Origin: Gemmatimonas groenlandica
GTDB taxonomy: Bacteria > Gemmatimonadota > Gemmatimonadetes > Gemmatimonadales > Gemmatimonadaceae
Assembly (NCBI RefSeq): GCF_013004105.1
Contig: NZ_CP053085.1
Location: 1,984,001-2,048,000 of the forward strand
Direction: 5' to 3'
Length of the DNA: 64,000 nt
Position 1 is the first letter of the stretch. The number at the start of each line of letters is the position of its first letter. Both the position numbers and the translations under genes were made by a program. The notes beneath the pieces were generated by a model. The model saw only the letters and a list, made by a program, of their open reading frames with translations. It was not told the DNA's origin and searched no databases. Below are positions 1 through 64,000 of the stretch, in pieces.

Positions 1-111
1 GTCATTCATGTATTTCATCCGACGCTGCGTCAGTACTATCAGCTGGAAAGGCTGTGGGGCGACGCAACGCCGGTACCTCTGAACACCGAAGCCACGCAGG
101 GAGCCCGGTAA
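1..111 (+). CDS. C-terminal end of an unidentified protein (5' truncated)
   Basis: The first frame is open from base 1 to a TAA at 109-111 and gives a 36-residue tail ending in ...TEATQGAR. The stop directly abuts the ATG of the next gene at 112, which suggests the two are co-transcribed. The tail begins VIHVFHPTLRQYYQLERLWG and carries no motif I recognise. The rest of the gene lies outside the window, so no function is assigned. Confidence 0.55.
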   Translation, partial: VIHVFHPTLRQYYQLERLWGDATPVPLNTEATQGAR

Positions 112-3100
112 ATGCCGCAGGCGCAGCGCTGGACACGATGGGGAGCGGCTCTGGTACTCGCGATGATGTCGATCGCCTCGCCGCTCCATGCCCAGTACTT
201 TGGGCAGAATCAGGTCCAGTACGATCGGCTGCGCTGGCGCGTCATTGAAACCGAGCACTTCCAGATTCACTACTATCCGCAGATCGCGGATGTGGCGCCC
301 GATGCCGCCCGCATGGCCGAACGGTCGTACGCGCGGCTTTCGCGCCTGATGGCCCACCAGTTCCGCGAGAAGAAGCCGGTCCTCATTTTCGGCTCGTCGG
401 GCGACTTTGCGCAAAGCAACGTCTTCGGCGACCTCGGCGAAGGCACCGGCGGTGTCACCGACCCGCTGCGTCAGCGCATGGCGCAGTTCTTCAGCGGCGA
501 TTGGGCCAGCTTCGAACACGTGCTGCAGCACGAAATGGTGCACGTGTTCCAGTTCGACATTTTTTCGCGCGGTCGCGCCGGCGCCGGCTTGCAGAACCTG
601 GCGATGGTCAATCCACCGCTCTGGTTCATGGAAGGCCTCGCCGAGTACTTCTCGATCGGGCCCAACCACCCGTGGACCGATGCCTGGGTGCGTGACGCCG
701 TCACCAACAACGCGCTTCCCACCATCTCGCAGATGACGGAGCGCCCCGACAAGTACTTCCCGTATCGCTACGGGTTGTCGGTGTGGCAGTACGTGGGCGC
801 GCGGTGGGGCGATGAAGTGATCGGCGAGATCATGAACGCCGTGCCCAGCATCGGCATCGATCGCGCCTTCCGCCGCGAGATCGGACTGTCGCTCGACGAG
901 CTCAGCGCCGAGTGGAAGCAGGCGATGCAGAACAAATACCTGCCCACGGTCGCTGAACTCCAGCGTCCGCGCAGCTTTGCCGAACCGCTGCTCTCACAGA
1001 AGCGTTCCGGCAGCATCGCCAGCCTGTTCGTGGCCCCGGCGCTCTCCGACGACGGCAAGTACATCACGTACATCGCCTACGGCAGTTTCCTCCGCGGGGA
1101 AGTGTTCCCCGACATGTATCTCGCCAACGCGGAGACGGGTAAGCGCATCGCGCGCCTCGTCAAGACGACCACCAATCCCGACTTCGAGCAGCTGCGCTTC
1201 ATCTATTCTCAGCCCTCGTTCTCTCCCGACGCGAAGATGCTCGCGTTCACGGGTCAGAGCGGCGGACGCGACGTGCTGTACGTGATGGACGTGAAGTCGC
1301 GCAAGATTCTGAACAAGTTCGATTTCGAACTCGATCAGGTGCTGAGCCCGAGCTTCTCGCCCGACGGTCGTCGCATTGTGTTCAGCGGCATGCGGCACGG
1401 CATGAGCGATCTCTACATCGCGTCGCTCGACGCCGGGGGCTACACGCAAGTCACCAAGGATCCGTACGGAGACCTGCAGCCGCAGTGGTCGCCGGATGGA
1501 CGCACGATCGCCTTCACCAGCGATCGCGGTGACGACACGGATCTCGACATCATGAAGATCGGCAAGTGGAAGCTGTCGCTGCTCGATCTGGAGACGCAGA
1601 AGGTCACGATCATCGATGGCCAGGGCGGACGCAGTCTCAATCCGCAGTGGGCGCCCGACGGCAAGTCGCTGGCCTACATCACCGATCGCACGGGTATCGC
1701 CAACATCTTTCTGTACGATCTCGAGGCGAAGCAGCACTACCAGCTGACGAACGTGCTGGGGGCTGTGACAGCCGTGGCCGAACAGTCGCCGGCGATCACG
1801 TGGGCGCGCGGCGCCGACGTGCTGGCGTTCGTGTACTACGAAAAGACCGACCACGCGATCTGGAAGATCAAGAATCCGCGGTCGCTCAAGAAGGAGCCGT
1901 ACCGCGATCCTGTGGTCGTGGCGCAGGGCGGTATGCAGGGTGGTATGCCCACCAAGCCGACCGCCGCCGGGCCCGTCACGCCGGTCAAGGTCGATCCGAC
2001 GGCCCATCTCAATCGCGCGACGCTCACGGACACGTCCGCTGCCCGACAGTCATTCTACCGCCCCACTGTCGGGGCCACAGCGCGCGCGTCGGACGATCTG
2101 CCCGTGTCGGTTGCGGCCCGTCTCGCTGAAACGGTGAGCGTGCGCGCGCTGATGGACAGCTTCGACTTCAATCTTCCCGACTCCACCAAGTTCCGCGACT
2201 ACCGCTACAAGGCGCGCCTCACGCCCGAGTACGTGGCACAGCCGTCGATCGGCTATCAGCAGGGTGGCTACGGCCAAGGCACTTTCGGTGGTACCACCGT
2301 CGTACTCAGCGATCTGCTCGGCGACCGGCGCCTCGCCTTGTCGGGCTCGATCAACGGGCAGCTCAGCGATGCGCAGGTGTTCGTCGGCTACACCAGCCTC
2401 GGACGGCGACTGCAGTACACCACCGGCGTGATTCAACAGCCGATTTATCTGCTGTCGAACTACTTCCAGGAACCGCTCGGCAACGATCAGTTCTCGGAAT
2501 CGCAGGAGATCACCCGGCTGGTCGTGCGACAGGTGTTCGCCGCCGGCCTCTATCCACTCAATCGCTTCACGCGATTCGAGCTCGGCGCGCGCTTCCAGAA
2601 CATCGATCAGCAGGTGTTCCCGTTCACGCGTCTGGTGGACTACCAGCAGGGCTACGCCACCGGATTCGAGCGCGGCCCCACACGCAACGTCGCGTCGGCC
2701 AACACGATCTCGCCGTATCTCGCCTTCGTCACCGATAATACGCTGTACGGGTACACGGGGCCGATCTCCGGCCGTCGCATGCGACTCGAGGTGGAGCCGA
2801 GCGTCGGCACATGGAAGTGGACCGAGTATGTGGCCGACATTCGCGGCTACTACCCGATTCTGTTCAACTACGTCACCTTCGCCACCCGCTTTTCGACGAG
2901 CATGTCGGTGGGTCGCGACGAGCTCCGTTTCCCGAAGTGGATCGGTCGTCCCGATTTCATCCGCGGCTACAACCGTGAGGACTTGGGCGCGATCACCTGC
3001 ACCGGCCTGCCCACCGACGATGGCACGTCCTGCAACTCGGTCGAGTTGATTGGCAGCCGGGTGGCATTCGCGAACGCCGAGCTGCGCTTCCCGATCATCC

Positions 3101-3378
3101 GGAGCTTTGGCGGCGGCCGTCTGCCGATCGGCCTCCCACCCATCGACGGTCTGTTCTTCTACGACGCCGGTGTGGCCTGGTCGAAGGGGCAGCAGGTCGT
3201 GGCCAGTCGTCCCGAGGGGTATGACTTCTCGAAGCAGCGGGCGCTGTTGCAGAGCTATGGCTTCGGTATGCGCCTGAACCTGTTCAACATTGCCATCGTT
3301 CGCTGGGACTGGGCGGTACCGATCAGTCGCCCCGGCACGAAGGGCTTCGGGACCTGGTTCTTCGGCGCCAGCTATTGA
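112..3378 (+). CDS. Secreted peptidase-like / TolB-propeller / outer-membrane barrel fusion
   Basis: 1088 residues beginning with a signal peptide (about 1-28, cleavage after LHA). Residues 45-260 look like a gluzincin-type metallopeptidase: HEMVH at 140-144 gives the HExxH zinc motif and the MEGLAEY stretch near 173-179 offers the third, glutamate ligand. Residues about 310-620 carry repeated SPDG(K/R) blades of the TolB/PD40 propeller type. The last ~350 residues are rich in alternating polar/hydrophobic strands and end in an aromatic residue (GASY), as in Omp85/surface-antigen barrels. Expected location is the outer membrane with periplasmic peptidase and propeller domains. Substrate is unknown. 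The start ATG abuts the upstream TAA. Confidence 0.85.
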   Translation: MPQAQRWTRWGAALVLAMMSIASPLHAQYFGQNQVQYDRLRWRVIETEHFQIHYYPQIADVAPDAARMAERSYARLSRLMAHQFREKKPVLIFGSSGDFAQSNVFGDLGEGTGGVTDPLRQRMAQFFSGDWASFEHVLQHEMVHVFQFDIFSRGRAGAGLQNLAMVNPPLWFMEGLAEYFSIGPNHPWTDAWVRDAVTNNALPTISQMTERPDKYFPYRYGLSVWQYVGARWGDEVIGEIMNAVPSIGIDRAFRREIGLSLDELSAEWKQAMQNKYLPTVAELQRPRSFAEPLLSQKRSGSIASLFVAPALSDDGKYITYIAYGSFLRGEVFPDMYLANAETGKRIARLVKTTTNPDFEQLRFIYSQPSFSPDAKMLAFTGQSGGRDVLYVMDVKSRKILNKFDFELDQVLSPSFSPDGRRIVFSGMRHGMSDLYIASLDAGGYTQVTKDPYGDLQPQWSPDGRTIAFTSDRGDDTDLDIMKIGKWKLSLLDLETQKVTIIDGQGGRSLNPQWAPDGKSLAYITDRTGIANIFLYDLEAKQHYQLTNVLGAVTAVAEQSPAITWARGADVLAFVYYEKTDHAIWKIKNPRSLKKEPYRDPVVVAQGGMQGGMPTKPTAAGPVTPVKVDPTAHLNRATLTDTSAARQSFYRPTVGATARASDDLPVSVAARLAETVSVRALMDSFDFNLPDSTKFRDYRYKARLTPEYVAQPSIGYQQGGYGQGTFGGTTVVLSDLLGDRRLALSGSINGQLSDAQVFVGYTSLGRRLQYTTGVIQQPIYLLSNYFQEPLGNDQFSESQEITRLVVRQVFAAGLYPLNRFTRFELGARFQNIDQQVFPFTRLVDYQQGYATGFERGPTRNVASANTISPYLAFVTDNTLYGYTGPISGRRMRLEVEPSVGTWKWTEYVADIRGYYPILFNYVTFATRFSTSMSVGRDELRFPKWIGRPDFIRGYNREDLGAITCTGLPTDDGTSCNSVELIGSRVAFANAELRFPIIRSFGGGRLPIGLPPIDGLFFYDAGVAWSKGQQVVASRPEGYDFSKQRALLQSYGFGMRLNLFNIAIVRWDWAVPISRPGTKGFGTWFFGASY

Positions 3379-3412
3379 GTCGCGCCCCCCGTTCGAACCG
3401 GGGTTGAGAACA

Positions 3413-3450
3413 AGGGGGGACGAGAGGGGATTTCCCCTGCCGTCCCCCCT
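3413..3450 (+). terminator. Strong GC-rich hairpin after the peptidase/barrel gene
   Basis: A perfect 10-bp stem (3413-3422 with 3441-3450) encloses a second stem (GGGG at 3426-3429 with CCCC at 3434-3437) and an ATTT loop. No T-run follows, so it is a hairpin that could pause or end transcription rather than a textbook intrinsic terminator. It lies between the barrel gene and the SPOR lipoprotein gene. Confidence 0.45.
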
Positions 3451-3484
3451 CCCTGCTCCTGCCTCTGGCAGGTACTTTTCGCCC

Positions 3485-4990
3485 GTGCGCACGCTCCTAG
3501 TGACGGCGTTCGTGCTCCTCGCGTGCGGTGTTGCCGGCGGCTGTGCCGATCGCTCGTCCCGCCCCTCCGGAGCCGACGCCACTCCCAGTATCCCCGGTGG
3601 TCCGGACCCGATCGTGTTGCGCGTTTCGCGCGACGGCGGCGTTATGACGGCTACCCGATATCCGGATCTCGATTCCACGCTGTGGCGATCGAGTGCGCGG
3701 CTCCCCGCACTCGATCGCATCATCGCGTTCGGTGCTGAAGACGGCTATCTCGCCGCCGTCGACACGAGCGGTGCGCCGGTGCGCATCGATATCCGCCTCG
3801 GTACGGTGACCACGTCGCGAACCGATGATGTGGCCGTCGCGTCATCGGCTGATGGGGGTGCGATCTACGCGCTCACGACCGACGGCGAGATCACGCGCTA
3901 CACACCGAGCGGCGGCGACTGGCGCTTCACGCCCAAGCTGCCCGCGCACGCGCTCTATGCACAGGCCGACGGCTCGTTGATCGTGGCCGGCGCCAAGGGC
4001 GATCGCGCCGTCGTGTGGCGCGTGCGTCCTCCTGGTCAGGACGTCACCGACAGTTTGTCGTTCGATATCGGCGGCAACGAAGCCACGCTGCGCAAGTCAC
4101 TCGGCGCGACCGCCGGCGCCGTTGGTGATCGGGTGTTCTTCGGCGGCAACGAAGAAGTCATCGCCGTCCGCACGCGCGATCTCGCCAAGGCACTCGAAGT
4201 GGACATCGGCGATCCGATCACGGCCATCGCCGCCACGCCAAGTGGTGACCGTTTGTTCGTGGCAATCGAGAACGAAGCATTGTTGCGCGTCGTCGATCGT
4301 TTCGAAGAAGGAGTGAAGGGAAAGATCACGCTGCCCGGCGTACCGCGTGCGCTGCGCATGGACCCATTGGGTCGCGTGCTGCTGGCGCGTGGTGCGGACG
4401 ACTCGGTGTATGTGATCAGCCTTGGCAGCGATGCCGTGATCGGCGTCGTGCGCAGCGAATGGCGCGGCGATCTGCCTCTGGTTTTGCCCGATGGCGCGAT
4501 TGCCACCACTCGTGGAGAAGACGTGGTATTCGCGCATCCGTCGACGTTGGCCGACATGCGGACCGTCGAAGGTGGTGCGCGTCAGTTCTGGTACACACTG
4601 CGCTGGAACGGCTTCCGCCCGCGTGCCGCCGGTCTCGATCAACCCGTGCAGTTCCGCACCAGCGCACCGCGCGATTCGGTGGACTATGCCGACAGCGCCG
4701 CGGCGCGTGATGTCGTGCGTGATGTCGGGCGGGACACGTTGCGCCGTGATACGGCAACGACGGCGTCGGCGTTCACCGTATCGTTCGCCGCGGTGCTCGA
4801 GGAGAAGCAGGCACGTCAGCTGGCGTCGCGCATCCGCGTCGACGGCGAGACACCGCGCATTACGACGTCTGACCGTGCCGGAAAAACCTTGTATCGCGTG
4901 GTGCTCGGCCCGTACCCGACTCGCGCCGACGCCGAGCGCGTCGGCAAATCGTCGGGACAGAGCTATTGGATCTTCGAGGGGGCACCGTGA
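3485..4990 (+). CDS. Lipoprotein with beta-propeller-like body and C-terminal SPOR domain
   Basis: 501 residues from a GTG at 3485. This start is chosen because it begins a clean lipoprotein signal (VRTLLVTAF...) with lipobox VAGGC; the frame is open further upstream but that stretch has no signal sequence and overlaps the hairpin at 3413-3450. The middle has repeated strand-turn units of a WD/NHL-like propeller. Residues about 429-500 form a SPOR domain (FTVSFAAVLEEKQARQLA ... YRVVLGPYPTRADAE), the family that binds glycan strands lacking stem peptides at division septa. Its TGA at 4988-4990 overlaps the GTG of the next gene (4987-4989), so the two are probably translationally coupled. Lipidation and septal binding are inferred from family. 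Confidence 0.8.
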   Translation: MRTLLVTAFVLLACGVAGGCADRSSRPSGADATPSIPGGPDPIVLRVSRDGGVMTATRYPDLDSTLWRSSARLPALDRIIAFGAEDGYLAAVDTSGAPVRIDIRLGTVTTSRTDDVAVASSADGGAIYALTTDGEITRYTPSGGDWRFTPKLPAHALYAQADGSLIVAGAKGDRAVVWRVRPPGQDVTDSLSFDIGGNEATLRKSLGATAGAVGDRVFFGGNEEVIAVRTRDLAKALEVDIGDPITAIAATPSGDRLFVAIENEALLRVVDRFEEGVKGKITLPGVPRALRMDPLGRVLLARGADDSVYVISLGSDAVIGVVRSEWRGDLPLVLPDGAIATTRGEDVVFAHPSTLADMRTVEGGARQFWYTLRWNGFRPRAAGLDQPVQFRTSAPRDSVDYADSAAARDVVRDVGRDTLRRDTATTASAFTVSFAAVLEEKQARQLASRIRVDGETPRITTSDRAGKTLYRVVLGPYPTRADAERVGKSSGQSYWIFEGAP

Positions 4991-6372
4991 CGCCGCTCAG
5001 TCTGACCGAATCGTGGGAGATGGAAGGACGCCGTTTGGCGCCTCTACTCGACGGCATCTGCTCCGTGGTCATCGCCGCGACCGATGCCGCGTTGGCCACC
5101 TCGATGGCACTCGGCGTGGCGCGCGCGCAGGGATTGCGCCGCCGCGTGGCCGTGGCTGACTTGATTGGCGAAGCCCCCGCGATCGAAGCGTTGCTGACCG
5201 GCGACGACCCGCACGGCATTTCGGACAGCTTCCTGTACGGCGTGTCGCTCAACAAGATCGCGCGCCCGATGGCCGGCGCCGAGAATGTGTTTCTGATGCC
5301 CAGTGGCACGGAAGCGGTGGCGCACGATGCGGTGTACGCGAACGAACGGTGGCGCCGTCTGGCCGCCGGCTTTCATCAGGTCGGCGCGCTCCTGGTGGTC
5401 GTCGCCAATCCGGCCACCCCTGGATTTGCCGACCTGTGTGCCTACGTCGGCGCCCTGATGCCCGTCGGCGAGACCGTGTTCCCCACGCCGCAGGGCGTGC
5501 CGCTAATCGCGCCGCCCGCACCGCCCCAGCCTGAGCCGCCACCCGCCACGCCGCGGCCGAACGCGGCGCGCGCACGCGCGGCCGCAGCCGAAGACGAATC
5601 CAGCCGCCGCCGTCGTTTTCTCGCGATCGTCGCGGTGCTTGGCTCGATCGCCGTGGCGGTGGGCGCCTTCTGGCCGCAGATCATGGCGCGCCTGCCTGAA
5701 CCGGTCGCTGAACTGATCACGGGTAAGCAGCGTGAACCCGACAGCACCACGGTCGTGGTCCCGCCGACACCGATGGACACCTCGGTGCGCAGCGACAGCG
5801 CCAAACGCGACTCGCTGCTGCGCGACTCGACGGGCACCATCATTCCGACACCGGATAGCATTCGCGCCGCAAGTCCGCCGCTGACGGTGGAGAATGCCGC
5901 CGACTCGGCGACCGCGTCCCGATACGCCGTGTACTTCGCGACGGCCAACACGCGCGCCGCCGCCATGCCGGATGCGCGCGTGCGCGCCCTCGACGCCGTG
6001 GCGTTGTCGCCAGTGGCCGAGGGTAACGAGCAGTGGTTCCGCGTGACGGTCGGCGCGTCATCCACCCGCGCGCAGGCCGAATCGCTGCTGACCAAGCTGC
6101 GCACGCAGAAGATCGTGGGATCGGGGAGCATCGTGTCGGTGCCGTATGCGCTGCGACTCGCGCGCAACGTCACACCGACCTTGATCCCCACGCGCCTCGC
6201 CGAACTGGCGAATCGCGGCATTATCGCGTACGCGCTGCTGCAGCCTGATGGCAGCGCGAATGTGTATACCGGCGCTTTCGAATCGCCGACGCAGGCGACC
6301 CCGCTTGCGGATTCTTTGCGCGCCCTGCGCGTCGCGCCTGTGTTGGTTTATCGAACTGGGAGAGCGTTCTAG
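4987..6372 (+). CDS. Membrane protein with degenerate ATPase-like N-domain and two SPOR domains
   Basis: 461 residues starting at the GTG that overlaps the previous stop. Residues 24-190 resemble a MinD/CpsD-type fold (SVVIAATDAALATSMALGVA, then VAVADLIGEAP), but the Walker A Gly-Lys-Ser/Thr is absent, so nucleotide hydrolysis is unlikely. A proline-rich linker follows, then one membrane helix (about 211-230, FLAIVAVLGSIAVAVGAF), placing the N-domain in the cytoplasm and the C-terminal SPOR repeats (about 310-390 and 395-461) in the periplasm. The TAG at 6370-6372 overlaps the smc start by one base. The architecture suggests a link between the division septum and a cytoplasmic partner; which partner is not known. 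Confidence 0.75.
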   Translation: MTPLSLTESWEMEGRRLAPLLDGICSVVIAATDAALATSMALGVARAQGLRRRVAVADLIGEAPAIEALLTGDDPHGISDSFLYGVSLNKIARPMAGAENVFLMPSGTEAVAHDAVYANERWRRLAAGFHQVGALLVVVANPATPGFADLCAYVGALMPVGETVFPTPQGVPLIAPPAPPQPEPPPATPRPNAARARAAAAEDESSRRRRFLAIVAVLGSIAVAVGAFWPQIMARLPEPVAELITGKQREPDSTTVVVPPTPMDTSVRSDSAKRDSLLRDSTGTIIPTPDSIRAASPPLTVENAADSATASRYAVYFATANTRAAAMPDARVRALDAVALSPVAEGNEQWFRVTVGASSTRAQAESLLTKLRTQKIVGSGSIVSVPYALRLARNVTPTLIPTRLAELANRGIIAYALLQPDGSANVYTGAFESPTQATPLADSLRALRVAPVLVYRTGRAF

Positions 6373-9300
6373 TGCGTCTGACGAAGCTCGAGGTCCATGG
6401 CTTCAAGGCCTTTGCCGATCACTTGGAGTTCGTGTTCGAAAAGGGTGTGACGGCCATCGTCGGCCCCAACGGTAGCGGCAAGTCGAACGTCTCCGACGCC
6501 GTGCGTTGGGTGCTGGGCGAGCAGCGCGCGCGCGCCATGCGTGGCGCGAAGATGGAAGACGTGATCTTCCACGGATCGTCGGCACGCAAGGCCGTGAACA
6601 TGGCCGAAGTGTCACTGCACTTCGACAACACCGAAGGCGAACTCCCGGTGCCGTTCAAGGAAGTCGTGATCACCCGGCGCCTGCTGCGCTCGGGAGAGAG
6701 CGAGTATCTGCTGAATCGCGCGCCGTGCCGTTTGCGCGACATTCAGGACTTGGTGCGTGGCACCGGCCTCGGCGCCGACTCCGGCGTGGTCATCGAAAGC
6801 AAGATGATCGATGCCCTGCTCTCCGACCGCCCGGACGAACGTCGCGAGCTGTTCGAAGAAGCGGCCGGTGTGGGCCTGTATCGCGATCGTCGCCGCAGTG
6901 CCGAACGCCGTCTCGAAGAAACGACGGTCGACCTTGCACGCCTCGACGACCTGATCAACGAAGTCCAGAGCCAGGTGCGCTCGCTGGCGCGTCAACGTCG
7001 TCGCGCTGAACGGCACGCCGAGCTGATGGCGCGTCGGTTCCAGGTCGAGATTTCGCTGGCCACCCGCGAGATGGCAGCCTGGCGGGAAGAACTCGCGGCG
7101 CTCGACGGTCGTCTCGAAGAGCTGCAGCAGGACGTGCCTGGTGGTGAGGAAGCGATCGCGCAGGCAGAGTTGCTGCGTGAGCAGGCGCACGGGGCGCGTT
7201 CCGCCGCGGAAGCCAGCCGTCTCGAACTCGCGCGCCTCTCCACCGAGCAGCGCGACAAGACGCAAAAGCTCGAGCGCGAACTCGCCGTGAGCGAAGAGCG
7301 TCAGCGCAGCACGACGATGCGTAAGCAGCGCGCCGAAGAGGAACGGAAAGAGAACGAAGCGTTCGGCCGTCGTCTGCGTGAAGATCGTGAGCGCGCCGTC
7401 GGCGATCGGACCACGCTCGAGAAGGAACTGGCGGACGCCGGTGAAGCGCTACAGGAGCGCCTCGCCGCCGAACAGACCACGCGTGAAGCGGTACAGCAGT
7501 CGCGCGCCGTGCTCGAGCAGCTCGAGCGACAGGTGCGCGAACACCGCGACCAGGCCCGTCGTATCGAGCTCGATCGCGATGGTGCGTCGCGTGAGCATCT
7601 CGAAACGCAAAACCGTCGTGAAGCGCTCGAGATCGAGCGTCAGCAGCTGGCCGACGCGCTCGATGTCACCGAGCGTGAGCTGATCGCAGCGCGCGAGCAG
7701 GTATCGATCACGCAGGCGAACGCGCAGGATGCGCTGCATGCGCTCGAGGGCGCGCGCTTGGCCGCCGCCACCGCGCGGACGGCCGATGCCGAGTCGCGCA
7801 GTGCGCTGGCCAGCGCCGTGCAGTCACGCACGGCACTGGAAGGCCGCTTGAATGCGCTGGCTGCACTCGAACGTGAACGCGTCGGACTGGCCCCGTCGGC
7901 GGCCAAGCTCCTCAAGGAACGCGAGCGCTTCGGCGAAGGCGCCGTGCTCGGCCCGCTCACCGACTTCCTGACCGCCGACGGTGAAGCGGCGAAGCTCGTG
8001 GAGCGCTACCTCGGCGCCACGATGCACGCGATCGTCGTGCGTGATGCCGAGGCTGCGGCCGCCGTGCGCCGTTGGCACGCCGACACGCAGCCCGGCCCGC
8101 TGCTGCTGTTGCCGCTCGATGTCGTCACCGACCTTGGTGCCGATGCCGATGCCTTGGCCGGCAGCGTGCAATCGTCGGGTGCGGCGTCGCGCTGGGTGCG
8201 CGCGTTGCTGGGCAAGGTGCGTGCGATCGACAGCGGTGAAGCGTTCATTGATGAACGTGGCGCCGTGTTCCTGCCGGGAACGGCCACGGGTCCCGGCCCG
8301 CTGCAGCGTCGCGCCGAGATCACGCGACTCGAATCGGATCTCGCGGCCGCCGATGCGCGCCGCGACGAGTGCATGATGGCGGCCGAAGCGGCGCGCCTGG
8401 CGCTTGGTGAGGCGGAGCGTGCGCAACAGGCGGCGATGGAAACGTCCAACCGCGCGCAGCAGGAATCGCGTCGCGCGGCCGACGTGCAACAGGAAGTCGA
8501 ACGTCGCCGTGAGCGCGCCGAACGCGAACTGCAGCAGTCGAGCGCGCTGGCCGAGCGTCTCATCTCGCGTCTCGAGGAGCTCGACTCGCGCACGAAGCAG
8601 CTGGCGCAGCAGGCCGAAGCGCTGCATGCGCGCGCCGGCGAAGCGGATGCCGATATCGCTGAAGCGCGCGAGGCGATGTCGATCGCCGAGCGTGATCAGG
8701 AACAGGCGCGCGAAGCACGGGCCACGTGGCAGGTCGCGCAGGCCCAGGCGCAGGCGCGCCTGTCGGTTGCGATCGACCGCGAGAAGCGGTTGAACGAAGA
8801 AGATTCCACGGCAGCCGCCCGCCTCGAATCGTTGGCGCGCGAGCTCACGAATCTCTCGGAAGCCGACCAGAATCTGGCGCAGCAGCTCGACGGCTGGCGC
8901 TCCGAACTGGACACCGAACAGAAGACGCTGGCCGACGCCGACGCGCGCTTGGCCGATGCCGAGCGGGCCGTCGCCGCGGCCACCGGCGCACTCGACGAAG
9001 CCGAGCGCATGCTCGACGAAGCCAGACGCCGTTCGTCGGCGCTGGGTGAGCAGCTGCACGGGGCGCAGCTGCGTCATACCGAATTGTCGGGCCGTCGCGA
9101 AGCCATCCGCCAGCGACTCGAGACCGAATGGCGTCGCACGCTCGAGGATCTGCTGGCCGGATTCGAAGAGCTCGACCTCGAGACCGATGTGTTGCGCACC
9201 GAAGCGAAGCAGCTGCGCGAATCGCTCGATGAGTTGGGACCGGTGAATCCGCTGGCGATCGAAGAACACGAGGAGGAGCAGCGTCGGCTCGAGTTCCTGA

Positions 9301-9935
9301 CTGGACAGCGCAACGACCTCGTGGCGGCCAAGCAGTCGCTGCATCAGGCCATCCGTGAAATCGACAGCACGGCTCGTGAGCTGTTCCTGGCCACGTTCTC
9401 GCAGGTCCGCGAGAACTTCCGTCAGATCTTCCTGCGCATGTTCGGTGGTGGCGAGTGCGATCTGCGGCTCGAGAACCCCGATTCGCCGCTCGACTGTGAC
9501 ATCGAAGTGCACGCGTCGCCGCGCGGCAAGAAGACGCAGCGCATTCACCTGCTCTCCAGCGGCGAGCGCGCGCTCGTGGCGTTGTCGCTGCTGTTCGGCA
9601 TCTTCCTCACCAAGCCGAGTCCCTTCTGCCTCATGGACGAAGTGGACGCGCCGCTCGACGACCAGAACATCGGCCGCTTCGTGAAGATGCTGAACGACTT
9701 CAAGTCGCGGACACAGTTCATCGTCATCACGCACAATCCGCGTACGACGTCGGAAGCCGCTGATGCGGTGTACGGTGTGACGATGCAGGAGCCCGGTGTG
9801 TCGTCGATCGTGAGCGTGCGCCTGCGCGGTGGTCAGCAGGTGGACGAGACCATCGTGCCCGACGACGCCATCGCGGGCGAGATCGGCGGTGAAGAGGCCG
9901 ACGAGGACTCCGCCGCGGAACCGTCGCCGGCGTGA
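6372..9935 (+). CDS. smc: Chromosome segregation ATPase SMC
   Basis: 1187 residues, the usual length for bacterial SMC. The N-terminal head has Walker A GPNGSGKSN at 31-39; long coiled coils (about 165-510 and 680-1010) surround a hinge near 520-670; the C-terminal head has the ABC signature LLSSGERALVALSLLFGI near 1060 and Walker B with catalytic Glu in FCLMDEVDAPLDD near 1085. It organises and segregates the chromosome with ScpA/ScpB, which are not in this window. The GTG start overlaps the upstream TAG and its TGA overlaps the next GTG, so it sits inside a tightly coupled run with two SPOR proteins. Confidence 0.97.
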   Translation: MRLTKLEVHGFKAFADHLEFVFEKGVTAIVGPNGSGKSNVSDAVRWVLGEQRARAMRGAKMEDVIFHGSSARKAVNMAEVSLHFDNTEGELPVPFKEVVITRRLLRSGESEYLLNRAPCRLRDIQDLVRGTGLGADSGVVIESKMIDALLSDRPDERRELFEEAAGVGLYRDRRRSAERRLEETTVDLARLDDLINEVQSQVRSLARQRRRAERHAELMARRFQVEISLATREMAAWREELAALDGRLEELQQDVPGGEEAIAQAELLREQAHGARSAAEASRLELARLSTEQRDKTQKLERELAVSEERQRSTTMRKQRAEEERKENEAFGRRLREDRERAVGDRTTLEKELADAGEALQERLAAEQTTREAVQQSRAVLEQLERQVREHRDQARRIELDRDGASREHLETQNRREALEIERQQLADALDVTERELIAAREQVSITQANAQDALHALEGARLAAATARTADAESRSALASAVQSRTALEGRLNALAALERERVGLAPSAAKLLKERERFGEGAVLGPLTDFLTADGEAAKLVERYLGATMHAIVVRDAEAAAAVRRWHADTQPGPLLLLPLDVVTDLGADADALAGSVQSSGAASRWVRALLGKVRAIDSGEAFIDERGAVFLPGTATGPGPLQRRAEITRLESDLAAADARRDECMMAAEAARLALGEAERAQQAAMETSNRAQQESRRAADVQQEVERRRERAERELQQSSALAERLISRLEELDSRTKQLAQQAEALHARAGEADADIAEAREAMSIAERDQEQAREARATWQVAQAQAQARLSVAIDREKRLNEEDSTAAARLESLARELTNLSEADQNLAQQLDGWRSELDTEQKTLADADARLADAERAVAAATGALDEAERMLDEARRRSSALGEQLHGAQLRHTELSGRREAIRQRLETEWRRTLEDLLAGFEELDLETDVLRTEAKQLRESLDELGPVNPLAIEEHEEEQRRLEFLTGQRNDLVAAKQSLHQAIREIDSTARELFLATFSQVRENFRQIFLRMFGGGECDLRLENPDSPLDCDIEVHASPRGKKTQRIHLLSSGERALVALSLLFGIFLTKPSPFCLMDEVDAPLDDQNIGRFVKMLNDFKSRTQFIVITHNPRTTSEAADAVYGVTMQEPGVSSIVSVRLRGGQQVDETIVPDDAIAGEIGGEEADEDSAAEPSPA

Positions 9936-10990
9936 TTTCGCTCGCGCGGCGGCGGTGGTGGAGCGCCGCGGCGCTGTGCTGCGGCGTGACATCGGTGACG
10001 TTGCCCCGGCTCGTGTCGGGGCAAACGGTCGTCGTGGACGGGCCGACCGCCGTCGCGTTGCCAACGCTCACGCCGTCACTGGTCGTGCGCGCCCTCGGCT
10101 TCGCGAATCAGCGCCCGCTGCGTGTGCGGGTGCAGATCGCCACGTCGGTGGATTTCGGGGCCGGTTCGCTCGCCGTCGACTCGTCGTTCTCGACCTCCGA
10201 CACCACGATCTCGGTGCAGATCACGCGCGCCCTGCCGAGTGAAGCCACCGTATACTGGCGGGCCAGTGTGCAGGGTGCGTTCGGCGCCATCGCGGAGTCG
10301 CCGATCACGGGTCCGCGAACGGTGCCGGCGTGGCTCACGTTGATTTCGCCGAAGCCGAATTCGGGCGGCATCTTCGATATTCGCCGGCCGCTGTTCGTGT
10401 GGCAGAGTGCGCGGATCACGCCAGCCGCTGGCCCGTGGACGTATGCGCTCGAGATCCTCAACACCGGGCTTCCCGAAGTGGGTGTCGCGGGTCTGCTCGA
10501 CACCACGTTCCGGGTGCCGACCGATCTGCGAGCCAATGCGTCGTACCGGTGGAGCGTACGCGCCTCGCTCCCCAACGGCGACTTTGTGCGAGTGGCGAGC
10601 AGCGCCTCCTTCTCGATTGTCGATCCGCTGCTGCCGACCACCACGATCCTGTATCAGAACTTCCCCAATCCGTTTCCGTCGGCCACGTCTTTCAACACCT
10701 GCTTCTGGTTCGACATCGGTCAACCTGGCGGCACGGTGTCGCTCGACGTGCTCGACCTTCGCGGCAACGTGGTGCGCACGATCGTGCCCGGGCTCGATGG
10801 CGTGACCCAGTTTCCCGCCGGCCGGTACGGCCGTGGTGCGCCGGGCGCCGGCAGCAACTGCGATAGCCGCTTCGTGTGGGACGGCACCGCCAGCGACGGG
10901 CGTACCGTGGCGCCGGGCGTGTACGTGGCGCGCTTCCGCAGCGGTACCGGCGCGCCGACGTTCCGGCGCATGCTGTTCAAAGGCCGCTGA
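9932..10990 (+). CDS. Secreted protein with FlgD/T9SS-like C-terminal Ig domain
   Basis: 352 residues from a GTG overlapping the smc stop. An N-terminal signal (RRRWWSAAALCCGVTSV...) precedes fibronectin-like strands. The last ~110 residues start with YQNFPNPF and run through strand-rich sequence with WDGTASDGRTVAPGVYVARF to a basic end (MLFKGR). This is the pattern of FlgD-type Ig domains and of type A sorting domains of the type IX secretion system. Secretion route is uncertain: nothing else of a T9SS is visible here. Role unknown. Confidence 0.7.
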   Translation: MISLARRRWWSAAALCCGVTSVTLPRLVSGQTVVVDGPTAVALPTLTPSLVVRALGFANQRPLRVRVQIATSVDFGAGSLAVDSSFSTSDTTISVQITRALPSEATVYWRASVQGAFGAIAESPITGPRTVPAWLTLISPKPNSGGIFDIRRPLFVWQSARITPAAGPWTYALEILNTGLPEVGVAGLLDTTFRVPTDLRANASYRWSVRASLPNGDFVRVASSASFSIVDPLLPTTTILYQNFPNPFPSATSFNTCFWFDIGQPGGTVSLDVLDLRGNVVRTIVPGLDGVTQFPAGRYGRGAPGAGSNCDSRFVWDGTASDGRTVAPGVYVARFRSGTGAPTFRRMLFKGR

Positions 10991-11015
10991 TCATGGCGCA
11001 CTCGCCTCGCGGCGC

Positions 11016-11774
11016 ATGAAGCTCACCACCGTTGGGACCGGCACAGCCGCGCCGCACGCGACCCGCGTGAGTGCCGCTCATCTCGTGGAAGCGGGCGACG
11101 TACGACTACTGCTGGATTGCGGAAGTGGCGCGGTGCACCGCATGGCGTCGCTCGGCGTCGACTGGTCTGCCATCACGCATGTGGCCATCACGCACTTTCA
11201 CGCCGATCACATCGCCGACCTGCCTCTGCTGCTGATGGGCTGGCGCTGGGGCCAGCTACCCCCGCGGAGCGCCCCGGTCACGCTGTACGGGCCGTCGGGA
11301 ACCGGCGCCCTGATCGAGCGCATGGCAGGCGTGTACGGCGCCTGGATGCTGGCCCCCGGTTTTCCCTGCACCGTGCGGGAACTCGTCCCCGACGAGATCG
11401 TGAAAGTCGGCGACCACGTCACACTGAGCGCGCAACCGGTACCACATACGGCTGAGAGCGTAGCATATTCCGTGAGTGACGGGGAGCGACGTCTCGTGTA
11501 CACCGGTGACACCGGCGTGAGCGAGGAACTCGGAGCATGGTCGGCGGGGTGCGACCTGCTGTTGGCCGAGTGTTCGTTGCCCGATGCCATGGCCATTCGC
11601 GAACACCTGACGCCGCGACAGGCCGGACAGCTCGCCGCCCACGCGGCCGCACATCGGCTCGTACTAACGCATTTCTATCCGCCCGTGGAAACCGTGAACA
11701 TTCTCGGTGAAGCGGCGGAGTACTACGCCGGCCCAACGGTCCTCGCGACCGACGGCTGGTCCATCGAATTCTGA
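11016..11774 (+). CDS. MBL-fold metallo-hydrolase, RNase Z-like
   Basis: 252 residues. The ATG at 11016 is chosen because the family start MKLTTVGTGTAAPH begins there; the open frame upstream is a shadow of the previous gene. The metal-binding motif HFHADH (in THFHADHIADLPLL) follows a LLLDCGSG strand, and a later conserved His lies in VPHTAESVAYSV, followed by YTGDTG and THFYPPVE. This matches the RNase Z/arylsulfatase-like branch of the beta-lactamase fold. It may act on RNA or a small phosphodiester or ester; the sequence alone does not say which. It lies 25 bp after the FlgD-like gene and 9 bp before aroF. Confidence 0.8.
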   Translation: MKLTTVGTGTAAPHATRVSAAHLVEAGDVRLLLDCGSGAVHRMASLGVDWSAITHVAITHFHADHIADLPLLLMGWRWGQLPPRSAPVTLYGPSGTGALIERMAGVYGAWMLAPGFPCTVRELVPDEIVKVGDHVTLSAQPVPHTAESVAYSVSDGERRLVYTGDTGVSEELGAWSAGCDLLLAECSLPDAMAIREHLTPRQAGQLAAHAAAHRLVLTHFYPPVETVNILGEAAEYYAGPTVLATDGWSIEF

Positions 11775-11783
11775 GGACGTGAC

Positions 11784-12818
11784 ATGCTGGTCGTAATGCA
11801 GCCCAACGCGAGCGCCGCCGACATCGACAAGGTCTGCGACGAGATCGTGCGACAGGGCTTCAAGCCCCTTCCCATGCCGGGCGCTGTGCGCACGGCGATC
11901 GGTCTCCTGGGCGATGACGCGCAGGTGGATTGGTCGTACATCGAAGGGCTCCCCGGCGTAGCGAACGTCCTCATTGTGCAGAAGCCGTATCGTCAGGCAT
12001 CGCGCGAATGGAAGAACGAGAACACGATCGTCGAGATCGCGCCGGGCGTGCGTGTGGGTGGCAGCGACGTCGTCGTCTTCGCGGGTCCGTGCTCGGTGGA
12101 GAGTGAAGCACAGATTCTGGCATCGGCGCACGCCGTACGGAACGCCGGTGCTCATGCCCTTCGTGGCGGGGCGTTCAAGCCGCGTTCGTCGCCCTATGCC
12201 TTCCAGGGCCTTGGCCTCGAGGGGCTCAAGCTGCTTGCGCTCGCACGCAACGAAACCGGACTCGCGATCGTGACCGAAGCGATGGACGAGCGCGGTGCGG
12301 ATCTCGTGGCCGAGTATGCCGATTGCATTCAGATCGGCGCACGTAACATGCAGAACTACTCGCTGCTCCGTCATGTGGGCAAGCTCGGCAAGCCGGTGCT
12401 GCTGAAGCGCGGTATGGCCGCCACGATCAACGATCTGCTGCTCAGCGCCGAGTACGTACTCTCGGAAGGCAACCCGAACGTGATTCTGTGCGAGCGCGGC
12501 GTGCGCACGTTCGACAGCGCGACGCGCAACTTGTTCGATCTCACGGCGATTCCCGTGGTGCAGAAGCTGTCGCACCTGCCCATCATGGCCGATCCGAGCC
12601 ATGGCACCGGACTGCGCGACAAAGTGACACCGATGGCGCGCGCTGCGGTCGCCGCCGGCGCCGACGGCATTCTCGTGGAAGTGCATCCCACGCCCGACAA
12701 GGCGCTGTCCGATGGCGCGCAGTCGCTGTATCCCGAACAGTTTACAGAGCTCGTTCGGCAGCTCCGACTGATCGCCGGCGCCATTGACCGTCAGCTGGCG
12801 CCCACGCCAGTTCGGTGA
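11784..12818 (+). CDS. aroF: 3-Deoxy-7-phosphoheptulonate (DAHP) synthase, ACT-like N-domain type
   Basis: 344 residues. It condenses phosphoenolpyruvate and erythrose 4-phosphate in the first step of the shikimate pathway. Residues 1-70 form a ferredoxin/ACT-like regulatory domain ([20 protein letters not shown]...), as in the Thermotoga-type enzyme. The barrel has [46 protein letters not shown] and the metal-binding [14 protein letters not shown] ribosome-binding site precedes the ATG. Feedback control through the N-domain by aromatic amino acids is known for the family and inferred here. Confidence 0.95.
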
Positions 12819-12841
12819 CGCGCGGTACACGATGACGTTCA

Positions 12842-12866
12842 GCAGGTGTCCGAGACGGGCACCTGC
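12842..12866 (+). terminator. 10-bp hairpin between aroF and lolA
   Basis: GCAGGTGTCC (12842-12851) pairs with GGGCACCTGC (12857-12866) across a GAGAC loop, with one G-U wobble. There is no T-run after it. It starts 24 bases after the aroF stop, so it may attenuate or end aroF transcription, or stabilise the aroF mRNA end. Confidence 0.4.
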
Positions 12867-12891
12867 CTCGCCCCCGCGGGTAGTCAGTCCT

Positions 12892-13590
12892 ATGACTCAC
12901 ATGACTCGAATTTCGGCGCGCGCGATCGCCATGGTCGCCATGGCCTTGCCCGCGTACGCACCCCTCTCGGCACAGACGGTCGCCGACGCCGAAGCGGCCT
13001 ACGCGCGTGTGGCGAAATCCTGGTCGGGTACGCGTACGCTGCAGGCGAACTTCGATCAGAAAATCACCAATCCGATCCTTGGCCGTACCGTCGTCTCGCG
13101 CGGCGTGTTCGTGCAGGAACGGCCTAATCGCGTATCGATCACCTTCACGGAACCGGCCGGTGATCGCATTGTGGGCGACGGCAAGAGTCTGTGGGTGTAT
13201 CTGCCCAGCAGCACGCCTGGCCAGGTGTTGAAGTTGCCGGCTGATGCCGACGGTGCCATCGTGGCCGATCTTCTCGGTCAGTTGCTCGACACGCCGCGCC
13301 GCGCGTTCACGATCACGGGCGGCGAGAACGTGCCGATCGACGGTCGCGCCACACGCCGTGTGCAGCTGGTGCCCAAGAGCGCGAGCTCGGTGCCGTTCAG
13401 CAAGGCGGTGCTCTGGCTCGACGACAAGGAGGCGCGACCGGTGCGGGTGCAGGTGCTGGACCAGCAGGGGGTCGATCGCACCATCACCCTCACGAGTTGG
13501 CTGCCGGACGCGACGCTGCCCAAGGATGCATTCAAGTTCGTCACGCCCAAGGGCGTGAAGGTCTCGACGAAGATCCCCGGCAGCGCTTAG
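12892..13590 (+). CDS. lolA: Outer-membrane lipoprotein carrier protein LolA
   Basis: 232 residues from the ATG at 12892 (a second ATG at 12901 is equally possible). A signal peptide (RAIAMVAMALPAYAPLSAQ) is followed by the LolA pattern: W(S/K)GTRTLQANFDQKITNPILGRT, then a long run of beta-strands with QERPNRVSITF and GDGKSLWVYLPSS, ending in FKFVTPKGVKV. LolA ferries lipoproteins from the LolCDE complex across the periplasm; many lipoproteins encoded in this window would be its cargo. The frame is open upstream into aroF, but that stretch lacks a signal peptide. It converges with ctpA, with a 10-base gap. Confidence 0.88.
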   Translation: MTHMTRISARAIAMVAMALPAYAPLSAQTVADAEAAYARVAKSWSGTRTLQANFDQKITNPILGRTVVSRGVFVQERPNRVSITFTEPAGDRIVGDGKSLWVYLPSSTPGQVLKLPADADGAIVADLLGQLLDTPRRAFTITGGENVPIDGRATRRVQLVPKSASSVPFSKAVLWLDDKEARPVRVQVLDQQGVDRTITLTSWLPDATLPKDAFKFVTPKGVKVSTKIPGSA

Positions 13591-13600
13591 TTACGAGCGC

Positions 13601-15250
13601 CTAGCGAATCGCGGCCGGTACTTCGACCGCGCGTTTCTCGAGCTTCGAGAACACATCACGTGGGCTGCGTGCGCCCTGCAGCAATTCCATCGCACGCAAC
13701 AGCGCGCTGTCGTCCTGCGTGCGCCGCAGGAAATCGGCATCGGCACCGAAGGCCACTCGCGTCATCTCGTAACCGAGTGAGCGCGAGATCCACGGGGATG
13801 CGCTGTCGAACACGGAGCGCGGCGGTGCGACGCCGCGGCCCACCAGATCGGCATACAGCGCATCGAGCATCGCCGGCGTGACCGGGTCGCCCGGTCCGTT
13901 CATCTGCCGCTTCTGCGCTTGGGCCTGTTTTGCGACGGCGTCGCGATAGGCACCGGCGTTCTTGCCCATCGCGCGCGCCAACGACTGCACCTGCATCGGC
14001 GTGGTGGTGTCGCTCATGATCACGTCGGGCGTGATTCCACCACCGCCGAACACGGTGCGTCCGGCATCGGTACGAAAACGCGGACGGATCGTGTCGGGCA
14101 GCGTCACTTCGGCGCTGTCTTCGGGCTCCTCGTCGCGGTCGCGCGGCGCCGGACGATTGATGCTGCGGCCGACCGGCGTATACCAGCGCGCGGTGGTGAG
14201 TCGCAGTGCGCCGCCGCTCGAGAGCGGATACACGTTCTGCGCACTGCCCTTTCCGAACGACGTCACGCCCAGCACAATGGCGCGATCGTGATCCTGCAAC
14301 GCGCCGGCCACGATCTCCGAGGCACTCGCACTGGCGCGATCCACCAGCACTGCCAGCGGCAAGGTGGGCCAGCGCTGCGGCTGACTATCCGTGAACACCT
14401 GCGGCTGCGAACCGGGACGCGCGCGCAGCTGCACGATGCTCTGCCCGCGATCGAGGAACAGCTCGGCGACCGCCACGCCCTGCTCCAACAGTCCACCCGG
14501 ATTGCCGCGCAGGTCCATGACCAGCGAACGCGCACCTAGTTTCACCACGCTATCCACGGCGACGCTGAGCTCAGCGGCGGTCTGCGCGCTGAACACGTTG
14601 ACGTCGACGTAGCCCACACCGTTCTGCAGCAACTGTACGCGCTGCACCGCGCGCAGATGCACCCTGTCGCGCAGCAATGTGAAGTTCACGCGTGAGTCAC
14701 CGCGCTCCACGGTGAACGTCACGCTCGATCCCGGCGCCCCGCGCATGGCCTTCGACGTTTCTTCGCGCGACCATCCCCGCGTCGACTCCTTGCCGACCAG
14801 CACGATGCGATCGCCCACCAGCACGCCCGCGCGTTCCGACGGACCACCCACGATCGGCTCGATCACCACCGGCCAGCTATCGCGGATGTCGATCTGCAAT
14901 CCGACACCGGCATAGGTACCGCTGATCTGCTCGTTCAATCGGCGCAGGCGGTCTTCGGTGAGATACGACGTGTACGGATCCTTGAGCTCGCGCAGTAATC
15001 CAGACACCGCCTTCTCGTAGAGCGCGCTGCCATCGAGCGAGTCCACGTACTTCTGCGCGACGGCAGCAACCACCTGATCGAAAAGGCGCGCGCCACCGAG
15101 CGGCGCGCGGGCCTGACGGGTACCGGCGGTCAGGTCACGACCGGCCCACCATCCGCCGAGCGACAACAGCACCGCGAAGATCGCCGCCGCGGCGATGGTC
15201 CGCGAACGACGCCGGGAGCTGCGCGGCGCATCGGGCAGCGGCTCAGCCAT
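13601..15250 (-). CDS. ctpA: Carboxy-terminal processing peptidase, S41 family
   Basis: 549 residues. A membrane anchor or signal (about 17-36) is followed by a PDZ domain (about 105-195) and the S41 catalytic core. The nucleophile is Ser309 in SASASE and the general base Lys334 in SFGKGS; the 25-residue spacing matches Prc/Tsp. The oxyanion region RGNPGG is at 248-253. The ~150-residue C-terminal extension is longer than in short CtpA forms. It cleaves C-terminal tails of periplasmic proteins. It overlaps the tmk stop by 8 bases at the end of the prfA-prmC-ylbF-tmk run. Confidence 0.92.
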   Translation of the reverse strand: MAEPLPDAPRSSRRRSRTIAAAAIFAVLLSLGGWWAGRDLTAGTRQARAPLGGARLFDQVVAAVAQKYVDSLDGSALYEKAVSGLLRELKDPYTSYLTEDRLRRLNEQISGTYAGVGLQIDIRDSWPVVIEPIVGGPSERAGVLVGDRIVLVGKESTRGWSREETSKAMRGAPGSSVTFTVERGDSRVNFTLLRDRVHLRAVQRVQLLQNGVGYVDVNVFSAQTAAELSVAVDSVVKLGARSLVMDLRGNPGGLLEQGVAVAELFLDRGQSIVQLRARPGSQPQVFTDSQPQRWPTLPLAVLVDRASASASEIVAGALQDHDRAIVLGVTSFGKGSAQNVYPLSSGGALRLTTARWYTPVGRSINRPAPRDRDEEPEDSAEVTLPDTIRPRFRTDAGRTVFGGGGITPDVIMSDTTTPMQVQSLARAMGKNAGAYRDAVAKQAQAQKRQMNGPGDPVTPAMLDALYADLVGRGVAPPRSVFDSASPWISRSLGYEMTRVAFGADADFLRRTQDDSALLRAMELLQGARSPRDVFSKLEKRAVEVPAAIR

Positions 15251-15953
15251 GAGTCACCTGTACGGCAGACAACGGACGCTCCACCTGCACCTCGGAAAAA
15301 CGATGAGGCCACTTCGTGGCCAATGCCGCCAGACAACGCGTTGTTACCACGTCGGCGTCGCCGTCCGCATCGATGGCGACGACGGGGCCGATCTCGGGAT
15401 GCTGGGCCTGCCAACCCGGATCGAGCGCGTCGTCGAACGCCGCGCGTACGCGACGATGAAACGCATCATCCTCACGTTCCATACGATCGGCGCTGCCACG
15501 CGCATGCATGCGCGCCATCGACTCGTCGAGTGGTAAGGACAAGAGCAACGTGAGATCCGGTGCCAATCCACCGGTGGCGAACGCATTCACCTGTCGAAGC
15601 GCCGCGAGAGACAGCGCACGACCCCGACCCTGATACGCGTACGTCGACAACAGAAAGCGATCGACCAGCACGACCGCACCGCGGTCCAAGGCCGGCGTGA
15701 TCACATCCCGCACCAACTGCGCGCGTGAGGCTGCGAACAACAGCGTCTCGGTTTCGGGCGTCAGCGCCGACGACGGATCGAGCAGCACGGCGCGCAACGC
15801 ATCGCCCGCCGGCGTTCCGCCGGGCTCGCGCAGTGCCACCACCTCGTGACCGGCCGCGATGAGCGCGTCGGCCAGCCGACGCCACTGCGTCGTCTTGCCC
15901 ACCCCCTCGCCGCCTTCCAGCACGATGAAGCACCCGCCTGCGACTGCCGACAT
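15243..15953 (-). CDS. tmk: Thymidylate kinase
   Basis: 236 residues from the ATG at 15953 (MSAVAGGCFIVLEGGEG...). It phosphorylates dTMP to dTDP. Walker A is GGEGVGKTT at 14-22; VLVDRFLLSTYAYQG supplies the DRF/Y substrate motif, and the lid region has REDDAFHRRVR. The open frame continues 18 codons upstream but the family start is at 15953. The stop overlaps the ctpA start by 8 bases. Confidence 0.94.
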   Translation of the reverse strand: MSAVAGGCFIVLEGGEGVGKTTQWRRLADALIAAGHEVVALREPGGTPAGDALRAVLLDPSSALTPETETLLFAASRAQLVRDVITPALDRGAVVLVDRFLLSTYAYQGRGRALSLAALRQVNAFATGGLAPDLTLLLSLPLDESMARMHARGSADRMEREDDAFHRRVRAAFDDALDPGWQAQHPEIGPVVAIDADGDADVVTTRCLAALATKWPHRFSEVQVERPLSAVQVTHG

Positions 15954-15963
15954 GACCGACAGA

Positions 15964-16314
15964 TCAGCCAAGAATGATCGAGCTCGTGGCACCCGCGCGG
16001 ATGCCATCGGCGATCCACTGATTCACGCGCAGCATGAGCTTGTCGAAATTGTCCTGCGCCGAGATCGCGGCCTGATACGCGCTGTTCACCTGCACTTGCT
16101 GCAGCAGCGTGTCGAGCTGCTGCTCCATCTCGTTCGTCGGCTCTTCGCCGCGATCGATCATCGCCTGCGCATCCTGGCGGATCTTCTCCATCTGCCGCAG
16201 CACCGTGGTCGCTTCGCGATCGGCGTTCAGCGCCTCGCTGCTGCGCTTCACGGCCTTGTACTCTTCGCTTTGACCGATGGTGCGGCCAAGATCCTTCGCT
16301 TTGCTTTCGAGCAT
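15964..16314 (-). CDS. YlbF/YmcA-family protein
   Basis: 116 residues, almost entirely helical: MLESKAKDLGRTIGQSEEY, ...NADREATTVLRQMEKIRQDAQ, ...EMEQQLDTLLQQVQVN, ...DNFDKLMLRVNQWIADGI. This matches the Com_YlbF domain. In Bacillus, YlbF, YmcA and YaaT form a complex that affects RNase Y-dependent mRNA processing, competence and biofilm. No second partner gene is seen nearby, so the role here is inferred. The start at 16314 leaves 43 bases to prmC; it lies 10 bases ahead of tmk. Confidence 0.75.
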   Translation of the reverse strand: MLESKAKDLGRTIGQSEEYKAVKRSSEALNADREATTVLRQMEKIRQDAQAMIDRGEEPTNEMEQQLDTLLQQVQVNSAYQAAISAQDNFDKLMLRVNQWIADGIRAGATSSIILG

Positions 16315-16357
16315 GGAGATCGGCCTCCTCGGCCGAGTAGAAGCAATGAAGTGAGAA

Positions 16358-17275
16358 CTACGCCGGAACGTGCTGCGCGAGCACCACGCGTTCGCGACCG
16401 GTGAGATCGCGCACGACCTGTATCTGTTGATACCCACGTGCGGTTGCCAGCGCAGCGGTCCGTTGCGCGCGCCGGGCATCCACCTCGAACACCACCCAGC
16501 CGAACGGCTCCAGCAGGCCGTGCGCCCCCGTCAGAATGGCGTCGTAGCGGGCCATCCCGTCATCAGCCGCCAAGAGCGCCACGGTGGGCTCCCAGTCCCG
16601 CACACTGCGCGGCAGGGCGGCCGCTTCGCTATACGCAATGTAGGGCGGGTTCGACACAATCACACGGGCCCGGACGCCGCCAAGCGGGGCCAGATCAGCT
16701 CCCTGGCGGAACTCCACGGGCGCCGCTGTGGGCTGCGCGACGGCCACCTGCGCCGCGTTCGCCGCCGCCACGGCCAGTGCGTCGTCGGAGAGATCGGTCG
16801 CGATCACTCGCTCGAACCGTCCTTCCGTGGCGAGACTCAGGGCGATCGCGCCGGACCCAGTGCCGATGTCAACCGCGACTCCGCCCGGCTGGCTCGCCGT
16901 GATCCGCAACGCCTCGCCCACCACAATTTCCGTTTCCGGACGTGGAATGAGCACCCGCCGATCGACCTGCAGGACCAGCTCCCGAAAGGGGGCGCTTCCC
17001 ACGCAGTAGGCGGCCGGTTCTCCGGTCGCCCGGCGACGCGCGGCCGCTTCGATGTGCGCCGACCGAGCTTTGGATACGCGATAGCCGACCGACAGCAGTC
17101 GTCCCACTTCACCCGGCGCGATATCCAGCACCGCCGACACCAGCCAGCGCGCCTCACGATTACCATCGAGCGGCAGGCCCTCCGCGCGTGCTTCGGCGGT
17201 CAACGCCGTCGACTCCGAGAGCAGCCGCGCGGCGTCGTGCAGCACATCACGCAGCAGCCGCGCGGTGTCATCCAC
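16358..17275 (-). CDS. prmC: Release factor N5-glutamine methyltransferase
   Basis: 305 residues. It methylates the Gln of the GGQ motif of release factors. The SAM-binding motif DIGTGSG is at 136-142 and the catalytic NPPY at 209-212 (VIVSNPPYIAYSE); LIPRPETE is at 109-116. The N-terminal helical domain spans about 1-85. Its substrate RF1 is encoded immediately upstream, and the two genes overlap by 8 bases. Confidence 0.95.
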   Translation of the reverse strand: MDDTARLLRDVLHDAARLLSESTALTAEARAEGLPLDGNREARWLVSAVLDIAPGEVGRLLSVGYRVSKARSAHIEAAARRRATGEPAAYCVGSAPFRELVLQVDRRVLIPRPETEIVVGEALRITASQPGGVAVDIGTGSGAIALSLATEGRFERVIATDLSDDALAVAAANAAQVAVAQPTAAPVEFRQGADLAPLGGVRARVIVSNPPYIAYSEAAALPRSVRDWEPTVALLAADDGMARYDAILTGAHGLLEPFGWVVFEVDARRAQRTAALATARGYQQIQVVRDLTGRERVVLAQHVPA

Positions 17276-18338
17276 TCAGGCTCTCTTCCGCGTTCGCCAG
17301 CGCGATCGCTTCGAGGAACGGTCCCAGATCGCCGTCGAGCACCCGATCGATGTCGTACAGCGTGACGCCTACACGATGATCGGTGACCCGTCCCTGCGGA
17401 AAGTTATAGGTGCGGATCTTCGCCGAACGGTCGCCGGTTGATACCTGCGATTTGCGCATGCGCGACCGCTCGGCTTCCTGCTCGGACAGCCGGAGATCGA
17501 GCAACCGCGCGCGCAGCACTTCCATGCCCTTGGCCTTGTTCTGCAGCTGCGACTTCTGGTCCTGTTGCGACACCACCAGGCCGGTCGGAATGTGCGTAAT
17601 GCGCACGGCAGAGTCGGTGGTATTCACGCTCTGGCCACCGGGTCCCGACGAGCGGAACACGTCGATGCGCAGATCCTTGTCTTCGATCTTCACGTCGACT
17701 TCTTCGGCCTCCGGCAGCACCGCCACCGTGGCCGCCGAGGTGTGAATGCGGCCCTGCGATTCGGTGGCCGGCACGCGTTGTACGCGATGCACCCCCGACT
17801 CCCAGCGCAGCATGCCGAATGCACCGTCGCCGATCACCTTGAACACCGCTTCCTTCACACCGCCGAGCGTGCCGTCGGAGTACGAGATGCCTTCGATGCG
17901 CCAGCCTTTCCGTTCGATAAAGCGCGTGTACATGCGCAGCAAGTCGGCGGCGAACAGCGCGGCTTCGTCACCACCGGTGCCGGCCCGTAATTCGAAGATG
18001 GCAGGGCGATCGTCGAGCGGGTCGCGCGGAATCAGCAGTGGCAGCAGCGCCTTCTCCAGTGCGGTGCACTCCTGCTCGAGCCGCTCGACCTCGGCTCTGG
18101 CTTCAGCCGCAAAGTCGGCATCGTCACCATTGGCCATCTCGCGCGCGTCGGCGAGTTCGGCCTCGGCTTTGGTGTAGCGGTTCACTTTTTGAACGACTTC
18201 GGCCAGGCGATGGTGCTCGCGACCAAGTGCAGCAAGCCGCGGCGCGTCTTTCACCGTTTCCGGGTCGGCCAGCAGCTGCTCCACTTCGGTGGCGCGACGC
18301 AACGCGTCGGCCATGCGGTCGCGAAGATGGGTCAGCAT
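17268..18338 (-). CDS. prfA: Peptide chain release factor 1
   Basis: 356 residues from the ATG at 18338 (MLTHLRDRMADALRRATEVE). It reads UAA/UAG stop codons and triggers peptide release. The tripeptide anticodon PAT is at 190-192 (RVPATESQGRIHTS) and the GGQ motif at 234-236 (SSGPGGQSVN). PAT rather than SPF marks it as RF1, not RF2. It is the first gene of a five-gene minus-strand run (prfA-prmC-ylbF-tmk-ctpA). The open frame upstream of 18338 lacks family similarity. Confidence 0.96.
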   Translation of the reverse strand: MLTHLRDRMADALRRATEVEQLLADPETVKDAPRLAALGREHHRLAEVVQKVNRYTKAEAELADAREMANGDDADFAAEARAEVERLEQECTALEKALLPLLIPRDPLDDRPAIFELRAGTGGDEAALFAADLLRMYTRFIERKGWRIEGISYSDGTLGGVKEAVFKVIGDGAFGMLRWESGVHRVQRVPATESQGRIHTSAATVAVLPEAEEVDVKIEDKDLRIDVFRSSGPGGQSVNTTDSAVRITHIPTGLVVSQQDQKSQLQNKAKGMEVLRARLLDLRLSEQEAERSRMRKSQVSTGDRSAKIRTYNFPQGRVTDHRVGVTLYDIDRVLDGDLGPFLEAIALANAEESLSG

Positions 18339-18452
18339 TGAGTGGGTGTGCTCGAGTTCGTAAGGCTTCGTGATACCGGTCACGGCGAGGCACGTGACGT
18401 GCATCGTACTCTTCAGGCGGGTCGGAAATATCGACCGAAGCGCGGACCTACA

Positions 18453-18586
18453 CGGATGTCGCGGGTATCACCGAAAGATAACCGCGCAATGCTATCCGGA
18501 GCAGGTTCAGAGGCCTCGGCTGTCCGCTTGCCTCCTTTCTCCACCTTGGTACCTTCACGGGACATCCGCGAGGGCACCGGCCCCCG
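18453..18586. ncRNA. Candidate structured RNA element between prfA and the crp-like gene
   Basis: The 305-base gap 18339-18643 holds a foldable region. CGGATGTC (18453-18460) is perfectly complementary to GACATCCG (18561-18568) and closes a junction. Inside are a 9-bp hairpin with one mismatch (18461-18469 with 18477-18485) and a nested stem built from GGAG/CTCC, AGG/CCT, AGGC/GCCT and CGG/CCG pairs (about 18498-18543). A further hairpin at 18569-18586 pairs better on the minus strand (G-U wobble). The element could be a leader of prfA (minus), a leader of the crp-like gene (plus), or an independent RNA. I do not recognise a known class. Confidence 0.35.
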
Positions 18587-18643
18587 AGGTGACACACGAT
18601 GGTAACGTTCGGAACTACTCCTCTGCGATTCACGCCGCCCACG

Positions 18644-19333
18644 ATGAGCGTTTCGCTCGATCGAATCACCGACTTTCTGGCCACCGTCCCGCTCTTCCGC
18701 GAACTCGAGCGGTCGGCCGTGCGTGGCTTTGCCGAGCTCACCCGTGAGCAACGCTTTGCCAAGGGGGCGATGATCGTCACTGAAGGCGACCCCGGCGACG
18801 CGCTGTTTGTGGTGCGTTCGGGTGAAGTCAAAGTCGTCCTCATTGGCGACGACGGCCGCGAAGTCATTCTCAACGTTCTCAATGTCGGCGACCACTTCGG
18901 CGAACTGTCGCTCATCGATGGCCGTCCACGTTCGGCCCATGTGGTCGCCACGCAGCCGTCCAGCCTGTTGGTGCTGCGCCGTGCCGATTTCCGGCGTCAG
19001 GTGGAAACGAGCCCGCAGGTGGCGTGGGGCCTGATGGTCGAGCTGTCGCGTCGCCTTCGTCAGGCCGACGGAACGATCGGCAGCCTCGTGCTGCTCGACG
19101 TGCCGGGTCGTGTGGCCAAGGTCCTGCTGGAGCACGCGACGCCCGGTGAACCGGCCACGCTGGTCAAGCAGCTCACGCACCAGACGATCGCCCAGATGAT
19201 CGGCGCCAGCCGCGAGACGGTGTCGCGGGCGATGGCGGAGTTCCAGGAGAAGGGACTGATCTCGGTGCAGCGCCGCGTGGTCACGATCGTGGATCGGGCT
19301 GCGCTGGAAGCGCGCGCCCGTCCGCGCGGCTGA
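18644..19333 (+). CDS. Crp/Fnr-family cyclic-nucleotide-type transcription regulator
   Basis: 229 residues from the ATG at 18644; a start at 18599 would add 15 residues without family similarity. The N-terminal cNMP-binding domain keeps the nucleotide pocket pattern (FGELSLIDGRPRSAHVVA, with the Gly-Glu and Arg-Ser pairs that contact cAMP in Crp). The C-terminal winged helix has TIAQMIGASRETVSRAMAEF. No cluster of Cys as in Fnr is present, so redox sensing through Fe-S is unlikely. Target genes are unknown. The neighbour 22 bases downstream is an MBL hydrolase. Confidence 0.88.
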   Translation: MSVSLDRITDFLATVPLFRELERSAVRGFAELTREQRFAKGAMIVTEGDPGDALFVVRSGEVKVVLIGDDGREVILNVLNVGDHFGELSLIDGRPRSAHVVATQPSSLLVLRRADFRRQVETSPQVAWGLMVELSRRLRQADGTIGSLVLLDVPGRVAKVLLEHATPGEPATLVKQLTHQTIAQMIGASRETVSRAMAEFQEKGLISVQRRVVTIVDRAALEARARPRG

Positions 19334-19355
19334 TTTCGCCACCGATTCGCCGCTG

Positions 19356-20234
19356 ATGCCGTCGGGGGTCCCGCCGCGGTTCCGGATACGCTTCTGGGGA
19401 ACCAGAGGCACCTGCCCCAGTCCGGGGCCGCGCACGGTGCGGTACGGTGGCAACACGCCATGTGTGGAGCTTCGGGCGGCCGACGGCGGTCTATTGATCC
19501 TCGATGCCGGCACCGGCATCCGGGCGCTGGGCGCGCATCTCATGAGCGATGGCGACGATCGAACGGCACACATATTTCTGTCGCACCGACATAGCGACCA
19601 TGTGTTGGGATTGTCGCACTTCGCGCCGCTGATCACGCAGACGCGCGCGATCGAGATCTGCTGCGGCGACGGTGAGTCGGCCTCGCTGCAGCCGTTCGTG
19701 GATGCCCTGCTCTCGCCGCCGATGTTCCCCTACGTCGACGGCATTCGCAGCCGACTCGACGTGTGCGACTGGGACCTCTCCAGCGCCCGCGAGGTCGGCA
19801 CGTCACGCGTGCATCGCTTCGCCGCGCAGCATCCGGGCGAAGCGGCCGTGCTACGTATCGACGACGCACACGGACCGGCGGTGGCGTATGCGCCGGACAA
19901 TGAGTTGGCTTACGCCGACGAGTCGGAGGCGGCCGAGGCGTGGCGGGTACGGCTCACGGCGTTCCTGCGCGACGTACCGGTGTTGATACACGACGCGACC
20001 TATCTCGAGAGCGAACTCCCCAAACATGTAGGCTGGGGGCATTCGTCATCTCTAGAGGCTACGCGCCTGGCGATCGCATGCGGCGCGGGCATGCTGGTGC
20101 TGTTTCACCATCATCCCGATCGCGATGACGACACGATAGAGCGCATGGTCGAAGAGAGCCGCGCGATGGCGGCCGCGGCCGGGAGCGCCCTGCGAGTGCT
20201 GGCGGCGTGGGAAGGACTGGCGCTGACGGTGTGA
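19356..20234 (+). CDS. MBL-fold metallo-hydrolase
   Basis: 292 residues starting MPSGVPPRFRIRFWGTRGT. The metal motif is HRHSDH (SHRHSDHVLGLSHFAPL), preceded by LLILDAGTGIRALG. Further ligands are likely in YAPDNE, in LIHDATYLESE and in the late histidines of VLFHHHPDRDDD. This is the subgroup of the beta-lactamase fold often annotated as cyclic-phosphodiesterase-like. The position next to a cNMP-type regulator would fit a nucleotide-degrading role, but that is only a guess. It is the last gene before the left end of the island. Confidence 0.78.
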   Translation: MPSGVPPRFRIRFWGTRGTCPSPGPRTVRYGGNTPCVELRAADGGLLILDAGTGIRALGAHLMSDGDDRTAHIFLSHRHSDHVLGLSHFAPLITQTRAIEICCGDGESASLQPFVDALLSPPMFPYVDGIRSRLDVCDWDLSSAREVGTSRVHRFAAQHPGEAAVLRIDDAHGPAVAYAPDNELAYADESEAAEAWRVRLTAFLRDVPVLIHDATYLESELPKHVGWGHSSSLEATRLAIACGAGMLVLFHHHPDRDDDTIERMVEESRAMAAAAGSALRVLAAWEGLALTV

Positions 20235-20236
20235 GA

Positions 20237-20293
20237 TTCTGGAACTGCCAGGGGCGCTAAGAGTGAACGGCGCTAAGAGTCAACGGCGCTAAG
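20237..20293 (+). repeat. Left arm and short 16-bp repeat array of the island
   Basis: A 24-base arm (20237-20260) is followed by two full 16-bp units, GGCGCTAAGAGTGAAC (20253-20268, overlapping the arm) and GGCGCTAAGAGTCAAC (20269-20284), and a partial third. The same arm and unit recur in inverted orientation at 25287-25442. It lies just after the stop codon of the MBL gene. Confidence 0.75.
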
Positions 20294-20393
20294 GTAAAAT
20301 GCGCGAAGAATAGGAAGCGGGAAACGCTGTGCAGCGCCCTCGCGGTACACTCGAACAATGCAATCAGCCGAATCCGACTGGTTGCCGTAGTGC

Positions 20394-21257
20394 CTACGGT
20401 ACACAGCCGATCATTGCACAGAGCTTTAAGTGTGCCTTTTCTGATAGCGGCTCGATTGAGAAAGTACGAGTGCTCCCGGGCACAGCTTCTCTCTTGCGCG
20501 CGACAGGGGCGGAATCAACGGCAAACCCACCAAACACCCCGAGCGCGCCGGAAACTCCCGCGCGATACCGCAATGTGTCGATGGTGAAATTGTAGAGATT
20601 TGTATCGAGCGCGACCACGCGAATGAACGTCGCCAAGGGAAGCTGAGAATCGGCCACGTCGCGCAGGAGCACTAAAGACGTATCTGCGGTGAGGTAGGTC
20701 TGTCGCGTGACGCTACTCGATACCACGTATTGAGCCGCGCCGGCCGATCGATTCCACACAATCGATTCTACCCCGGCTGTTTCGACGACGTGCGGCCTCG
20801 AAATCTCTGGGAGCACCATGGTGCCGATAACGCTCTCGGCACCAGATGCAACGCGAAGCGTATACCGTGCGCCCCCGATCAAGTCTTTCGCGCCTAGACC
20901 TGAAGTGCCGGCCACCCAGTCGAGCTGAAGGTTTCCGACGTCAGCCGGAGAGCTGTCGAAGAACGGAAGTTGACCGACAGCGCCCGAGTGCGTGAGCGCG
21001 AAGACACCGCCGGTGCTGGACAGCGATAGCTGGGAAGGGGCTACGTATTCGAACGATTGCGGCGAGGACATCAGCGCGAACAAACCGCGAATTGGAGACT
21101 TTGGCGCGACGCCGACCGCACCGGGCGAGAGAATCAGATACAACGACAGCGACGGACGACTCTGCAAGATTTCGGTCGGATTCGCGCAGTCTGCAGCGAC
21201 CATGATCGCCAGAGCAAGCCACGCACGACGAAGCCGCGATGGATTGTTCCTCACCAC
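20394..21257 (-). CDS. Putative lipoprotein, resembles the DUF4249 group
   Basis: 287 residues with an N-terminal signal and lipobox (LALAIMVAADC). The remainder is beta-rich, with GARYTLRVASGAESVIGTMV followed by a proline/strand pattern reminiscent of DUF4249 lipoproteins, which often sit beside TonB-dependent receptors. That resemblance is weak and by eye. The start overlaps the end of the receptor gene by 7 bases, so it is the third gene of a three-gene operon. A 6-bp hairpin (20385-20390 with 20394-20399) overlaps its stop codon. Base composition is lower in GC than the flanking genes. Confidence 0.6.
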   Translation of the reverse strand: MVRNNPSRLRRAWLALAIMVAADCANPTEILQSRPSLSLYLILSPGAVGVAPKSPIRGLFALMSSPQSFEYVAPSQLSLSSTGGVFALTHSGAVGQLPFFDSSPADVGNLQLDWVAGTSGLGAKDLIGGARYTLRVASGAESVIGTMVLPEISRPHVVETAGVESIVWNRSAGAAQYVVSSSVTRQTYLTADTSLVLLRDVADSQLPLATFIRVVALDTNLYNFTIDTLRYRAGVSGALGVFGGFAVDSAPVARKREAVPGSTRTFSIEPLSEKAHLKLCAMIGCVP

Positions 21258-23470
21258 CTCACCTCGACGCCTATCGATGGCACCAAAGGAAGGCCGGCGC
21301 GGCGAGCAGTCGGAGTCTGTCCGCTTGCGACCTGTGCCAGGTAAGTCGCGGCATCGTAGGCCACCACATTGCGCTTGTACAGCAGGTTTACCACTTGCAG
21401 CGAAGCATCCACCTCAAACGCCCTCGGGGTCCATCGCTTCCGCAAGGCGACATCGAATCGCTGGAAGCCAGGAAGTCGAGCACTGTTCATCTCCCCGTAG
21501 ATAAGCCTCGACTCTCCCCCGGAACCGTCGAACGAAGGAACGATCACTCGCCCCACTATCGGCGTAATGGGCAAACCGCTTCGCATTGCTCCTACCACGG
21601 AGAGTGACAGCCGTCTCGGAAGTGGTAGCGTAAATACTCCACTGATGTTAGACGGCGTGTCCCAACTGGTGGGGACCCACTCGTCATGCCGACGCGTCAA
21701 GCTCCGCACGAACGAGTACGTCAGCTGCGCGGATGGGCCGCTGGCATGCCGCGCGAGCACGGTGGTAGCGATCCCGAGACTGCGGGCCGGCGCCCGTTCG
21801 AAGAGCATGTCAGACGTACGCGAGGCGGCTGGACCAGAACGTTGCGCACTTGTCGTGCGGTCCGCGTACCATCTCACCGCAGCGGTCGTGTGCAGTGAAT
21901 AGGCGACTCCACCGTCTGTACGCTCGTGCAATCGGTACTCTAGCGACACGGCGTCCATGAGACGAGGACGAGAGAGGAGGAAAGTCGGCTGTGGTCTGGT
22001 GTTCTCTGGATCACTGAGCTGAGCGTCGAACTGCGCGCGTCGCTCAATGCCTATGGATACTTGTTGCGCGGAGCTTGACAGCACTTTCGCAACTAGCTGC
22101 GGCGCGAATGCACTCGACGAGTCTGCAACGGTGATCCGCGCTCCCGCCGACAGCGACCGTCCTTCGGAGAACTTCAGCAAGAACTGCGAGCCGACGGCAA
22201 GCAGGCGCTGCCTCGCCGAAAGGTCGAGCCGCTCGCTACCGCCGGCTCCCGTGCGGATGTTCAGCCAACGATGCATATGCCGACGTTCGTCAAGGCTCAC
22301 CACTCCGCTCGCCTCTAACACGCGCCAAAGCTGCAGCTTCGCGCCCGCTTCTGCGCTGAACCAGGATTGCACGTTGTTGACAGCGGCAACACCAGCTACC
22401 TGGTTGCGGTCGAGAGTCTCTGCACGATCGTGCGACGTCCGTAGATGCGCATCCATCCGCTTGCCGGCGAAGGTCAAACGAAGACCACCCAGCGTTTCTG
22501 ATGAGCGGAGCGGCACACCAGTCGAACCCGGCCCTGGGCGCTCTGCATCGAAGGCTCGCGACCCGAGCAGTTCGACGCGGCTGGATGGGGTGGGCGTGAA
22601 CCCGAACCGAACGAGAGCATCTGAGAAGTCGGGCACCCGCGCCGAGCTAGAGCCGCTGCCGTCCGTGACTCGATTCAGTAGCGCGCCGATGTACGACGCG
22701 CGTGCGCTTACTAAAAGGTCTGCCCGTGTCGAGCTTGCGGAAACAACGGTCGCTCCGAGAGAGAGCAGGCTTGCAACGAGCTCGCCGTTTCGCTCTCGGC
22801 CCGGCTGCCGGGTTGTAACGGCAACCAGACCGCCGACACGGCTATCGACAACACTTGGGATTTGATTCAGGCGTAGCTCTACGCCGTCAATCGACGCGGT
22901 GTTGAAAGCCCCGATCACGTTCTGAAGATGCGCCATCGCTTGCAGCGGATGACCGTCAAGCGAATAGCTGGCTTCGTCGCCAGCGGCACCCAAAAGGTTC
23001 ACGCGAGCCTTCACGTCGTCGGGCTGTGTCACGCCTGCGAGCAACGGAAGCGCGCGATACACATCAGATTCGCCTACGGGAGGAATTCGACGAACTGATT
23101 CCCGGGTCATCGCCGCTCCCTCGCGTCCGCCGGAGACCAGAACTCCGGCGAGCGCGGTGGGGGCGACAGAGAGGACTACCTCGAGGATTTCATGCGGAAA
23201 CGCCGCGAGGTTAAGCGTCCGTTCCGCCGGCAAGTAGCCAACTTTCTGGAACCGCACGCGCGATGTTGTGCCATCGAGCAAAAGGGAGAAGCGTCCGTCC
23301 GTGCGAGTAAGCGCATAGGCAGAACCGTCGATGCGATCTACGCTCACGTCAGCAAGACCACGTCGAAGCGAATCTAAGACAATTCCCTTTACGACGCTTG
23401 GCTGCGAAGAAAGGCTGAACGGCGTTGCTGCTATAACGACGAGCAGCCTTCCAAATCGCGCGTACGTCAT
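21251..23470 (-). CDS. TonB-dependent-receptor-like outer-membrane protein with carboxypeptidase-type N-domain
   Basis: 739 residues. A signal (about 1-22) is followed by a CarboxypepD_reg-like domain (VVKGIVLDSLRRGLADVSVDR ... GRFSLLLDG, about 26-100), a plug-like domain (about 115-215, with VYRALPLLAGVTQPDD, YSLDGHPL and VDSRVGGLVAVTTR) and a long beta-barrel ending in Trp (GVEVRW), typical of outer-membrane barrels. I see no clear TonB box. It likely imports or binds a bulky substrate, or serves in surface display, together with the two flanking lipoproteins. It starts 2 bases after the upstream stop. Confidence 0.75.
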   Translation of the reverse strand: MTYARFGRLLVVIAATPFSLSSQPSVVKGIVLDSLRRGLADVSVDRIDGSAYALTRTDGRFSLLLDGTTSRVRFQKVGYLPAERTLNLAAFPHEILEVVLSVAPTALAGVLVSGGREGAAMTRESVRRIPPVGESDVYRALPLLAGVTQPDDVKARVNLLGAAGDEASYSLDGHPLQAMAHLQNVIGAFNTASIDGVELRLNQIPSVVDSRVGGLVAVTTRQPGRERNGELVASLLSLGATVVSASSTRADLLVSARASYIGALLNRVTDGSGSSSARVPDFSDALVRFGFTPTPSSRVELLGSRAFDAERPGPGSTGVPLRSSETLGGLRLTFAGKRMDAHLRTSHDRAETLDRNQVAGVAAVNNVQSWFSAEAGAKLQLWRVLEASGVVSLDERRHMHRWLNIRTGAGGSERLDLSARQRLLAVGSQFLLKFSEGRSLSAGARITVADSSSAFAPQLVAKVLSSSAQQVSIGIERRAQFDAQLSDPENTRPQPTFLLSRPRLMDAVSLEYRLHERTDGGVAYSLHTTAAVRWYADRTTSAQRSGPAASRTSDMLFERAPARSLGIATTVLARHASGPSAQLTYSFVRSLTRRHDEWVPTSWDTPSNISGVFTLPLPRRLSLSVVGAMRSGLPITPIVGRVIVPSFDGSGGESRLIYGEMNSARLPGFQRFDVALRKRWTPRAFEVDASLQVVNLLYKRNVVAYDAATYLAQVASGQTPTARRAGLPLVPSIGVEVRW

Positions 23471-23472
23471 TA

Positions 23473-25056
23473 CTATCGCGCCCTGCCGGCTTTTTTCGGG
23501 GTCGAACCACGGTTCCGCTCGGAGCCCGCTGTCGACGCGGAGTCAAACGGCTTTCGAAGTGATTCGTTGCACCCGGTACTTCCAGGTGGGCAACTACCGG
23601 AATTTACATTTACGGGAATCGACTGCTGATCCCAATAGGTTCCACCGTCCATCACGTCCAACACGAGTTCATGCGACGTGGCAGGCGTGTTGAAGCTCTG
23701 CTGATACGAGGAACCTGTGCCTACGAGCTGGCCATCGAGGTACCACCGATACGAATACGGTGCAGCCCCACCCGGCACGTACCCCGCCGTCCACGTGACC
23801 AACTGATACGGATAGATGTATGAATCACCAACGATCTGAGGTCGCGCCGGCGGAGCGGTAAACGATGGCCACTGCAAACTGAAGCTGACCTCGCGCCAGA
23901 AAAACAGCCTTCCACTTGAGGAATACGGACATTCAAAGGCTCCGAGCGAGGTAATCGCTCCACATCGGTCGCTTCCTCCACCCAATCGCGGTTCAAGGGC
24001 AGGTGCGTTCAATGCGTTTTTGGTTTCGTCGATTAGCTGGTAGAACCCGTAGTCATCGTCCGCCCACCAGCCATCGTTCTCCTTGAGCGAGACGTCAATG
24101 TAGCTGGTCGGGCTTTGAACAGCATCGAGCATTGGGAGACTTACTTCTCCGATAAACTGATTGTAGCCATCCACGTAGAGCGTCGATGTGCGAATAGTGC
24201 TTTGATCGCTGCGCCGCTTCAGTGAGCTTACCCACCTGAGCTCAAGCGGATTTGAGAAGCTTCCAAAGTCCTCGCCATTGATGACGTACAACGATTTTAG
24301 TGAGGTACCCGAAGGCGGCGTGCTTAGCCTCGCGCGCGCAAATGAGGTTGAGGCTGGCGCGCCGTTTCGACTCGTCACGTCGATTGGTGTCATCACGGAG
24401 TCACCGTTCTGCAGCCGAGTGACAAGCAACCCTCCTGCCTCAACCTCTTGCGGATCCTGAACGGTCTCCCGAGTTGAAATCCGAACTTCGCCGTTTCGAG
24501 GGATCAGCGCATCAAATGGCGCGATGACGAAGAGGGGGGCGCCTGAGTTCTCCCTCGCCGCAGGAAGCAATAACTCTTCAACTAACGAGGACCTACCATC
24601 ACTACCAAAGGCCACAGTAGGCTTAGCGCCCTTCGAAGTCTTCGCCACGACCACGACGCGGCCACGGCCATTCCACGAGAGTCGTTGTGTGCGGTTGGGC
24701 ATCCAGAGCGCTAGGACGCGCGCGCGCTCGAGAACCACATCACTTCGCACGCCGTGTGTGGATAGATTCTGAAAGAATCGTTCAGCAAACGGAGCCATCT
24801 CTTTTGAGGAAAGCAGGCCTCCCAGTTGAACTTTGTGCTGGGTAAATCGCGATGCGCGTAGCCGATCCCTGACGGCCATTGCGAAGGCTGGTTCCTGCAT
24901 CGTTTGTGCGAAGGCTTCCCCGATGCGGTCATCGATTGACATAGACGAAGCGACTGAAGCACCCACGTATGGATGAGTGAAAAGCTCAGGCTTCTCTACA
25001 CACGCCCACAGCGATAGGGCTCCCAAAAGCCCACATAGAACTCTTGCCACTTTCAT
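23473..25056 (-). CDS. Large lipoprotein with C-terminal PKD-like strand region
   Basis: 527 residues with a lipoprotein signal (MKVARVLCGLLGALSLWAC). The N-terminal part is mixed helix/strand; residues about 400-490 look like an Ig/PKD-type domain (YPYQLVTWTAGYVPGGAAPYSYRWYLDGQ). A basic, Ser-rich tail (TPKKAGRAR) closes it. I do not recognise the rest. It is the first gene of the island operon; a GAGG motif lies ahead of the ATG and a good promoter lies about 55 bases upstream. Surface function with the barrel encoded downstream is inferred from context only. Confidence 0.65.
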   Translation of the reverse strand: MKVARVLCGLLGALSLWACVEKPELFTHPYVGASVASSMSIDDRIGEAFAQTMQEPAFAMAVRDRLRASRFTQHKVQLGGLLSSKEMAPFAERFFQNLSTHGVRSDVVLERARVLALWMPNRTQRLSWNGRGRVVVVAKTSKGAKPTVAFGSDGRSSLVEELLLPAARENSGAPLFVIAPFDALIPRNGEVRISTRETVQDPQEVEAGGLLVTRLQNGDSVMTPIDVTSRNGAPASTSFARARLSTPPSGTSLKSLYVINGEDFGSFSNPLELRWVSSLKRRSDQSTIRTSTLYVDGYNQFIGEVSLPMLDAVQSPTSYIDVSLKENDGWWADDDYGFYQLIDETKNALNAPALEPRLGGGSDRCGAITSLGAFECPYSSSGRLFFWREVSFSLQWPSFTAPPARPQIVGDSYIYPYQLVTWTAGYVPGGAAPYSYRWYLDGQLVGTGSSYQQSFNTPATSHELVLDVMDGGTYWDQQSIPVNVNSGSCPPGSTGCNESLRKPFDSASTAGSERNRGSTPKKAGRAR

Positions 25057-25113
25057 AAATCTGCCTCGCTTTTGAACTATTTCTCAATTCGTCTCCATTC
25101 GGCGACTATCGCC

Positions 25114-25142
25114 AGTATTTGCCCGGATCAGGCGGGTGTCAA
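25114..25142 (-). promoter_or_regulatory. Sigma70-type promoter of the island operon
   Basis: On the minus strand TTGACA (25142-25137) is a perfect -35 box, followed by exactly 17 bases and AATACT (25119-25114), a 4/6 match to the -10 consensus. Transcription would start near 25107, giving a ~50-base leader before the ATG at 25056. Between this promoter and the repeat array (25143-25286) I see nothing else. Confidence 0.6.
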
Positions 25143-25286
25143 TGCGGAATAGCATACTGGGTGGGACGAGCGGAAAAGATGCGGGATAGCCGATCCTCAG
25201 CCAGTCTAGACTTGCCGAGCGACTGTCGCGAGAAAGCGCAGCGGCGGCGGCGTTTACTCATCGCCCGCTGTCACCTCGAGTAGTGT

Positions 25287-25426
25287 ACTCTTAGCGCCGT
25301 TCACTCTTAGCGCAGTTCACTCTTAGCGCAGTTCACTTTTAGCGCAGTTCACTTTTAGCGCAGTTCACTTTTAGCGCAGTTCACTTTTAGCGCAGTTCAC
25401 TTTTAGCGCAGTTCACTTTTAGCGCC
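25287..25426 (-). repeat. Tandem array of a 16-bp unit, eight full copies
   Basis: On the plus strand a partial unit (25287-25298) is followed by eight abutting units from 25299 to 25426. Units 1-2 read GTTCACTCTTAGCGCA, units 3-7 GTTCACTTTTAGCGCA, and unit 8 GTTCACTTTTAGCGCC. There are no spacers, so it is not a CRISPR. The reverse complement of the unit forms the left array at 20253-20293. The array ends one base before the hyuB stop codon. Confidence 0.92.
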
Positions 25427-25427
25427 C

Positions 25428-27005
25428 CTAGCTGTTCCTGAACCCCCAGCCGCCGCCTCCTGGCGTCTCTAGCGTCAGCACGTCGCCCGCCTTCATGTTC
25501 ACGCGACACTTGGCCGGAAGCACGTCACCGTTCAGCAAGTTCCGACCAGGCTGCGCGTCACCACCACCGTTCGCTCCCGGCGGCGCAACACGACGACGTT
25601 CGGTGAGCAACGTCGCTGTGCACGGCACCATCGCCTGATAGCGGCGCACGATGCCGTCGCCGCCGCGACTGGCGCCGGCACCACCGCTGCCGCGACGCAC
25701 GGAATACTCGACCACGCGCAGCGGATACGCGCGCTCGAGAGACTCCACCGGCGTGTTGCGCGTGTTGCTCATGCCCACGTGTACCGCGTCGGGTCCGTCG
25801 CCACGCGCACTGCCACCCTGCCCGCCGCCGAGCGTTTCGTAAAAGCTCCACCCGGGTGCGCCCAACGTGACGTTGTTCATCGTGCCTTGCCCGCAGGCGG
25901 GAATGGGCAAGTCGTGCACGCCGATGCTCGCCGCCGCTGCCGACAGCGCGGCAAAGCAGACATCGGTCATGCGCTGCGACAGTTCCACGTTTCCGGCCGC
26001 GACCGCGCTCGGTCGCTTGGCGTTCGCCACACAATCGTCGGGAATGGTGAGCGCCAGCGCGCGCGCCACGCCGTCGTTCACCGGCACATCGTCGTCGCAC
26101 AACACGCGCAGCACAAATACCGCAGCGGCTCGCGCCACCGCCGGCGGGGCATTCACGTTGCCGCGTACCGCGGGTGACGTCCCGGTGAGATCCAGATGCA
26201 ACGTGGCGTCCTGCACGCGCACATGCACGACCACCGGGATCGACGCGTCGCTCACGCCGTCGCCTTCCAGCGCGTCGGCGGCTCGGCCTTGGGCGCCTTC
26301 CAAGAGCTCGAGGCGTGCCCGCACGCGACGCTCGGTGTAATCGAGTAGCGCGTTCACCGCGTCGCCCAATGCGTCGGCGCCAAGTTTCGCGTATAGCGCC
26401 TGCCATCCGGTACGACCCGCCGCGCACGCAGCGCGCTGCGCTCGCAGGTCGCCTTCGCGCTCTTCCGGCGTGCGCACGTTCGCGAGCACCAGCCGCATCA
26501 CATCGTCCTGCGCCACGCCACCGCGCTCGATGCGCACCGGCGGCACGATGATCCCTTCCTGAAACAGCTCCGTCGCGCCGAACGGCATGCTGCCCGGACT
26601 CATACCACCCACGTCGGCATGGTGCGCGCGCACCGCCGCGTACCCGATGATGCGCTGCGCATCGTTGGCGTCGGCGATCACCTCGACCATTGTGAGGTCG
26701 GGCAAATGCGAACCGCCATGCGACGGATCGTTCAGTAGAAACACGTCGCCCGGAGCCGCACCACAGGCGCGCACCGCCGCCACCGACTCGGGCATGGCGC
26801 CCAGGTGCACTGGGATGTGCGCCGCCTGCGCCACCATACGCCCATCGGCGTCGAACAGCGCACAGCTCGCATCGCGACGCTCACGGATGTTCGGCGAAAT
26901 GCTGCTCCGTTCCAGCAAGCCGCCCATCTCCTCGGCGAGCATCGCGACGCCCTGCGAAAACACCGTGAGTTCGAGCGCGTCGAAACGCGCGCGAGTCGAC
27001 GTCAC
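25428..27005 (-). CDS. hyuB: Hydantoinase/oxoprolinase subunit B
   Basis: 525 residues from a GTG at 27005 that overlaps the upstream TGA. It matches HyuB/N-methylhydantoinase B: ERRDASCALFDADGRMVAQAAHIPVHLGAMPES, then VFLLNDPSHGGSHLPD, GNVNAPPAVARAA and the Gly-rich C-terminus (LETPGGGGWGF). With HyuA it would hydrolyse a hydantoin, 5-oxoproline or related cyclic amide using ATP; the substrate cannot be read from sequence. Its last codons (FRNS-stop) lie inside the inverted arm of the neighbouring island, so the C-terminus may have been reshaped by that junction. Confidence 0.88.
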   Translation of the reverse strand: MTSTRARFDALELTVFSQGVAMLAEEMGGLLERSSISPNIRERRDASCALFDADGRMVAQAAHIPVHLGAMPESVAAVRACGAAPGDVFLLNDPSHGGSHLPDLTMVEVIADANDAQRIIGYAAVRAHHADVGGMSPGSMPFGATELFQEGIIVPPVRIERGGVAQDDVMRLVLANVRTPEEREGDLRAQRAACAAGRTGWQALYAKLGADALGDAVNALLDYTERRVRARLELLEGAQGRAADALEGDGVSDASIPVVVHVRVQDATLHLDLTGTSPAVRGNVNAPPAVARAAAVFVLRVLCDDDVPVNDGVARALALTIPDDCVANAKRPSAVAAGNVELSQRMTDVCFAALSAAAASIGVHDLPIPACGQGTMNNVTLGAPGWSFYETLGGGQGGSARGDGPDAVHVGMSNTRNTPVESLERAYPLRVVEYSVRRGSGGAGASRGGDGIVRRYQAMVPCTATLLTERRRVAPPGANGGGDAQPGRNLLNGDVLPAKCRVNMKAGDVLTLETPGGGGWGFRNS

Positions 27006-27667
27006 GACGGATCCGCCTCGGGTGCCGGATACCCGGCCTGCAACACCGCATACTGGCAGCGCACCATCCAGGCCTCCTGCAGGTCGGCCATCTTGGCGCC
27101 CTTGCCGCGATCGGGCGCCATCGACAACAGCCCCTGCGCCGACGGATGTGGCAGCGCGCGACGTGCCATCTCCGGCATCGGGGTGCGCTTGAACAGCGTG
27201 TCGATCGTGCGCGTGGCCACGCGGCCGAGCGTCACGATACCCTTCAGACCGCGTGCGCGCAGCATGGTGATATCGCGCGTCAGTCTGGTCAGGTTCTCCG
27301 TCCCCTCCAGCTCGGATCGCGTGGGTGCGCGAAACGTGGCGCCATTATCCGTGGGGCAACGATCAAAGGCATTACCCAACGCCACGCCGTTCGCGACGGG
27401 AACGACGCCGCTGGCAACGAACAACGCACCGTCCCATTCCATGCGCTCGATCTCCGGCGGCAGTGTCATCGCGCCCAACCGCACCAACACATCGTACAGG
27501 CCCTTGCCCGCGGCATCGCCCAGAAACGGCACGCCGCTTTTGTCGGCACCGCGCGGTCCCGGCGCCTCACCGATGAGCAGCACGTGCACTGGGCCGTCCA
27601 ACGGCATCAACATCGGCACCGGCGTGCCGAGAATGCGTCCGATATGCGTGGTCTTTGACATCGTCAT
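27002..27667 (-). CDS. Uracil-DNA-glycosylase-superfamily protein without Fe-S cysteines
   Basis: 221 residues from the ATG at 27667, which forms a 4-base ATGA overlap with the hyuA stop; its own TGA overlaps the hyuB GTG. Motif A is GEAPGPRGADKSGVPFLG (33-50), as in family 4/5 enzymes, and a motif B-like HPSA lies at 174-177. Only two Cys (104 and 204) are present and none near the N-terminus, so the four-Cys 4Fe-4S site of family 4 is missing. It probably excises uracil or another damaged base, or is a divergent relative with a different role. Its place between hyuA and hyuB is unusual. Confidence 0.75.
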   Translation of the reverse strand: MTMSKTTHIGRILGTPVPMLMPLDGPVHVLLIGEAPGPRGADKSGVPFLGDAAGKGLYDVLVRLGAMTLPPEIERMEWDGALFVASGVVPVANGVALGNAFDRCPTDNGATFRAPTRSELEGTENLTRLTRDITMLRARGLKGIVTLGRVATRTIDTLFKRTPMPEMARRALPHPSAQGLLSMAPDRGKGAKMADLQEAWMVRCQYAVLQAGYPAPEADPS

Positions 27668-29622
27668 CGTTGCTGCTCCAGCATCCACCCTCCGATTTCC
27701 AGCGCCCGCGCCGTCCAACCCGGCGCGATCCGCATGGTCGCATCCGGCAATCGTACGACCGCCGGACCCTCTATCACCCGCGCCATCGCGCGTCCGTCAT
27801 CTACACCGGCCGACAACACACCATGGCGCGTGGGACGCGCGAAGTGCACCGGCCACGGCGCACTGCTGAGCGTCGTGCGGGCACTGATGAACTCAACCGC
27901 CCGATCGAGCACAAAACCCGCGCGCTGATCATGCCGCGCCACGAACCGTTCCGCGACGGCACCCGGTGTGTCGCCGGGTTGCACCGCGACGTCGAGCTCG
28001 TAGCCTTGGCCCTCGTACCGGGCACGCAGCCACCAGCGCACGGTGAGCGACACCGCGTCGTCGCCGTCGGTGCGCATGGCACACGCCTCCTGCTCGAGCA
28101 GCGTGGCTAGTGATGCCGCGCTCATGGCATCGGCGCGCTGCATCACGCTCACCAACGACTCGCGACGTTCCGGCGCCAACGCGAGACCCACCGCGCTCAA
28201 CACGCCCGCATGTGGCGGCACGATCACCTGCCGCATGCCCAAGCGCTCAGCCAATCCACAGGCATGTAGCGGACCGCCGCCACCGAACGCGATCAGTGGC
28301 ACGTCGCGCGGATCGACGCCGCGCTCCACCGACACGCGGCGCAACGCACGCGCCATCGTGGCATCGGCCGTGGCGATGATGGCTTCGGCCGCCCGTGCCA
28401 GCGACACGCCGAGCGGCGCCGCGATGGTGTCGACGGCAGCCCGCGCGTGCTCCAGACTGATCGTGACGCCGCCGCTCCACTCGCCCGGTGCGATCGTGCC
28501 CAGCACCACGTGCGCATCGGTGACCGTGGGTCGCACGCCCCCGCGACCATAGGCCGCTGGGCCGGGTGACGCACCGGCGCTCATCGGTCCCGTGCGCAGC
28601 GCGCCGCCGTCGTCGAGCCAGGCGATGCTACCACCACCGGCCGCGACCGCCTCCACCAGCACGCGTGGCAAGGCGATCGGTACACCGGCCACCGCACCAC
28701 CACGCTCCACCAGCGGCTCGCCGTCGTCCACCAATCCCACGTCGGCGCTGGTGCCGCCAATATCGATCGTCAGTGCCCGCGAAACCCCGAGGGCACGTGC
28801 GATCGCCGCTGCCCCCGTCACGCCGCCAGCGGGGCCGGAGAGGGCCAGCGCGGCCGCATGCGACGCCGCATCGTGCGCCGACAGCGTGCCGCCGGCCGAG
28901 GTCATCACGCGCGGCGCTGGATAGTCGTGCTGCGCCAGTCGCGCCGAGAGCCCTGACAGATACCGACGCACGGCCGGTCGCGCGTACGCTTCGGCCACCG
29001 TGGTCGCCATCCGCTCGTACTCGCGGATCTCCGGCAGCGCTTCGTGGGAACACACCACATCGGCCACCAGTCCAGCCTGTTCGAGGGCCACCACAAGCGC
29101 GTCGCGGAGGGCACGCTCATGCGACGGATCGCCGTAGGCGTGCAACAGCGTGATCGCCACCGTGTCCGGCTGCTGCGCCTTCACCGCGGCGATCACGTCG
29201 GCGATCGCTTCGTCGGTGAGCGCCAGCGTGATGCCATCGGGCGTGATGCGCTCGCGCACCGGAATCACCTGCGCCTGCTCCACCAGCGGGCGCGGGTGAT
29301 GCTTGGCCAGGTCGTACAGCGCCGCACGCTCCTGCCGACGCAGCTCGAGCAGGTCGGTAAATCCGGCCGTCGCGCAGGCGACGACGCGGGCTCCCGCCCG
29401 TTCGAGCAGCAGATTGGTGACGACCGTCGTGCCGTGCGCGATGTGCGCAATCTGCGACCCGTTGAGCGCCGCGACGCGGAGCGCTTCCAGCACACCAGCC
29501 GCCCGATCCGTCGCGACACTCAGCACCTTCGACGTGTGCACCGTTCCATCGGCGTGCAACGCAGCGAGGTCGGTGAACGTCCCGCCCACGTCGATGCCGA
29601 CGGCGATGCGCGGGCTCGTCAT
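27664..29622 (-). CDS. hyuA: Hydantoinase/oxoprolinase subunit A
   Basis: 652 residues from the ATG at 29622 (MTSPRIAVGIDVGGTFTDL), forming an ATGA overlap with the upstream stop. The actin-like ATPase signature GIDVGGTFTD is at 9-18; HGTTVVTNLLLERAGARV and ALTIDIGGTSADVGLVDDG are further family motifs, and VPLIAFGGGGPLHA lies near the C-terminal third. It supplies the ATP-binding half of the HyuAB enzyme. The frame is open to 29967, but the added residues are a shadow of the neighbouring gene. Confidence 0.9.
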   Translation of the reverse strand: MTSPRIAVGIDVGGTFTDLAALHADGTVHTSKVLSVATDRAAGVLEALRVAALNGSQIAHIAHGTTVVTNLLLERAGARVVACATAGFTDLLELRRQERAALYDLAKHHPRPLVEQAQVIPVRERITPDGITLALTDEAIADVIAAVKAQQPDTVAITLLHAYGDPSHERALRDALVVALEQAGLVADVVCSHEALPEIREYERMATTVAEAYARPAVRRYLSGLSARLAQHDYPAPRVMTSAGGTLSAHDAASHAAALALSGPAGGVTGAAAIARALGVSRALTIDIGGTSADVGLVDDGEPLVERGGAVAGVPIALPRVLVEAVAAGGGSIAWLDDGGALRTGPMSAGASPGPAAYGRGGVRPTVTDAHVVLGTIAPGEWSGGVTISLEHARAAVDTIAAPLGVSLARAAEAIIATADATMARALRRVSVERGVDPRDVPLIAFGGGGPLHACGLAERLGMRQVIVPPHAGVLSAVGLALAPERRESLVSVMQRADAMSAASLATLLEQEACAMRTDGDDAVSLTVRWWLRARYEGQGYELDVAVQPGDTPGAVAERFVARHDQRAGFVLDRAVEFISARTTLSSAPWPVHFARPTRHGVLSAGVDDGRAMARVIEGPAVVRLPDATMRIAPGWTARALEIGGWMLEQQR

Positions 29623-30926
29623 GACGCCGTGCGCAAGGAGCGAGCGCGCAGGCGCAGTGTCGCCACGGCGAACGCCACCTGCACCGGCACGATCACGGCG
29701 AGCACCACACCGCTCTGCTGATGCCACGACGGCACCAGCTGCAGCGCCAGGCCAACCAGCGACAGCAGCGCGACGAGTGCCGCCACACCGGTGGCCGCGC
29801 GCGTACGCGCACCACGCCAGAGCGACGCCGTGATCACCACCGCCGCCACCAGCATGAGCGGATGCAACTGTAGCACGGTGAGATTGGCGCCCATGTAGGG
29901 CATGTGCTTCGTCACGGTGCCCGCCAGCAACAACGCCGTGCCCAGCACACCTCCGATACCGAACCACAGTACGGAGAACGTGACCAGCGCGAACCGAGCG
30001 ATCGCGGAGCCGGCGCCAGACAGCAGCACCACGAGCGCGGCCAGCACGATACCAAGCACGAGCGCCATCGGTACGCGAGACGGTGCCCCCTCGGGCATCG
30101 GCGCGCGGTCGGCGGTGTAGAGCACGGAGTCACTGGTCACCAGCTTCATCGACGCGCCGTTCGCATCCTTGACCGAAAGCGCCACCAGATGATTCGCCAG
30201 CAGATCGGGCAGGAACGACTCTTCCCACTTCGTGAGCACGTGATCGGCGTTGCGACCGAGGGCGACTTGAATACCCGGATATACCAGCGGATCGCTGGCC
30301 GTGATACGCGCCGTTTCATTACGCCAGGTGCGGCCGCTGCCGGGCACGGCGAACGGTGCATCGAGCTGTCCCTGCAACGCCCAGTTAAGCAGGTCACGCA
30401 CGCGCGTGGCGCAGTTGTCGGCGTAGTAATCGTAGCGATAGTACTTGTTCGCGTCCTGCGCATTCCAGCGCACGAAGTCGGCGATCGCACCACGCTGTAC
30501 CGCGCTGAGCTGCAGCTCGAGTTTGCGAATCGTGCGATTCTCGCGCGTGTACGCCGCATTGAAATCGGCGGTACGGTAGCCTTCCATCCAATACTTCGTG
30601 TCGCCGGTCAGAAAGCGTCCGAGAAAATTCGGTTGACTGAAGTCGAACATGCCCCAATTGAAGGCGATGTCCTGACCCGTACTGCTGTCGGTGAGCGCCA
30701 GCGCAATGTGCCCGAACTTCTCGAACACGAACTCGCCCGGGCCGTAGGTAATGATCGCCACCGACATGCGCGCACCGCGTTCGGCGCGCGCACTATCGAG
30801 CGATGCCGACACGCCCGGTGCCGGCGGCTTCGGTGTCTGCGGCGTCTCGGTCGGCTGTGCCGCCAGCGCCGACGATGCCATCAGCATCGCCGCCGCCAGC
30901 AGGCGCCGAACAACGGTCCCTGCCAT
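29619..30926 (-). CDS. Lnb-like (DUF4105) periplasmic-domain membrane protein
   Basis: 435 residues. A signal peptide (1-23) precedes a domain matching the Lnb N-terminal domain: FEKFGHIALAL (His73), FNWGMFDFSQPNFLGRF and YDYYADNCATRVRDLL (Cys172), a His/Cys pair like that of NlpC/papain-type enzymes. The C-terminal half has about five membrane helices (from ~290). In Enterococcus, Lnb moves an acyl chain within lipoproteins to give the lyso form; that role in a diderm is not established and is inferred. Start and stop overlap the Idh-like and hyuA genes. Confidence 0.75.
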   Translation of the reverse strand: MAGTVVRRLLAAAMLMASSALAAQPTETPQTPKPPAPGVSASLDSARAERGARMSVAIITYGPGEFVFEKFGHIALALTDSSTGQDIAFNWGMFDFSQPNFLGRFLTGDTKYWMEGYRTADFNAAYTRENRTIRKLELQLSAVQRGAIADFVRWNAQDANKYYRYDYYADNCATRVRDLLNWALQGQLDAPFAVPGSGRTWRNETARITASDPLVYPGIQVALGRNADHVLTKWEESFLPDLLANHLVALSVKDANGASMKLVTSDSVLYTADRAPMPEGAPSRVPMALVLGIVLAALVVLLSGAGSAIARFALVTFSVLWFGIGGVLGTALLLAGTVTKHMPYMGANLTVLQLHPLMLVAAVVITASLWRGARTRAATGVAALVALLSLVGLALQLVPSWHQQSGVVLAVIVPVQVAFAVATLRLRARSLRTAS

Positions 30927-31930
30927 TAGAAGCGGAACTCTTTCCCGTCGTCGGCGGCCTTGTAGATCGCCTCGACCACCTTTTGCACCAGCACCTGATC
31001 GGTGGGCGGTTCGTACGGGGCTTCGCCGTTGATCACGGCGAGGAAGTGCGCGATCTCCGCCCGGTAACTCTGCAGGAACGGGCTTTCGCGTGCCGCCGCA
31101 CCCGACGGCGACACATCCACCGCGCGTCCGTTCAGCTCCTTGGTCACACGCAACGGCGCCAGTCTCGCTGAGCCGCGCGTGGCATGCACTTCAAACCACC
31201 AGCGATCTTCGCTGCCCACGTACGACCACGACACGTCGATGTTCAACACCAAGCCGTTGTCGCACTCGAGAAATACCTGCATCGCGTCTTCCACCGAGCC
31301 CGCCGCGCGACCGCGACGCATCGACGACACGACCCGGATCGGATTCGGACCGTCGGCCAGCCACATCGCCAGATCGAGCAGCGGGAAGCCGTGCTCGAGA
31401 AAGACGCCGCCACCCGACTCGGCGCGACGATTGCGCCACCCGTCGGCCGTGTGCTTCATCTGCAGCGACCCAGCGCGAATGGACGTGACCTGCCCCAGCT
31501 CCGCATTGCGGATGAACTGATCGAGCGCCTGCACGTCGGAACGGAAGCGGTGATTGTGCCCCACGACCAACCGCCGATCCGCCTTGTGCGCGGCGGCAAT
31601 ACACCGCTCGATGCCGCGCGTGGAGAGCGACAGCGGACGCTCACACAACACATGGAGCTTCTTGCGCAGTGCCGACAACACATGCGGCTCGTGCAGGTGA
31701 TTTGGCGTCGCAATGATGACCGCGTCGAGTTCGTCGCTGTCGAGCAGCTCCTCGAAATCGGTGAACACGTCGGGCACGTCAAAACGATCCGCCAGCGCAC
31801 GCGCTTTGGCCGCATCGTTATCACAGAGCGCGACCAGCTTGGCGCCGCGCAGCTTGGACAGAACGGGGATGTGCGTCAGCTGGGCAATGGCACCCGTGCC
31901 GACGACGGCTATACGCACGCCGTCTTTCAT
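30926..31930 (-). CDS. Gfo/Idh/MocA-family oxidoreductase with altered EKP motif
   Basis: 334 residues from the ATG at 31930, preceded by GGAGG. The N-terminal Rossmann fold has VVGTGAIAQLTHIP (9-22) for NAD(P). The usual catalytic EKP motif reads ERP at 97-99 (LCERPLS), replacing the conserved lysine by arginine; the later GHNHRF and HGFPLLDLAMWL regions are typical. Substrate is probably a sugar or cyclitol derivative, but activity is uncertain because of the Lys-to-Arg change. The TAA overlaps the next ATG by one base. Confidence 0.83.
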   Translation of the reverse strand: MKDGVRIAVVGTGAIAQLTHIPVLSKLRGAKLVALCDNDAAKARALADRFDVPDVFTDFEELLDSDELDAVIIATPNHLHEPHVLSALRKKLHVLCERPLSLSTRGIERCIAAAHKADRRLVVGHNHRFRSDVQALDQFIRNAELGQVTSIRAGSLQMKHTADGWRNRRAESGGGVFLEHGFPLLDLAMWLADGPNPIRVVSSMRRGRAAGSVEDAMQVFLECDNGLVLNIDVSWSYVGSEDRWWFEVHATRGSARLAPLRVTKELNGRAVDVSPSGAAARESPFLQSYRAEIAHFLAVINGEAPYEPPTDQVLVQKVVEAIYKAADDGKEFRF

Positions 31931-31952
31931 GTACGCCTCCGGAGATGACAGA

Positions 31953-33281
31953 TCAGTCGGCGAACCCGACGACGGTCCCCGGATAGTAATGACGCAGGAT
32001 CGTGCGAGCGTCGATGCCGGCCCGTGACCGGCCGATCGCTCCCCACTGACACATCCCCACTCCGTGGCCGTTGCCGTGGCCGTGCAGGCTGACACCGGTC
32101 AGGTGTCCACGAGCACGGGATTCGCGGTCCACTGAAAAATACGTGCTGGACAGGATCGCGCCACGCGCATCACGCAGCACATTGCGGATCTCATTGTTGC
32201 GCACGGTCACGTCACCGCGATCGGTGCGCAGCACCAGCGCCGTGGCGCGCCCCGACGCCGTCCGACCCTCCACCCGCATCTCCGTGACCACGCCGGGGCG
32301 TGGATCGCGCGCGCCGGCCGCCACCAGGGCCCGCCGCACGGTCTCGCTCAGCTGCGCTTCGTCAAACTCCGCCGTCCAGTGATTCCGGGGCGAAATGTCG
32401 CAGTACGGGCGCCCGGTGCGCGGATCGGTGTCGTCCACCGACTGCAGATAGGGTTCCTCACGAACATCCCGCCACGATTCCTTCGGCGCCGCCGTCCGCC
32501 CGCCGCACGATGAGTAGTACGGCGCGTCCACCAGCAACCCGTTGTAGCGGATCACCAATCCGGCCGTGTTGTCGATCGCTTCATTCACGATCGGTGCCTC
32601 CACGTCCAGACCGGCATACACCTGATTCTGCACCGTGGCCACCATGTGCCACCCCGAGCGCGGCTCAACCGATTCGTCCGACGGCACACGAATGTACGCG
32701 TAGCTTCGTGCGGCAATCGCCTGTGCTTCCAGCGCAGCGCGATCCGCCGGCTGCCGGGTGCCCAATTCGATCGGCACCACGCCGCGCAGGTACTCCTCCA
32801 CCGGCAGCCGGTTCACCACCAGAATGCCGCTGTCGGTCGGTGTGAACCAGAGCTCGCCGCGATAGCGCCGATTGTCGTAGCGCAGCGCCGAGCCGCCGTC
32901 GACCGCGCGGGCCACGAACGGCCCCTCGCGCCACGGAGTGGCATCGCCGTTATCCCCGGCCACCCGCAACAACCCGCCCTGCTGCTCCACACGCCAGTTC
33001 TCGGCGCCCTGCCCCGTCACCAGCTTCGTGCGTCCACCTTGCTCATCGATGCGCCACCGTCCCGTGGCCGACACCGGCGCCTGCTGCGCCTTGCCGGCCA
33101 GCGCGATACGCGCCATCCGGTCTCGTCCATCCAATCGCCCGTGCGCTTCGCCGGTGATCGGACCTTGCATCACCGGCGTGGGTGCGCTGGGGCCCATGCT
33201 GCCCCCACGCGGCGCGCATGCCACCGTGAAGGCGGCGGCGGCTACCAGGGTACCAAAGGCACCAGCGATGAGCGAACGCAT
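31953..33281 (-). CDS. SpoIID/LytB-domain lipoprotein
   Basis: 442 residues from the ATG at 33281, with signal and lipobox (AAAFTVAC). The SpoIID domain is clear: RLPVEEYLRGVVPIELG, AALEAQAIAARSYAY, YYSSCGGRTAAPKESW and the end motif HGHGNGHGVGMCQWGA. SpoIID is a lytic transglycosylase that acts on glycan strands without stem peptides; here, outside spore formers, it would serve cell-wall remodelling or division. That fits with the SPOR-domain proteins at 3485-6372, which bind the same denuded glycans, but the link is inferred. Confidence 0.85.
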   Translation of the reverse strand: MRSLIAGAFGTLVAAAAFTVACAPRGGSMGPSAPTPVMQGPITGEAHGRLDGRDRMARIALAGKAQQAPVSATGRWRIDEQGGRTKLVTGQGAENWRVEQQGGLLRVAGDNGDATPWREGPFVARAVDGGSALRYDNRRYRGELWFTPTDSGILVVNRLPVEEYLRGVVPIELGTRQPADRAALEAQAIAARSYAYIRVPSDESVEPRSGWHMVATVQNQVYAGLDVEAPIVNEAIDNTAGLVIRYNGLLVDAPYYSSCGGRTAAPKESWRDVREEPYLQSVDDTDPRTGRPYCDISPRNHWTAEFDEAQLSETVRRALVAAGARDPRPGVVTEMRVEGRTASGRATALVLRTDRGDVTVRNNEIRNVLRDARGAILSSTYFSVDRESRARGHLTGVSLHGHGNGHGVGMCQWGAIGRSRAGIDARTILRHYYPGTVVGFAD

Positions 33282-33292
33282 GAACTCCTGAG

Positions 33293-34621
33293 CTAGTCCC
33301 GTTGCGCGACGGCCGCGCCAAGCGCGTCGTCGAGCCGGGTGAGTGTCTCGGCGATTTCCGCATCGCCGTGCGCCGACGACATGAACCCTGCTTCGAACGC
33401 CGACGGCGCCAGCGATACACCACGACGGCGCGCCGCGTGAAAGAACCGCTTGAACAGCACCGTATCCGACAACTTGGCGTCGTCGTACGTGTGCACAGGC
33501 TCGTCGCGGAAGAAGAAGCCCCACATCGAGCCGGAATGGCTGGCCGAAAACGGCACGCCATGTCGCGCAGCGATGTCCCGCATCCCCTGGACCAGCACAC
33601 CCGTCTGCGCCGTGATGCCGTCGTGCACCTCTTGCGTGAGCGCACCGAGCGTGGCGAGTCCCGCCGCCATCGCCAACGGATTGCCCGAGAGCGTGCCGGC
33701 CTGATACACCTTGCCCGTGGGCGCCACGTTCTGCATGAGCTCACGACGGCCACCATAGGCAGCCACCGGCAGGCCTCCGCCGATCACCTTGCCCAAGGCA
33801 GTGAGATCGGGGGTGACACCAAAGCGCTCGCGAGCGCCGCCGAAGGCGATACGGAAACCGGTCATGACTTCATCAAAGACGAGCAACGCCCCGGTTTCGT
33901 CAGCGATCTTCCGCAATCCGGGGATGAACTCGGGGAGCGGCTCGATGAAGCCGCTGTTGCCCACGATCGGCTCGAGCATGATGGCGGCCAACGGGTACTC
34001 GCGGGCGATGCGGGCCGCCTCCTCGAGGTCGTTGTAGCGGCAGGTCAGCGTCAGCTTGGCCAGCGCCGCCGGGACGCCCGGCGAATCGGGAAGCCCGAGC
34101 GTGGCCACCCCCGACCCCGCGCGCACCAGGAACGCATCGGCATGGCCGTGGTAACAGCCTTCGAACTTGAGGATGTACTCGCGTCCCGTGATGGCACGGG
34201 CCAGCCGCGCAATGGTCATCGCCGCTTCGGTGCCACTGGACGTGAAGCGCACCATCTCCATGTGCGGCATCCGCTCGGCGATCTTGTCGGCCAGCTCCAC
34301 CTCACGCTCGGTGGGCATGCCGAAGCTGGTGCCGTCCTGCATGGCACGCGACACCGCCTCGAGAACGACATCAGGGGCATGCCCAAGCACCAACGGGCCC
34401 CATGACAAGATGTAATCGAGATACTCGTTGCCATCGGCGTCCCACACCAAGGCGCCTTTGCCGCGCTTGGCGACGAACGGTTCTCCACCCACGCCGCCGA
34501 AAGCGCGCACGGGCGAGTTCACGCCGCCCGGAAAACGAGCGCGCGCTCGCGCCATGATTTCGGCGGAACGCGCGCTCGGGCGCGACGTCAACATGGCTGC
34601 GAGTTCTGTCGGACTGCTCAT
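33293..34621 (-). CDS. hemL: Glutamate-1-semialdehyde 2,1-aminomutase
   Basis: 442 residues. This PLP enzyme makes 5-aminolevulinate in the C5 route to haem. Motifs: FPGGVNSPVRAF, WGPLVLGHAPD, RFTSSGTEAAMTIARLAR, FEGCYHGHAD, LVFDEVMTGFR, and the PLP lysine in TALGKVIGGGLPVAAYGG. The ATG forms an ATGA overlap with the rimO stop, so translation is probably coupled. Confidence 0.96.
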   Translation of the reverse strand: MSSPTELAAMLTSRPSARSAEIMARARARFPGGVNSPVRAFGGVGGEPFVAKRGKGALVWDADGNEYLDYILSWGPLVLGHAPDVVLEAVSRAMQDGTSFGMPTEREVELADKIAERMPHMEMVRFTSSGTEAAMTIARLARAITGREYILKFEGCYHGHADAFLVRAGSGVATLGLPDSPGVPAALAKLTLTCRYNDLEEAARIAREYPLAAIMLEPIVGNSGFIEPLPEFIPGLRKIADETGALLVFDEVMTGFRIAFGGARERFGVTPDLTALGKVIGGGLPVAAYGGRRELMQNVAPTGKVYQAGTLSGNPLAMAAGLATLGALTQEVHDGITAQTGVLVQGMRDIAARHGVPFSASHSGSMWGFFFRDEPVHTYDDAKLSDTVLFKRFFHAARRRGVSLAPSAFEAGFMSSAHGDAEIAETLTRLDDALGAAVAQRD

Positions 34622-36039
34622 CGGCCGAAACTCCCCACGGAAGAACTGTCAGGAATACCGCTGCCAACCAGCGGCAGGGTGCGCGACGCACGTCGGATCG
34701 GTGCGGTCGCTTGCTCGGCCACGCGCAACAGCGTGGCACGGAAATCGTAGTCGTCCACGACGTGCTCGATACGCACGTCGGCGAACGCACCGGGTGTCAT
34801 GATGCCCGATGCGGCGTTGATCGGTACGTGGACCAATCCGTCGATGTCATCGGCCTGCCACGGCGCACGACACAGCATCTCACCGGCCACGTCGGAGGCA
34901 CGCTCGACCAACACGCGAGACTCGACACCCAGGAAGCGCTCGTACCGTTCCGACGTGATCGCACGCTGCAGCTCTTCGATGCGCTCCTTGCGCTCCTGCT
35001 TGATCGAATCGGCGACGTCGTCTTCCATGCTGTTCGCGCGCGTGCCTTCCTGCGGCGAATAGGTGAACACCCCGACGCGATCGAACTGCATCTCCTCGAG
35101 GAAATCGCAGAGAATTTCGAAGTCAGTTTCGGTCTCGCCCGGAAATCCGACGATCACCGAGGTACGCACGGCCAAATCGGGCACGATCGCGCGATACTGC
35201 GCGAGGCGCTCACGGATGGTTTTCTGACGCTCCGGGCGACGCATGCGCGCCAGCACCGCATCGGAGCCGTGCTGCATCGGCGTGTCGAGATATCGTACGA
35301 TGCGCGAATTGGCCGCGATGACCTCCAGCAAGCGCGGCGTGATGCCGGTGCTGTAGAGGTACATGTTGCGGATCCAGGGGATCGACGTTTCGCGCACGAG
35401 CGCTTCGAGTAGCTCCGGCAACGCCACACCATCGCGACGGTCGCGGCCGTAATGCGCGAGATCCTGCGCCACCAGGTTCATCTCGCGCGCACCCTGCACT
35501 TCCAGCAACTGCGCTTCCTTCACCAGATCATCGAGCGCGAACGAACGGTGCTTGCCGCGCATGAGCGGGATCGCGCAGAACGCGCAGCCGTGATCGCATC
35601 CTTCCGAGATCTTCAGATAGCGTACATGCGGCAGGTCACCGCCGAACAGACGCACGCCTGGATGCTCGACCAGTGACCCACCCAGCAGGCCGCGCTCCAC
35701 GAGTTCGGGGATGAGGCGGTCGGTCTCGGAGTTGCCGAGGAACACGTCCACCTCGGGCAGTGCCTCTTCGAGCTCCGACTTGTGCCGCTCCACCATGCAC
35801 CCGATGGCGAACACCGCCTGACACTTGCCGTCGTCCTTCAGGCGCGCGGCGGCCACGATCGCTTCGATCGACTCGGCCTTGGCGGCGTCGATGAAGCCGC
35901 AGGTGTTGACCACCACCACATCGGCGTCACGCATATCGGTCACCTGCTCGCCGCCATGAGCGACGAGATCAGCCAGGTACCGCTCGGAGTCTACCGTATT
36001 CTTATCGCACCCGAGGGTGACCAAACCGAACTTGAGCAT
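34618..36039 (-). CDS. rimO: Ribosomal protein S12 methylthiotransferase
   Basis: 473 residues. It adds a methylthio group to an Asp of ribosomal protein S12. The N-terminal cluster ligands are Cys11, Cys47 and Cys81 (TLGCDKN, NTCGFID, IGCMVERH) and the radical-SAM CxxxCxxC is Cys148/152/155 (EGCDHGCAFCAIP). Early DSER and the absence of MiaB-like features point to RimO. A C-terminal TRAM-like region (RVLVERASDVAGEML...) follows, with a short basic tail. Confidence 0.94.
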   Translation of the reverse strand: MLKFGLVTLGCDKNTVDSERYLADLVAHGGEQVTDMRDADVVVVNTCGFIDAAKAESIEAIVAAARLKDDGKCQAVFAIGCMVERHKSELEEALPEVDVFLGNSETDRLIPELVERGLLGGSLVEHPGVRLFGGDLPHVRYLKISEGCDHGCAFCAIPLMRGKHRSFALDDLVKEAQLLEVQGAREMNLVAQDLAHYGRDRRDGVALPELLEALVRETSIPWIRNMYLYSTGITPRLLEVIAANSRIVRYLDTPMQHGSDAVLARMRRPERQKTIRERLAQYRAIVPDLAVRTSVIVGFPGETETDFEILCDFLEEMQFDRVGVFTYSPQEGTRANSMEDDVADSIKQERKERIEELQRAITSERYERFLGVESRVLVERASDVAGEMLCRAPWQADDIDGLVHVPINAASGIMTPGAFADVRIEHVVDDYDFRATLLRVAEQATAPIRRASRTLPLVGSGIPDSSSVGSFGR

Positions 36040-36064
36040 CCTGGAAAGCTAGCGTACTCACCCT

Positions 36065-36565
36065 CTAGCGGAAATTGCCGAACTGCAGCTCCACCTCGAA
36101 GTCCGCCTTCCGAAGCACCGCGATCGCATCCTGCAGCGCGTCCTTATCGGGGCTCGATACGCGCACCTGATCACCCTGAATGCTGGCCGTGACCTTCTTG
36201 AGCTTCGCGTCCTTGATCGTGGCCGACACCTTCTTGGCCTGCTCGGACTCGAGCGCCATCTTGAGCTTGATCTCGCGGCGGAGCACGTCGCCGCCGCCCG
36301 GCTTCACATCACCGATGTCCAGATTCTTCACCGGCACGCCACGCTTGATCAGCTTGCCGCGCAGCGCGTCGAACAGCGCTTCCATGCGCATATCGCTGTC
36401 GGTGGCCAGGTTCACGATGCTATCGGTGCGCTTGAACTCGATCTCGACCAAGGCGCCCTTGAAGTCGAATCGCTGGGCGATCTCCTTCTGGGTCTGATTG
36501 ACCGCGTTGTCCACTTCCTGCAGGTCGACGCTGGTCGTGACGTCGAAGGAATACGTAGAAGCCAT
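36065..36565 (-). CDS. yajQ: YajQ-family nucleotide-binding protein
   Basis: 166 residues: MASTYSFDVTTSVDLQEVDNA, QRFDFKG, RGKLIKRGVPVKNLD, SIQGDQVRVSSPDKDALQ, ending in FGNFR. All are hallmarks of YajQ. Some YajQ proteins bind cyclic di-GMP and act with transcription factors; whether this one does is not shown. It lies between rpoD (15 bases upstream) and rimO (25 bases downstream). Confidence 0.95.
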   Translation of the reverse strand: MASTYSFDVTTSVDLQEVDNAVNQTQKEIAQRFDFKGALVEIEFKRTDSIVNLATDSDMRMEALFDALRGKLIKRGVPVKNLDIGDVKPGGGDVLRREIKLKMALESEQAKKVSATIKDAKLKKVTASIQGDQVRVSSPDKDALQDAIAVLRKADFEVELQFGNFR

Positions 36566-36580
36566 AGAATCAGTATGGGC

Positions 36581-37441
36581 TCAGCCCAGGAAGCTTTCGA
36601 GCGACTTGGATCGTGAAACGTGCCGGAGACGCGACAGTGCCTTCTCCTTGATCTGACGAACGCGCTCGCGCGTGATGCCGAGCTGCGATCCGATTTCCTC
36701 GAGGGTCATCGGCTCAGTACCGTCGATGCCGAAGTACAGGCGCAGGATCTTCGACTCGCGCTCCTTGAGGCTGCCCAACGAGTCCTCGATCGCTTCGGTG
36801 AGCGCCTTCTCGAAGGTCTGCTCGTCGGGCGTCGCGTGGTTCGTGTCGGGCAGGTAGTCCAGCAGGCGATTGTCTTCGCCCGGAGTGAGTGGCGCGTCGA
36901 GCGAGAGGTGCACCTGCGAAATCGACATCGTCTTGGCGACTTCTTCCTCGGTGATGTCCATGCCTTCCGCAATCTCGGCGTGCGTGGCTTCGCGTCCGAG
37001 TTCCTGCAGCAGCGTGTTCGCCCGTTTCCCGATGCGGTGCAGCGTGCCGGCCCGGTTCAGGGGCACCCGCACAATGCGCGACTGCTCGGCCAGCGCCTGC
37101 AGAATGGCCTGACGAATCCACCAGACGGCGTAGGAGATGAACTTGATGCCCTTCGTCTCGTCGAACTTGTGCGCCGCGCGAATGAGGCCAAGGTTGCCCT
37201 CGTTGATCAGGTCGGACAACGACACGCCCTGATTCTGATACTTCTTCGCGACCGACACGACAAAGCGCAGATTCGATCGCACCAACTTGTCCAGCGCCTC
37301 CTGATCACCGACCCGGATCCGTCGCGCAAGCTCCGCTTCTTCTTCTCGGGAGATCAGCGGGTATGCGCTGATGTCGCGCAGATACTGATCGAGTGAGCCT
37401 TCCTCGTACGACACCTTCTTTTTCGGGGGCGTCACAGCCAT
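36581..37441 (-). CDS. rpoD: RNA polymerase primary-type sigma factor
   Basis: 286 residues from the ATG at 37441. Region 1.2 (DQYLRDISAYPLISREEEAELARRI), region 2 (NLRFVVSVAKKYQNQGVSLSDLINEGNLGLIRA, FISYAVWWIRQAI), region 3 and region 4 with the helix-turn-helix (TLEEIGSQLGITRERVRQIKEKAL) are all complete. Region 1.1 and the non-conserved insert are lacking, so it is a compact RpoD/SigA type; a group 2 sigma cannot be excluded. The frame upstream of 37441 does not look coding. Confidence 0.9.
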   Translation of the reverse strand: MAVTPPKKKVSYEEGSLDQYLRDISAYPLISREEEAELARRIRVGDQEALDKLVRSNLRFVVSVAKKYQNQGVSLSDLINEGNLGLIRAAHKFDETKGIKFISYAVWWIRQAILQALAEQSRIVRVPLNRAGTLHRIGKRANTLLQELGREATHAEIAEGMDITEEEVAKTMSISQVHLSLDAPLTPGEDNRLLDYLPDTNHATPDEQTFEKALTEAIEDSLGSLKERESKILRLYFGIDGTEPMTLEEIGSQLGITRERVRQIKEKALSRLRHVSRSKSLESFLG

Positions 37442-37599
37442 GGCAGCGCGGCTCGTGTGGCAGAGAGACTGGACATTCGACCGCGCGGCGGGGGGAGCGC
37501 GGCGTCCTACGTACAACAACTAACTGCTAACCCCTTAACGGTGAACTACTGAGGCACCATTCGTCAACGCATGCCGCCATTAAATCGCCACGCGCGCGG

Positions 37600-38370
37600 T
37601 CAGCGAACGAGCGCTCCCAGGCGGCCCCACCGGATACCGGTGAGCCACGGTACACGCGCCGCGGAGTCCGGGGTAAAACTGTAGTAGACGATCCACGGCG
37701 TCCCTCGCAGCAAACTGTCGGGGACAAAGCCCCAGTAGCGGCTATCGAGAGAATTATCGCGATTGTCGCCAAGCACGAACAAATGCTTGGGCGGTACCAC
37801 GATCGGGCCCCAGTTGTCTCGCGACGGACGATAGATCGGCGGCATGCCGGCTTCGGCGGCCGCGGCGGTATTGGTGAGATACCCGCGCTGCCAGCGGAAT
37901 TCGTCGGTCATCGGATCGACGTCCGGTTCAGTATGCGACACATATCGTTCGCGTACCGGTACACCGTTGCGGAGTAGCGCGCCGCCCTGCATGGACAGCG
38001 TATCACCGGGCCGTCCCACCAATCGCTTGACAAAGTTCTTGGTGGGATCGGTGGGCCACTCGAACACCAGAATGTCGCCGATTTGTGGCGCTCGCACCGC
38101 AGGCAAGCGCCGATGCGTATACGGGACCTCGGCGCCGTACAGCCACTTGTTCACCAACAGAAAATCCCCGACCAGCAGCGTGCGCTCCATGCTGCCGGAC
38201 GGGATCTTGTACGCCTCCACCACGAAGGTGCGGAGCACCAGAAACAGCAGCACCGCCGGCGGCAGCACTTTGGCCCATTCCCAGAGCCAGCCGAACGAGA
38301 GCGCGCGCCGACGCGAGCGGCCATTGGCCGCCCGCAGGGCATTCGCGCGATGATCTTTGTTCGGCGCCAT
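37600..38370 (-). CDS. lepB: Signal peptidase I
   Basis: 256 residues. A membrane anchor (about 33-50) leads into the catalytic core: Ser60 in IPSGSM, Lys115 in NFVKRLVGRPGD, and GDNRDNSLDSRYWG. It removes signal peptides from exported proteins, of which this window encodes several. It lies 7 bases after the ALDH gene. The 158 bases from its end to rpoD (37442-37599) show no gene and no clear promoter to my eye. Confidence 0.96.
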   Translation of the reverse strand: MAPNKDHRANALRAANGRSRRRALSFGWLWEWAKVLPPAVLLFLVLRTFVVEAYKIPSGSMERTLLVGDFLLVNKWLYGAEVPYTHRRLPAVRAPQIGDILVFEWPTDPTKNFVKRLVGRPGDTLSMQGGALLRNGVPVRERYVSHTEPDVDPMTDEFRWQRGYLTNTAAAAEAGMPPIYRPSRDNWGPIVVPPKHLFVLGDNRDNSLDSRYWGFVPDSLLRGTPWIVYYSFTPDSAARVPWLTGIRWGRLGALVR

Positions 38371-38377
38371 CAGGTTT

Positions 38378-39862
38378 TCAATAGTTGTCGATCTGCGCGC
38401 GCTGGAGTGCTCCGGAGTAGTCCACGTAGCCCACCTTGGTCTCCGAGTAGAACTCGTACACCTCCCAGCCGCCTTCGCGATGTCCGTTGCCCGTTTCCTT
38501 CACACCACCAAAGGGCAAATGCGCTTCAGCGCCGATCGTGGGCGCGTTCACGTACGTGATGCCGTTGTCGAGATCCTGCAGCGCGCGGAAGGCGACGTTC
38601 ACGTTGCTCGTGTACACCGACGACGACAGCCCGTAGCGGACACCGTTGTTTACCGCAAACGCCTGCTCGACGGTAGCGACCTGGATCACCGACAGCACCG
38701 GCCCGAAGATTTCTTCCTGCTCCAATCGTGATCCGGCGGTCACATTCGTGAAGATCGTGGGCTGGAAAAAGAACCCGGCGTCGAGCGCACCACCCGTGGC
38801 CCGCGCGCCTCCGCAACGCAGCGTGGCACCCTGCTCTTTCCCGATCTGCACGTAGCGCTCGACTTTTTCACGCGACGCTTCGCTCACCAGCGGACCGACG
38901 TCGTGGCCCGCGACGCGACCGTCGCCGAGCACGAGTGCCTGCGCGCGCGCCACGAGCTTCTCCACGAAGGTGTCGTGAATTCCGGCCTGCAGGATCAGGC
39001 GGCTGGTGGCAGTGCAGCGCTGACCCGTGGTTCCGAACGCCCCCCACAGCACTCCGTCGACGGCGAGATCGAGGTCGGCATCGTCGAGCACGATCTGCGC
39101 GTTCTTGCCGCCCATCTCGAGAGACAACCGCTTGTGCATACGGCCGCACGTCTCGCCCACGAACCGTCCCGTTTCGGTCGAGCCCGTGAACGAAATCACC
39201 GGCACCTGCGGATGCTCCACCAGCGCCTTACCAACCACTTCGCCCATGCCGTGCACCAGCTGAATCACTTCGGGCGGCAAGCCGGCTTCGAGCAGGATCT
39301 CCACCAGCACGGTGGCCGTGTGCGGCACATCTTCGGCGGGCTTGAGGATCACCGAGTTGCCACAGAGCAGTGCCGGGAAAGCCTTCCACGTGGGAATGGC
39401 CATCGGGAAATTGAACGGCGTGATCAGCCCGCACACGCCGATCGGGCGACGCATCGTCATGGCCCACTTGTTGGCCAGTTCGCTTGGCACCGTGTGGCCG
39501 AACAAGCGCCGTCCTTCGGTGGCCGCGTAATACGCCGTATCGATGCCTTCCTGCACATCACCACGCGTCTCCGCGAGTGGCTTGCCCATCTCGCGCGTCA
39601 TCAGATTCGCGATCTCTTCCTTGCGCGCCGCCATCAGATCGCCGACCCGACGCAGCACATCACCGCGCGCCGGTGCCGGGGTGCGCTTCCAGCGCTCGAA
39701 TCCGCGCTGCGCACTCGCCACGGCGGCGTCCACGTCAGCCACGCCGGAGGCCGGGAAGCGGCCGATCACGTCCTGCTGGTCGGCCGGATTTCGATTCTCG
39801 AAATACTCGCCGGTCAGCGGCGCGACCCACGCGCCGCCAATGAAGTTGTGAAAAGTCGTCAT
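38378..39862 (-). CDS. NAD(P)-dependent aldehyde dehydrogenase
   Basis: 494 residues with FENRNPADQQDVIGRFPA, VCGLITPFNFPMAIPTWK, FTGSTETGRFVGE, LEMGGKNAQIVLDDADLD, and the nucleophilic Cys in FGTTGQRCTATSRL; the C-terminal part has EEIFGPVLSV and LPFGGVKETGNGHREGG. The pattern is closest to the betaine/aminoadipate-semialdehyde (ALDH7/PutA-like) side of the family, but the substrate is not assignable. It lies 9 bases after a small membrane protein gene. Confidence 0.92.
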   Translation of the reverse strand: MTTFHNFIGGAWVAPLTGEYFENRNPADQQDVIGRFPASGVADVDAAVASAQRGFERWKRTPAPARGDVLRRVGDLMAARKEEIANLMTREMGKPLAETRGDVQEGIDTAYYAATEGRRLFGHTVPSELANKWAMTMRRPIGVCGLITPFNFPMAIPTWKAFPALLCGNSVILKPAEDVPHTATVLVEILLEAGLPPEVIQLVHGMGEVVGKALVEHPQVPVISFTGSTETGRFVGETCGRMHKRLSLEMGGKNAQIVLDDADLDLAVDGVLWGAFGTTGQRCTATSRLILQAGIHDTFVEKLVARAQALVLGDGRVAGHDVGPLVSEASREKVERYVQIGKEQGATLRCGGARATGGALDAGFFFQPTIFTNVTAGSRLEQEEIFGPVLSVIQVATVEQAFAVNNGVRYGLSSSVYTSNVNVAFRALQDLDNGITYVNAPTIGAEAHLPFGGVKETGNGHREGGWEVYEFYSETKVGYVDYSGALQRAQIDNY

Positions 39863-39871
39863 CCCTGAAAT

Positions 39872-40411
39872 TTAGCCCGGAATCACCCCTGGACCTACCG
39901 AGGGCAGGCCTCCCGAGGGGGCCGGGCAACTCCAGCCTTCACTCCGCTCCGCGGTTGGGACGGCGTACCCGGCGCGCGGTAGGACCTCGCGAGCACCCAG
40001 CACCAGCCCCCAAACCACCACCAGCAGCGAGGCCACGTGCGCGAGGCCAAGGCGATGGCGCCACGTCCCGATCGCACTCCACATGCCCAGCAGCGACACG
40101 GCACCGGTGGCCGCCGTAAACCCGATCAGCGGGCCACCGCACTGCGCCGGCCAGGGCCAGAACATCAGCCCCGCCGCGGCGCCGACGGCGATCGCCACCT
40201 TCACCCAGCCCTTCCAGGCACCCGCCGCAGGCGCCGACGACCCAACAGGGGCAGACCGCATCGGTGCCGCCACCGTGGGCGCGGCCACCGTGCGTGCCCC
40301 CGTCTTCGTCGGGGCGACGGCCTTGCTCTCGGCCAGTAGCGCCTCGTCGGAGACCGACGCCAGCTGTTTGTCGATCTTCGCCATCTCGGCTTCCCAATTA
40401 CGGTCGCTCAT
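39872..40411 (-). CDS. Hypothetical membrane protein
   Basis: 179 residues. A soluble, charged N-terminus (DRNWEAEMAKIDKQLASVSDEALL) and an Ala/Pro/Thr linker precede three predicted membrane helices (about 68-90, 94-112 and 120-140). No family is recognised. It lies between the NtrX-like regulator and the ALDH gene on the same strand. Confidence 0.65.
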   Translation of the reverse strand: MSDRNWEAEMAKIDKQLASVSDEALLAESKAVAPTKTGARTVAAPTVAAPMRSAPVGSSAPAAGAWKGWVKVAIAVGAAAGLMFWPWPAQCGGPLIGFTAATGAVSLLGMWSAIGTWRHRLGLAHVASLLVVVWGLVLGAREVLPRAGYAVPTAERSEGWSCPAPSGGLPSVGPGVIPG

Positions 40412-40440
40412 ACTCGGTGTGGCTGAAGGTCAGGCCCATC

Positions 40441-41817
40441 TCACGCCGGCGTGCTTTCTCGCGTCAAAGCATAACGCTCGATCTTCTTGTAGAGATTCGA
40501 CCGGGGCATGTCCAGCGCCCGCGCCGTCTCCGACACGTTCCAGTCGAAGGCGCGCAGCTTGGCCAGCAGAAACGCCCGCTCGGCGGCCACCTTGAACTCC
40601 TCGAAGGTGGTGCAGTCTACCAGGTTGCCCAGCCCCGCCGGCTCGGCCGACCGTTTTCCGACGAGTCGCTCCACGTCGGTGGCCGTGATCGTTGCGGCGC
40701 TGGCCAGAATCACCAAACGCTCCACCGTGTTGCGCAACTCGCGCACGTTGCCGGGCCAATCGAGCTCCGACAAGCGCACCAGCGCCTCATCGGTGATGCC
40801 GCGCGCCGGCAAGCCGTCGCGAGCGGCGAACTGCTGCAGGAAATACACTACCAGCTGCTCGATATCCTCGCGACGCTCGCGCAGCGGCGGCACCGTGATG
40901 GGCACCACGTTGAGCCGATAGAACAAGTCTTCGCGGAAGCGGCCGTTGGCGATCTCGTCTTCGAGCAACTTGTTGGTGGCGGCCAGTACGCGCACGTCCA
41001 CCTGAATCGGCTTGCTGCCGCCGATGCGCGTCACGAAGCCGTCCTGCAACACGCGCAACACCTTGGCCTGCGCGCTCAGCGACATGTCGCCGATCTCGTC
41101 GAGAAACAGCGTACCGCCATCGGCCTGCTCGAACTTGCCGGCGCGATCGGCGATGGCACCGGTGAACGAGCCCTTCATATGACCGAACAGCTCACTCTCG
41201 ATAAGCTCCGACGGAATCGCTGCGCAGTTCACTTCCACGAACGGCTTCTTCGCGCGCAGTGACCCGCGATGAATGGCCCGCGCCACGAGTTCCTTGCCCG
41301 TGCCGTTCTCGCCCGTGATGAGCACGCGCGCCGGCGTGCCGGCCACCTTGTCGATGCGCTCGAGCAATGCGCGTATACCGTACGTGCGCCCCACGATTTC
41401 GTAGCGCGATTCGATCGTTTCGCGCAGCCGCTCGTTCTCTTCCGTGAGCAAACGCGTTTCGAACGCATTGCGCAGCAGCACCAGCACGCGATCCGTATCG
41501 AGCGGCTTCTCGAGAATGTCGTAGGCGCCGAGTTGCGTGGCTTCAACCGCGGTTTGAATCGTGGCGTGCCCGCTGATCATCACCACGGTGGCGTTGGGAT
41601 CGGCCTGCCGCAGACGCTTGAGCACCTCGAGTCCATCGAGGCCCGCCATCTTCACGTCGAGGAACACAAGCTGCGGACGGAAGCTGTCGTAGATCGTGAT
41701 GCCCTCGGCACCACCCGTCGCAGTCTTGACCTCGTAGCCCTCGTACTCGAGCAGCTGGCCAAGGGCCTGACGGATACCCGGTTCGTCATCGACGACGAGA
41801 ATGCGGCGCGCGCTCAT
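40441..41817 (-). CDS. Sigma54-dependent response regulator, NtrX-like
   Basis: 458 residues. The receiver domain has Asp10/Asp11, phospho-acceptor Asp54, Ser82 and Lys104. The AAA+ domain has Walker A GENGTGKE at 169-176, the sigma54-contact loop GSFTGA at 216-221 and Walker B LFLDE near 237-241. A Fis-type helix-turn-helix ([23 protein letters not shown]) closes it. GSFTGA instead of GAFTGA is common in the NtrX branch. No histidine kinase is adjacent. The start overlaps the previous stop (ATGA). Confidence 0.93.
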
Positions 41818-42632
41818 GGAACCACAGCCTTATAAAGAGTGACCTTGCCGTTGGCGACGCGCACGTCGGCCACAGCCTTGGGCAACGGAATCGGTAACGC
41901 ATCCGACGGCAGCGAATCCGCCGTGACAGCACGATGCATGGCGCCGACGAGCGCCGGGATCAGCCGCGGCGGCACGTCGATGCCCTTGATGCGCAATTCG
42001 CGCACGCGGTACTCGGCCAGTCCCGGGCGAACGAGATCGAGGGTGCCGGCCATCCGCAACGTGTCGCGCCCGTCAAGCGCCACGCCGAGCAGTCCTCGCA
42101 ACGCGCCGTCCCCCGCCACATCGCGCAGTTCCACGACCGTGCGCACCAAGACCTGCTCGTCGACGATCGCCACTTCAGGGCGTGTGGCCGATGCGGGCAG
42201 CAGCTTCGACATGCCCGTTGCCAGCACGCCGGCGAGGTCGGGTGCGCGCAGCGACACGAAGGCCGGACCGTTGCGCCGCGAAAGGCGCGCGATGGACTCG
42301 CGTCCCGCCGATCCTGCAGGCGCAAGACGCGCCCACACGATCGCTTGCTCGCGTTTGGTGCGCTCTGCCCGACGGGCCGCGCCGTTCTCGGACGCAATGC
42401 GCGCGCCTTGGTTGCTGTCGAGGCGCTCGCTGGCCTGGGTGGCCGCGTCGGTCACGCGGCTTGCCGCACCGGAGGCCGCGCGTGACAGCACCGACGGTAG
42501 GCGATCGCCGTAGAGCCAGTACGCGCCGACGCCACCGACGGCGAGGACAACGATGCAGCCGATTCGAGAGAGACAGCCCAAGAGATGCGAGGGTCGGAGG
42601 TGGAACGGGAAGGTACGGCCGCCCACTCCCAA
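41814..42632 (-). CDS. Hypothetical membrane-anchored protein coupled to the NtrX-like regulator
   Basis: 272 residues with one N-terminal membrane helix (CIVVLAVGGVGAYWLYG, about 26-42). A charged helical linker follows, then an alpha/beta region containing VELRDVAGDGALRGLLGVALDGRDTL and ending [11 protein letters not shown]. The start may lie a few codons further in. Its TGA overlaps the regulator ATG. It could be an accessory or sensor-like partner of the regulator, but nothing in the sequence proves it. The gap 42633-42749 to the divergent lipoprotein gene has a duplicated GCGGTGCGGC. Confidence 0.6.
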   Translation of the reverse strand: MGVGGRTFPFHLRPSHLLGCLSRIGCIVVLAVGGVGAYWLYGDRLPSVLSRAASGAASRVTDAATQASERLDSNQGARIASENGAARRAERTKREQAIVWARLAPAGSAGRESIARLSRRNGPAFVSLRAPDLAGVLATGMSKLLPASATRPEVAIVDEQVLVRTVVELRDVAGDGALRGLLGVALDGRDTLRMAGTLDLVRPGLAEYRVRELRIKGIDVPPRLIPALVGAMHRAVTADSLPSDALPIPLPKAVADVRVANGKVTLYKAVVP

Positions 42633-42749
42633 AGGGCAGCGGTGCGGCTGCGGTGCGGCCGCAGTCGTGTCGGGCAGCTGCCGGACGGCGCTCGCTCGGT
42701 GGTACCCCGAATCGGGATGACCGGACCGCGCGCCGATCGTCCCTGACTC

Positions 42750-43658
42750 GTGCCCCTCCCCACTCGCTCTCGACTCCTCTTCCTGCTCACTGCGGGCGCG
42801 ATCCTTCTCGGCTGCGGCAGCGCGGAGACGTCGATTCCGCGGGCTTGGCGCCCGTTGCGCCTCGGCGCGGCGTCGGGTGAGGCGCCGGGCTGTCCACCGG
42901 TAGCCGGGACCTATGGCGTCGAGTCAGAGCTGCTCTTCGCCACGCTCGTCAGCCAACACCTGCCGGTCGCGGCGCGGGATATTTCGTGGAGTGCGTTTTC
43001 TCTGCAGGGCGAGGCCGACACCGCGCTGACGGTCATCGTGATGAACGCCAGAGAGGGCGCGGATACGCTGCGGCTGCAGCACGGGGTAGCCTACGTTTGC
43101 GCCGACGGATGGCTCACTCCCACGTTTCCCGCCGCCGGGCTGATAAGCGACGGGACCCACGAGTCGTCGAGCGAGTTGCGCGGCGCCGACCGAGACGTGG
43201 TCATCGCGGGGGCGAACGACGGCGCGCTGGTGGCTCGCCTGCGTACCACGACGCACGACGAAGTGGCTCTGTGGTGCGGTGACGGTTGCCGAAGCATGCG
43301 CGTGCCATTCAGTGCGAAGTCGACGGTGCGCTGGGAACGCCAGGCGCGACTCACCACTGACGTTGCCACCATTGATCCCGACGACCCGCGGCTGCGCCTC
43401 GACCCGCGCGAAACACGGGCGACCCGTCGGATTCGCGAGGCGCTGCCGCCGTACGTGACACTGCGCGGCGTGGGCCCGCGAGCAGACGGCTGGCACGTCA
43501 GTATCGACCTCCCCGACAACGCCAAGTTGGTGGAGGTGTTGCGCACGTTGAACGCGACGCCCGGCATCGCCGACGCGCGCGTCGAGCGGTTATACGAAAC
43601 GCTTAACCTCGAAGGCTCGTGGCATGAGGTGCTCTGGCTGCGGGTGACCAGCCGCTGA
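42750..43658 (+). CDS. Hypothetical lipoprotein
   Basis: 302 residues from a GTG, with a lipoprotein signal (RLLFLLTAGAILLGC). The mature part is strand-rich, with several Cys (GCPPV, VCADGW, LWCGDGC) that may form disulfides, and ends in an alpha/beta region (VSIDLPDNAKLVEVLRTLNATPGIADARVERL) that looks like a small ferredoxin-type fold. No family recognised. It is divergent from the membrane protein at 41814-42632. Confidence 0.65.
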   Translation: MPLPTRSRLLFLLTAGAILLGCGSAETSIPRAWRPLRLGAASGEAPGCPPVAGTYGVESELLFATLVSQHLPVAARDISWSAFSLQGEADTALTVIVMNAREGADTLRLQHGVAYVCADGWLTPTFPAAGLISDGTHESSSELRGADRDVVIAGANDGALVARLRTTTHDEVALWCGDGCRSMRVPFSAKSTVRWERQARLTTDVATIDPDDPRLRLDPRETRATRRIREALPPYVTLRGVGPRADGWHVSIDLPDNAKLVEVLRTLNATPGIADARVERLYETLNLEGSWHEVLWLRVTSR

Positions 43659-43763
43659 GTTCACGTGGCAGTACGCTGGCGCAGGGAGTCGGCGGCCGTA
43701 GTTTCGAGAGTTCCCCGCGCGTCAGGCGACGCGCCGATGTGAGCTTTGAGTGGAGGCATCGCC

Positions 43764-44450
43764 ATGACCACCCCGCGACGTGACTTCCTGCAGCAATTCG
43801 CCCTCGGCAGTCTATCTGCCACGCTCATTCCTTTCACGTCGCAGGCGGCGTGGGCCGAGCGTGCGGGCGCCGCGACCAGTGAACCGAGTGGCGCGCAGAA
43901 TGTCGATCTGTCGTGGACGCGTCGGCTTACCGGCAAGTACAAGTCCGTGTACGACAGTCCCGATATCGGCGGCGGACTGGGCGTGTTGCGCGCCGGCATC
44001 GTGAGCGCGCAGTACATGGCGGCCTTCAACGTGACAGCGAGTGCGCTGTCGCCGGTGATCGTGCTGCGCCATGACGGCATCGTGCTCGCGATGCAGCAGG
44101 AGTTCTGGGATCGCTACAAGATCGGCGAGAAATACAAGGTCACGCATCCATGGACAGGCGCCCCGCTCACACGGAGTCCAGCGCTGCTGCGAGCGGGCGA
44201 CGGCTTGCCCGCGGGGCTCGAGAACCACGCACTCGACAAGCAGCTCGCGCGCGGCGTGATCGTGCTGGCGTGTGCGTTGGCGTTTCAGGATGTCATCGAC
44301 ACAATCGCTGCGGCCGACGCGCTCGCGCCGGACGCCGCGGCGGCGAAGGCGCGCGGCCTGATGCTGCCGGGCATCATCATGCAGCCGTCGGGCGTGTTCG
44401 CGACGTCGGTGGCACAGGACAACGGCTGCGTATACGTGCGCGCCACGTGA
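43764..44450 (+). CDS. Tat-exported protein of unknown function
   Basis: 228 residues from the ATG at 43764, which has a TGGAGG site 7-8 bases upstream; a TTG at 43746 is in frame but lacks such a site. The N-terminus (TPRRDFLQQFALGS) is a twin-arginine signal, followed by export to the periplasm with a folded state. The body (IVSAQYMAAFNVTASALSPVIV, GVIVLACALAFQDVI) suggests a DsrE-like alpha/beta fold, weakly. The convergent neighbour lies 31 bases away; GCGCGC at 44460-44465 and 44477-44482 could form a small shared hairpin. Confidence 0.65.
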   Translation: MTTPRRDFLQQFALGSLSATLIPFTSQAAWAERAGAATSEPSGAQNVDLSWTRRLTGKYKSVYDSPDIGGGLGVLRAGIVSAQYMAAFNVTASALSPVIVLRHDGIVLAMQQEFWDRYKIGEKYKVTHPWTGAPLTRSPALLRAGDGLPAGLENHALDKQLARGVIVLACALAFQDVIDTIAAADALAPDAAAAKARGLMLPGIIMQPSGVFATSVAQDNGCVYVRAT

Positions 44451-44481
44451 GGTCGTAACGCGCGCTTTTTGCGTCGGCGCG

Positions 44482-45351
44482 CTAGCGGATGCGCACGGCG
44501 CCCTTCCCTGCCGCCGGGAACCGCGTGAACACCGCTGGGTCATGTCCGGGCACCACGACACCCGTGGTGCCCGCCAACTCCAGCATACGCTGTTGCGCCG
44601 CGAGGTTCGACACCCGATCGAGCGTCTGCGCAATCGGTGTGCGGGAGTCGAGGTTTTCGTACAGGTAGGCATTGTCAGAGGCCAACACCACCGTTCCGCG
44701 CGCCGTGATCACGCCGGCGTACTGCGACGCGAAGGTGTGCTTGCCGCCGGTGTACACACGGATGCCGGGCATGATCTCCTGGGCATCGCCATTCACGAGT
44801 TTCACGCGACCGGCCTGACGCAGCGTGTGCAGCATCGCCGCATCGAGCGCATCGGCGGCACGATCGAGCGACACGCCGCCCTCGCCCACGTGGTGTTCGT
44901 ATTCGTCGCGCTGAATCCACACGGTCGCGTTGGGAAACAGATCGATGCCATCGGCATGATCCCAGTGCACGTGCGACACGATGATATCGGTGACCTGCTC
45001 CGGCGCGATGCCAAGCACGCGAATCGCATCCGACGGCTTCTGATAGTCCACCGGTTTCCAGCGCGTCATGAACTTCTCGCGGTAGAAGCCGGCGTCGACG
45101 AGCACGATGCGCCCGTCGCCCGGCTTGATCACCCACACGGTCAGCGCGACATCCAGACGGCGCGACGTGTCGGCCCCGGCGATGAGCGACGACACCGGAA
45201 AATTGGCGAGCGCTCCGTAGCGCACGGCGAAGATCTCGGGAGCGGACTGCGCGCCGAGCGGCCGGGCGACTGGAACGAGGGGGGCGGCCGCGACCAGCGC
45301 GAGCGAGGCCAGGACCAGGGTGCGACGCAGTGCAAAGAGTCTGGATGTCAT
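44482..45351 (-). CDS. Secreted MBL-fold hydrolase, N-acyl-homoserine-lactonase-like
   Basis: 289 residues with a signal peptide (about 1-34, ending GAQ). The metal motif is HVHWDH (SHVHWDHADGIDLFPN), then QRDEYEHH, GGKHTFASQYAGV, LASDNAYLYEN and VPGHDP. This is the arrangement of AiiA/AttM-type lactonases, though export to the periplasm is unusual for those quorum-quenching enzymes. Lactone or other ester substrate is possible. Divergent from the BIG2 lipoprotein gene. Confidence 0.78.
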   Translation of the reverse strand: MTSRLFALRRTLVLASLALVAAAPLVPVARPLGAQSAPEIFAVRYGALANFPVSSLIAGADTSRRLDVALTVWVIKPGDGRIVLVDAGFYREKFMTRWKPVDYQKPSDAIRVLGIAPEQVTDIIVSHVHWDHADGIDLFPNATVWIQRDEYEHHVGEGGVSLDRAADALDAAMLHTLRQAGRVKLVNGDAQEIMPGIRVYTGGKHTFASQYAGVITARGTVVLASDNAYLYENLDSRTPIAQTLDRVSNLAAQQRMLELAGTTGVVVPGHDPAVFTRFPAAGKGAVRIR

Positions 45352-45720
45352 GCCGCTACGCTAGGGTACCGGCGCCGTCTGGGCCAGCGGCCGCCGTCGA
45401 CGGCAGCGTTTCAACGCGAGTTTCAAGGGGTCGGAGTCGTTGAAACGGGGTGCTCACCCACGAGTTCGTATGAACACCGAACAATGTGGCATATGTGGGA
45501 GACTCATAACCATTCCCCTCTCACAAGGCCGAGAACGGTAGCATTTCGCGGCCGAACGAGACGCCACTTTCTTGACTTTCCGGGCTTTTGGCTGAATGCT
45601 TTGTTCTCCTACCCTACAAAGTTCACGCGCCGCTACCCTGCTGGCCTCTGGCTCGGATCCCCGCCGCGCGCCCGGACTCCCTCATGTCGTGATTTCGACA
45701 TCGCCTTCTGGAGGCACCGT
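45352..45720. other. Gene-free region between the lactonase-like and BIG2 lipoprotein genes
   Basis: 369 bases without a supported gene, holding the inverted repeat at 45407-45447. A TTGACT at 45572-45577 could be a -35 box for the downstream gene, but no good -10 lies 16-18 bases after it. GGAGG at 45710-45714 is the ribosome-binding site for the gene at 45721. The open frame running through here (from 44542) is an extension without signal or family features. Confidence 0.5.
45407..45447. promoter_or_regulatory. Inverted repeat with 31-bp arm spacing, possible operator
   Basis: CGTTTCAACG (45407-45416) and CGTTGAAACG (45438-45447) are perfect 10-bp inverted copies offset by 31 bp, about three helical turns. 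A third, direct half-site GTTTCAAG sits between (45420-45427). It lies in the divergent region upstream of both the lactonase-like and the BIG2 genes. It could bind a dimeric regulator or form a hairpin. Confidence 0.4.
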
Positions 45721-47616
45721 ATGCGTATACCGCAATTCAGCCGACTTGCCGTCGCCCTCGTGGCCGGCGCGAGCGTTCTGCTCGCCGGTTGTGACTCGTC
45801 GAGCACCACCGAGGCGAAGACGCTGTCGTCGATCGCCGTCTCGCCCACCACCGCCAACCTCGCCATTGGCGGCACGCAAGCGCTCACGGTGACCGGCAGC
45901 TACAGCGACAACACGACGGCGGCGATCACGTCGGGCGTGACGTACACGTCGTCGGCCAGTACGGTCGCCACGGCCAGCACGGCCGGCGTCGTGACCGCGC
46001 TCTCGGCCGGCACCGCGACGATCACGGCCTCGGCCTCGGGCAAGTCGGCCACGTCGACCATTACCGTCGCCCCGGCCGCGCCGACGCTGGCGTCGATCGC
46101 GCTCACGCCCGCCACCGTGAGCCTGCTCGTGGCCGCCACGCAGCAGCTCACTGTCACCGGCACGTACAGCGACGCCACCACCGGCGCGCTGGCCACGGGC
46201 GTCACCTTCGCCTCGTCGGCCGCGAACGTCGCGACGGTGAGCAGCACGGGCCTCGTGACCGCTCTCGCGGCGGGTACCACGACGATCACCGCCACTCACA
46301 CCGCGTCCACGCGTACCGCGACCCGGCTCATCACCGTGACAGCCCCGGCCGCGACGGGCTCGTTGGTGTTCTCGGATGCGTACGACACGGGTGTGAGCTT
46401 CGCCAATTTCGGCGGCGCGACGAACGCGGTGACGATCGATGCCACCACGCTCTACAACGGCAAGAAAGCGATCAAGGCCATCATCACGGGCAGCGGCGGC
46501 TACTCCGGCGGTGCATTCGTGTCGGCCACGCCGCGAAATCTGTCGACGTTCAACGCCCTCACGTTCTGGGCCAAGAGCAGCGTCGCCAACGCCACCCTCA
46601 AGGTCGGTATCGGCAACAACGCGAATACCACGGTACTGAACGCCGAGTCGATCGGGATTCCGCTTACGACGACGTTCACGAAGTACATCATTCCAATGCC
46701 GAATCCGGCCAAGGCCACGGCCATGGACGGTCTGTTCCACTTCGCCGACGGCCCGCTCAACTACACGGTGTGGTTCGCCGACGTGCAGTATGAGAATCTT
46801 CCCGTTGCGCAGGTCGCTGCCCCGACCGCCGCCGGTGTGGCGTGGCCCACGCTCAACGTGGCCGTCGGCGCACCGCAGCAGATGGGCGCCGGTCCGAACA
46901 CGGTAAACTTCACGACGCCGGCGCTGCCGAATGGCGGCAAGCTCTCCGATGTGGCGTGGCGCTGGTTCACGCTTACGTCGAGCAACCCCGCCGTGGCTAC
47001 CGTGAGTGTTGACGGTCTGGTGACGGGTGTCTCCGCCGGTACGGCGACGATCACCGCCACCATGAATGGACTCGCCGTGGCCGCAAGTGCGCCAGTGACG
47101 GTGACCGCGCCACTCCCCGCCCCGACCACGATCGCCGCCGCGCCGACCAAGGCGGCGGTGGATGTGATCTCGCTGTTCACGACGGCCTACACCAACCGTG
47201 GCGTGGATACCTGGCGCACCAGCTGGAGCGCCGGCAACAGCGAACTCGTTGATCCGTTCACGGTAGCGGGTCGCAGCATCAAGAAGTACTCGCTCTTCAA
47301 CTTCGTGGGTATCGAGTTCGGCCCGGGCGTACCGGCCAACAACGTCGATGCCTCCACGATGACGGGCATCCACGTGGATGTCTGGTCGCCGAATCCGGCA
47401 GCCACGCTGGAAATTCAGCTGGTAAACGACGCCACGGGCACAGCGGCGATCGGCAAGTATCAGGCGGGCCAGATCGCGACCGGCAGCTGGGTGTCACTCA
47501 ACATCCCGCTGGCGAGCTTCGTCGGTCTCACCGCGAAGAATAAGCTGCAGCAGATGCTGTTCGTCGCCGGCGGTCCGTCGGTGCTCTACATCGACAACGT
47601 GTATTTCTACCGGTAG
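45721..47616 (+). CDS. Lipoprotein with BIG2 Ig-like repeats and carbohydrate-binding-like domains
   Basis: 631 residues from the ATG at 45721, preceded by GGAGG. The lipobox is SVLLAGC (Cys24). Two BIG2 domains follow (about 35-118 and 120-205; each with SIAVSPTTANLAIGG/ SIALTPATVSLLVAA starts and ATVS..G.VTA..AGTATIT ends), then a jelly-roll-like domain (about 210-360) resembling carbohydrate-binding modules, a third BIG2 domain (about 375-465) and a second jelly-roll ending VLYIDNVYFYR. Likely a surface-exposed adhesin or glycan-binding protein. The frame upstream is open to 44542 but is rejected. Confidence 0.83.
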   Translation: MRIPQFSRLAVALVAGASVLLAGCDSSSTTEAKTLSSIAVSPTTANLAIGGTQALTVTGSYSDNTTAAITSGVTYTSSASTVATASTAGVVTALSAGTATITASASGKSATSTITVAPAAPTLASIALTPATVSLLVAATQQLTVTGTYSDATTGALATGVTFASSAANVATVSSTGLVTALAAGTTTITATHTASTRTATRLITVTAPAATGSLVFSDAYDTGVSFANFGGATNAVTIDATTLYNGKKAIKAIITGSGGYSGGAFVSATPRNLSTFNALTFWAKSSVANATLKVGIGNNANTTVLNAESIGIPLTTTFTKYIIPMPNPAKATAMDGLFHFADGPLNYTVWFADVQYENLPVAQVAAPTAAGVAWPTLNVAVGAPQQMGAGPNTVNFTTPALPNGGKLSDVAWRWFTLTSSNPAVATVSVDGLVTGVSAGTATITATMNGLAVAASAPVTVTAPLPAPTTIAAAPTKAAVDVISLFTTAYTNRGVDTWRTSWSAGNSELVDPFTVAGRSIKKYSLFNFVGIEFGPGVPANNVDASTMTGIHVDVWSPNPAATLEIQLVNDATGTAAIGKYQAGQIATGSWVSLNIPLASFVGLTAKNKLQQMLFVAGGPSVLYIDNVYFYR

Positions 47617-47677
47617 GCCGGTGCTGCGTGCGGTGCACGCGTATGCACCCGTCTAACCGCGCAACGCATTGATGATC

Positions 47678-47706
47678 AAACGGGCGTCCAAAAGGGCGCC
47701 CGTTTT
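47678..47706 (+). terminator. Rho-independent terminator after the BIG2 lipoprotein gene
   Basis: A perfect 9-bp stem AAACGGGCG (47678-47686) with CGCCCGTTT (47697-47705), 10-base loop, followed by TTTT counting the end of the stem. It lies 62 bases after the stop and also just beyond the end of the convergent AraC-type gene, so it may serve both. Confidence 0.75.
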
Positions 47707-47713
47707 GCTGTGC

Positions 47714-48721
47714 CTACCGCCGTGCGAGCTCACGCGGCGAATGGCCGGTCCAGCGCCGGAATGCGCGATGAAAGGCACTGGGCTCGGAGAACCCAACGAG
47801 CCACGCCACCTTCGCGACCGTGGCGCCGGGGGCTGACAAATGCCGAACCGCCAGCTCGCGGCGCGCATCATCGAGCAACGACTGAAATGTCGTCCCCTCG
47901 TTGGCCAGCCCGCGCTGCAGATGGCGCGCACTCATCGCCAACGACTTCGCCACCAGCGGAATGCTCGGCGCCTCTCCCTTGAGTTGCGTCACGATCTCGT
48001 GCAGCACGCGCGCCGAGAGCGATTCGCGCGTCCGCAGCGCGTCCAACGCCGCTTCTGCATGCGATTCGAATGCCGCGAGCAGCTGCGGATTCGCCGATCG
48101 CAGCGGGACATCGAGATCGCGATGGTCGATGTCGATGGCATCAACGTCCGCGTCGAACGTCGGCTCGATGCCGAAGATACGCGCGTGCTCTCGCGTGCCG
48201 GTGTTTGGCCGCGCATGTCGCATCTGTACTGCGAGCGGAATCACCGCACGACCGGTCAGCAACCGCAGTTGATGCACCAGCCCGGCCAGCAACGTTTCGA
48301 TCACCTGTCGGGAATCGACGCGCAAATCCTCGCCTGCCGTTTGAAGGAGGCGCACGCGACAACGCGTGGCGATGGCGGTATGCTCGAGGTCGACGGCGAG
48401 CGAGTCGTTGAGCAGCCGCATGAGCCGCGCGCCACGTCGGATCGCCTCGCTCGCCGTGTGCGAACTGAGCATGACGTATCCCACGATATCGAGCGCCCCG
48501 GGTTGAAACGATTCACCCGTGTGCAAGCCGAGGTCGGGATCGCCGGATGCGGCGACGGCCTCTCGCCAGAGCGCTGCCATGACCGCGGCGGGTACCCGGT
48601 CAGGTGCGTCCTCCCCGGTGCGCAGCGCAATCCCGGCCCGTGCGCTCACCGCGCCGGCGTCGATGCCCTGCGTCTGCAGGTACGCCAGAAGATCGGCCGC
48701 CAGCGACGAGGCCACGCTCAT
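47714..48721 (-). CDS. AraC-family transcription regulator
   Basis: 335 residues. The N-terminal ~200 residues match the arabinose-binding-like domain of OruR/ArgR-type members (GDPDLGLHTGESFQPGALDIVGYVMLSS). The C-terminal double helix-turn-helix is clear: AKSLAMSARHLQRGLANEGTT, then RHLSAPGATVAKVAWLVGFSEPSAFHRAFRRWTGHSPRE. Effector and targets are unknown; the divergent small barrel gene at 48878 is a possible target. Confidence 0.9.
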   Translation of the reverse strand: MSVASSLAADLLAYLQTQGIDAGAVSARAGIALRTGEDAPDRVPAAVMAALWREAVAASGDPDLGLHTGESFQPGALDIVGYVMLSSHTASEAIRRGARLMRLLNDSLAVDLEHTAIATRCRVRLLQTAGEDLRVDSRQVIETLLAGLVHQLRLLTGRAVIPLAVQMRHARPNTGTREHARIFGIEPTFDADVDAIDIDHRDLDVPLRSANPQLLAAFESHAEAALDALRTRESLSARVLHEIVTQLKGEAPSIPLVAKSLAMSARHLQRGLANEGTTFQSLLDDARRELAVRHLSAPGATVAKVAWLVGFSEPSAFHRAFRRWTGHSPRELARR

Positions 48722-48877
48722 GCGCCGCGCCCGGTCGACCGGCGCGCATGGCCAAAAACTAGTCGCGATCGGCCATATGCCTGGCGCATCCGGTCACCGT
48801 GCGTCGCGACGCGCGCCGGCATTGTCCCTGAGTCGGCACACACGATCCGTATCCTCTCGCTCCGGACATTCCGCACC

Positions 48878-49357
48878 ATGCGCACGCTTTGGCTTTGCCT
48901 CATCGCTCTCGCCCCGTTCACCGCCCACGCGCAGTCTGCGGCGCAGGCTTCAGCGCCGCGACGCGCCACAACAGTAGCGCGGAACGACTGGCGTGTCACG
49001 CTCACCATCTTCCGATCGCCGGGAACCGGGCTGCAGGTCTCGAAGGGACATCTCGCCGCCTTCGTCGCCCACTACCCGACAGTCATCAAGCGGGACGGCG
49101 CGCAACGCGGTACCCAGTTCGTCCGACTCGGCCTGGCCGCGTACGCACGGCCCGACGCGCGCACGTCGCCGTATGCCTCGGTGTCGTTCGCGCCAAGTCT
49201 CACCAAGGGCTGGTCGAACAGTGCGCTGGCGGACGTTGGTGCCCGCCAGCGGTTCGGGAGCCGGTATAGCGGTCAGCTCGGCGTCGCGCTGCTCTACGCG
49301 CCGCATACGAAACAGACGCGCGTCAATCCCACCGTCGGACTCGGAGTGCGATTCTAA
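48878..49357 (+). CDS. Small secreted beta-barrel-like protein
   Basis: 159 residues from the ATG at 48878, with a signal peptide ending THA/QS. The mature part has alternating strands and ends GLGVRF, with the C-terminal Phe typical of outer-membrane barrels. No family recognised. Its TAA overlaps the next ATG by one base. The open frame upstream of 48878 is a shadow of the AraC gene. Confidence 0.6.
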   Translation: MRTLWLCLIALAPFTAHAQSAAQASAPRRATTVARNDWRVTLTIFRSPGTGLQVSKGHLAAFVAHYPTVIKRDGAQRGTQFVRLGLAAYARPDARTSPYASVSFAPSLTKGWSNSALADVGARQRFGSRYSGQLGVALLYAPHTKQTRVNPTVGLGVRF

Positions 49358-50076
49358 TGCGCACGCCATCCAACGCATCTCCCATCGCCGCGCGCGTTGC
49401 GGGCGCCCTCTACCTCTCGGCCAGCGCGGGCTTCATGCTCGTGTTCGCGTGGCTCGCGCAGAACTTCGGGTACCCCGACGTGCTTGAGCGCACGGCCGGC
49501 GAGGTACTGCCGCAGCTCTTGTCGCTCGGCGCGGATGGTCGTGCGGTGTGGGCCGTCTACGCGCTGCTGCCCCTCGCGCTGATTCCTGCGTCGAGCGCGG
49601 CGGTGCACGCGCTTCGCCTGCCCGACGGGCAGAACGCGTTGGCTCTGAAGATGGCCGAGCGGTTGCAAGCGGTGGCGGCGGTGTGCATGATGCTCGGCCT
49701 CGCGCGCTGGAGTACGGCGCAGTGGGCGCTGGCGACCGCATGGGCCGACGCCGACGCGACGACGCGCATCGGACTCGCGGCCACGTTCGACGCGCTGAAT
49801 ACGATGTTCGGCAACGGCATCGGCGAGTTCGTCGGTGAACTCACGCTGTACGGCTCGTTCCTCGCCTTCGCGGTGGCGCTCGTCGCTCGCGGTCAGCGGC
49901 CAATCGCCATGCTGGCCGCGCTGACCGCGCTTTGTGGATGGATCGGCATGTTTCGCAACATCACGGCAAGCACGCAGTGGGCCGCCGACATCGGCAACGT
50001 GCTGCTGCCGTTGTTTCTGATCACGTTCGGGATTGTGTTGCTGCGTGATTCGCGCCGGAACGGAGTAGCGGCGTGA
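49357..50076 (+). CDS. DUF4386 integral membrane protein
   Basis: 239 residues with about six membrane helices and the DUF4386 pattern (RVAGALYLSASAGFMLVFAW, QAVAAVCMMLGLAR, LPLFLITFGIVLL). Function unknown for the family. The start overlaps the previous stop (TAATG), indicating co-expression with the small barrel protein. Confidence 0.75.
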   Translation: MRTPSNASPIAARVAGALYLSASAGFMLVFAWLAQNFGYPDVLERTAGEVLPQLLSLGADGRAVWAVYALLPLALIPASSAAVHALRLPDGQNALALKMAERLQAVAAVCMMLGLARWSTAQWALATAWADADATTRIGLAATFDALNTMFGNGIGEFVGELTLYGSFLAFAVALVARGQRPIAMLAALTALCGWIGMFRNITASTQWAADIGNVLLPLFLITFGIVLLRDSRRNGVAA

Positions 50077-50152
50077 GGTCTCTGCGGCGGCATGAGTATG
50101 CCTGCGCAGTTCCGATGACAGTGATCGGCGCCCCGCACCGTACTGTCTCCCC

Positions 50153-51721
50153 ATGCTTGCCGCCGCCCCCTCCGCCGCCGTACTCGGCATCGATGCCCTC
50201 GACGTGCTCGTCGAGGTGCATGTAGCCAATGGGCTACCTCAGTGGACGCTCGTCGGACTCGCCGCGACGGCAGTGAAGGAAAGCCGCGACCGCGTGCACG
50301 CGGCGCTGGCGAATTCAGGATTCACGATTCCACCGCGACGGATCACGGTGAATCTCCAGCCTGGAGACTTACCCAAAACCGGTACTGCGTTCGATCTCCC
50401 CATCGCGCTCGCCTTGCTCGCCGCCAGCGGGCAACTCCCCGCCGAAGCGCTGCAGCACACCTGCGCGGTGGGAGAACTGGGTCTCGACGGACAACTTCGG
50501 AGCGTACGCGGGGTGCTCGCTGTGGCGCGGCATATCGCTGCGACCAGCGACGCCCTGCTGATCGTTCCGCCGGACAATCTGGCTGAAGCGCTGCGCGTGC
50601 CCAGCGCGCGAGCAATGGCACCACGCACGCTCGAAGAGTTGGTGCACGCGCTGCGAGACGGCACGGCCCGCAGCGACACACGACCACGACGCACCGATAC
50701 ACCGCCCGATGACACACCCGACCTTGGTGACGTGGTCGGTCAATCACTCGCCGTCCGCGCCCTCGAAATCGCGGCGGCCGGTTCGCACAACCTTTTGCTG
50801 GTGGGCCCACCCGGCGCCGGCAAAACGATGCTCGCTCGCCGTCTCCCTGGCATTCTGCCGCCACTCGATGAACAGGAAGCACTCGAAGTGCTCGCCATTC
50901 ACTCCGTGGCCGGATTACTCGGCCCCGAGCAGGTGCCGACAACCTCAACCCCAGCGCGTCCGTTCCGGGCGCCGCATCACTCCATCTCCACCGCCGGACT
51001 CGTTGGCGGTGGCGGATGGCCACGCCCCGGTGAAGTGAGCCTCGCCCATCGCGGCGTGTTGTTCCTCGACGAGCTCTCGCTCTTCCCTCGACATACGTTG
51101 GAGTCACTGCGGCAACCGCTCGAGGATGGCGTTGTGGTCGTCGCACGCGCCGCGCGCGCCGTGCGATTCCCGTCGCGCTTCGCGCTCATTGCCGCGAGCA
51201 ATCCGTGTCCGTGCGGCTACGCCGGATGCGATGACCGCCACTGCCGATGTTCGGTAGCTGATCTGGAGCGCCATCGTGCACGACTGTCGGGACCACTGGC
51301 CGATCGCATCGATCTGCATGTGCACGTTCAACGCGTGCCGCCCAGCGACCTCGCCACGCACACGCCGCAGGAACGATCGGCCGAGGTGCGGGCCCGCGTG
51401 ATCGCGGCGCGCGAACGACAGCGTGCGCGCTACGCCCACACCGCCGGCACGCAGCCGCTGGCCGCCCTCACGAACGCCACCGCGCCCGTGCGACTCATCG
51501 CACCCGCCGCCCGACTCGAGCCCGACGCCCGCGCATTGCTCGTGCGCGCCGCCGACAAACTCACTCTCAGTGCGCGCGCATATCATCGCGTGCTGCGCGT
51601 CGCGCGTACGATCGCCGATCTCGATGACCTCGAGGTGGTGAACCGCATGCACGTGGGTGAGGCGCTGCGGTACAGGCCCGTTGTTGATGAACACGCGTCC
51701 TCCGAACTGCCAACCGCTTAG
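50153..51721 (+). CDS. comM: ComM/YifB-family AAA ATPase
   Basis: 522 residues. The N-terminal Lon-like domain (VEVHVANGLPQWTLVGLAATAVKESRDRV) precedes a Mg-chelatase AAA+ core: Walker A GPPGAGKT near 217-224, LFLDELSLFPR, and the conserved Cys-rich NPCPCGYAGC...HCRC near 350. ComM is a helicase that extends heteroduplex during natural transformation. No other competence gene lies nearby. Confidence 0.94.
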   Translation: MLAAAPSAAVLGIDALDVLVEVHVANGLPQWTLVGLAATAVKESRDRVHAALANSGFTIPPRRITVNLQPGDLPKTGTAFDLPIALALLAASGQLPAEALQHTCAVGELGLDGQLRSVRGVLAVARHIAATSDALLIVPPDNLAEALRVPSARAMAPRTLEELVHALRDGTARSDTRPRRTDTPPDDTPDLGDVVGQSLAVRALEIAAAGSHNLLLVGPPGAGKTMLARRLPGILPPLDEQEALEVLAIHSVAGLLGPEQVPTTSTPARPFRAPHHSISTAGLVGGGGWPRPGEVSLAHRGVLFLDELSLFPRHTLESLRQPLEDGVVVVARAARAVRFPSRFALIAASNPCPCGYAGCDDRHCRCSVADLERHRARLSGPLADRIDLHVHVQRVPPSDLATHTPQERSAEVRARVIAARERQRARYAHTAGTQPLAALTNATAPVRLIAPAARLEPDARALLVRAADKLTLSARAYHRVLRVARTIADLDDLEVVNRMHVGEALRYRPVVDEHASSELPTA

Positions 51722-51740
51722 GAAGCCGGGAGGAGGGTAT

Positions 51741-51817
51741 CAGGGTGGAGGAAGCAGTAAGCGCGCGCGCTTTACCGTTGTACTCCTGCATCCTCTTTCC
51801 TGACAACCTCCACCCTG
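51741..51817. terminator. Long hairpin region between convergent comM and serine hydrolase genes
   Basis: CAGGGTGGAGG (51741-51751) pairs perfectly with CCTCCACCCTG (51807-51817). Within the loop GTAAGCGCGC and GCGCGCTTTAC can form a second stem with one bulge. The site is between two converging stops (51721 and 51852) and probably limits read-through in both directions. There is no clean T-run. Confidence 0.5.
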
Positions 51818-51851
51818 CACACTAGGGAGTTGGCAGTTAGCAGCTACCCGT

Positions 51852-53366
51852 TCACCGCGCGCGCCCACCAGATCGCCGCACAAACTCCGGATATATGTCG
51901 TACGCGGCCGGCGCGTACGCAGCCCGGGGCCCAGCCGGGCCGGTGGCGCGCTGCATGCGCACGATGACCAACTGGTCGTCCGGCATGACCTGCATATCGG
52001 TGTCGAGATATCCCCTCGTCGCGAAGCGCGATTCGTTGGGCATCGCCGTCCACCAGAGCAGTCCGTACTCCCGATTTAGTGCCTGTGAGGCCACCACGCT
52101 CGACGCCACCCAACGCTTGCTGACAATTTGCTTCCCCTGCCATGCGCCCTGCTGCAACATCAGGAGCCCGATCCTGGCAAACTCGCGTGGCGTCGTCTGC
52201 AGGTTGCTGTACAGCACGGCATGGCCGGCTGCATCCACACTCAGCTGCGTGGTGACCATCCCGAGCGGCTCGAACAATTGGCGCTTCGCATACGACTGGA
52301 TCGGCTCGCCGGCGACAACATCCAGAATCGGCGACAGCAGTTGGACGCCTTCGTTGCTGTACGCCCAGACGTCTCCAGGTTCCGACGTTGGTACAAGTGC
52401 GCGCACGTGCGCGTTCTGATCCGTCGCACCGGACACGCTGCGCGCATCCTGCATCGTCGGGAAGCCCGCGGTCATGGTGAGGAGGTGTCGGATCGTCACG
52501 CGCCCCCGCATGCCCGTGCACCAGTCGGCGAGATAGGTGCACACGCGCACGTCCACGCCCGGGAGCTTGCCGTCGTCGACGAGCATGCCAACGAGGAGTC
52601 CGGCAATCGACTTCGTGGACGACATGGCGGGCATCGGTTCCCGATAGCGACCGCCGTACCATTCCTGCACGATCTGGCCACGATAGAGCACGAGGCAGGC
52701 ATCGGCGGAACTGTCGATGCACAGTTCGCGATGACGAGCGAGGGCGGCCGTATCAAGCCCGAGTGCAACGGGATCGCCTTCGATGTAGGCGGGTGCCGCG
52801 CGGCGGTTCGGGCCGGCCGAAGCGTTGCCCCACACGGCGGCGGCCGGAGCCGAACCGGGCCCGCCGGCCGATAGCGCAACGGGTGGTGGCGGCGCCGTGC
52901 GACTCCCGGCGTCCCGGCGCGCGGTGGATGACACAACAGGCTTGTACACCGCACTGACTGGCGCACCGGCCAGCACGCGACGGATGCGCAGCACTTCGGG
53001 CGCATTGGCTGGCGGCGGTGCACCTTTTCGCTCGCAGCGCGACAAGTACGCGCTCACCGCCCGACTCGCCTGGTCGCGATTCCCCGCCCGGATCGCCGCG
53101 TAGCCGGTGGTCAGCACAAGATGACAGGCGTCGGCATCCAGCGGCCACGAGCTCGGCAGCGTCTCGAGACTCGACTGTCCTAGCGCGGCGGCGGCAGCGA
53201 AATCACCACGACGCGCCAGCGCCAGCATGCGGTGCACGGGCGATCGGCTTCGCGCCATCACCGTCTGTGCATTGGCGTTGGATGAGGGCGTCGCGGCCAG
53301 CAGCAGACTCGCTGCTACCGTACCGACAATGCCAACCGTACAAGCGTGCGGAGCACACTGCATCAT
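51852..53366 (-). CDS. Secreted serine hydrolase, class C beta-lactamase fold, with N-terminal extension
   Basis: 504 residues from the ATG at 53366 (ATGs at 53444 and 53363 are alternatives); the chosen start puts a signal sequence (GIVGTVAASLLLAATPSSNANAQ) near the N-terminus. Residues about 40-170 are a helical, repeat-like extension. The beta-lactamase domain then has the Ser-x-x-Lys motif in SSTKSIAGLLVG and Tyr-x-Asn in AYSNEG. Members cleave peptides or esters more often than antibiotics. The third, Lys/His-x-Gly motif is not obvious. Confidence 0.78.
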   Translation of the reverse strand: MMQCAPHACTVGIVGTVAASLLLAATPSSNANAQTVMARSRSPVHRMLALARRGDFAAAAALGQSSLETLPSSWPLDADACHLVLTTGYAAIRAGNRDQASRAVSAYLSRCERKGAPPPANAPEVLRIRRVLAGAPVSAVYKPVVSSTARRDAGSRTAPPPPVALSAGGPGSAPAAAVWGNASAGPNRRAAPAYIEGDPVALGLDTAALARHRELCIDSSADACLVLYRGQIVQEWYGGRYREPMPAMSSTKSIAGLLVGMLVDDGKLPGVDVRVCTYLADWCTGMRGRVTIRHLLTMTAGFPTMQDARSVSGATDQNAHVRALVPTSEPGDVWAYSNEGVQLLSPILDVVAGEPIQSYAKRQLFEPLGMVTTQLSVDAAGHAVLYSNLQTTPREFARIGLLMLQQGAWQGKQIVSKRWVASSVVASQALNREYGLLWWTAMPNESRFATRGYLDTDMQVMPDDQLVIVRMQRATGPAGPRAAYAPAAYDIYPEFVRRSGGRAR

Positions 53367-53602
53367 TTCCGCCGGGCCGTTGATGGCGGGCCCTCGAAGC
53401 CACATTGACGCCTGCGCTTCGATTATGCCCGTCGAGCTCACCATTCGGTGATTCGCGCACTCGTGTCAGATAGCGTCGAAGTTAGCGTTGCGCGTTCGCG
53501 CCGTCGAGCGCGTACGGAACGCCGAGTGATGCTGTGACACCCCTGTGACGTTCGCGGGTTGGCGAGTAGGAAGAGGCGGTCGACTGCACATCCGCCACTC
53601 AC

Positions 53603-54481
53603 CTACTTCGGCACCGCCACCTCGAACAACCACGGCCACAACTTCCCCGTCAGCAGCACGCGATTTGTCGCCGCATCATACGCGATCCCGTTCGCGGTGC
53701 CGCCACGCGTACTCGCCACGGTGCGCTCCTGCAGCGACAGCAGCTCGCTGACGTCCAGCCACCCGGTGATCACACCGCTGGCCGGATTGATGCGCGCGAT
53801 GAGGTTGGTCTTGTACACATTCGCCCACAGTTCGCCGCGTACCCACTCCAACTCATTCAAGAATCGCACCGGCATCCCGGCCTCGGTCACGTCGATGACC
53901 CGCGTCACCGCGAAGCCGGCAGGATCGATGACCCGAATGCGCGAGGTGCCATCACTGAGGTAGAGATTCGTGCCGTCAGCGGTGAGCCCCCATCCCTCAC
54001 CGTCGTATCGAACGCTGTCGATGATGCGCAGCGAGTCGAGTGAGTACACCGCGCCTCGGCCGCGCCGCCAAGTGAGTTGATACAAGCGACCGCGCACCAC
54101 GGCGATACCTTCGCCGAACGCTGCATCCGGCGTCGGCGTGCGGAGTACGATCTCTCCAGTGCGCAACATGACATAACGCATCTCGGAACGACCTTCGAGG
54201 CCCGTGCCCTCGTACAGCCGTCCATTGTGCACGAGCAATCCTTGCGTATACGCATCGGCGTCATGGGCCCAACGATGCAGCGCCACGGGACGCACCATCG
54301 GTGTGCGCGCGGAAAAGGGTACCGCCGGCGCCGCTAACTCGGCGTTCGATCCCGTGGCGGTGATCATGCCCGAAGGGAGCCTGACGGACGAACCGGCTCG
54401 GAGCTGCTCGTCATCTCCGCAGGCGAGCAACAGCACGACTCCAACGAGTAGGCATGCGCGAGATCGGTGCGCCCTTGTCAC
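53603..54481 (-). CDS. Glutaminyl-peptide cyclotransferase (bacterial propeller type)
   Basis: 292 residues from a GTG, with lipobox VGVVLLLAC. The propeller-type QC signature AYTQGLLVHNGRLYEGTGLEG is present, followed by FGEGIAVVRGRLYQLTWR, GEGWGLTADGTNLYLSDG, LNELEWVRGELWANVY and NGIAYDAATNRVLLTGKLWP. It would form pyroglutamate at N-terminal Gln of peptides in the periplasm. Start and D-aminoacylase stop overlap (GTGA). Confidence 0.85.
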   Translation of the reverse strand: MTRAHRSRACLLVGVVLLLACGDDEQLRAGSSVRLPSGMITATGSNAELAAPAVPFSARTPMVRPVALHRWAHDADAYTQGLLVHNGRLYEGTGLEGRSEMRYVMLRTGEIVLRTPTPDAAFGEGIAVVRGRLYQLTWRRGRGAVYSLDSLRIIDSVRYDGEGWGLTADGTNLYLSDGTSRIRVIDPAGFAVTRVIDVTEAGMPVRFLNELEWVRGELWANVYKTNLIARINPASGVITGWLDVSELLSLQERTVASTRGGTANGIAYDAATNRVLLTGKLWPWLFEVAVPK

Positions 54482-56067
54482 TTCCCGGTCCGCGTCACCA
54501 CCCGCCCCGCCCGTACTCCCGTCGCCTTCCCATCACTCACCGCCACCGTGCCATTCACGATCACCGTCTCGATCCCCACCGGATACTGATGCGGCGCCGC
54601 GAACGTGCTCATGTCCTTCACCGTCGCCGCGTCGAACACGACCAGATCGGCCACGTTGCCCACCTTCAGCACACCGCGATCGGTCAGGCCAAGGCGCACC
54701 GCCGGCATCTGCGTCATCTTGTGGATCGCCGTGGTGAGCGGCAGCAGCTTCTGGACGCGCACGTATTCGCCCAGCACGCGCGGGAACGTGCCGTAGGCGC
54801 GTGGATGCGGATGCCCGTCACCGGGACTCGAGATACGACCGTCGCTGGCGATCATTGTGAACGACGCCACCATGATACGGCGCACATCCTGTTCATCGAG
54901 TACGTGATAGATCGCGTTGCCGCCACCATTCAGCATCGCTTCCAACACCAGCGCGGCGCCGTTCTCCGGCGTGGGCGCCAGATTGCGGCGCGCGGCCCAA
55001 TCCTTCAGCGTCTTGCCCTCGAGACTCTTGTCCCACGCCACGCGCGAGAACTGCACACGCGCCAAGTCGCCGCCGCCACGATCATTTAAAATGTTGTCGA
55101 TGATGCCGCGCGTGATGCTGTCTTTCAATGCCGGCACCGCGAGGCGCTTGCGAAATTCCGCATCGCCGCCGGCCATCGCCCAACTCGGCACCAACACACC
55201 GATGCCCGTATGCGTGGCAGTGTACGGATACTGATCCACCATCACATCGGTGCCGGCCTTTCGTGCGCTGTCGACCATGGCCAACGTGATCGTGCTCTTG
55301 CCCCACATCTGCTGCCCCACCGCCTTGTGGTGGGTGAGCACCACCGGGATGTGCGCGCGTCGCCCGATCTCGAGCGCTTCGCCCACGCCGTCCAGCAGTC
55401 CAATGCCTTCCTTGCGCAGGTGCGACGTGTAGATGCCGCCGCTGTCGCTGGCCACCTGCGCCAGTGCGATCACTTCCTCGATCTTCGAGTAGGTGCCGGG
55501 CAAGTACAACAGGCCGGTGCTCAGCCCGAACGCGCCCTGCCCCATCGCCGTCGCGACCAACTGCTTCATGCGCGACAACTCGGCCGCATCGGGCGCCCGC
55601 GCCTGCATGCCCAGCACCGCGCGACGCACATCGTTGTGCCCCACGAGATACGCCACGTTGATACCAATGGTGGCCGTACGTACCGAATCGAGGTACGGCG
55701 CCAACGGCAACGGTGAGCCGCCATCGGGTCCACCCAGCGCCAACGTGACGCCCTGTCGCAACGCGCTTTCCATGAGCGGGTACTGCAGCAACGGCTCGAG
55801 GTGCGCATGCAGGTCGATGAACCCCGGCGACACGGTGCGACCGGCGGCATTGATCACCCGCCTCGCGTTCGCCCGCGAGAGCGTGGCAGCCATGGCGACG
55901 ATGCGATCTCCACGAATGCCGACATCGAGCCGTTGCGCGGCGCGGCCAGTGCCGTCGAGCACCGAGCCGCCGGCAATCAGCACATCAAATCGTTCAGGCG
56001 TGGCCTGCGCCGGTAGCGGCGCACTGACCACGGACAACGCCAGCGCGAGCAGAAGTCGTGCACTCAT
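54478..56067 (-). CDS. N-acyl-D-amino-acid deacylase-like amidohydrolase
   Basis: 529 residues with a signal peptide (1-21). Amidohydrolase metal motifs: SPGFIDLHAHLEP, YTSHLRKEG, VVLTHHKAVG, MIASDGRI and the late APHQYPVGIETVIVNG. This is the D-aminoacylase branch; the substrate may be N-acyl-D-amino acids or dipeptides. It is exported, so it would work on cell-wall or external peptides. Coupled by GTGA overlap with the glutamine cyclotransferase gene. Confidence 0.87.
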   Translation of the reverse strand: MSARLLLALALSVVSAPLPAQATPERFDVLIAGGSVLDGTGRAAQRLDVGIRGDRIVAMAATLSRANARRVINAAGRTVSPGFIDLHAHLEPLLQYPLMESALRQGVTLALGGPDGGSPLPLAPYLDSVRTATIGINVAYLVGHNDVRRAVLGMQARAPDAAELSRMKQLVATAMGQGAFGLSTGLLYLPGTYSKIEEVIALAQVASDSGGIYTSHLRKEGIGLLDGVGEALEIGRRAHIPVVLTHHKAVGQQMWGKSTITLAMVDSARKAGTDVMVDQYPYTATHTGIGVLVPSWAMAGGDAEFRKRLAVPALKDSITRGIIDNILNDRGGGDLARVQFSRVAWDKSLEGKTLKDWAARRNLAPTPENGAALVLEAMLNGGGNAIYHVLDEQDVRRIMVASFTMIASDGRISSPGDGHPHPRAYGTFPRVLGEYVRVQKLLPLTTAIHKMTQMPAVRLGLTDRGVLKVGNVADLVVFDAATVKDMSTFAAPHQYPVGIETVIVNGTVAVSDGKATGVRAGRVVTRTGK

Positions 56068-56093
56068 GAGTCGTCCGGTTCGGGTGCCAACGC

Positions 56094-56123
56094 AAAAGGG
56101 AGCAGGATCCTCTCCGCTCCCTT
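56094..56123 (-). terminator. Rho-independent terminator of the FKBP gene
   Basis: On the minus strand AAGGGAGC (56123-56116) pairs with GCTCCCTT (56103-56096) across 12 bases and is followed by TT then GCG, giving a TTTT run. It lies 23 bases after the FKBP stop at 56146 and ahead of the deacylase start at 56067. Confidence 0.7.
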
Positions 56124-56145
56124 CACGACAATCTCCGGGTCCCGC

Positions 56146-56664
56146 TTACTGCACGCCGAGGAGTTCCACGTCGAAGACGAGCGTGGCGTTGGCGGGAATC
56201 GGGCTCTGACCCTGGTTGCCGTATCCCAGCGCGGACCCGATCACCAGCTTGCGCTTGCCGCCCACCTTCATGCCGACGACACCCTGATCCCAGCCCGGGA
56301 TCACCTGTTGCGCGCCCAGCGTGAAGATGAAGGCCGCACCGCCCACGTTCGTATCGAAGCGACTGCCGTTCACGAGCCAGCCCGTGTACGTCACACGAAT
56401 CACGCGCCCGGCGATCGCCTCCGCACCCGTGCCGACGACCAAGTCCTGCACGTACAAATTGTCGTTCTTCTTTGTCATGCCGGCGATGTTCACGCCCAAG
56501 GAGGCTGCGTAGGTTTCCACGGCGGGGTTGGACGGGATATTCGGTGCCGTGCTGTCGGTTCCGCAGGCACTCAGGAGCGCCGCCGCGCCGAACACCGGCA
56601 GCAGCAGAGCATGACGGACCCGCGACGTCGCGCGGCGGGTCATAGATGGCAGAGAACGAAGCAT
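56146..56664 (-). CDS. FKBP-type peptidyl-prolyl isomerase, lipoprotein
   Basis: 172 residues from the ATG at 56664, chosen because a lipoprotein signal (RHALLLPVFGAAALLSAC) follows and because the longer frame runs over the divergent gene. The FKBP fold is clear: VRVTYTGWLVNGSRFDTN region, FTLGAQQVIPGWDQGVVGMKVGG, RKLVIGSALGYGNQG, NATLVFDVELLGV. It helps periplasmic protein folding. Confidence 0.88.
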   Translation of the reverse strand: MLRSLPSMTRRATSRVRHALLLPVFGAAALLSACGTDSTAPNIPSNPAVETYAASLGVNIAGMTKKNDNLYVQDLVVGTGAEAIAGRVIRVTYTGWLVNGSRFDTNVGGAAFIFTLGAQQVIPGWDQGVVGMKVGGKRKLVIGSALGYGNQGQSPIPANATLVFDVELLGVQ

Positions 56665-56746
56665 GAGTCTCGAAGTAGGGGCGAAAAGGGTTCCCCCAAA
56701 AGATAAGCCGTTGCGCCCGACGTTGGCTTCCCCTACGCTCAGCAAC

Positions 56747-58057
56747 ATGGCTCGCCTCGATCTGCCCGATGCCTTGAACACGGCCGAGAACCCGCTGGAC
56801 GTGCCGATGGGCTCGACCGGCGGTCACGCAGCCGTATCCCGGCGGTTCCTGCTGCAGCTAGCCAGGGCGCTCCATAAGCACGGAACGCCGGCGCACCGGC
56901 TGGAGACGGCGCTGGCCATCACGGCTCGCCGGCTCGGGCTCGAGGCCGAGTTCTTCTCGACGCCGACCAGCATCATGGTGGGCATCGGCAATCTCGACGA
57001 CCAGCGCGTGTCGCTGCTGCGGGTGGAGCCCGGGGAACCCAACCTGGGGCATCTCGCCACGCTGGGCGACATCACCCGCGGCGTGATCGAGGGCACGCTA
57101 TCCCCGGCCGACGGCCTACAGCAGGTCGAGGCGCTCGACTCGCAGCCACGGCCCTATCCGCAGTGGCTGGTCCTGTTTGCCTTCATCTGCTCGTCGGCCG
57201 CCGTCTCGTGCTTCCTCAAGGTGCGCGTGGGCGACGTGCTCATCGCGTCGCTCCTTGGCTTGCTCACCGGCACGCTCGCCCTGTTGGCGGGCCGCCGCGA
57301 AAGCACGCGACACGTGACCGAGCCCTTGGTCGCGTTCGTGGTCACGACGGTCGCATTCACGATGGACGGTATCATGGGCACGCGCAGCGGATTCGCGACA
57401 TCGCTGGCCGGTCTCGTGATCCTCCTGCCCGGACTCACCTTCACCGTGGCACTGACGGAACTCTCCACCCGTCATCTCTCCTCGGGCACAGCACGACTGA
57501 GCGGCGCTATCGTGGTGTTCCTCGGCCTCGGCTTCGGTCTCGCGCTCGGTGCACAGACCGGCGGCGCCCTTGGGCCGATGTTGCACGAGGCCATGCCGCA
57601 GCTGCAAGGGACGTTGTCGCGCGCGTCGCTACCAGCGTGGACCGAGTGGGTCGCGCTGCTGGTTGCGCCGATCTCGTTTGCGGTGTTGCTCAGCGCCCAG
57701 CGCCGCGACATCGGCAACATCATGGTGGCCTGCGCGGCCGCCTATCTCGTGTCGAAATTCGCCGGCGCGTCGCTCGGTGAGCAGCTTGGTGCGTTCCTTG
57801 GCGCGTTCGTGGTCAGCGCCGGCAGCAATCTGTTCGCACGACTCAAGCGACGCACCGCGATGGTGACACAGGTGCCCGGTCTGCTCATTCTGGTGCCGGG
57901 AAGTATCGGCCTGCGCAGCATGCAGTCGCTGATCGGTCAGGACGTCGAAACCGGCATCGCCACCGGATTCCGCGTGGCGATCATCGGCATCTCGCTGGCT
58001 GCCGGTTTGCTGGCGGGCAACGTGGTCACCAGCGCGGTGAACCGGATTCGTCGTTAA
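56747..58057 (+). CDS. Threonine/serine exporter-family protein
   Basis: 436 residues from the ATG at 56747 (MARLDLPDALNTAENP); the frame is open to 56663 but that would overlap the divergent FKBP gene. The N-terminal soluble DUF1212-type domain (LLQLARALHKHGTPAHRLETAL ... FFSTPTSIMVGI) is followed by about ten membrane helices, the last five forming the DUF3815-like half. It probably exports Thr/Ser or small peptides, as ThrE does. The stop overlaps the convergent MFS gene by 4 bases. Confidence 0.85.
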   Translation: MARLDLPDALNTAENPLDVPMGSTGGHAAVSRRFLLQLARALHKHGTPAHRLETALAITARRLGLEAEFFSTPTSIMVGIGNLDDQRVSLLRVEPGEPNLGHLATLGDITRGVIEGTLSPADGLQQVEALDSQPRPYPQWLVLFAFICSSAAVSCFLKVRVGDVLIASLLGLLTGTLALLAGRRESTRHVTEPLVAFVVTTVAFTMDGIMGTRSGFATSLAGLVILLPGLTFTVALTELSTRHLSSGTARLSGAIVVFLGLGFGLALGAQTGGALGPMLHEAMPQLQGTLSRASLPAWTEWVALLVAPISFAVLLSAQRRDIGNIMVACAAAYLVSKFAGASLGEQLGAFLGAFVVSAGSNLFARLKRRTAMVTQVPGLLILVPGSIGLRSMQSLIGQDVETGIATGFRVAIIGISLAAGLLAGNVVTSAVNRIRR

Positions 58058-59445
58058 CGCGCGGCGGCGGTTTCGTTGGTGCCTGCGTCTCGAAGCCGTT
58101 GCACCGTGACTCGGAACGCCGGACGCCCCCAGGCCAGCAGTGCGAGGGCGAGCGTCATCCCGACGACGGCCGAGAGCGAAAGCGAGTACCGCAACGCGAG
58201 CGGATCACGAAATACTTTGTCGGTGAGCAGCGCGACGGCGGTCGGTCCGAGGATACCTGACATGAGGTTCACGACCAGCTGATAGACGGCACTTCCCTGC
58301 CCTCGCATCCGCGGCGGCATCGCCTCGGCGATCGCCGCGTTGGCGGCGCCCCACGGCATGGCGGCGAAGATGTTGACCGGGACCAGCAGCGCCGCCGCAA
58401 AGATCGCCGATGGCACCAACGGATAGAGCCCGGCGAAGATCAGCATGCCGAGCCCGCCGATCATGCCCACGCGCAGTGGTGCGTCGATGTAACCGCGCTT
58501 CGACAACGCGTCGGTAAGCCGTCCGCCCAGCACGACACCGAGCGGACCGAGCGTGGCGGTCAGCACACCAATAAGCAGACCCGCCCGGACCTCCGTGAAC
58601 TCATGGGTCCGAATCAGGAAGCTGGCCAGCCACGCTCCAACGCCGTAATTCACCGAGGCCGAGCATGCAAACCCAAACGACAACGCCCCGATCGTGCGAG
58701 CGTTCGCCCGCATGTAGCGCCAAACGTCGGCAAACGGCACCTTCGCAGACACCTCGTCGCGCAGCATGCGCGTTCCTAGCGTGCGCGGCTCTCGAATGGT
58801 GAGCGCCAGTAGCGCGACGATCAATCCAGGCAATCCGACGTAGAAGAACACCAGCTGCCACGGGAACACATCGCCGACGATCGGCACATGCACGAGCCCC
58901 GGCCTGTCCACGCGCCCGACCACGAACGCACTCAGCGCGTACGCGACGCCCGAGCCGAGGAACGTGCCCATCATATACGTGCTCATCGCCACGCCAAGCT
59001 TCTTGCGCGGAAACTGCTCGGCAATAATCGACACGGCCGCCGGACCCAACGTGGCCTCGCCGGCACCCACACCGACACGCGCGATGAAGAGGTGCGCGTA
59101 GCTCCGGGCGGTGCCGGTGAGCATGGTCATCACGCTCCACACGGCGGCGCCCAAAGCGACGATGCGAGGGCGATGCCCGCGGTCGATCCACCGGCCGATG
59201 GGGAGGCCCAGCAGCGAGTAGAACACCACGAAGCTGAGTCCCATCAGAAGACTCACCTCGGTGTCGGTGACATGCAGATCGCGCTTGATCGGTCTGACCA
59301 GCAGATTCAAGATCTGTCGATCCACGAAGCCCGACACATTGGCGATCGTGAGGATCGCGACGGCGTACCAGGCCTGCGCTGGTGTCACCAGTCGCGAGCC
59401 GGTCGACGCGTCAGCGGAGGAGTCGGAGCGAAGAGGCGTAGTCAC
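58054..59445 (-). CDS. MFS transporter, spinster-like
   Basis: 463 residues, 12 predicted helices. Helix 1-2 region NVSGFVDRQILNLLVRPIKRDL and GLPIGRWIDRGHRPRIV match the MFS A-motif and the spinster-like subfamily; FIARVGVGAGEATLGPAAVSIIAE is also characteristic. Substrate unknown. It converges with the ThrE-like gene. Confidence 0.88.
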   Translation of the reverse strand: MTTPLRSDSSADASTGSRLVTPAQAWYAVAILTIANVSGFVDRQILNLLVRPIKRDLHVTDTEVSLLMGLSFVVFYSLLGLPIGRWIDRGHRPRIVALGAAVWSVMTMLTGTARSYAHLFIARVGVGAGEATLGPAAVSIIAEQFPRKKLGVAMSTYMMGTFLGSGVAYALSAFVVGRVDRPGLVHVPIVGDVFPWQLVFFYVGLPGLIVALLALTIREPRTLGTRMLRDEVSAKVPFADVWRYMRANARTIGALSFGFACSASVNYGVGAWLASFLIRTHEFTEVRAGLLIGVLTATLGPLGVVLGGRLTDALSKRGYIDAPLRVGMIGGLGMLIFAGLYPLVPSAIFAAALLVPVNIFAAMPWGAANAAIAEAMPPRMRGQGSAVYQLVVNLMSGILGPTAVALLTDKVFRDPLALRYSLSLSAVVGMTLALALLAWGRPAFRVTVQRLRDAGTNETAAAR

Positions 59446-59514
59446 GACTGAAAGCTGAACGCGCGCGCAGGATTTTGCACGCTGATCATGCGCCGGCCCG
59501 CAGTAGATTGCGGA

Positions 59515-60315
59515 ATGTCCGACGCGACCACTCGTCCCTCAGCACTAGCGTGGCCGGCACCGCAGTTCGTGCCGGCCCCGAGCGACGCGCCATCGGCGTT
59601 CACGATGACCCGGGTCGACGTGCCGGCAACGCTGGATCCGGACACCGGCATCTGGCTCCCCGCCTTGGTGGCGGACGCCCGACTGCATCCCGACGAAGCC
59701 GCTCTGGTCGAAGCGATGCCGCCGACGCGCCGTGCCACGTTCGTGGCCGGCCGCCTCGCGATGCGGGCCGCCGTGGCGGTGCATGCCCCGCAGGACGCCA
59801 CTGGTCCGATCCTCCGTACTGAGCGCGGCGCGCCGGTCCTGCCGAACTCCGTCGCTGGCTCGGTCAGTCACAAGCACGACGCCGCCCTCGCGCTCGTGTT
59901 GCCGCGACGCGCGCTCACCGCCGGGGCGTCAGTGCATGTCGGCGTCGACCTCGAGCATCGCCCTATCGCCCGCGATGTCACCCGACCGTCGATCGCGCGC
60001 CGCATCCTCACCGCACCGGAGCTCGACGCGCTCTCGGCGTTCGACGCCGACCCGCTCGCGCAGCGCGAACGCGTGATCCTGTCGTTCGCGCTCAAGGAAG
60101 CGGTGTACAAGGCGATCGACCCCACCGTACGGCGCTATGTGCGCTTCACGGAGGTCGCGTTGGAGTTCACTGCTGATGGCGCGGTTGCAGTGTCGCTGTT
60201 GCTGCCGGAGCTTTTGCACGGCGATATGACCGTACGCGCGCAGTACTCGATTGATGACCGTTGGATCGTGGCGACGGCGCTTGCGACGGCTGGGCTCAGC
60301 GGCTCCGGCACGTAA
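59515..60315 (+). CDS. 4'-Phosphopantetheinyl transferase
   Basis: 266 residues from the ATG at 59515. EntD/Sfp-type motifs: SVSHKHDAALALV, VHVGVDLEHRP (Mg-binding Asp) and FALKEAVYKAID. It moves the phosphopantetheine arm of CoA to carrier proteins. No polyketide or peptide synthase is seen nearby. An upstream start at 59488 adds nine residues without family similarity. It is followed by the palindrome at 60319. Confidence 0.85.
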   Translation: MSDATTRPSALAWPAPQFVPAPSDAPSAFTMTRVDVPATLDPDTGIWLPALVADARLHPDEAALVEAMPPTRRATFVAGRLAMRAAVAVHAPQDATGPILRTERGAPVLPNSVAGSVSHKHDAALALVLPRRALTAGASVHVGVDLEHRPIARDVTRPSIARRILTAPELDALSAFDADPLAQRERVILSFALKEAVYKAIDPTVRRYVRFTEVALEFTADGAVAVSLLLPELLHGDMTVRAQYSIDDRWIVATALATAGLSGSGT

Positions 60316-60318
60316 GCT

Positions 60319-60432
60319 GGTTCACGCGAAGCTCGCGAAGATACGCGAAGGCTCGCGAAGAACAGCAACAGAAAAACTTGTTTTGCTTTTCTTCGCGTAT
60401 CTTCGCGCATCGTCGCGAGCTTCGCGTGAACC
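60319..60432. repeat. Large palindromic element between convergent genes
   Basis: The 42-base arms (60319-60360 and 60391-60432) are inverted copies with 37 of 42 matching by eye, separated by a 30-base AT-richer loop that can pair again (AGCAA/TTGCT). Each arm is itself built from a ~10-bp unit around CGCGAAG. It lies 4 bases after the PPTase stop and ends 54 bases before the ubiE stop. A 10-base AACCGTCAGC occurs twice just after it (60438 and 60457). Confidence 0.9.
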
Positions 60433-60485
60433 AACCCAACCGTCAGCGACCGACTTAACCGTCAGCAAGCACACCAACCAAGGAG

Positions 60486-61271
60486 CTACGTAACCCGCCG
60501 CGCCACGTGTTGCGCGATGCCACCGAACAGATACCGCCGCACACTCACAACCTCGAAGCCCTCGCGACGCAGCAGCGCGGAGAACTCGTCGGCCGTCATG
60601 AAATCGCGAATGCTGCGCGCGATATAGCCGTATACGATCGGATCGCGGTGCCAGAGCCAGCCCACCACGTTGCCGGCCACGCCGAGGTACCAGAGGAAGA
60701 GCGCGCGCCACGGCGCGAAGCCGGGGCGGTAGAAGTCGAGCGTGACCAACGCACCGCCCGGCCGGAGCACACGCGCCATTTCGCGGACGCACTGCGCGGG
60801 GTCGGGCACGTTGCGCACGCCGTAGCTGGCGCTCACCATGTCGATGTTTGCGCGTTCCTGCGGCAGTGCCATCATGTCGCCCACCATCGGCGTAACGCGC
60901 GCCGACACGTCCGCGTCGACCGATTCCAGCCGTTTGCGCGCCGCATCGATCATGCGCGGCGACGCGTCGAGCGCTTCCACCGTCGCCTGCGGTAACGCGC
61001 GCGCCAGCTGCGCGGCCACGTCACCGGTGCCACTGGCCAAGTCGAGCACGCGGCGTGCGCCCGGTGCCACCGCGATGGCGGCGGCGATCGCGCGGCGCTT
61101 CCATCCCGCGTCCATCCCCAGCGAGAACAACTTCGTGAACGCGTCGTAGCGCGGCGCGATGATGTCGAACATCGGCGTTACGAACGCCTGCTTGCGCGAC
61201 GGATCGGCGAGATACGCGTCCACATCGAGGGAGCCAAGCTTGCGTTCGGGCGAACCGGCGGGCGGCGTCAT
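60486..61271 (-). CDS. ubiE: Demethylmenaquinone methyltransferase
   Basis: 261 residues. SAM-binding motif DLASGTGDVA; the family signatures are FDIIAPRYDAFTKLFSLGMDAGWKRRAI and the late SYGVRNVPDP..CVREMARVLRPGG. It catalyses the last C-methylation of menaquinone (and ubiquinone where present). Menaquinone is the likely product here. Confidence 0.93.
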   Translation of the reverse strand: MTPPAGSPERKLGSLDVDAYLADPSRKQAFVTPMFDIIAPRYDAFTKLFSLGMDAGWKRRAIAAAIAVAPGARRVLDLASGTGDVAAQLARALPQATVEALDASPRMIDAARKRLESVDADVSARVTPMVGDMMALPQERANIDMVSASYGVRNVPDPAQCVREMARVLRPGGALVTLDFYRPGFAPWRALFLWYLGVAGNVVGWLWHRDPIVYGYIARSIRDFMTADEFSALLRREGFEVVSVRRYLFGGIAQHVARRVT

Positions 61272-61299
61272 TCAGTCCAGGACGGGGTATATTTCACGG

Positions 61300-61911
61300 A
61301 TGTCAGCACCGGCGCGTTCCCCTCGCGGCAGTATCAGCTTCAGCACATTGGCCCTCGTGCTGGTGGGGCTGGCCTGTACCGTGCTGATCGCCAAGCGCGC
61401 GACCGCCGAGAAGGATGTGGTGAATCTACTGGCCGACCATGGCGTCGTGGCCGGTACCGACACCGCACCAGCCACCGCGCCCACGGCTGAGCAAGCCATC
61501 GGCACCTTCAAGGTGACCGCCTTGAATGGCAAAGTGATTCCCCTGCACACCAAGGGAGAACCGGCCATTCTTATGATCAGCTCGCGCACCTGCAGTTGGT
61601 GCAAGCGCGCGCTGAAAGACTTGGGGCAGATGTCGGCGGGGCGGCCTCTGCCGCGTCTCAAGCTGCTCACCCTTGAGGGGGCCGGCGAAGGCGTGGCCAT
61701 GCTCGCCAAGGAAAAGCTCACCGGTGCGCAGCTCATCGGACCGGCCGGGAGTTCCGATCAGGTCCTGCTCACCTTCCGCTATCCCGGCACGCCCACCTTC
61801 GTGGCCATCGACCGCAACGGTCGCGTGGTGCGCACCCTCCCCGGGTATCCGATTCCCGAGGAGATGAAGCACTGGTACGCCGTCATGGTCGGCGACCAGG
61901 ACGTCCCTTGA
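61300..61911 (+). CDS. Membrane-anchored thioredoxin-like protein
   Basis: 203 residues from the ATG at 61300. A membrane anchor (about 15-32) is followed by a linker and a thioredoxin-like fold with CxxC at Cys98/Cys101 (RTCSWCKRAL) and a cis-Pro loop (YPGTPTFVAIDRNG). It is probably a periplasmic disulfide oxidoreductase, and the convergent gene 10 bases away encodes a VKOR that would reoxidise it. The frame upstream of 61300 is a shadow of ubiE. Confidence 0.82.
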   Translation: MSAPARSPRGSISFSTLALVLVGLACTVLIAKRATAEKDVVNLLADHGVVAGTDTAPATAPTAEQAIGTFKVTALNGKVIPLHTKGEPAILMISSRTCSWCKRALKDLGQMSAGRPLPRLKLLTLEGAGEGVAMLAKEKLTGAQLIGPAGSSDQVLLTFRYPGTPTFVAIDRNGRVVRTLPGYPIPEEMKHWYAVMVGDQDVP

Positions 61912-61921
61912 GCGAGCTTCG

Positions 61922-62353
61922 CTAGGCCAGCTTGGCCAGCCGCTTCCGGTCGAGGGTGACCAGAATCGCGCACAGCGTGATCGTGACCGCCGAGACCACG
62001 CACCACGAGCAGAAGCCCTTCAGCACGATGAACTCGCCGTACTTGAGCCGCAGCGTGAACAGCACCGCCGGCCAGATCATCAACTGCATGAGCGTATTCG
62101 GCCACGTCTCGTCTTCATACTTGGCCATCGTGCCGATCGTGGCGGCCACGAACAGCATCGCGTAGCCCACGGCGCCGATCAGGGCCACGTCGACGCCCAG
62201 AAACCACCCGTAGCGGCTGCCCTGCACATACTCGCATCCCCCGGCGCTGCTGCAGCCGAGTGCGCCGGTGAGGCCGAGCTTCCAGAGATGCAGATAGAGC
62301 GCGACCAACCCGGAAATAAGGCTGCCCAACGCGATGCCCATGCGCTGTGTCAC
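61922..62353 (-). CDS. VKOR-family membrane protein
   Basis: 143 residues with four to five helices. The four redox cysteines of VKOR are present: Cys34 and Cys40 in the periplasmic loop and the CSWC motif at 115-118 (LKGFCSWCVVSAVT). It passes electrons from a thioredoxin-like partner to quinone, replacing DsbB. Together with the adjacent thioredoxin-like protein it would form the disulfide-making pair; menaquinone would be the acceptor. Confidence 0.88.
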   Translation of the reverse strand: MTQRMGIALGSLISGLVALYLHLWKLGLTGALGCSSAGGCEYVQGSRYGWFLGVDVALIGAVGYAMLFVAATIGTMAKYEDETWPNTLMQLMIWPAVLFTLRLKYGEFIVLKGFCSWCVVSAVTITLCAILVTLDRKRLAKLA

Positions 62354-62442
62354 GTGAGACGAGGTATGAGACGAGGTGAGGGAGGTCCGAACGACGGCGA
62401 GACTCTACCGCGTAAGATGCCCTGCCCGTACCTTCGCGCGCC

Positions 62443-62796
62443 ATGACGCCTTCTCTGACGCCTTCTTCGACTGATCACGCGGCGCAGATTGCCGCCACGC
62501 GCACCCTCGCCCGAACGCGCTGGCGGGTGGCCGCGATCCTGACGCTGCTCATGGTCGGGGTCTACTTCGGCTTCATTCTGCTAGTGGCGTACCGCCCGGC
62601 CCTGCTCGGCGGGCTCGTGAGCGACGGCCTCTCCCTCGGCATTGTGCTCGGGGCGCTGGTCATCGTGTCCGCGTGGGTCCTCACGTTGGCATACGTGCAG
62701 TGGGCCAACCGCGTGTATGACCCGGCGCTGGCCGCCCTCCGCGCCATGCCCGGCGCGGAGTCCGCCGCCCGCAACGCCCAGGGAGGCGCCCAATGA
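62443..62796 (+). CDS. DUF485 membrane protein
   Basis: 117 residues with two membrane helices ([23 protein letters not shown] and [22 protein letters not shown]) and the usual DUF485 pattern ahead of an acetate/solute symporter. The stop overlaps the actP start (ATGA). Two 12-bp tandem repeats (TGAGACGAGGTA/G, 62355-62378) lie in the 89-base divergent gap upstream. Confidence 0.85.
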
Positions 62797-64000
62797 CACT
62801 CGGAACTCCGGATCCGGTGGCGATCGGCTTCTTCGGCGTCTTCATCGCCATCACGCTCGGCATCACCTATTGGGCGGCCCGCCGCACCCAAACGGCCGAT
62901 CACTTCTATGCCGCCGGACGCTCGGTCACCGCCGGCCAGAACGGCTTCGCGCTCGCCGGCGACTACATGAGCGCGGCGTCGTTCTTAGGCATCGCCGGCC
63001 TCGTGTCAACCAGCGGTTTCGACGGCTTGATCTACTCCACCGGTTGGCTGGTGGGCTGGCCCGTCGTGCTGTTTCTCATCGCCGAGCCGCTGCGCAATCT
63101 CGGTCGCTACACTTTCGCCGACGTGGTCGCCTCCCGGCTCGATCCGATGCCGGTGCGTATCAGCGCCACCATCGGTACGCTGGCTACGATTGCGTTCTAT
63201 CTCATCGCGCAGATGGTCGGTGCCGGCAGTCTCATTCGCCTGCTCTTCGGCATTCCGTACGAAACGGCTGTCGTGATTGTGGGCTGCGCGATGATGGGGT
63301 ACGTGCTGTTCGGCGGTATGCTCGCGACGACGTGGGTGCAGATCGTGAAGGCCGTACTGTTGCTGGGCGGCGCGGCCACTCTGGCCATCATGGTGCTCGC
63401 CAAGTTCGGCTTTGATCCGCGCGCGTTGTTCGCCGCAGCGGCCGCCAAGTACGGCGCCGGTGTGCTGGCGCCCGGAAAGTTGGTCAGCAATCCGCTCGAC
63501 GCGATCTCGCTGGGCATGGCGCTCATGTTCGGTACGGCAGGACTGCCGCACATCCTCATGCGCTTCTACACCGTGCCCGATGCCCGCACGGCGCGACGCT
63601 CGGTGTTCATCGCCACGGGATTGATCGGCATGTTCTATTTGATGACGTTCGTGCTGGGCTTCGGGGCCATGGTGCTCGTCACGCCCGAGTCGATCAAGGC
63701 GATCGACGCCGGCGGCAACATGGCGGCGCCCATGCTGGCCGAGTTGCTCGGTGGACGCGCCTTCTTGGGCTTCATCGCGGCCGTGGCCTTCGCCACGATT
63801 CTGGCGGTCGTGGCCGGCCTGGCGCTCTCAGGAGCCGCCGCGATCTCGCATGACATCTGGGCGAGCGTGATTCGCAAAGGCCACCCGAAGCCAGGCGAAG
63901 AGATCAAAGTGGCTCGCATCGCCACCATCGGGCTGGCCATCGTCGCCATGGTATTGGGCATCGCGTTCAAGGGACAGAACGTCGCGTTCATGGTCGGACT
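62793..64000 (+). CDS. actP: Solute:sodium symporter, ActP-like (3' truncated)
   Basis: 402 codons to the window edge, from the ATG at 62793 that overlaps the DUF485 stop. Translation begins [20 protein letters not shown] and continues [20 protein letters not shown], as in cation/acetate symporters of the SSS family; DUF485 followed by actP is the standard pair. Substrate is probably acetate or another short-chain carboxylate. The C-terminus is outside the window. Confidence 0.88.

Follow-up and report, generated by a model that had tools for sequence, protein, structure and literature searches.

The window considered here, i.e., the whole stretch of 64,000 nucleotides that was analysed, comes from the 5.18-Mb genome of Gemmatimonas groenlandica (G000; other G numbers denote congener genomes). 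The element that it contains, locus A, is located between a gene for an MBL-fold hydrolase (19356..20234, plus strand; PF12706, 6.4e-14), the stop codon of which adjoins the left arm of the element, and hyuB, the gene for a hydantoinase B/oxoprolinase (25428..27005, minus strand; PF02538, 4e-176), with orthologues in 29 of the 30 genomes of the genus. Between the arms lie three ORFs, hereafter the cargo, all on the minus strand, in agreement with an earlier note on this DNA. Cargo gene 1 (23473..25056) encodes a 527-aa lipoprotein-like protein with a lipobox-like LWAC motif; cargo gene 2 (21251..23470) encodes a 739-aa TonB-dependent-receptor-like protein with a TTR-like N-terminal domain and a weak plug match (PF25020, 1.3e-6; PF13715 and PF07715, both weak), for which a search of solved structures found nothing; and cargo gene 3 (20394..21257) encodes a 287-aa lipoprotein-like protein with a lipobox-like VAADC motif, without a match in Pfam or NCBIfam. 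The cargo is poorer in GC than its neighbours, as had been proposed (0.56-0.62 against 0.64-0.71), and the difference is also seen at third codon positions (GC3 of 0.60-0.65, 0.653 in cargo gene 3, against 0.78-0.81). Family searches with the three cargo genes detected neither a transposase, as the note had stated, nor any other recombinase of the island's own, such as an integrase. The case for a private promoter of these genes is weak: the single promoter-like site 5' of them (25142-25114, minus strand) is at chance level, given 1.7 such sites in shuffled sequences.

The inverted arms themselves were readily recovered. The 24 terminal bases on the left (20237-20260, plus strand; TTCTGGAACTGCCAGGGGCGCTAA) and on the right (25442-25419, minus strand; TTCAGGAACAGCTAGGGGCGCTAA) are identical at 21 of 24 positions, the right arm indeed overlaps the last codons of hyuB, the stop of which is at 25428, and both arms run inward into a common 16-bp tandem unit, present in 2.6 copies on the left (20253-20293) and 8.7 copies on the right (25287-25425) according to TRF. 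When up to 3 mismatches are allowed, the 15-base unit core matches the window 12 times, compared with 2.4 ± 1.7 matches in shuffled sequences, none of 100 shuffles reaching 12. A model of the arm family (R1) extends both arms beyond 24 bases, to about 86 bases on the left (20237..20322, plus strand; 80.1 bits, E 1.3e-23) and about 160 on the right (25283..25442, minus strand; 58.3, 29.7 and 23.6 bits, along with TRF and unit matches). The left arm consists of a terminal part-unit, TTCTGGAACTGCCAGG, the 16-bp units GGCGCTAAGAGTGAAC (20253-20268) and GGCGCTAAGAGTCAAC (20269-20284), the 15-bp unit GGCGCTAAGGTAAAA (20285-20299) and, from 20300, the unit TGCGCGAAGAATAGGA. In the right arm, the terminal part-unit (25426-25442) is followed by nine 16-bp units, 6 of which are of an expanded type with GCGCTAAAAGTGAAC, and the inner specialised units have been lost. 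Elsewhere in the window, there are two short two-copy tandem repeats that are unrelated to the arms (3862-3914, period 26, and 60324-60361, period 20).

The arms are not private to this locus. The 24-base unit pattern occurs at 43 places in the G000 genome, with none for the reversed control, and under a looser pattern the places group into approximately 13 elements, nearly all with the left arm on the plus and the right arm on the minus strand, a count based on pattern searches together with model searches; further copies are found in congeners. Most of the elements are near-palindromes of about 170-250 bp; their core is short, rich in GC and particular to the locus, and in many cases it resembles a bidirectional terminator. 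The longer ones are A (5.2 kb, in the window), F (2.6 kb), D (about 1.5 kb) and E (about 0.6 kb). When 27 arms of both sides, taken from 6 species and 8 loci, were aligned, one common order emerged: a part-unit at the terminus is followed by two units of 16 bp, one of 15 bp with GGT, one with GCGCGAAGAAT and finally a tail. The arms thus descend from a single ancestral arm. Matches to the arm model number 34 in G000 and 11-25 per genome in G045, G048, G065, G066, G068 and G069; the remaining 23 congeners have few or none. Orthologous elements occupy the same loci in G045, G065, G066, G068 and G069, and, given that most copies are at loci shared by related species, the distribution is to a large extent old and due to vertical descent. 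Element K2 is present in G045 and G066 and absent from G000. Elements I and J (L038:8645-8890 and 9420-9616) are 775 bp apart in G000, and G045 has I, with J apparently missing. The family prefers gene ends. The unit pattern is absent from other genera of the family Gemmatimonadaceae and confined to Gemmatimonadota among 84,980 species genomes, and searches for viral or plasmid copies of the arms returned none, so we reject a wider, plasmid or viral origin of the arms. The short, non-coding, dispersed copies with terminal inverted repeats are of the kind by which MITEs are recognized; inspection of copies and congener loci disclosed no transposase that shares the ends of the arms, and no target-site duplication is visible at loci A, J, K or K2. 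Many of the relatives are represented by fragmented MAGs, in which contigs break at repeats.

Comparison of locus A across the genus points to the order of events. In distant congeners, among them G055 and G062, the stop of the MBL gene is about 10 bp from the end of hyuB, without arms or cargo. In G045, the MBL gene is followed by the left arm, the right arm and hyuB, the cargo being absent (the ends of hyuB lie on two contigs, so that G045 may mix strains); in G066, both arms are found at hyuB, also without cargo, and the Crp and MBL genes are lacking; G065 shows the right arm before its contig ends, and G048 offers only a fragment. In the hyuB tree, where the 'empty' label of G068 reflects a contig end and was disregarded, G000 is placed beside, not within, the group of G045, G048, G065, G066 and G068. 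The two larger cargo genes, 1 and 2, have no homologue in the other 29 congeners searched; relatives of the barrel protein encoded by gene 2 with 31-36% identity are found in four other genera of the family, and gene 1 has one partial relative among 178 other genomes of the family. Because cargo-free arms occupy the same locus in G045 and G066, the cargo apparently arrived later, in a foldback element that was already resident: most likely, it entered an arm element between the MBL gene and hyuB, and the simplest reading is that it was gained in G000 between older arms, although a loss in the sister group is conceivable. The earlier note took the locus for an island with the arms at its ends, which may be a non-autonomous mobile unit or a locus gained by recombination, an idea that would have failed had the three genes and their flanks been common to all relatives or had the arms been without further copies; neither was observed. 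Acquisition is supported by the absence of cargo genes 1 and 2 from 29 congeners, the arms-only site in G045, the close spacing of the MBL gene and hyuB in distant congeners, the many further copies of the arms and the foreign composition. As to the ends, the arms stand without the cargo at the very same locus in G045 and G066, which speaks against their being proper to the island.

Other elements enclose different DNA. The arms of locus F surround genes for HupE/UreJ-like, YHYH and VOC proteins, and those of locus E surround an IVP gene (PF05635, 3.1e-17; distant match to 2GSC and 2RLD), which G066 also has and which is damaged in G045 and G068. At locus D, where the right arm was found in the congener comparison, the G000 core holds an insert missing in G045, which is IS256-like as judged solely from its inverted ends (GGRCCTGTCRGGAATTCTGTGTATGAGTC; L033:9640-11300); similar ends cut K2 in G066 (L113). 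Stretches of 6-7 kb of G000 DNA beside elements M (L040:9966-16174) and H (L037:9232-16199) are missing from congeners, and at M the extra DNA is outside intact arms. With an IS256-like insert at D and extra DNA outside the arms at M, we reject the notion that all 'cargo' is equally mobile.

The IVP gene of locus E connects this family to a broader pattern. IVP genes are found in 28 of 30 congeners, with 1-9 per genome. When, for the 57 loci with sufficient flanks, the 300 bp upstream were aligned with the reverse complement of the 300 bp downstream, inverted repeats scoring at least 20 were detected at 46 (81%); of 2428 control windows, 10 (0.4%) gave such a score, and almost all of these were arm elements themselves. 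The arm sequences vary among IVP loci; their homologues are found mostly in related species, next to IVP genes of the same type. The arms are often tandem (median best self-match of 17 against 8 in controls), periods of 7 and 14 being the commonest. About 5.6 kb to the left of the window lies an IVP gene (G000:C1:1978063-1978377; L143) at which flanking inverted repeats are undetectable; this IVP type has similar flanks in many congeners (G062, G044, G046, G050 and G047), as if fixed in place. A second IVP locus of G000 (2497013-2497732) has arms unrelated in sequence to the 16-bp family, and eight further inverted pairs of this second arm family are present in the genome, 5 of which read as arms-only palindromes. 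The arms of a G047 IVP recur as four arms-only pairs and as one pair 2.3 kb apart that holds two PEP-CTERM proteins, and those of a G062 IVP recur at several places, several of them contig ends. For three of the four arm families, the starting point was an IVP locus, so that IVP membership is a given there, and what these families (the second of G000 and those of G047 and G062) teach is that other copies exist; the 16-bp family was found independently of IVP, and one of its members, E, turned out to carry an IVP gene.

This arrangement extends to plasmids of other phyla. Queries of a plasmid collection yielded 2 records with the locus E protein and 43 with a closer IVP. Inverted repeats flank 11 of 12 IVP genes in a first plasmid set, with scores of 21-31.5 that exceed those of local controls (9 of 10 cyanobacterial genes, one from Azospirillum and one from Gemmatirosa). 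In a second set, one of 6 genes reaches 20 (Riemerella, 20), and two more (16 and 17) are well above local controls. Several of the cyanobacterial IVP genes lie between two genes of the same operon; on the plasmids L271, L274 and L277, these neighbours are CRISPR-Cas genes (cas6/cas4 or cas10/cmr3).

For an arms-only sibling copy, a single long hairpin is predicted, at -121 kcal/mol (z -13.7); the cargo-free version of locus A folds at -95 kcal/mol (z -7.8). Covariation between the arms is weak, with double changes in 2 of 37 pairs and most pairs invariant, because the units are conserved as sequence; accordingly, we did not retain an RNA hairpin selected as such, and the conservation would also suit a sequence-specific DNA-binding protein. 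A known structured RNA was rejected as well, an Rfam search giving no match.

Taken together, these observations lead us to propose, with a probability of about 0.6, that the arms in the window belong to a copy of a dispersed, transposase-free foldback family similar to the intervening sequences (IVSs) of 23S rRNA but intergenic, and that a resident empty copy gained three foreign surface-protein genes. Under the best reading, the family includes full copies with an IVP gene, empty copies and cargo-bearing copies, most being empty palindromes and a few holding other DNA. The left array has few copies, the one point in favour of the view that chance placed unrelated tandem arrays on either side of a gene cluster; yet inverted pairs recur genome-wide, and an arms-only copy occupies the same site in G045, so this explanation has a negligible probability and can be dismissed. 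The recurrence across the genome also led us to reject private island ends.

A more serious, albeit unlikely, alternative is that the arms are static hairpins of the host, i.e., terminators or 3'-end elements acting as recombination hot spots, in which case IVP, IS and cargo would all have arrived as guests, by recombination or insertion into palindromes already present, and IVP would have no part in spreading the arms. Such a scenario sits well with the orthologous positions of most copies in several species, the terminator-like character of several cores, the IS in the D core of G000 but not of G045, the extra DNA beside rather than within M and the location of the 23S IVSs themselves at hairpin helices (PMC4990558). 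It does not readily accommodate the common unit order across many loci, which requires some dispersal, or the polymorphism of copies such as K2; moreover, unrelated arm families within one genome would each require their own dispersal, and the central position of 81% of the IVP genes between arms exceeds what random guests would produce. An improbable third possibility is that the family is an ordinary MITE-like one and depends, for mobilisation in trans, on a conventional transposase (DDE or HUH) whose gene lies at another place in the genome; the island would then be a transposon-like cargo copy. Long terminal inverted arms, short gene-free copies and cargo copies would all be expected of such a family, and miniature elements are known to bound composite units, as in the TIME-COMPs (PMC13367494). 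Against it, what the arms surround in the inspected copies and loci of congeners is an IVP gene, cargo, an empty core or an IS unrelated to them, not a transposase of their own, there are no viral or plasmid copies and no target duplication was seen, and the architecture goes together with IVP even where the arm sequences are unrelated.

Returning to the foldback family, arm dispersal and cargo gain are supported by the comparisons above, and we infer that mobility involves the IVP. The family would spread, or would once have spread, with the help of this four-helix-bundle protein, perhaps with the participation of a reverse transcriptase, by analogy with the homologous DGR protein Avd. Transcripts of the arms might fold and then be cut at the stem in the manner of the 23S IVSs, and recombination between arms could swap the DNA at the centre of the palindrome, which would explain the cargo. 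IVP proteins are common, and that no catalytic activity is known for them speaks against this reading. DGR retrohoming requires Avd, a protein to which the PF05635 family is similar (PMC10053308). A tentative generalization, one that we consider possible but would not yet favour, is that IVP genes are the master copies of widespread transposase-free foldback elements, of which the 23S IVSs are special cases, each lineage having its own arms, with empty and cargo copies mobilised in trans, perhaps via DGR-like reverse transcription. A search limited to the open-access literature found no description of a link between IVP and foldback elements. Should IVP genes generally be located in foldback elements, with numerous empty copies and some that bear cargo, IVP would gain a testable role and bacteria a class of mobile elements without a transposase; inverted arrays of short tandem repeats near gene ends, and one route by which foreign surface genes come to lie at such arrays, might be explained as well.

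The closest known counterparts are the IVSs of 23S rRNA, which have long been suspected to be mobile, although a mechanism is lacking, and which, with an IVP/S23p ORF, are also reported for Leptospira. In these IVSs, terminal inverted repeats surround an IVP gene, RNase III excises the sequence from the transcript and mobility has been proposed; that of Coxiella has, in addition to the terminal inverted repeats, tandem heptamers before the IVP ORF (PMC4990558). The elements described here similarly end in inverted repeats that can pair into a single long stem, and they have an IVP inside sibling copies and tandem units, as the Coxiella IVS has tandem heptamers beside its IVP ORF. Unlike the 23S IVSs, the window element is located between the MBL gene and hyuB rather than in 23S rRNA, holds three surface-protein genes instead of an IVP ORF and belongs to a family with many copies per genome, most of them without IVP, and with much longer arms made of tandem units. 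Bacterial MITEs and TIME-COMPs share the combination of short non-coding inverted-repeat copies with cargo-bearing versions; they differ in that here no transposase, parent IS or target duplication was seen, the arms consist of tandem units and the arm sequence is wholly different between families. Eukaryotic foldback transposons (FB, Galileo and Tm1) have long inverted arms of short tandem repeats that often nearly abut, as do the arms in many of our copies, but the present elements are bacterial, lack a Mutator- or P-type transposase and are linked to IVP genes. REP/BIME palindromes, which are mobilised by RAYT, are likewise dispersed intergenic palindromic repeats, whereas the 16-bp unit is itself non-palindromic and the arms span 80-200 bp. 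Finally, the STRR heptamer arrays of cyanobacteria resemble the tandem 7-nt repeats beside the cyanobacterial plasmid IVPs; however, STRRs are known as lone tandem arrays, whereas the heptamers of the plasmid IVPs form inverted pairs around the IVP gene.
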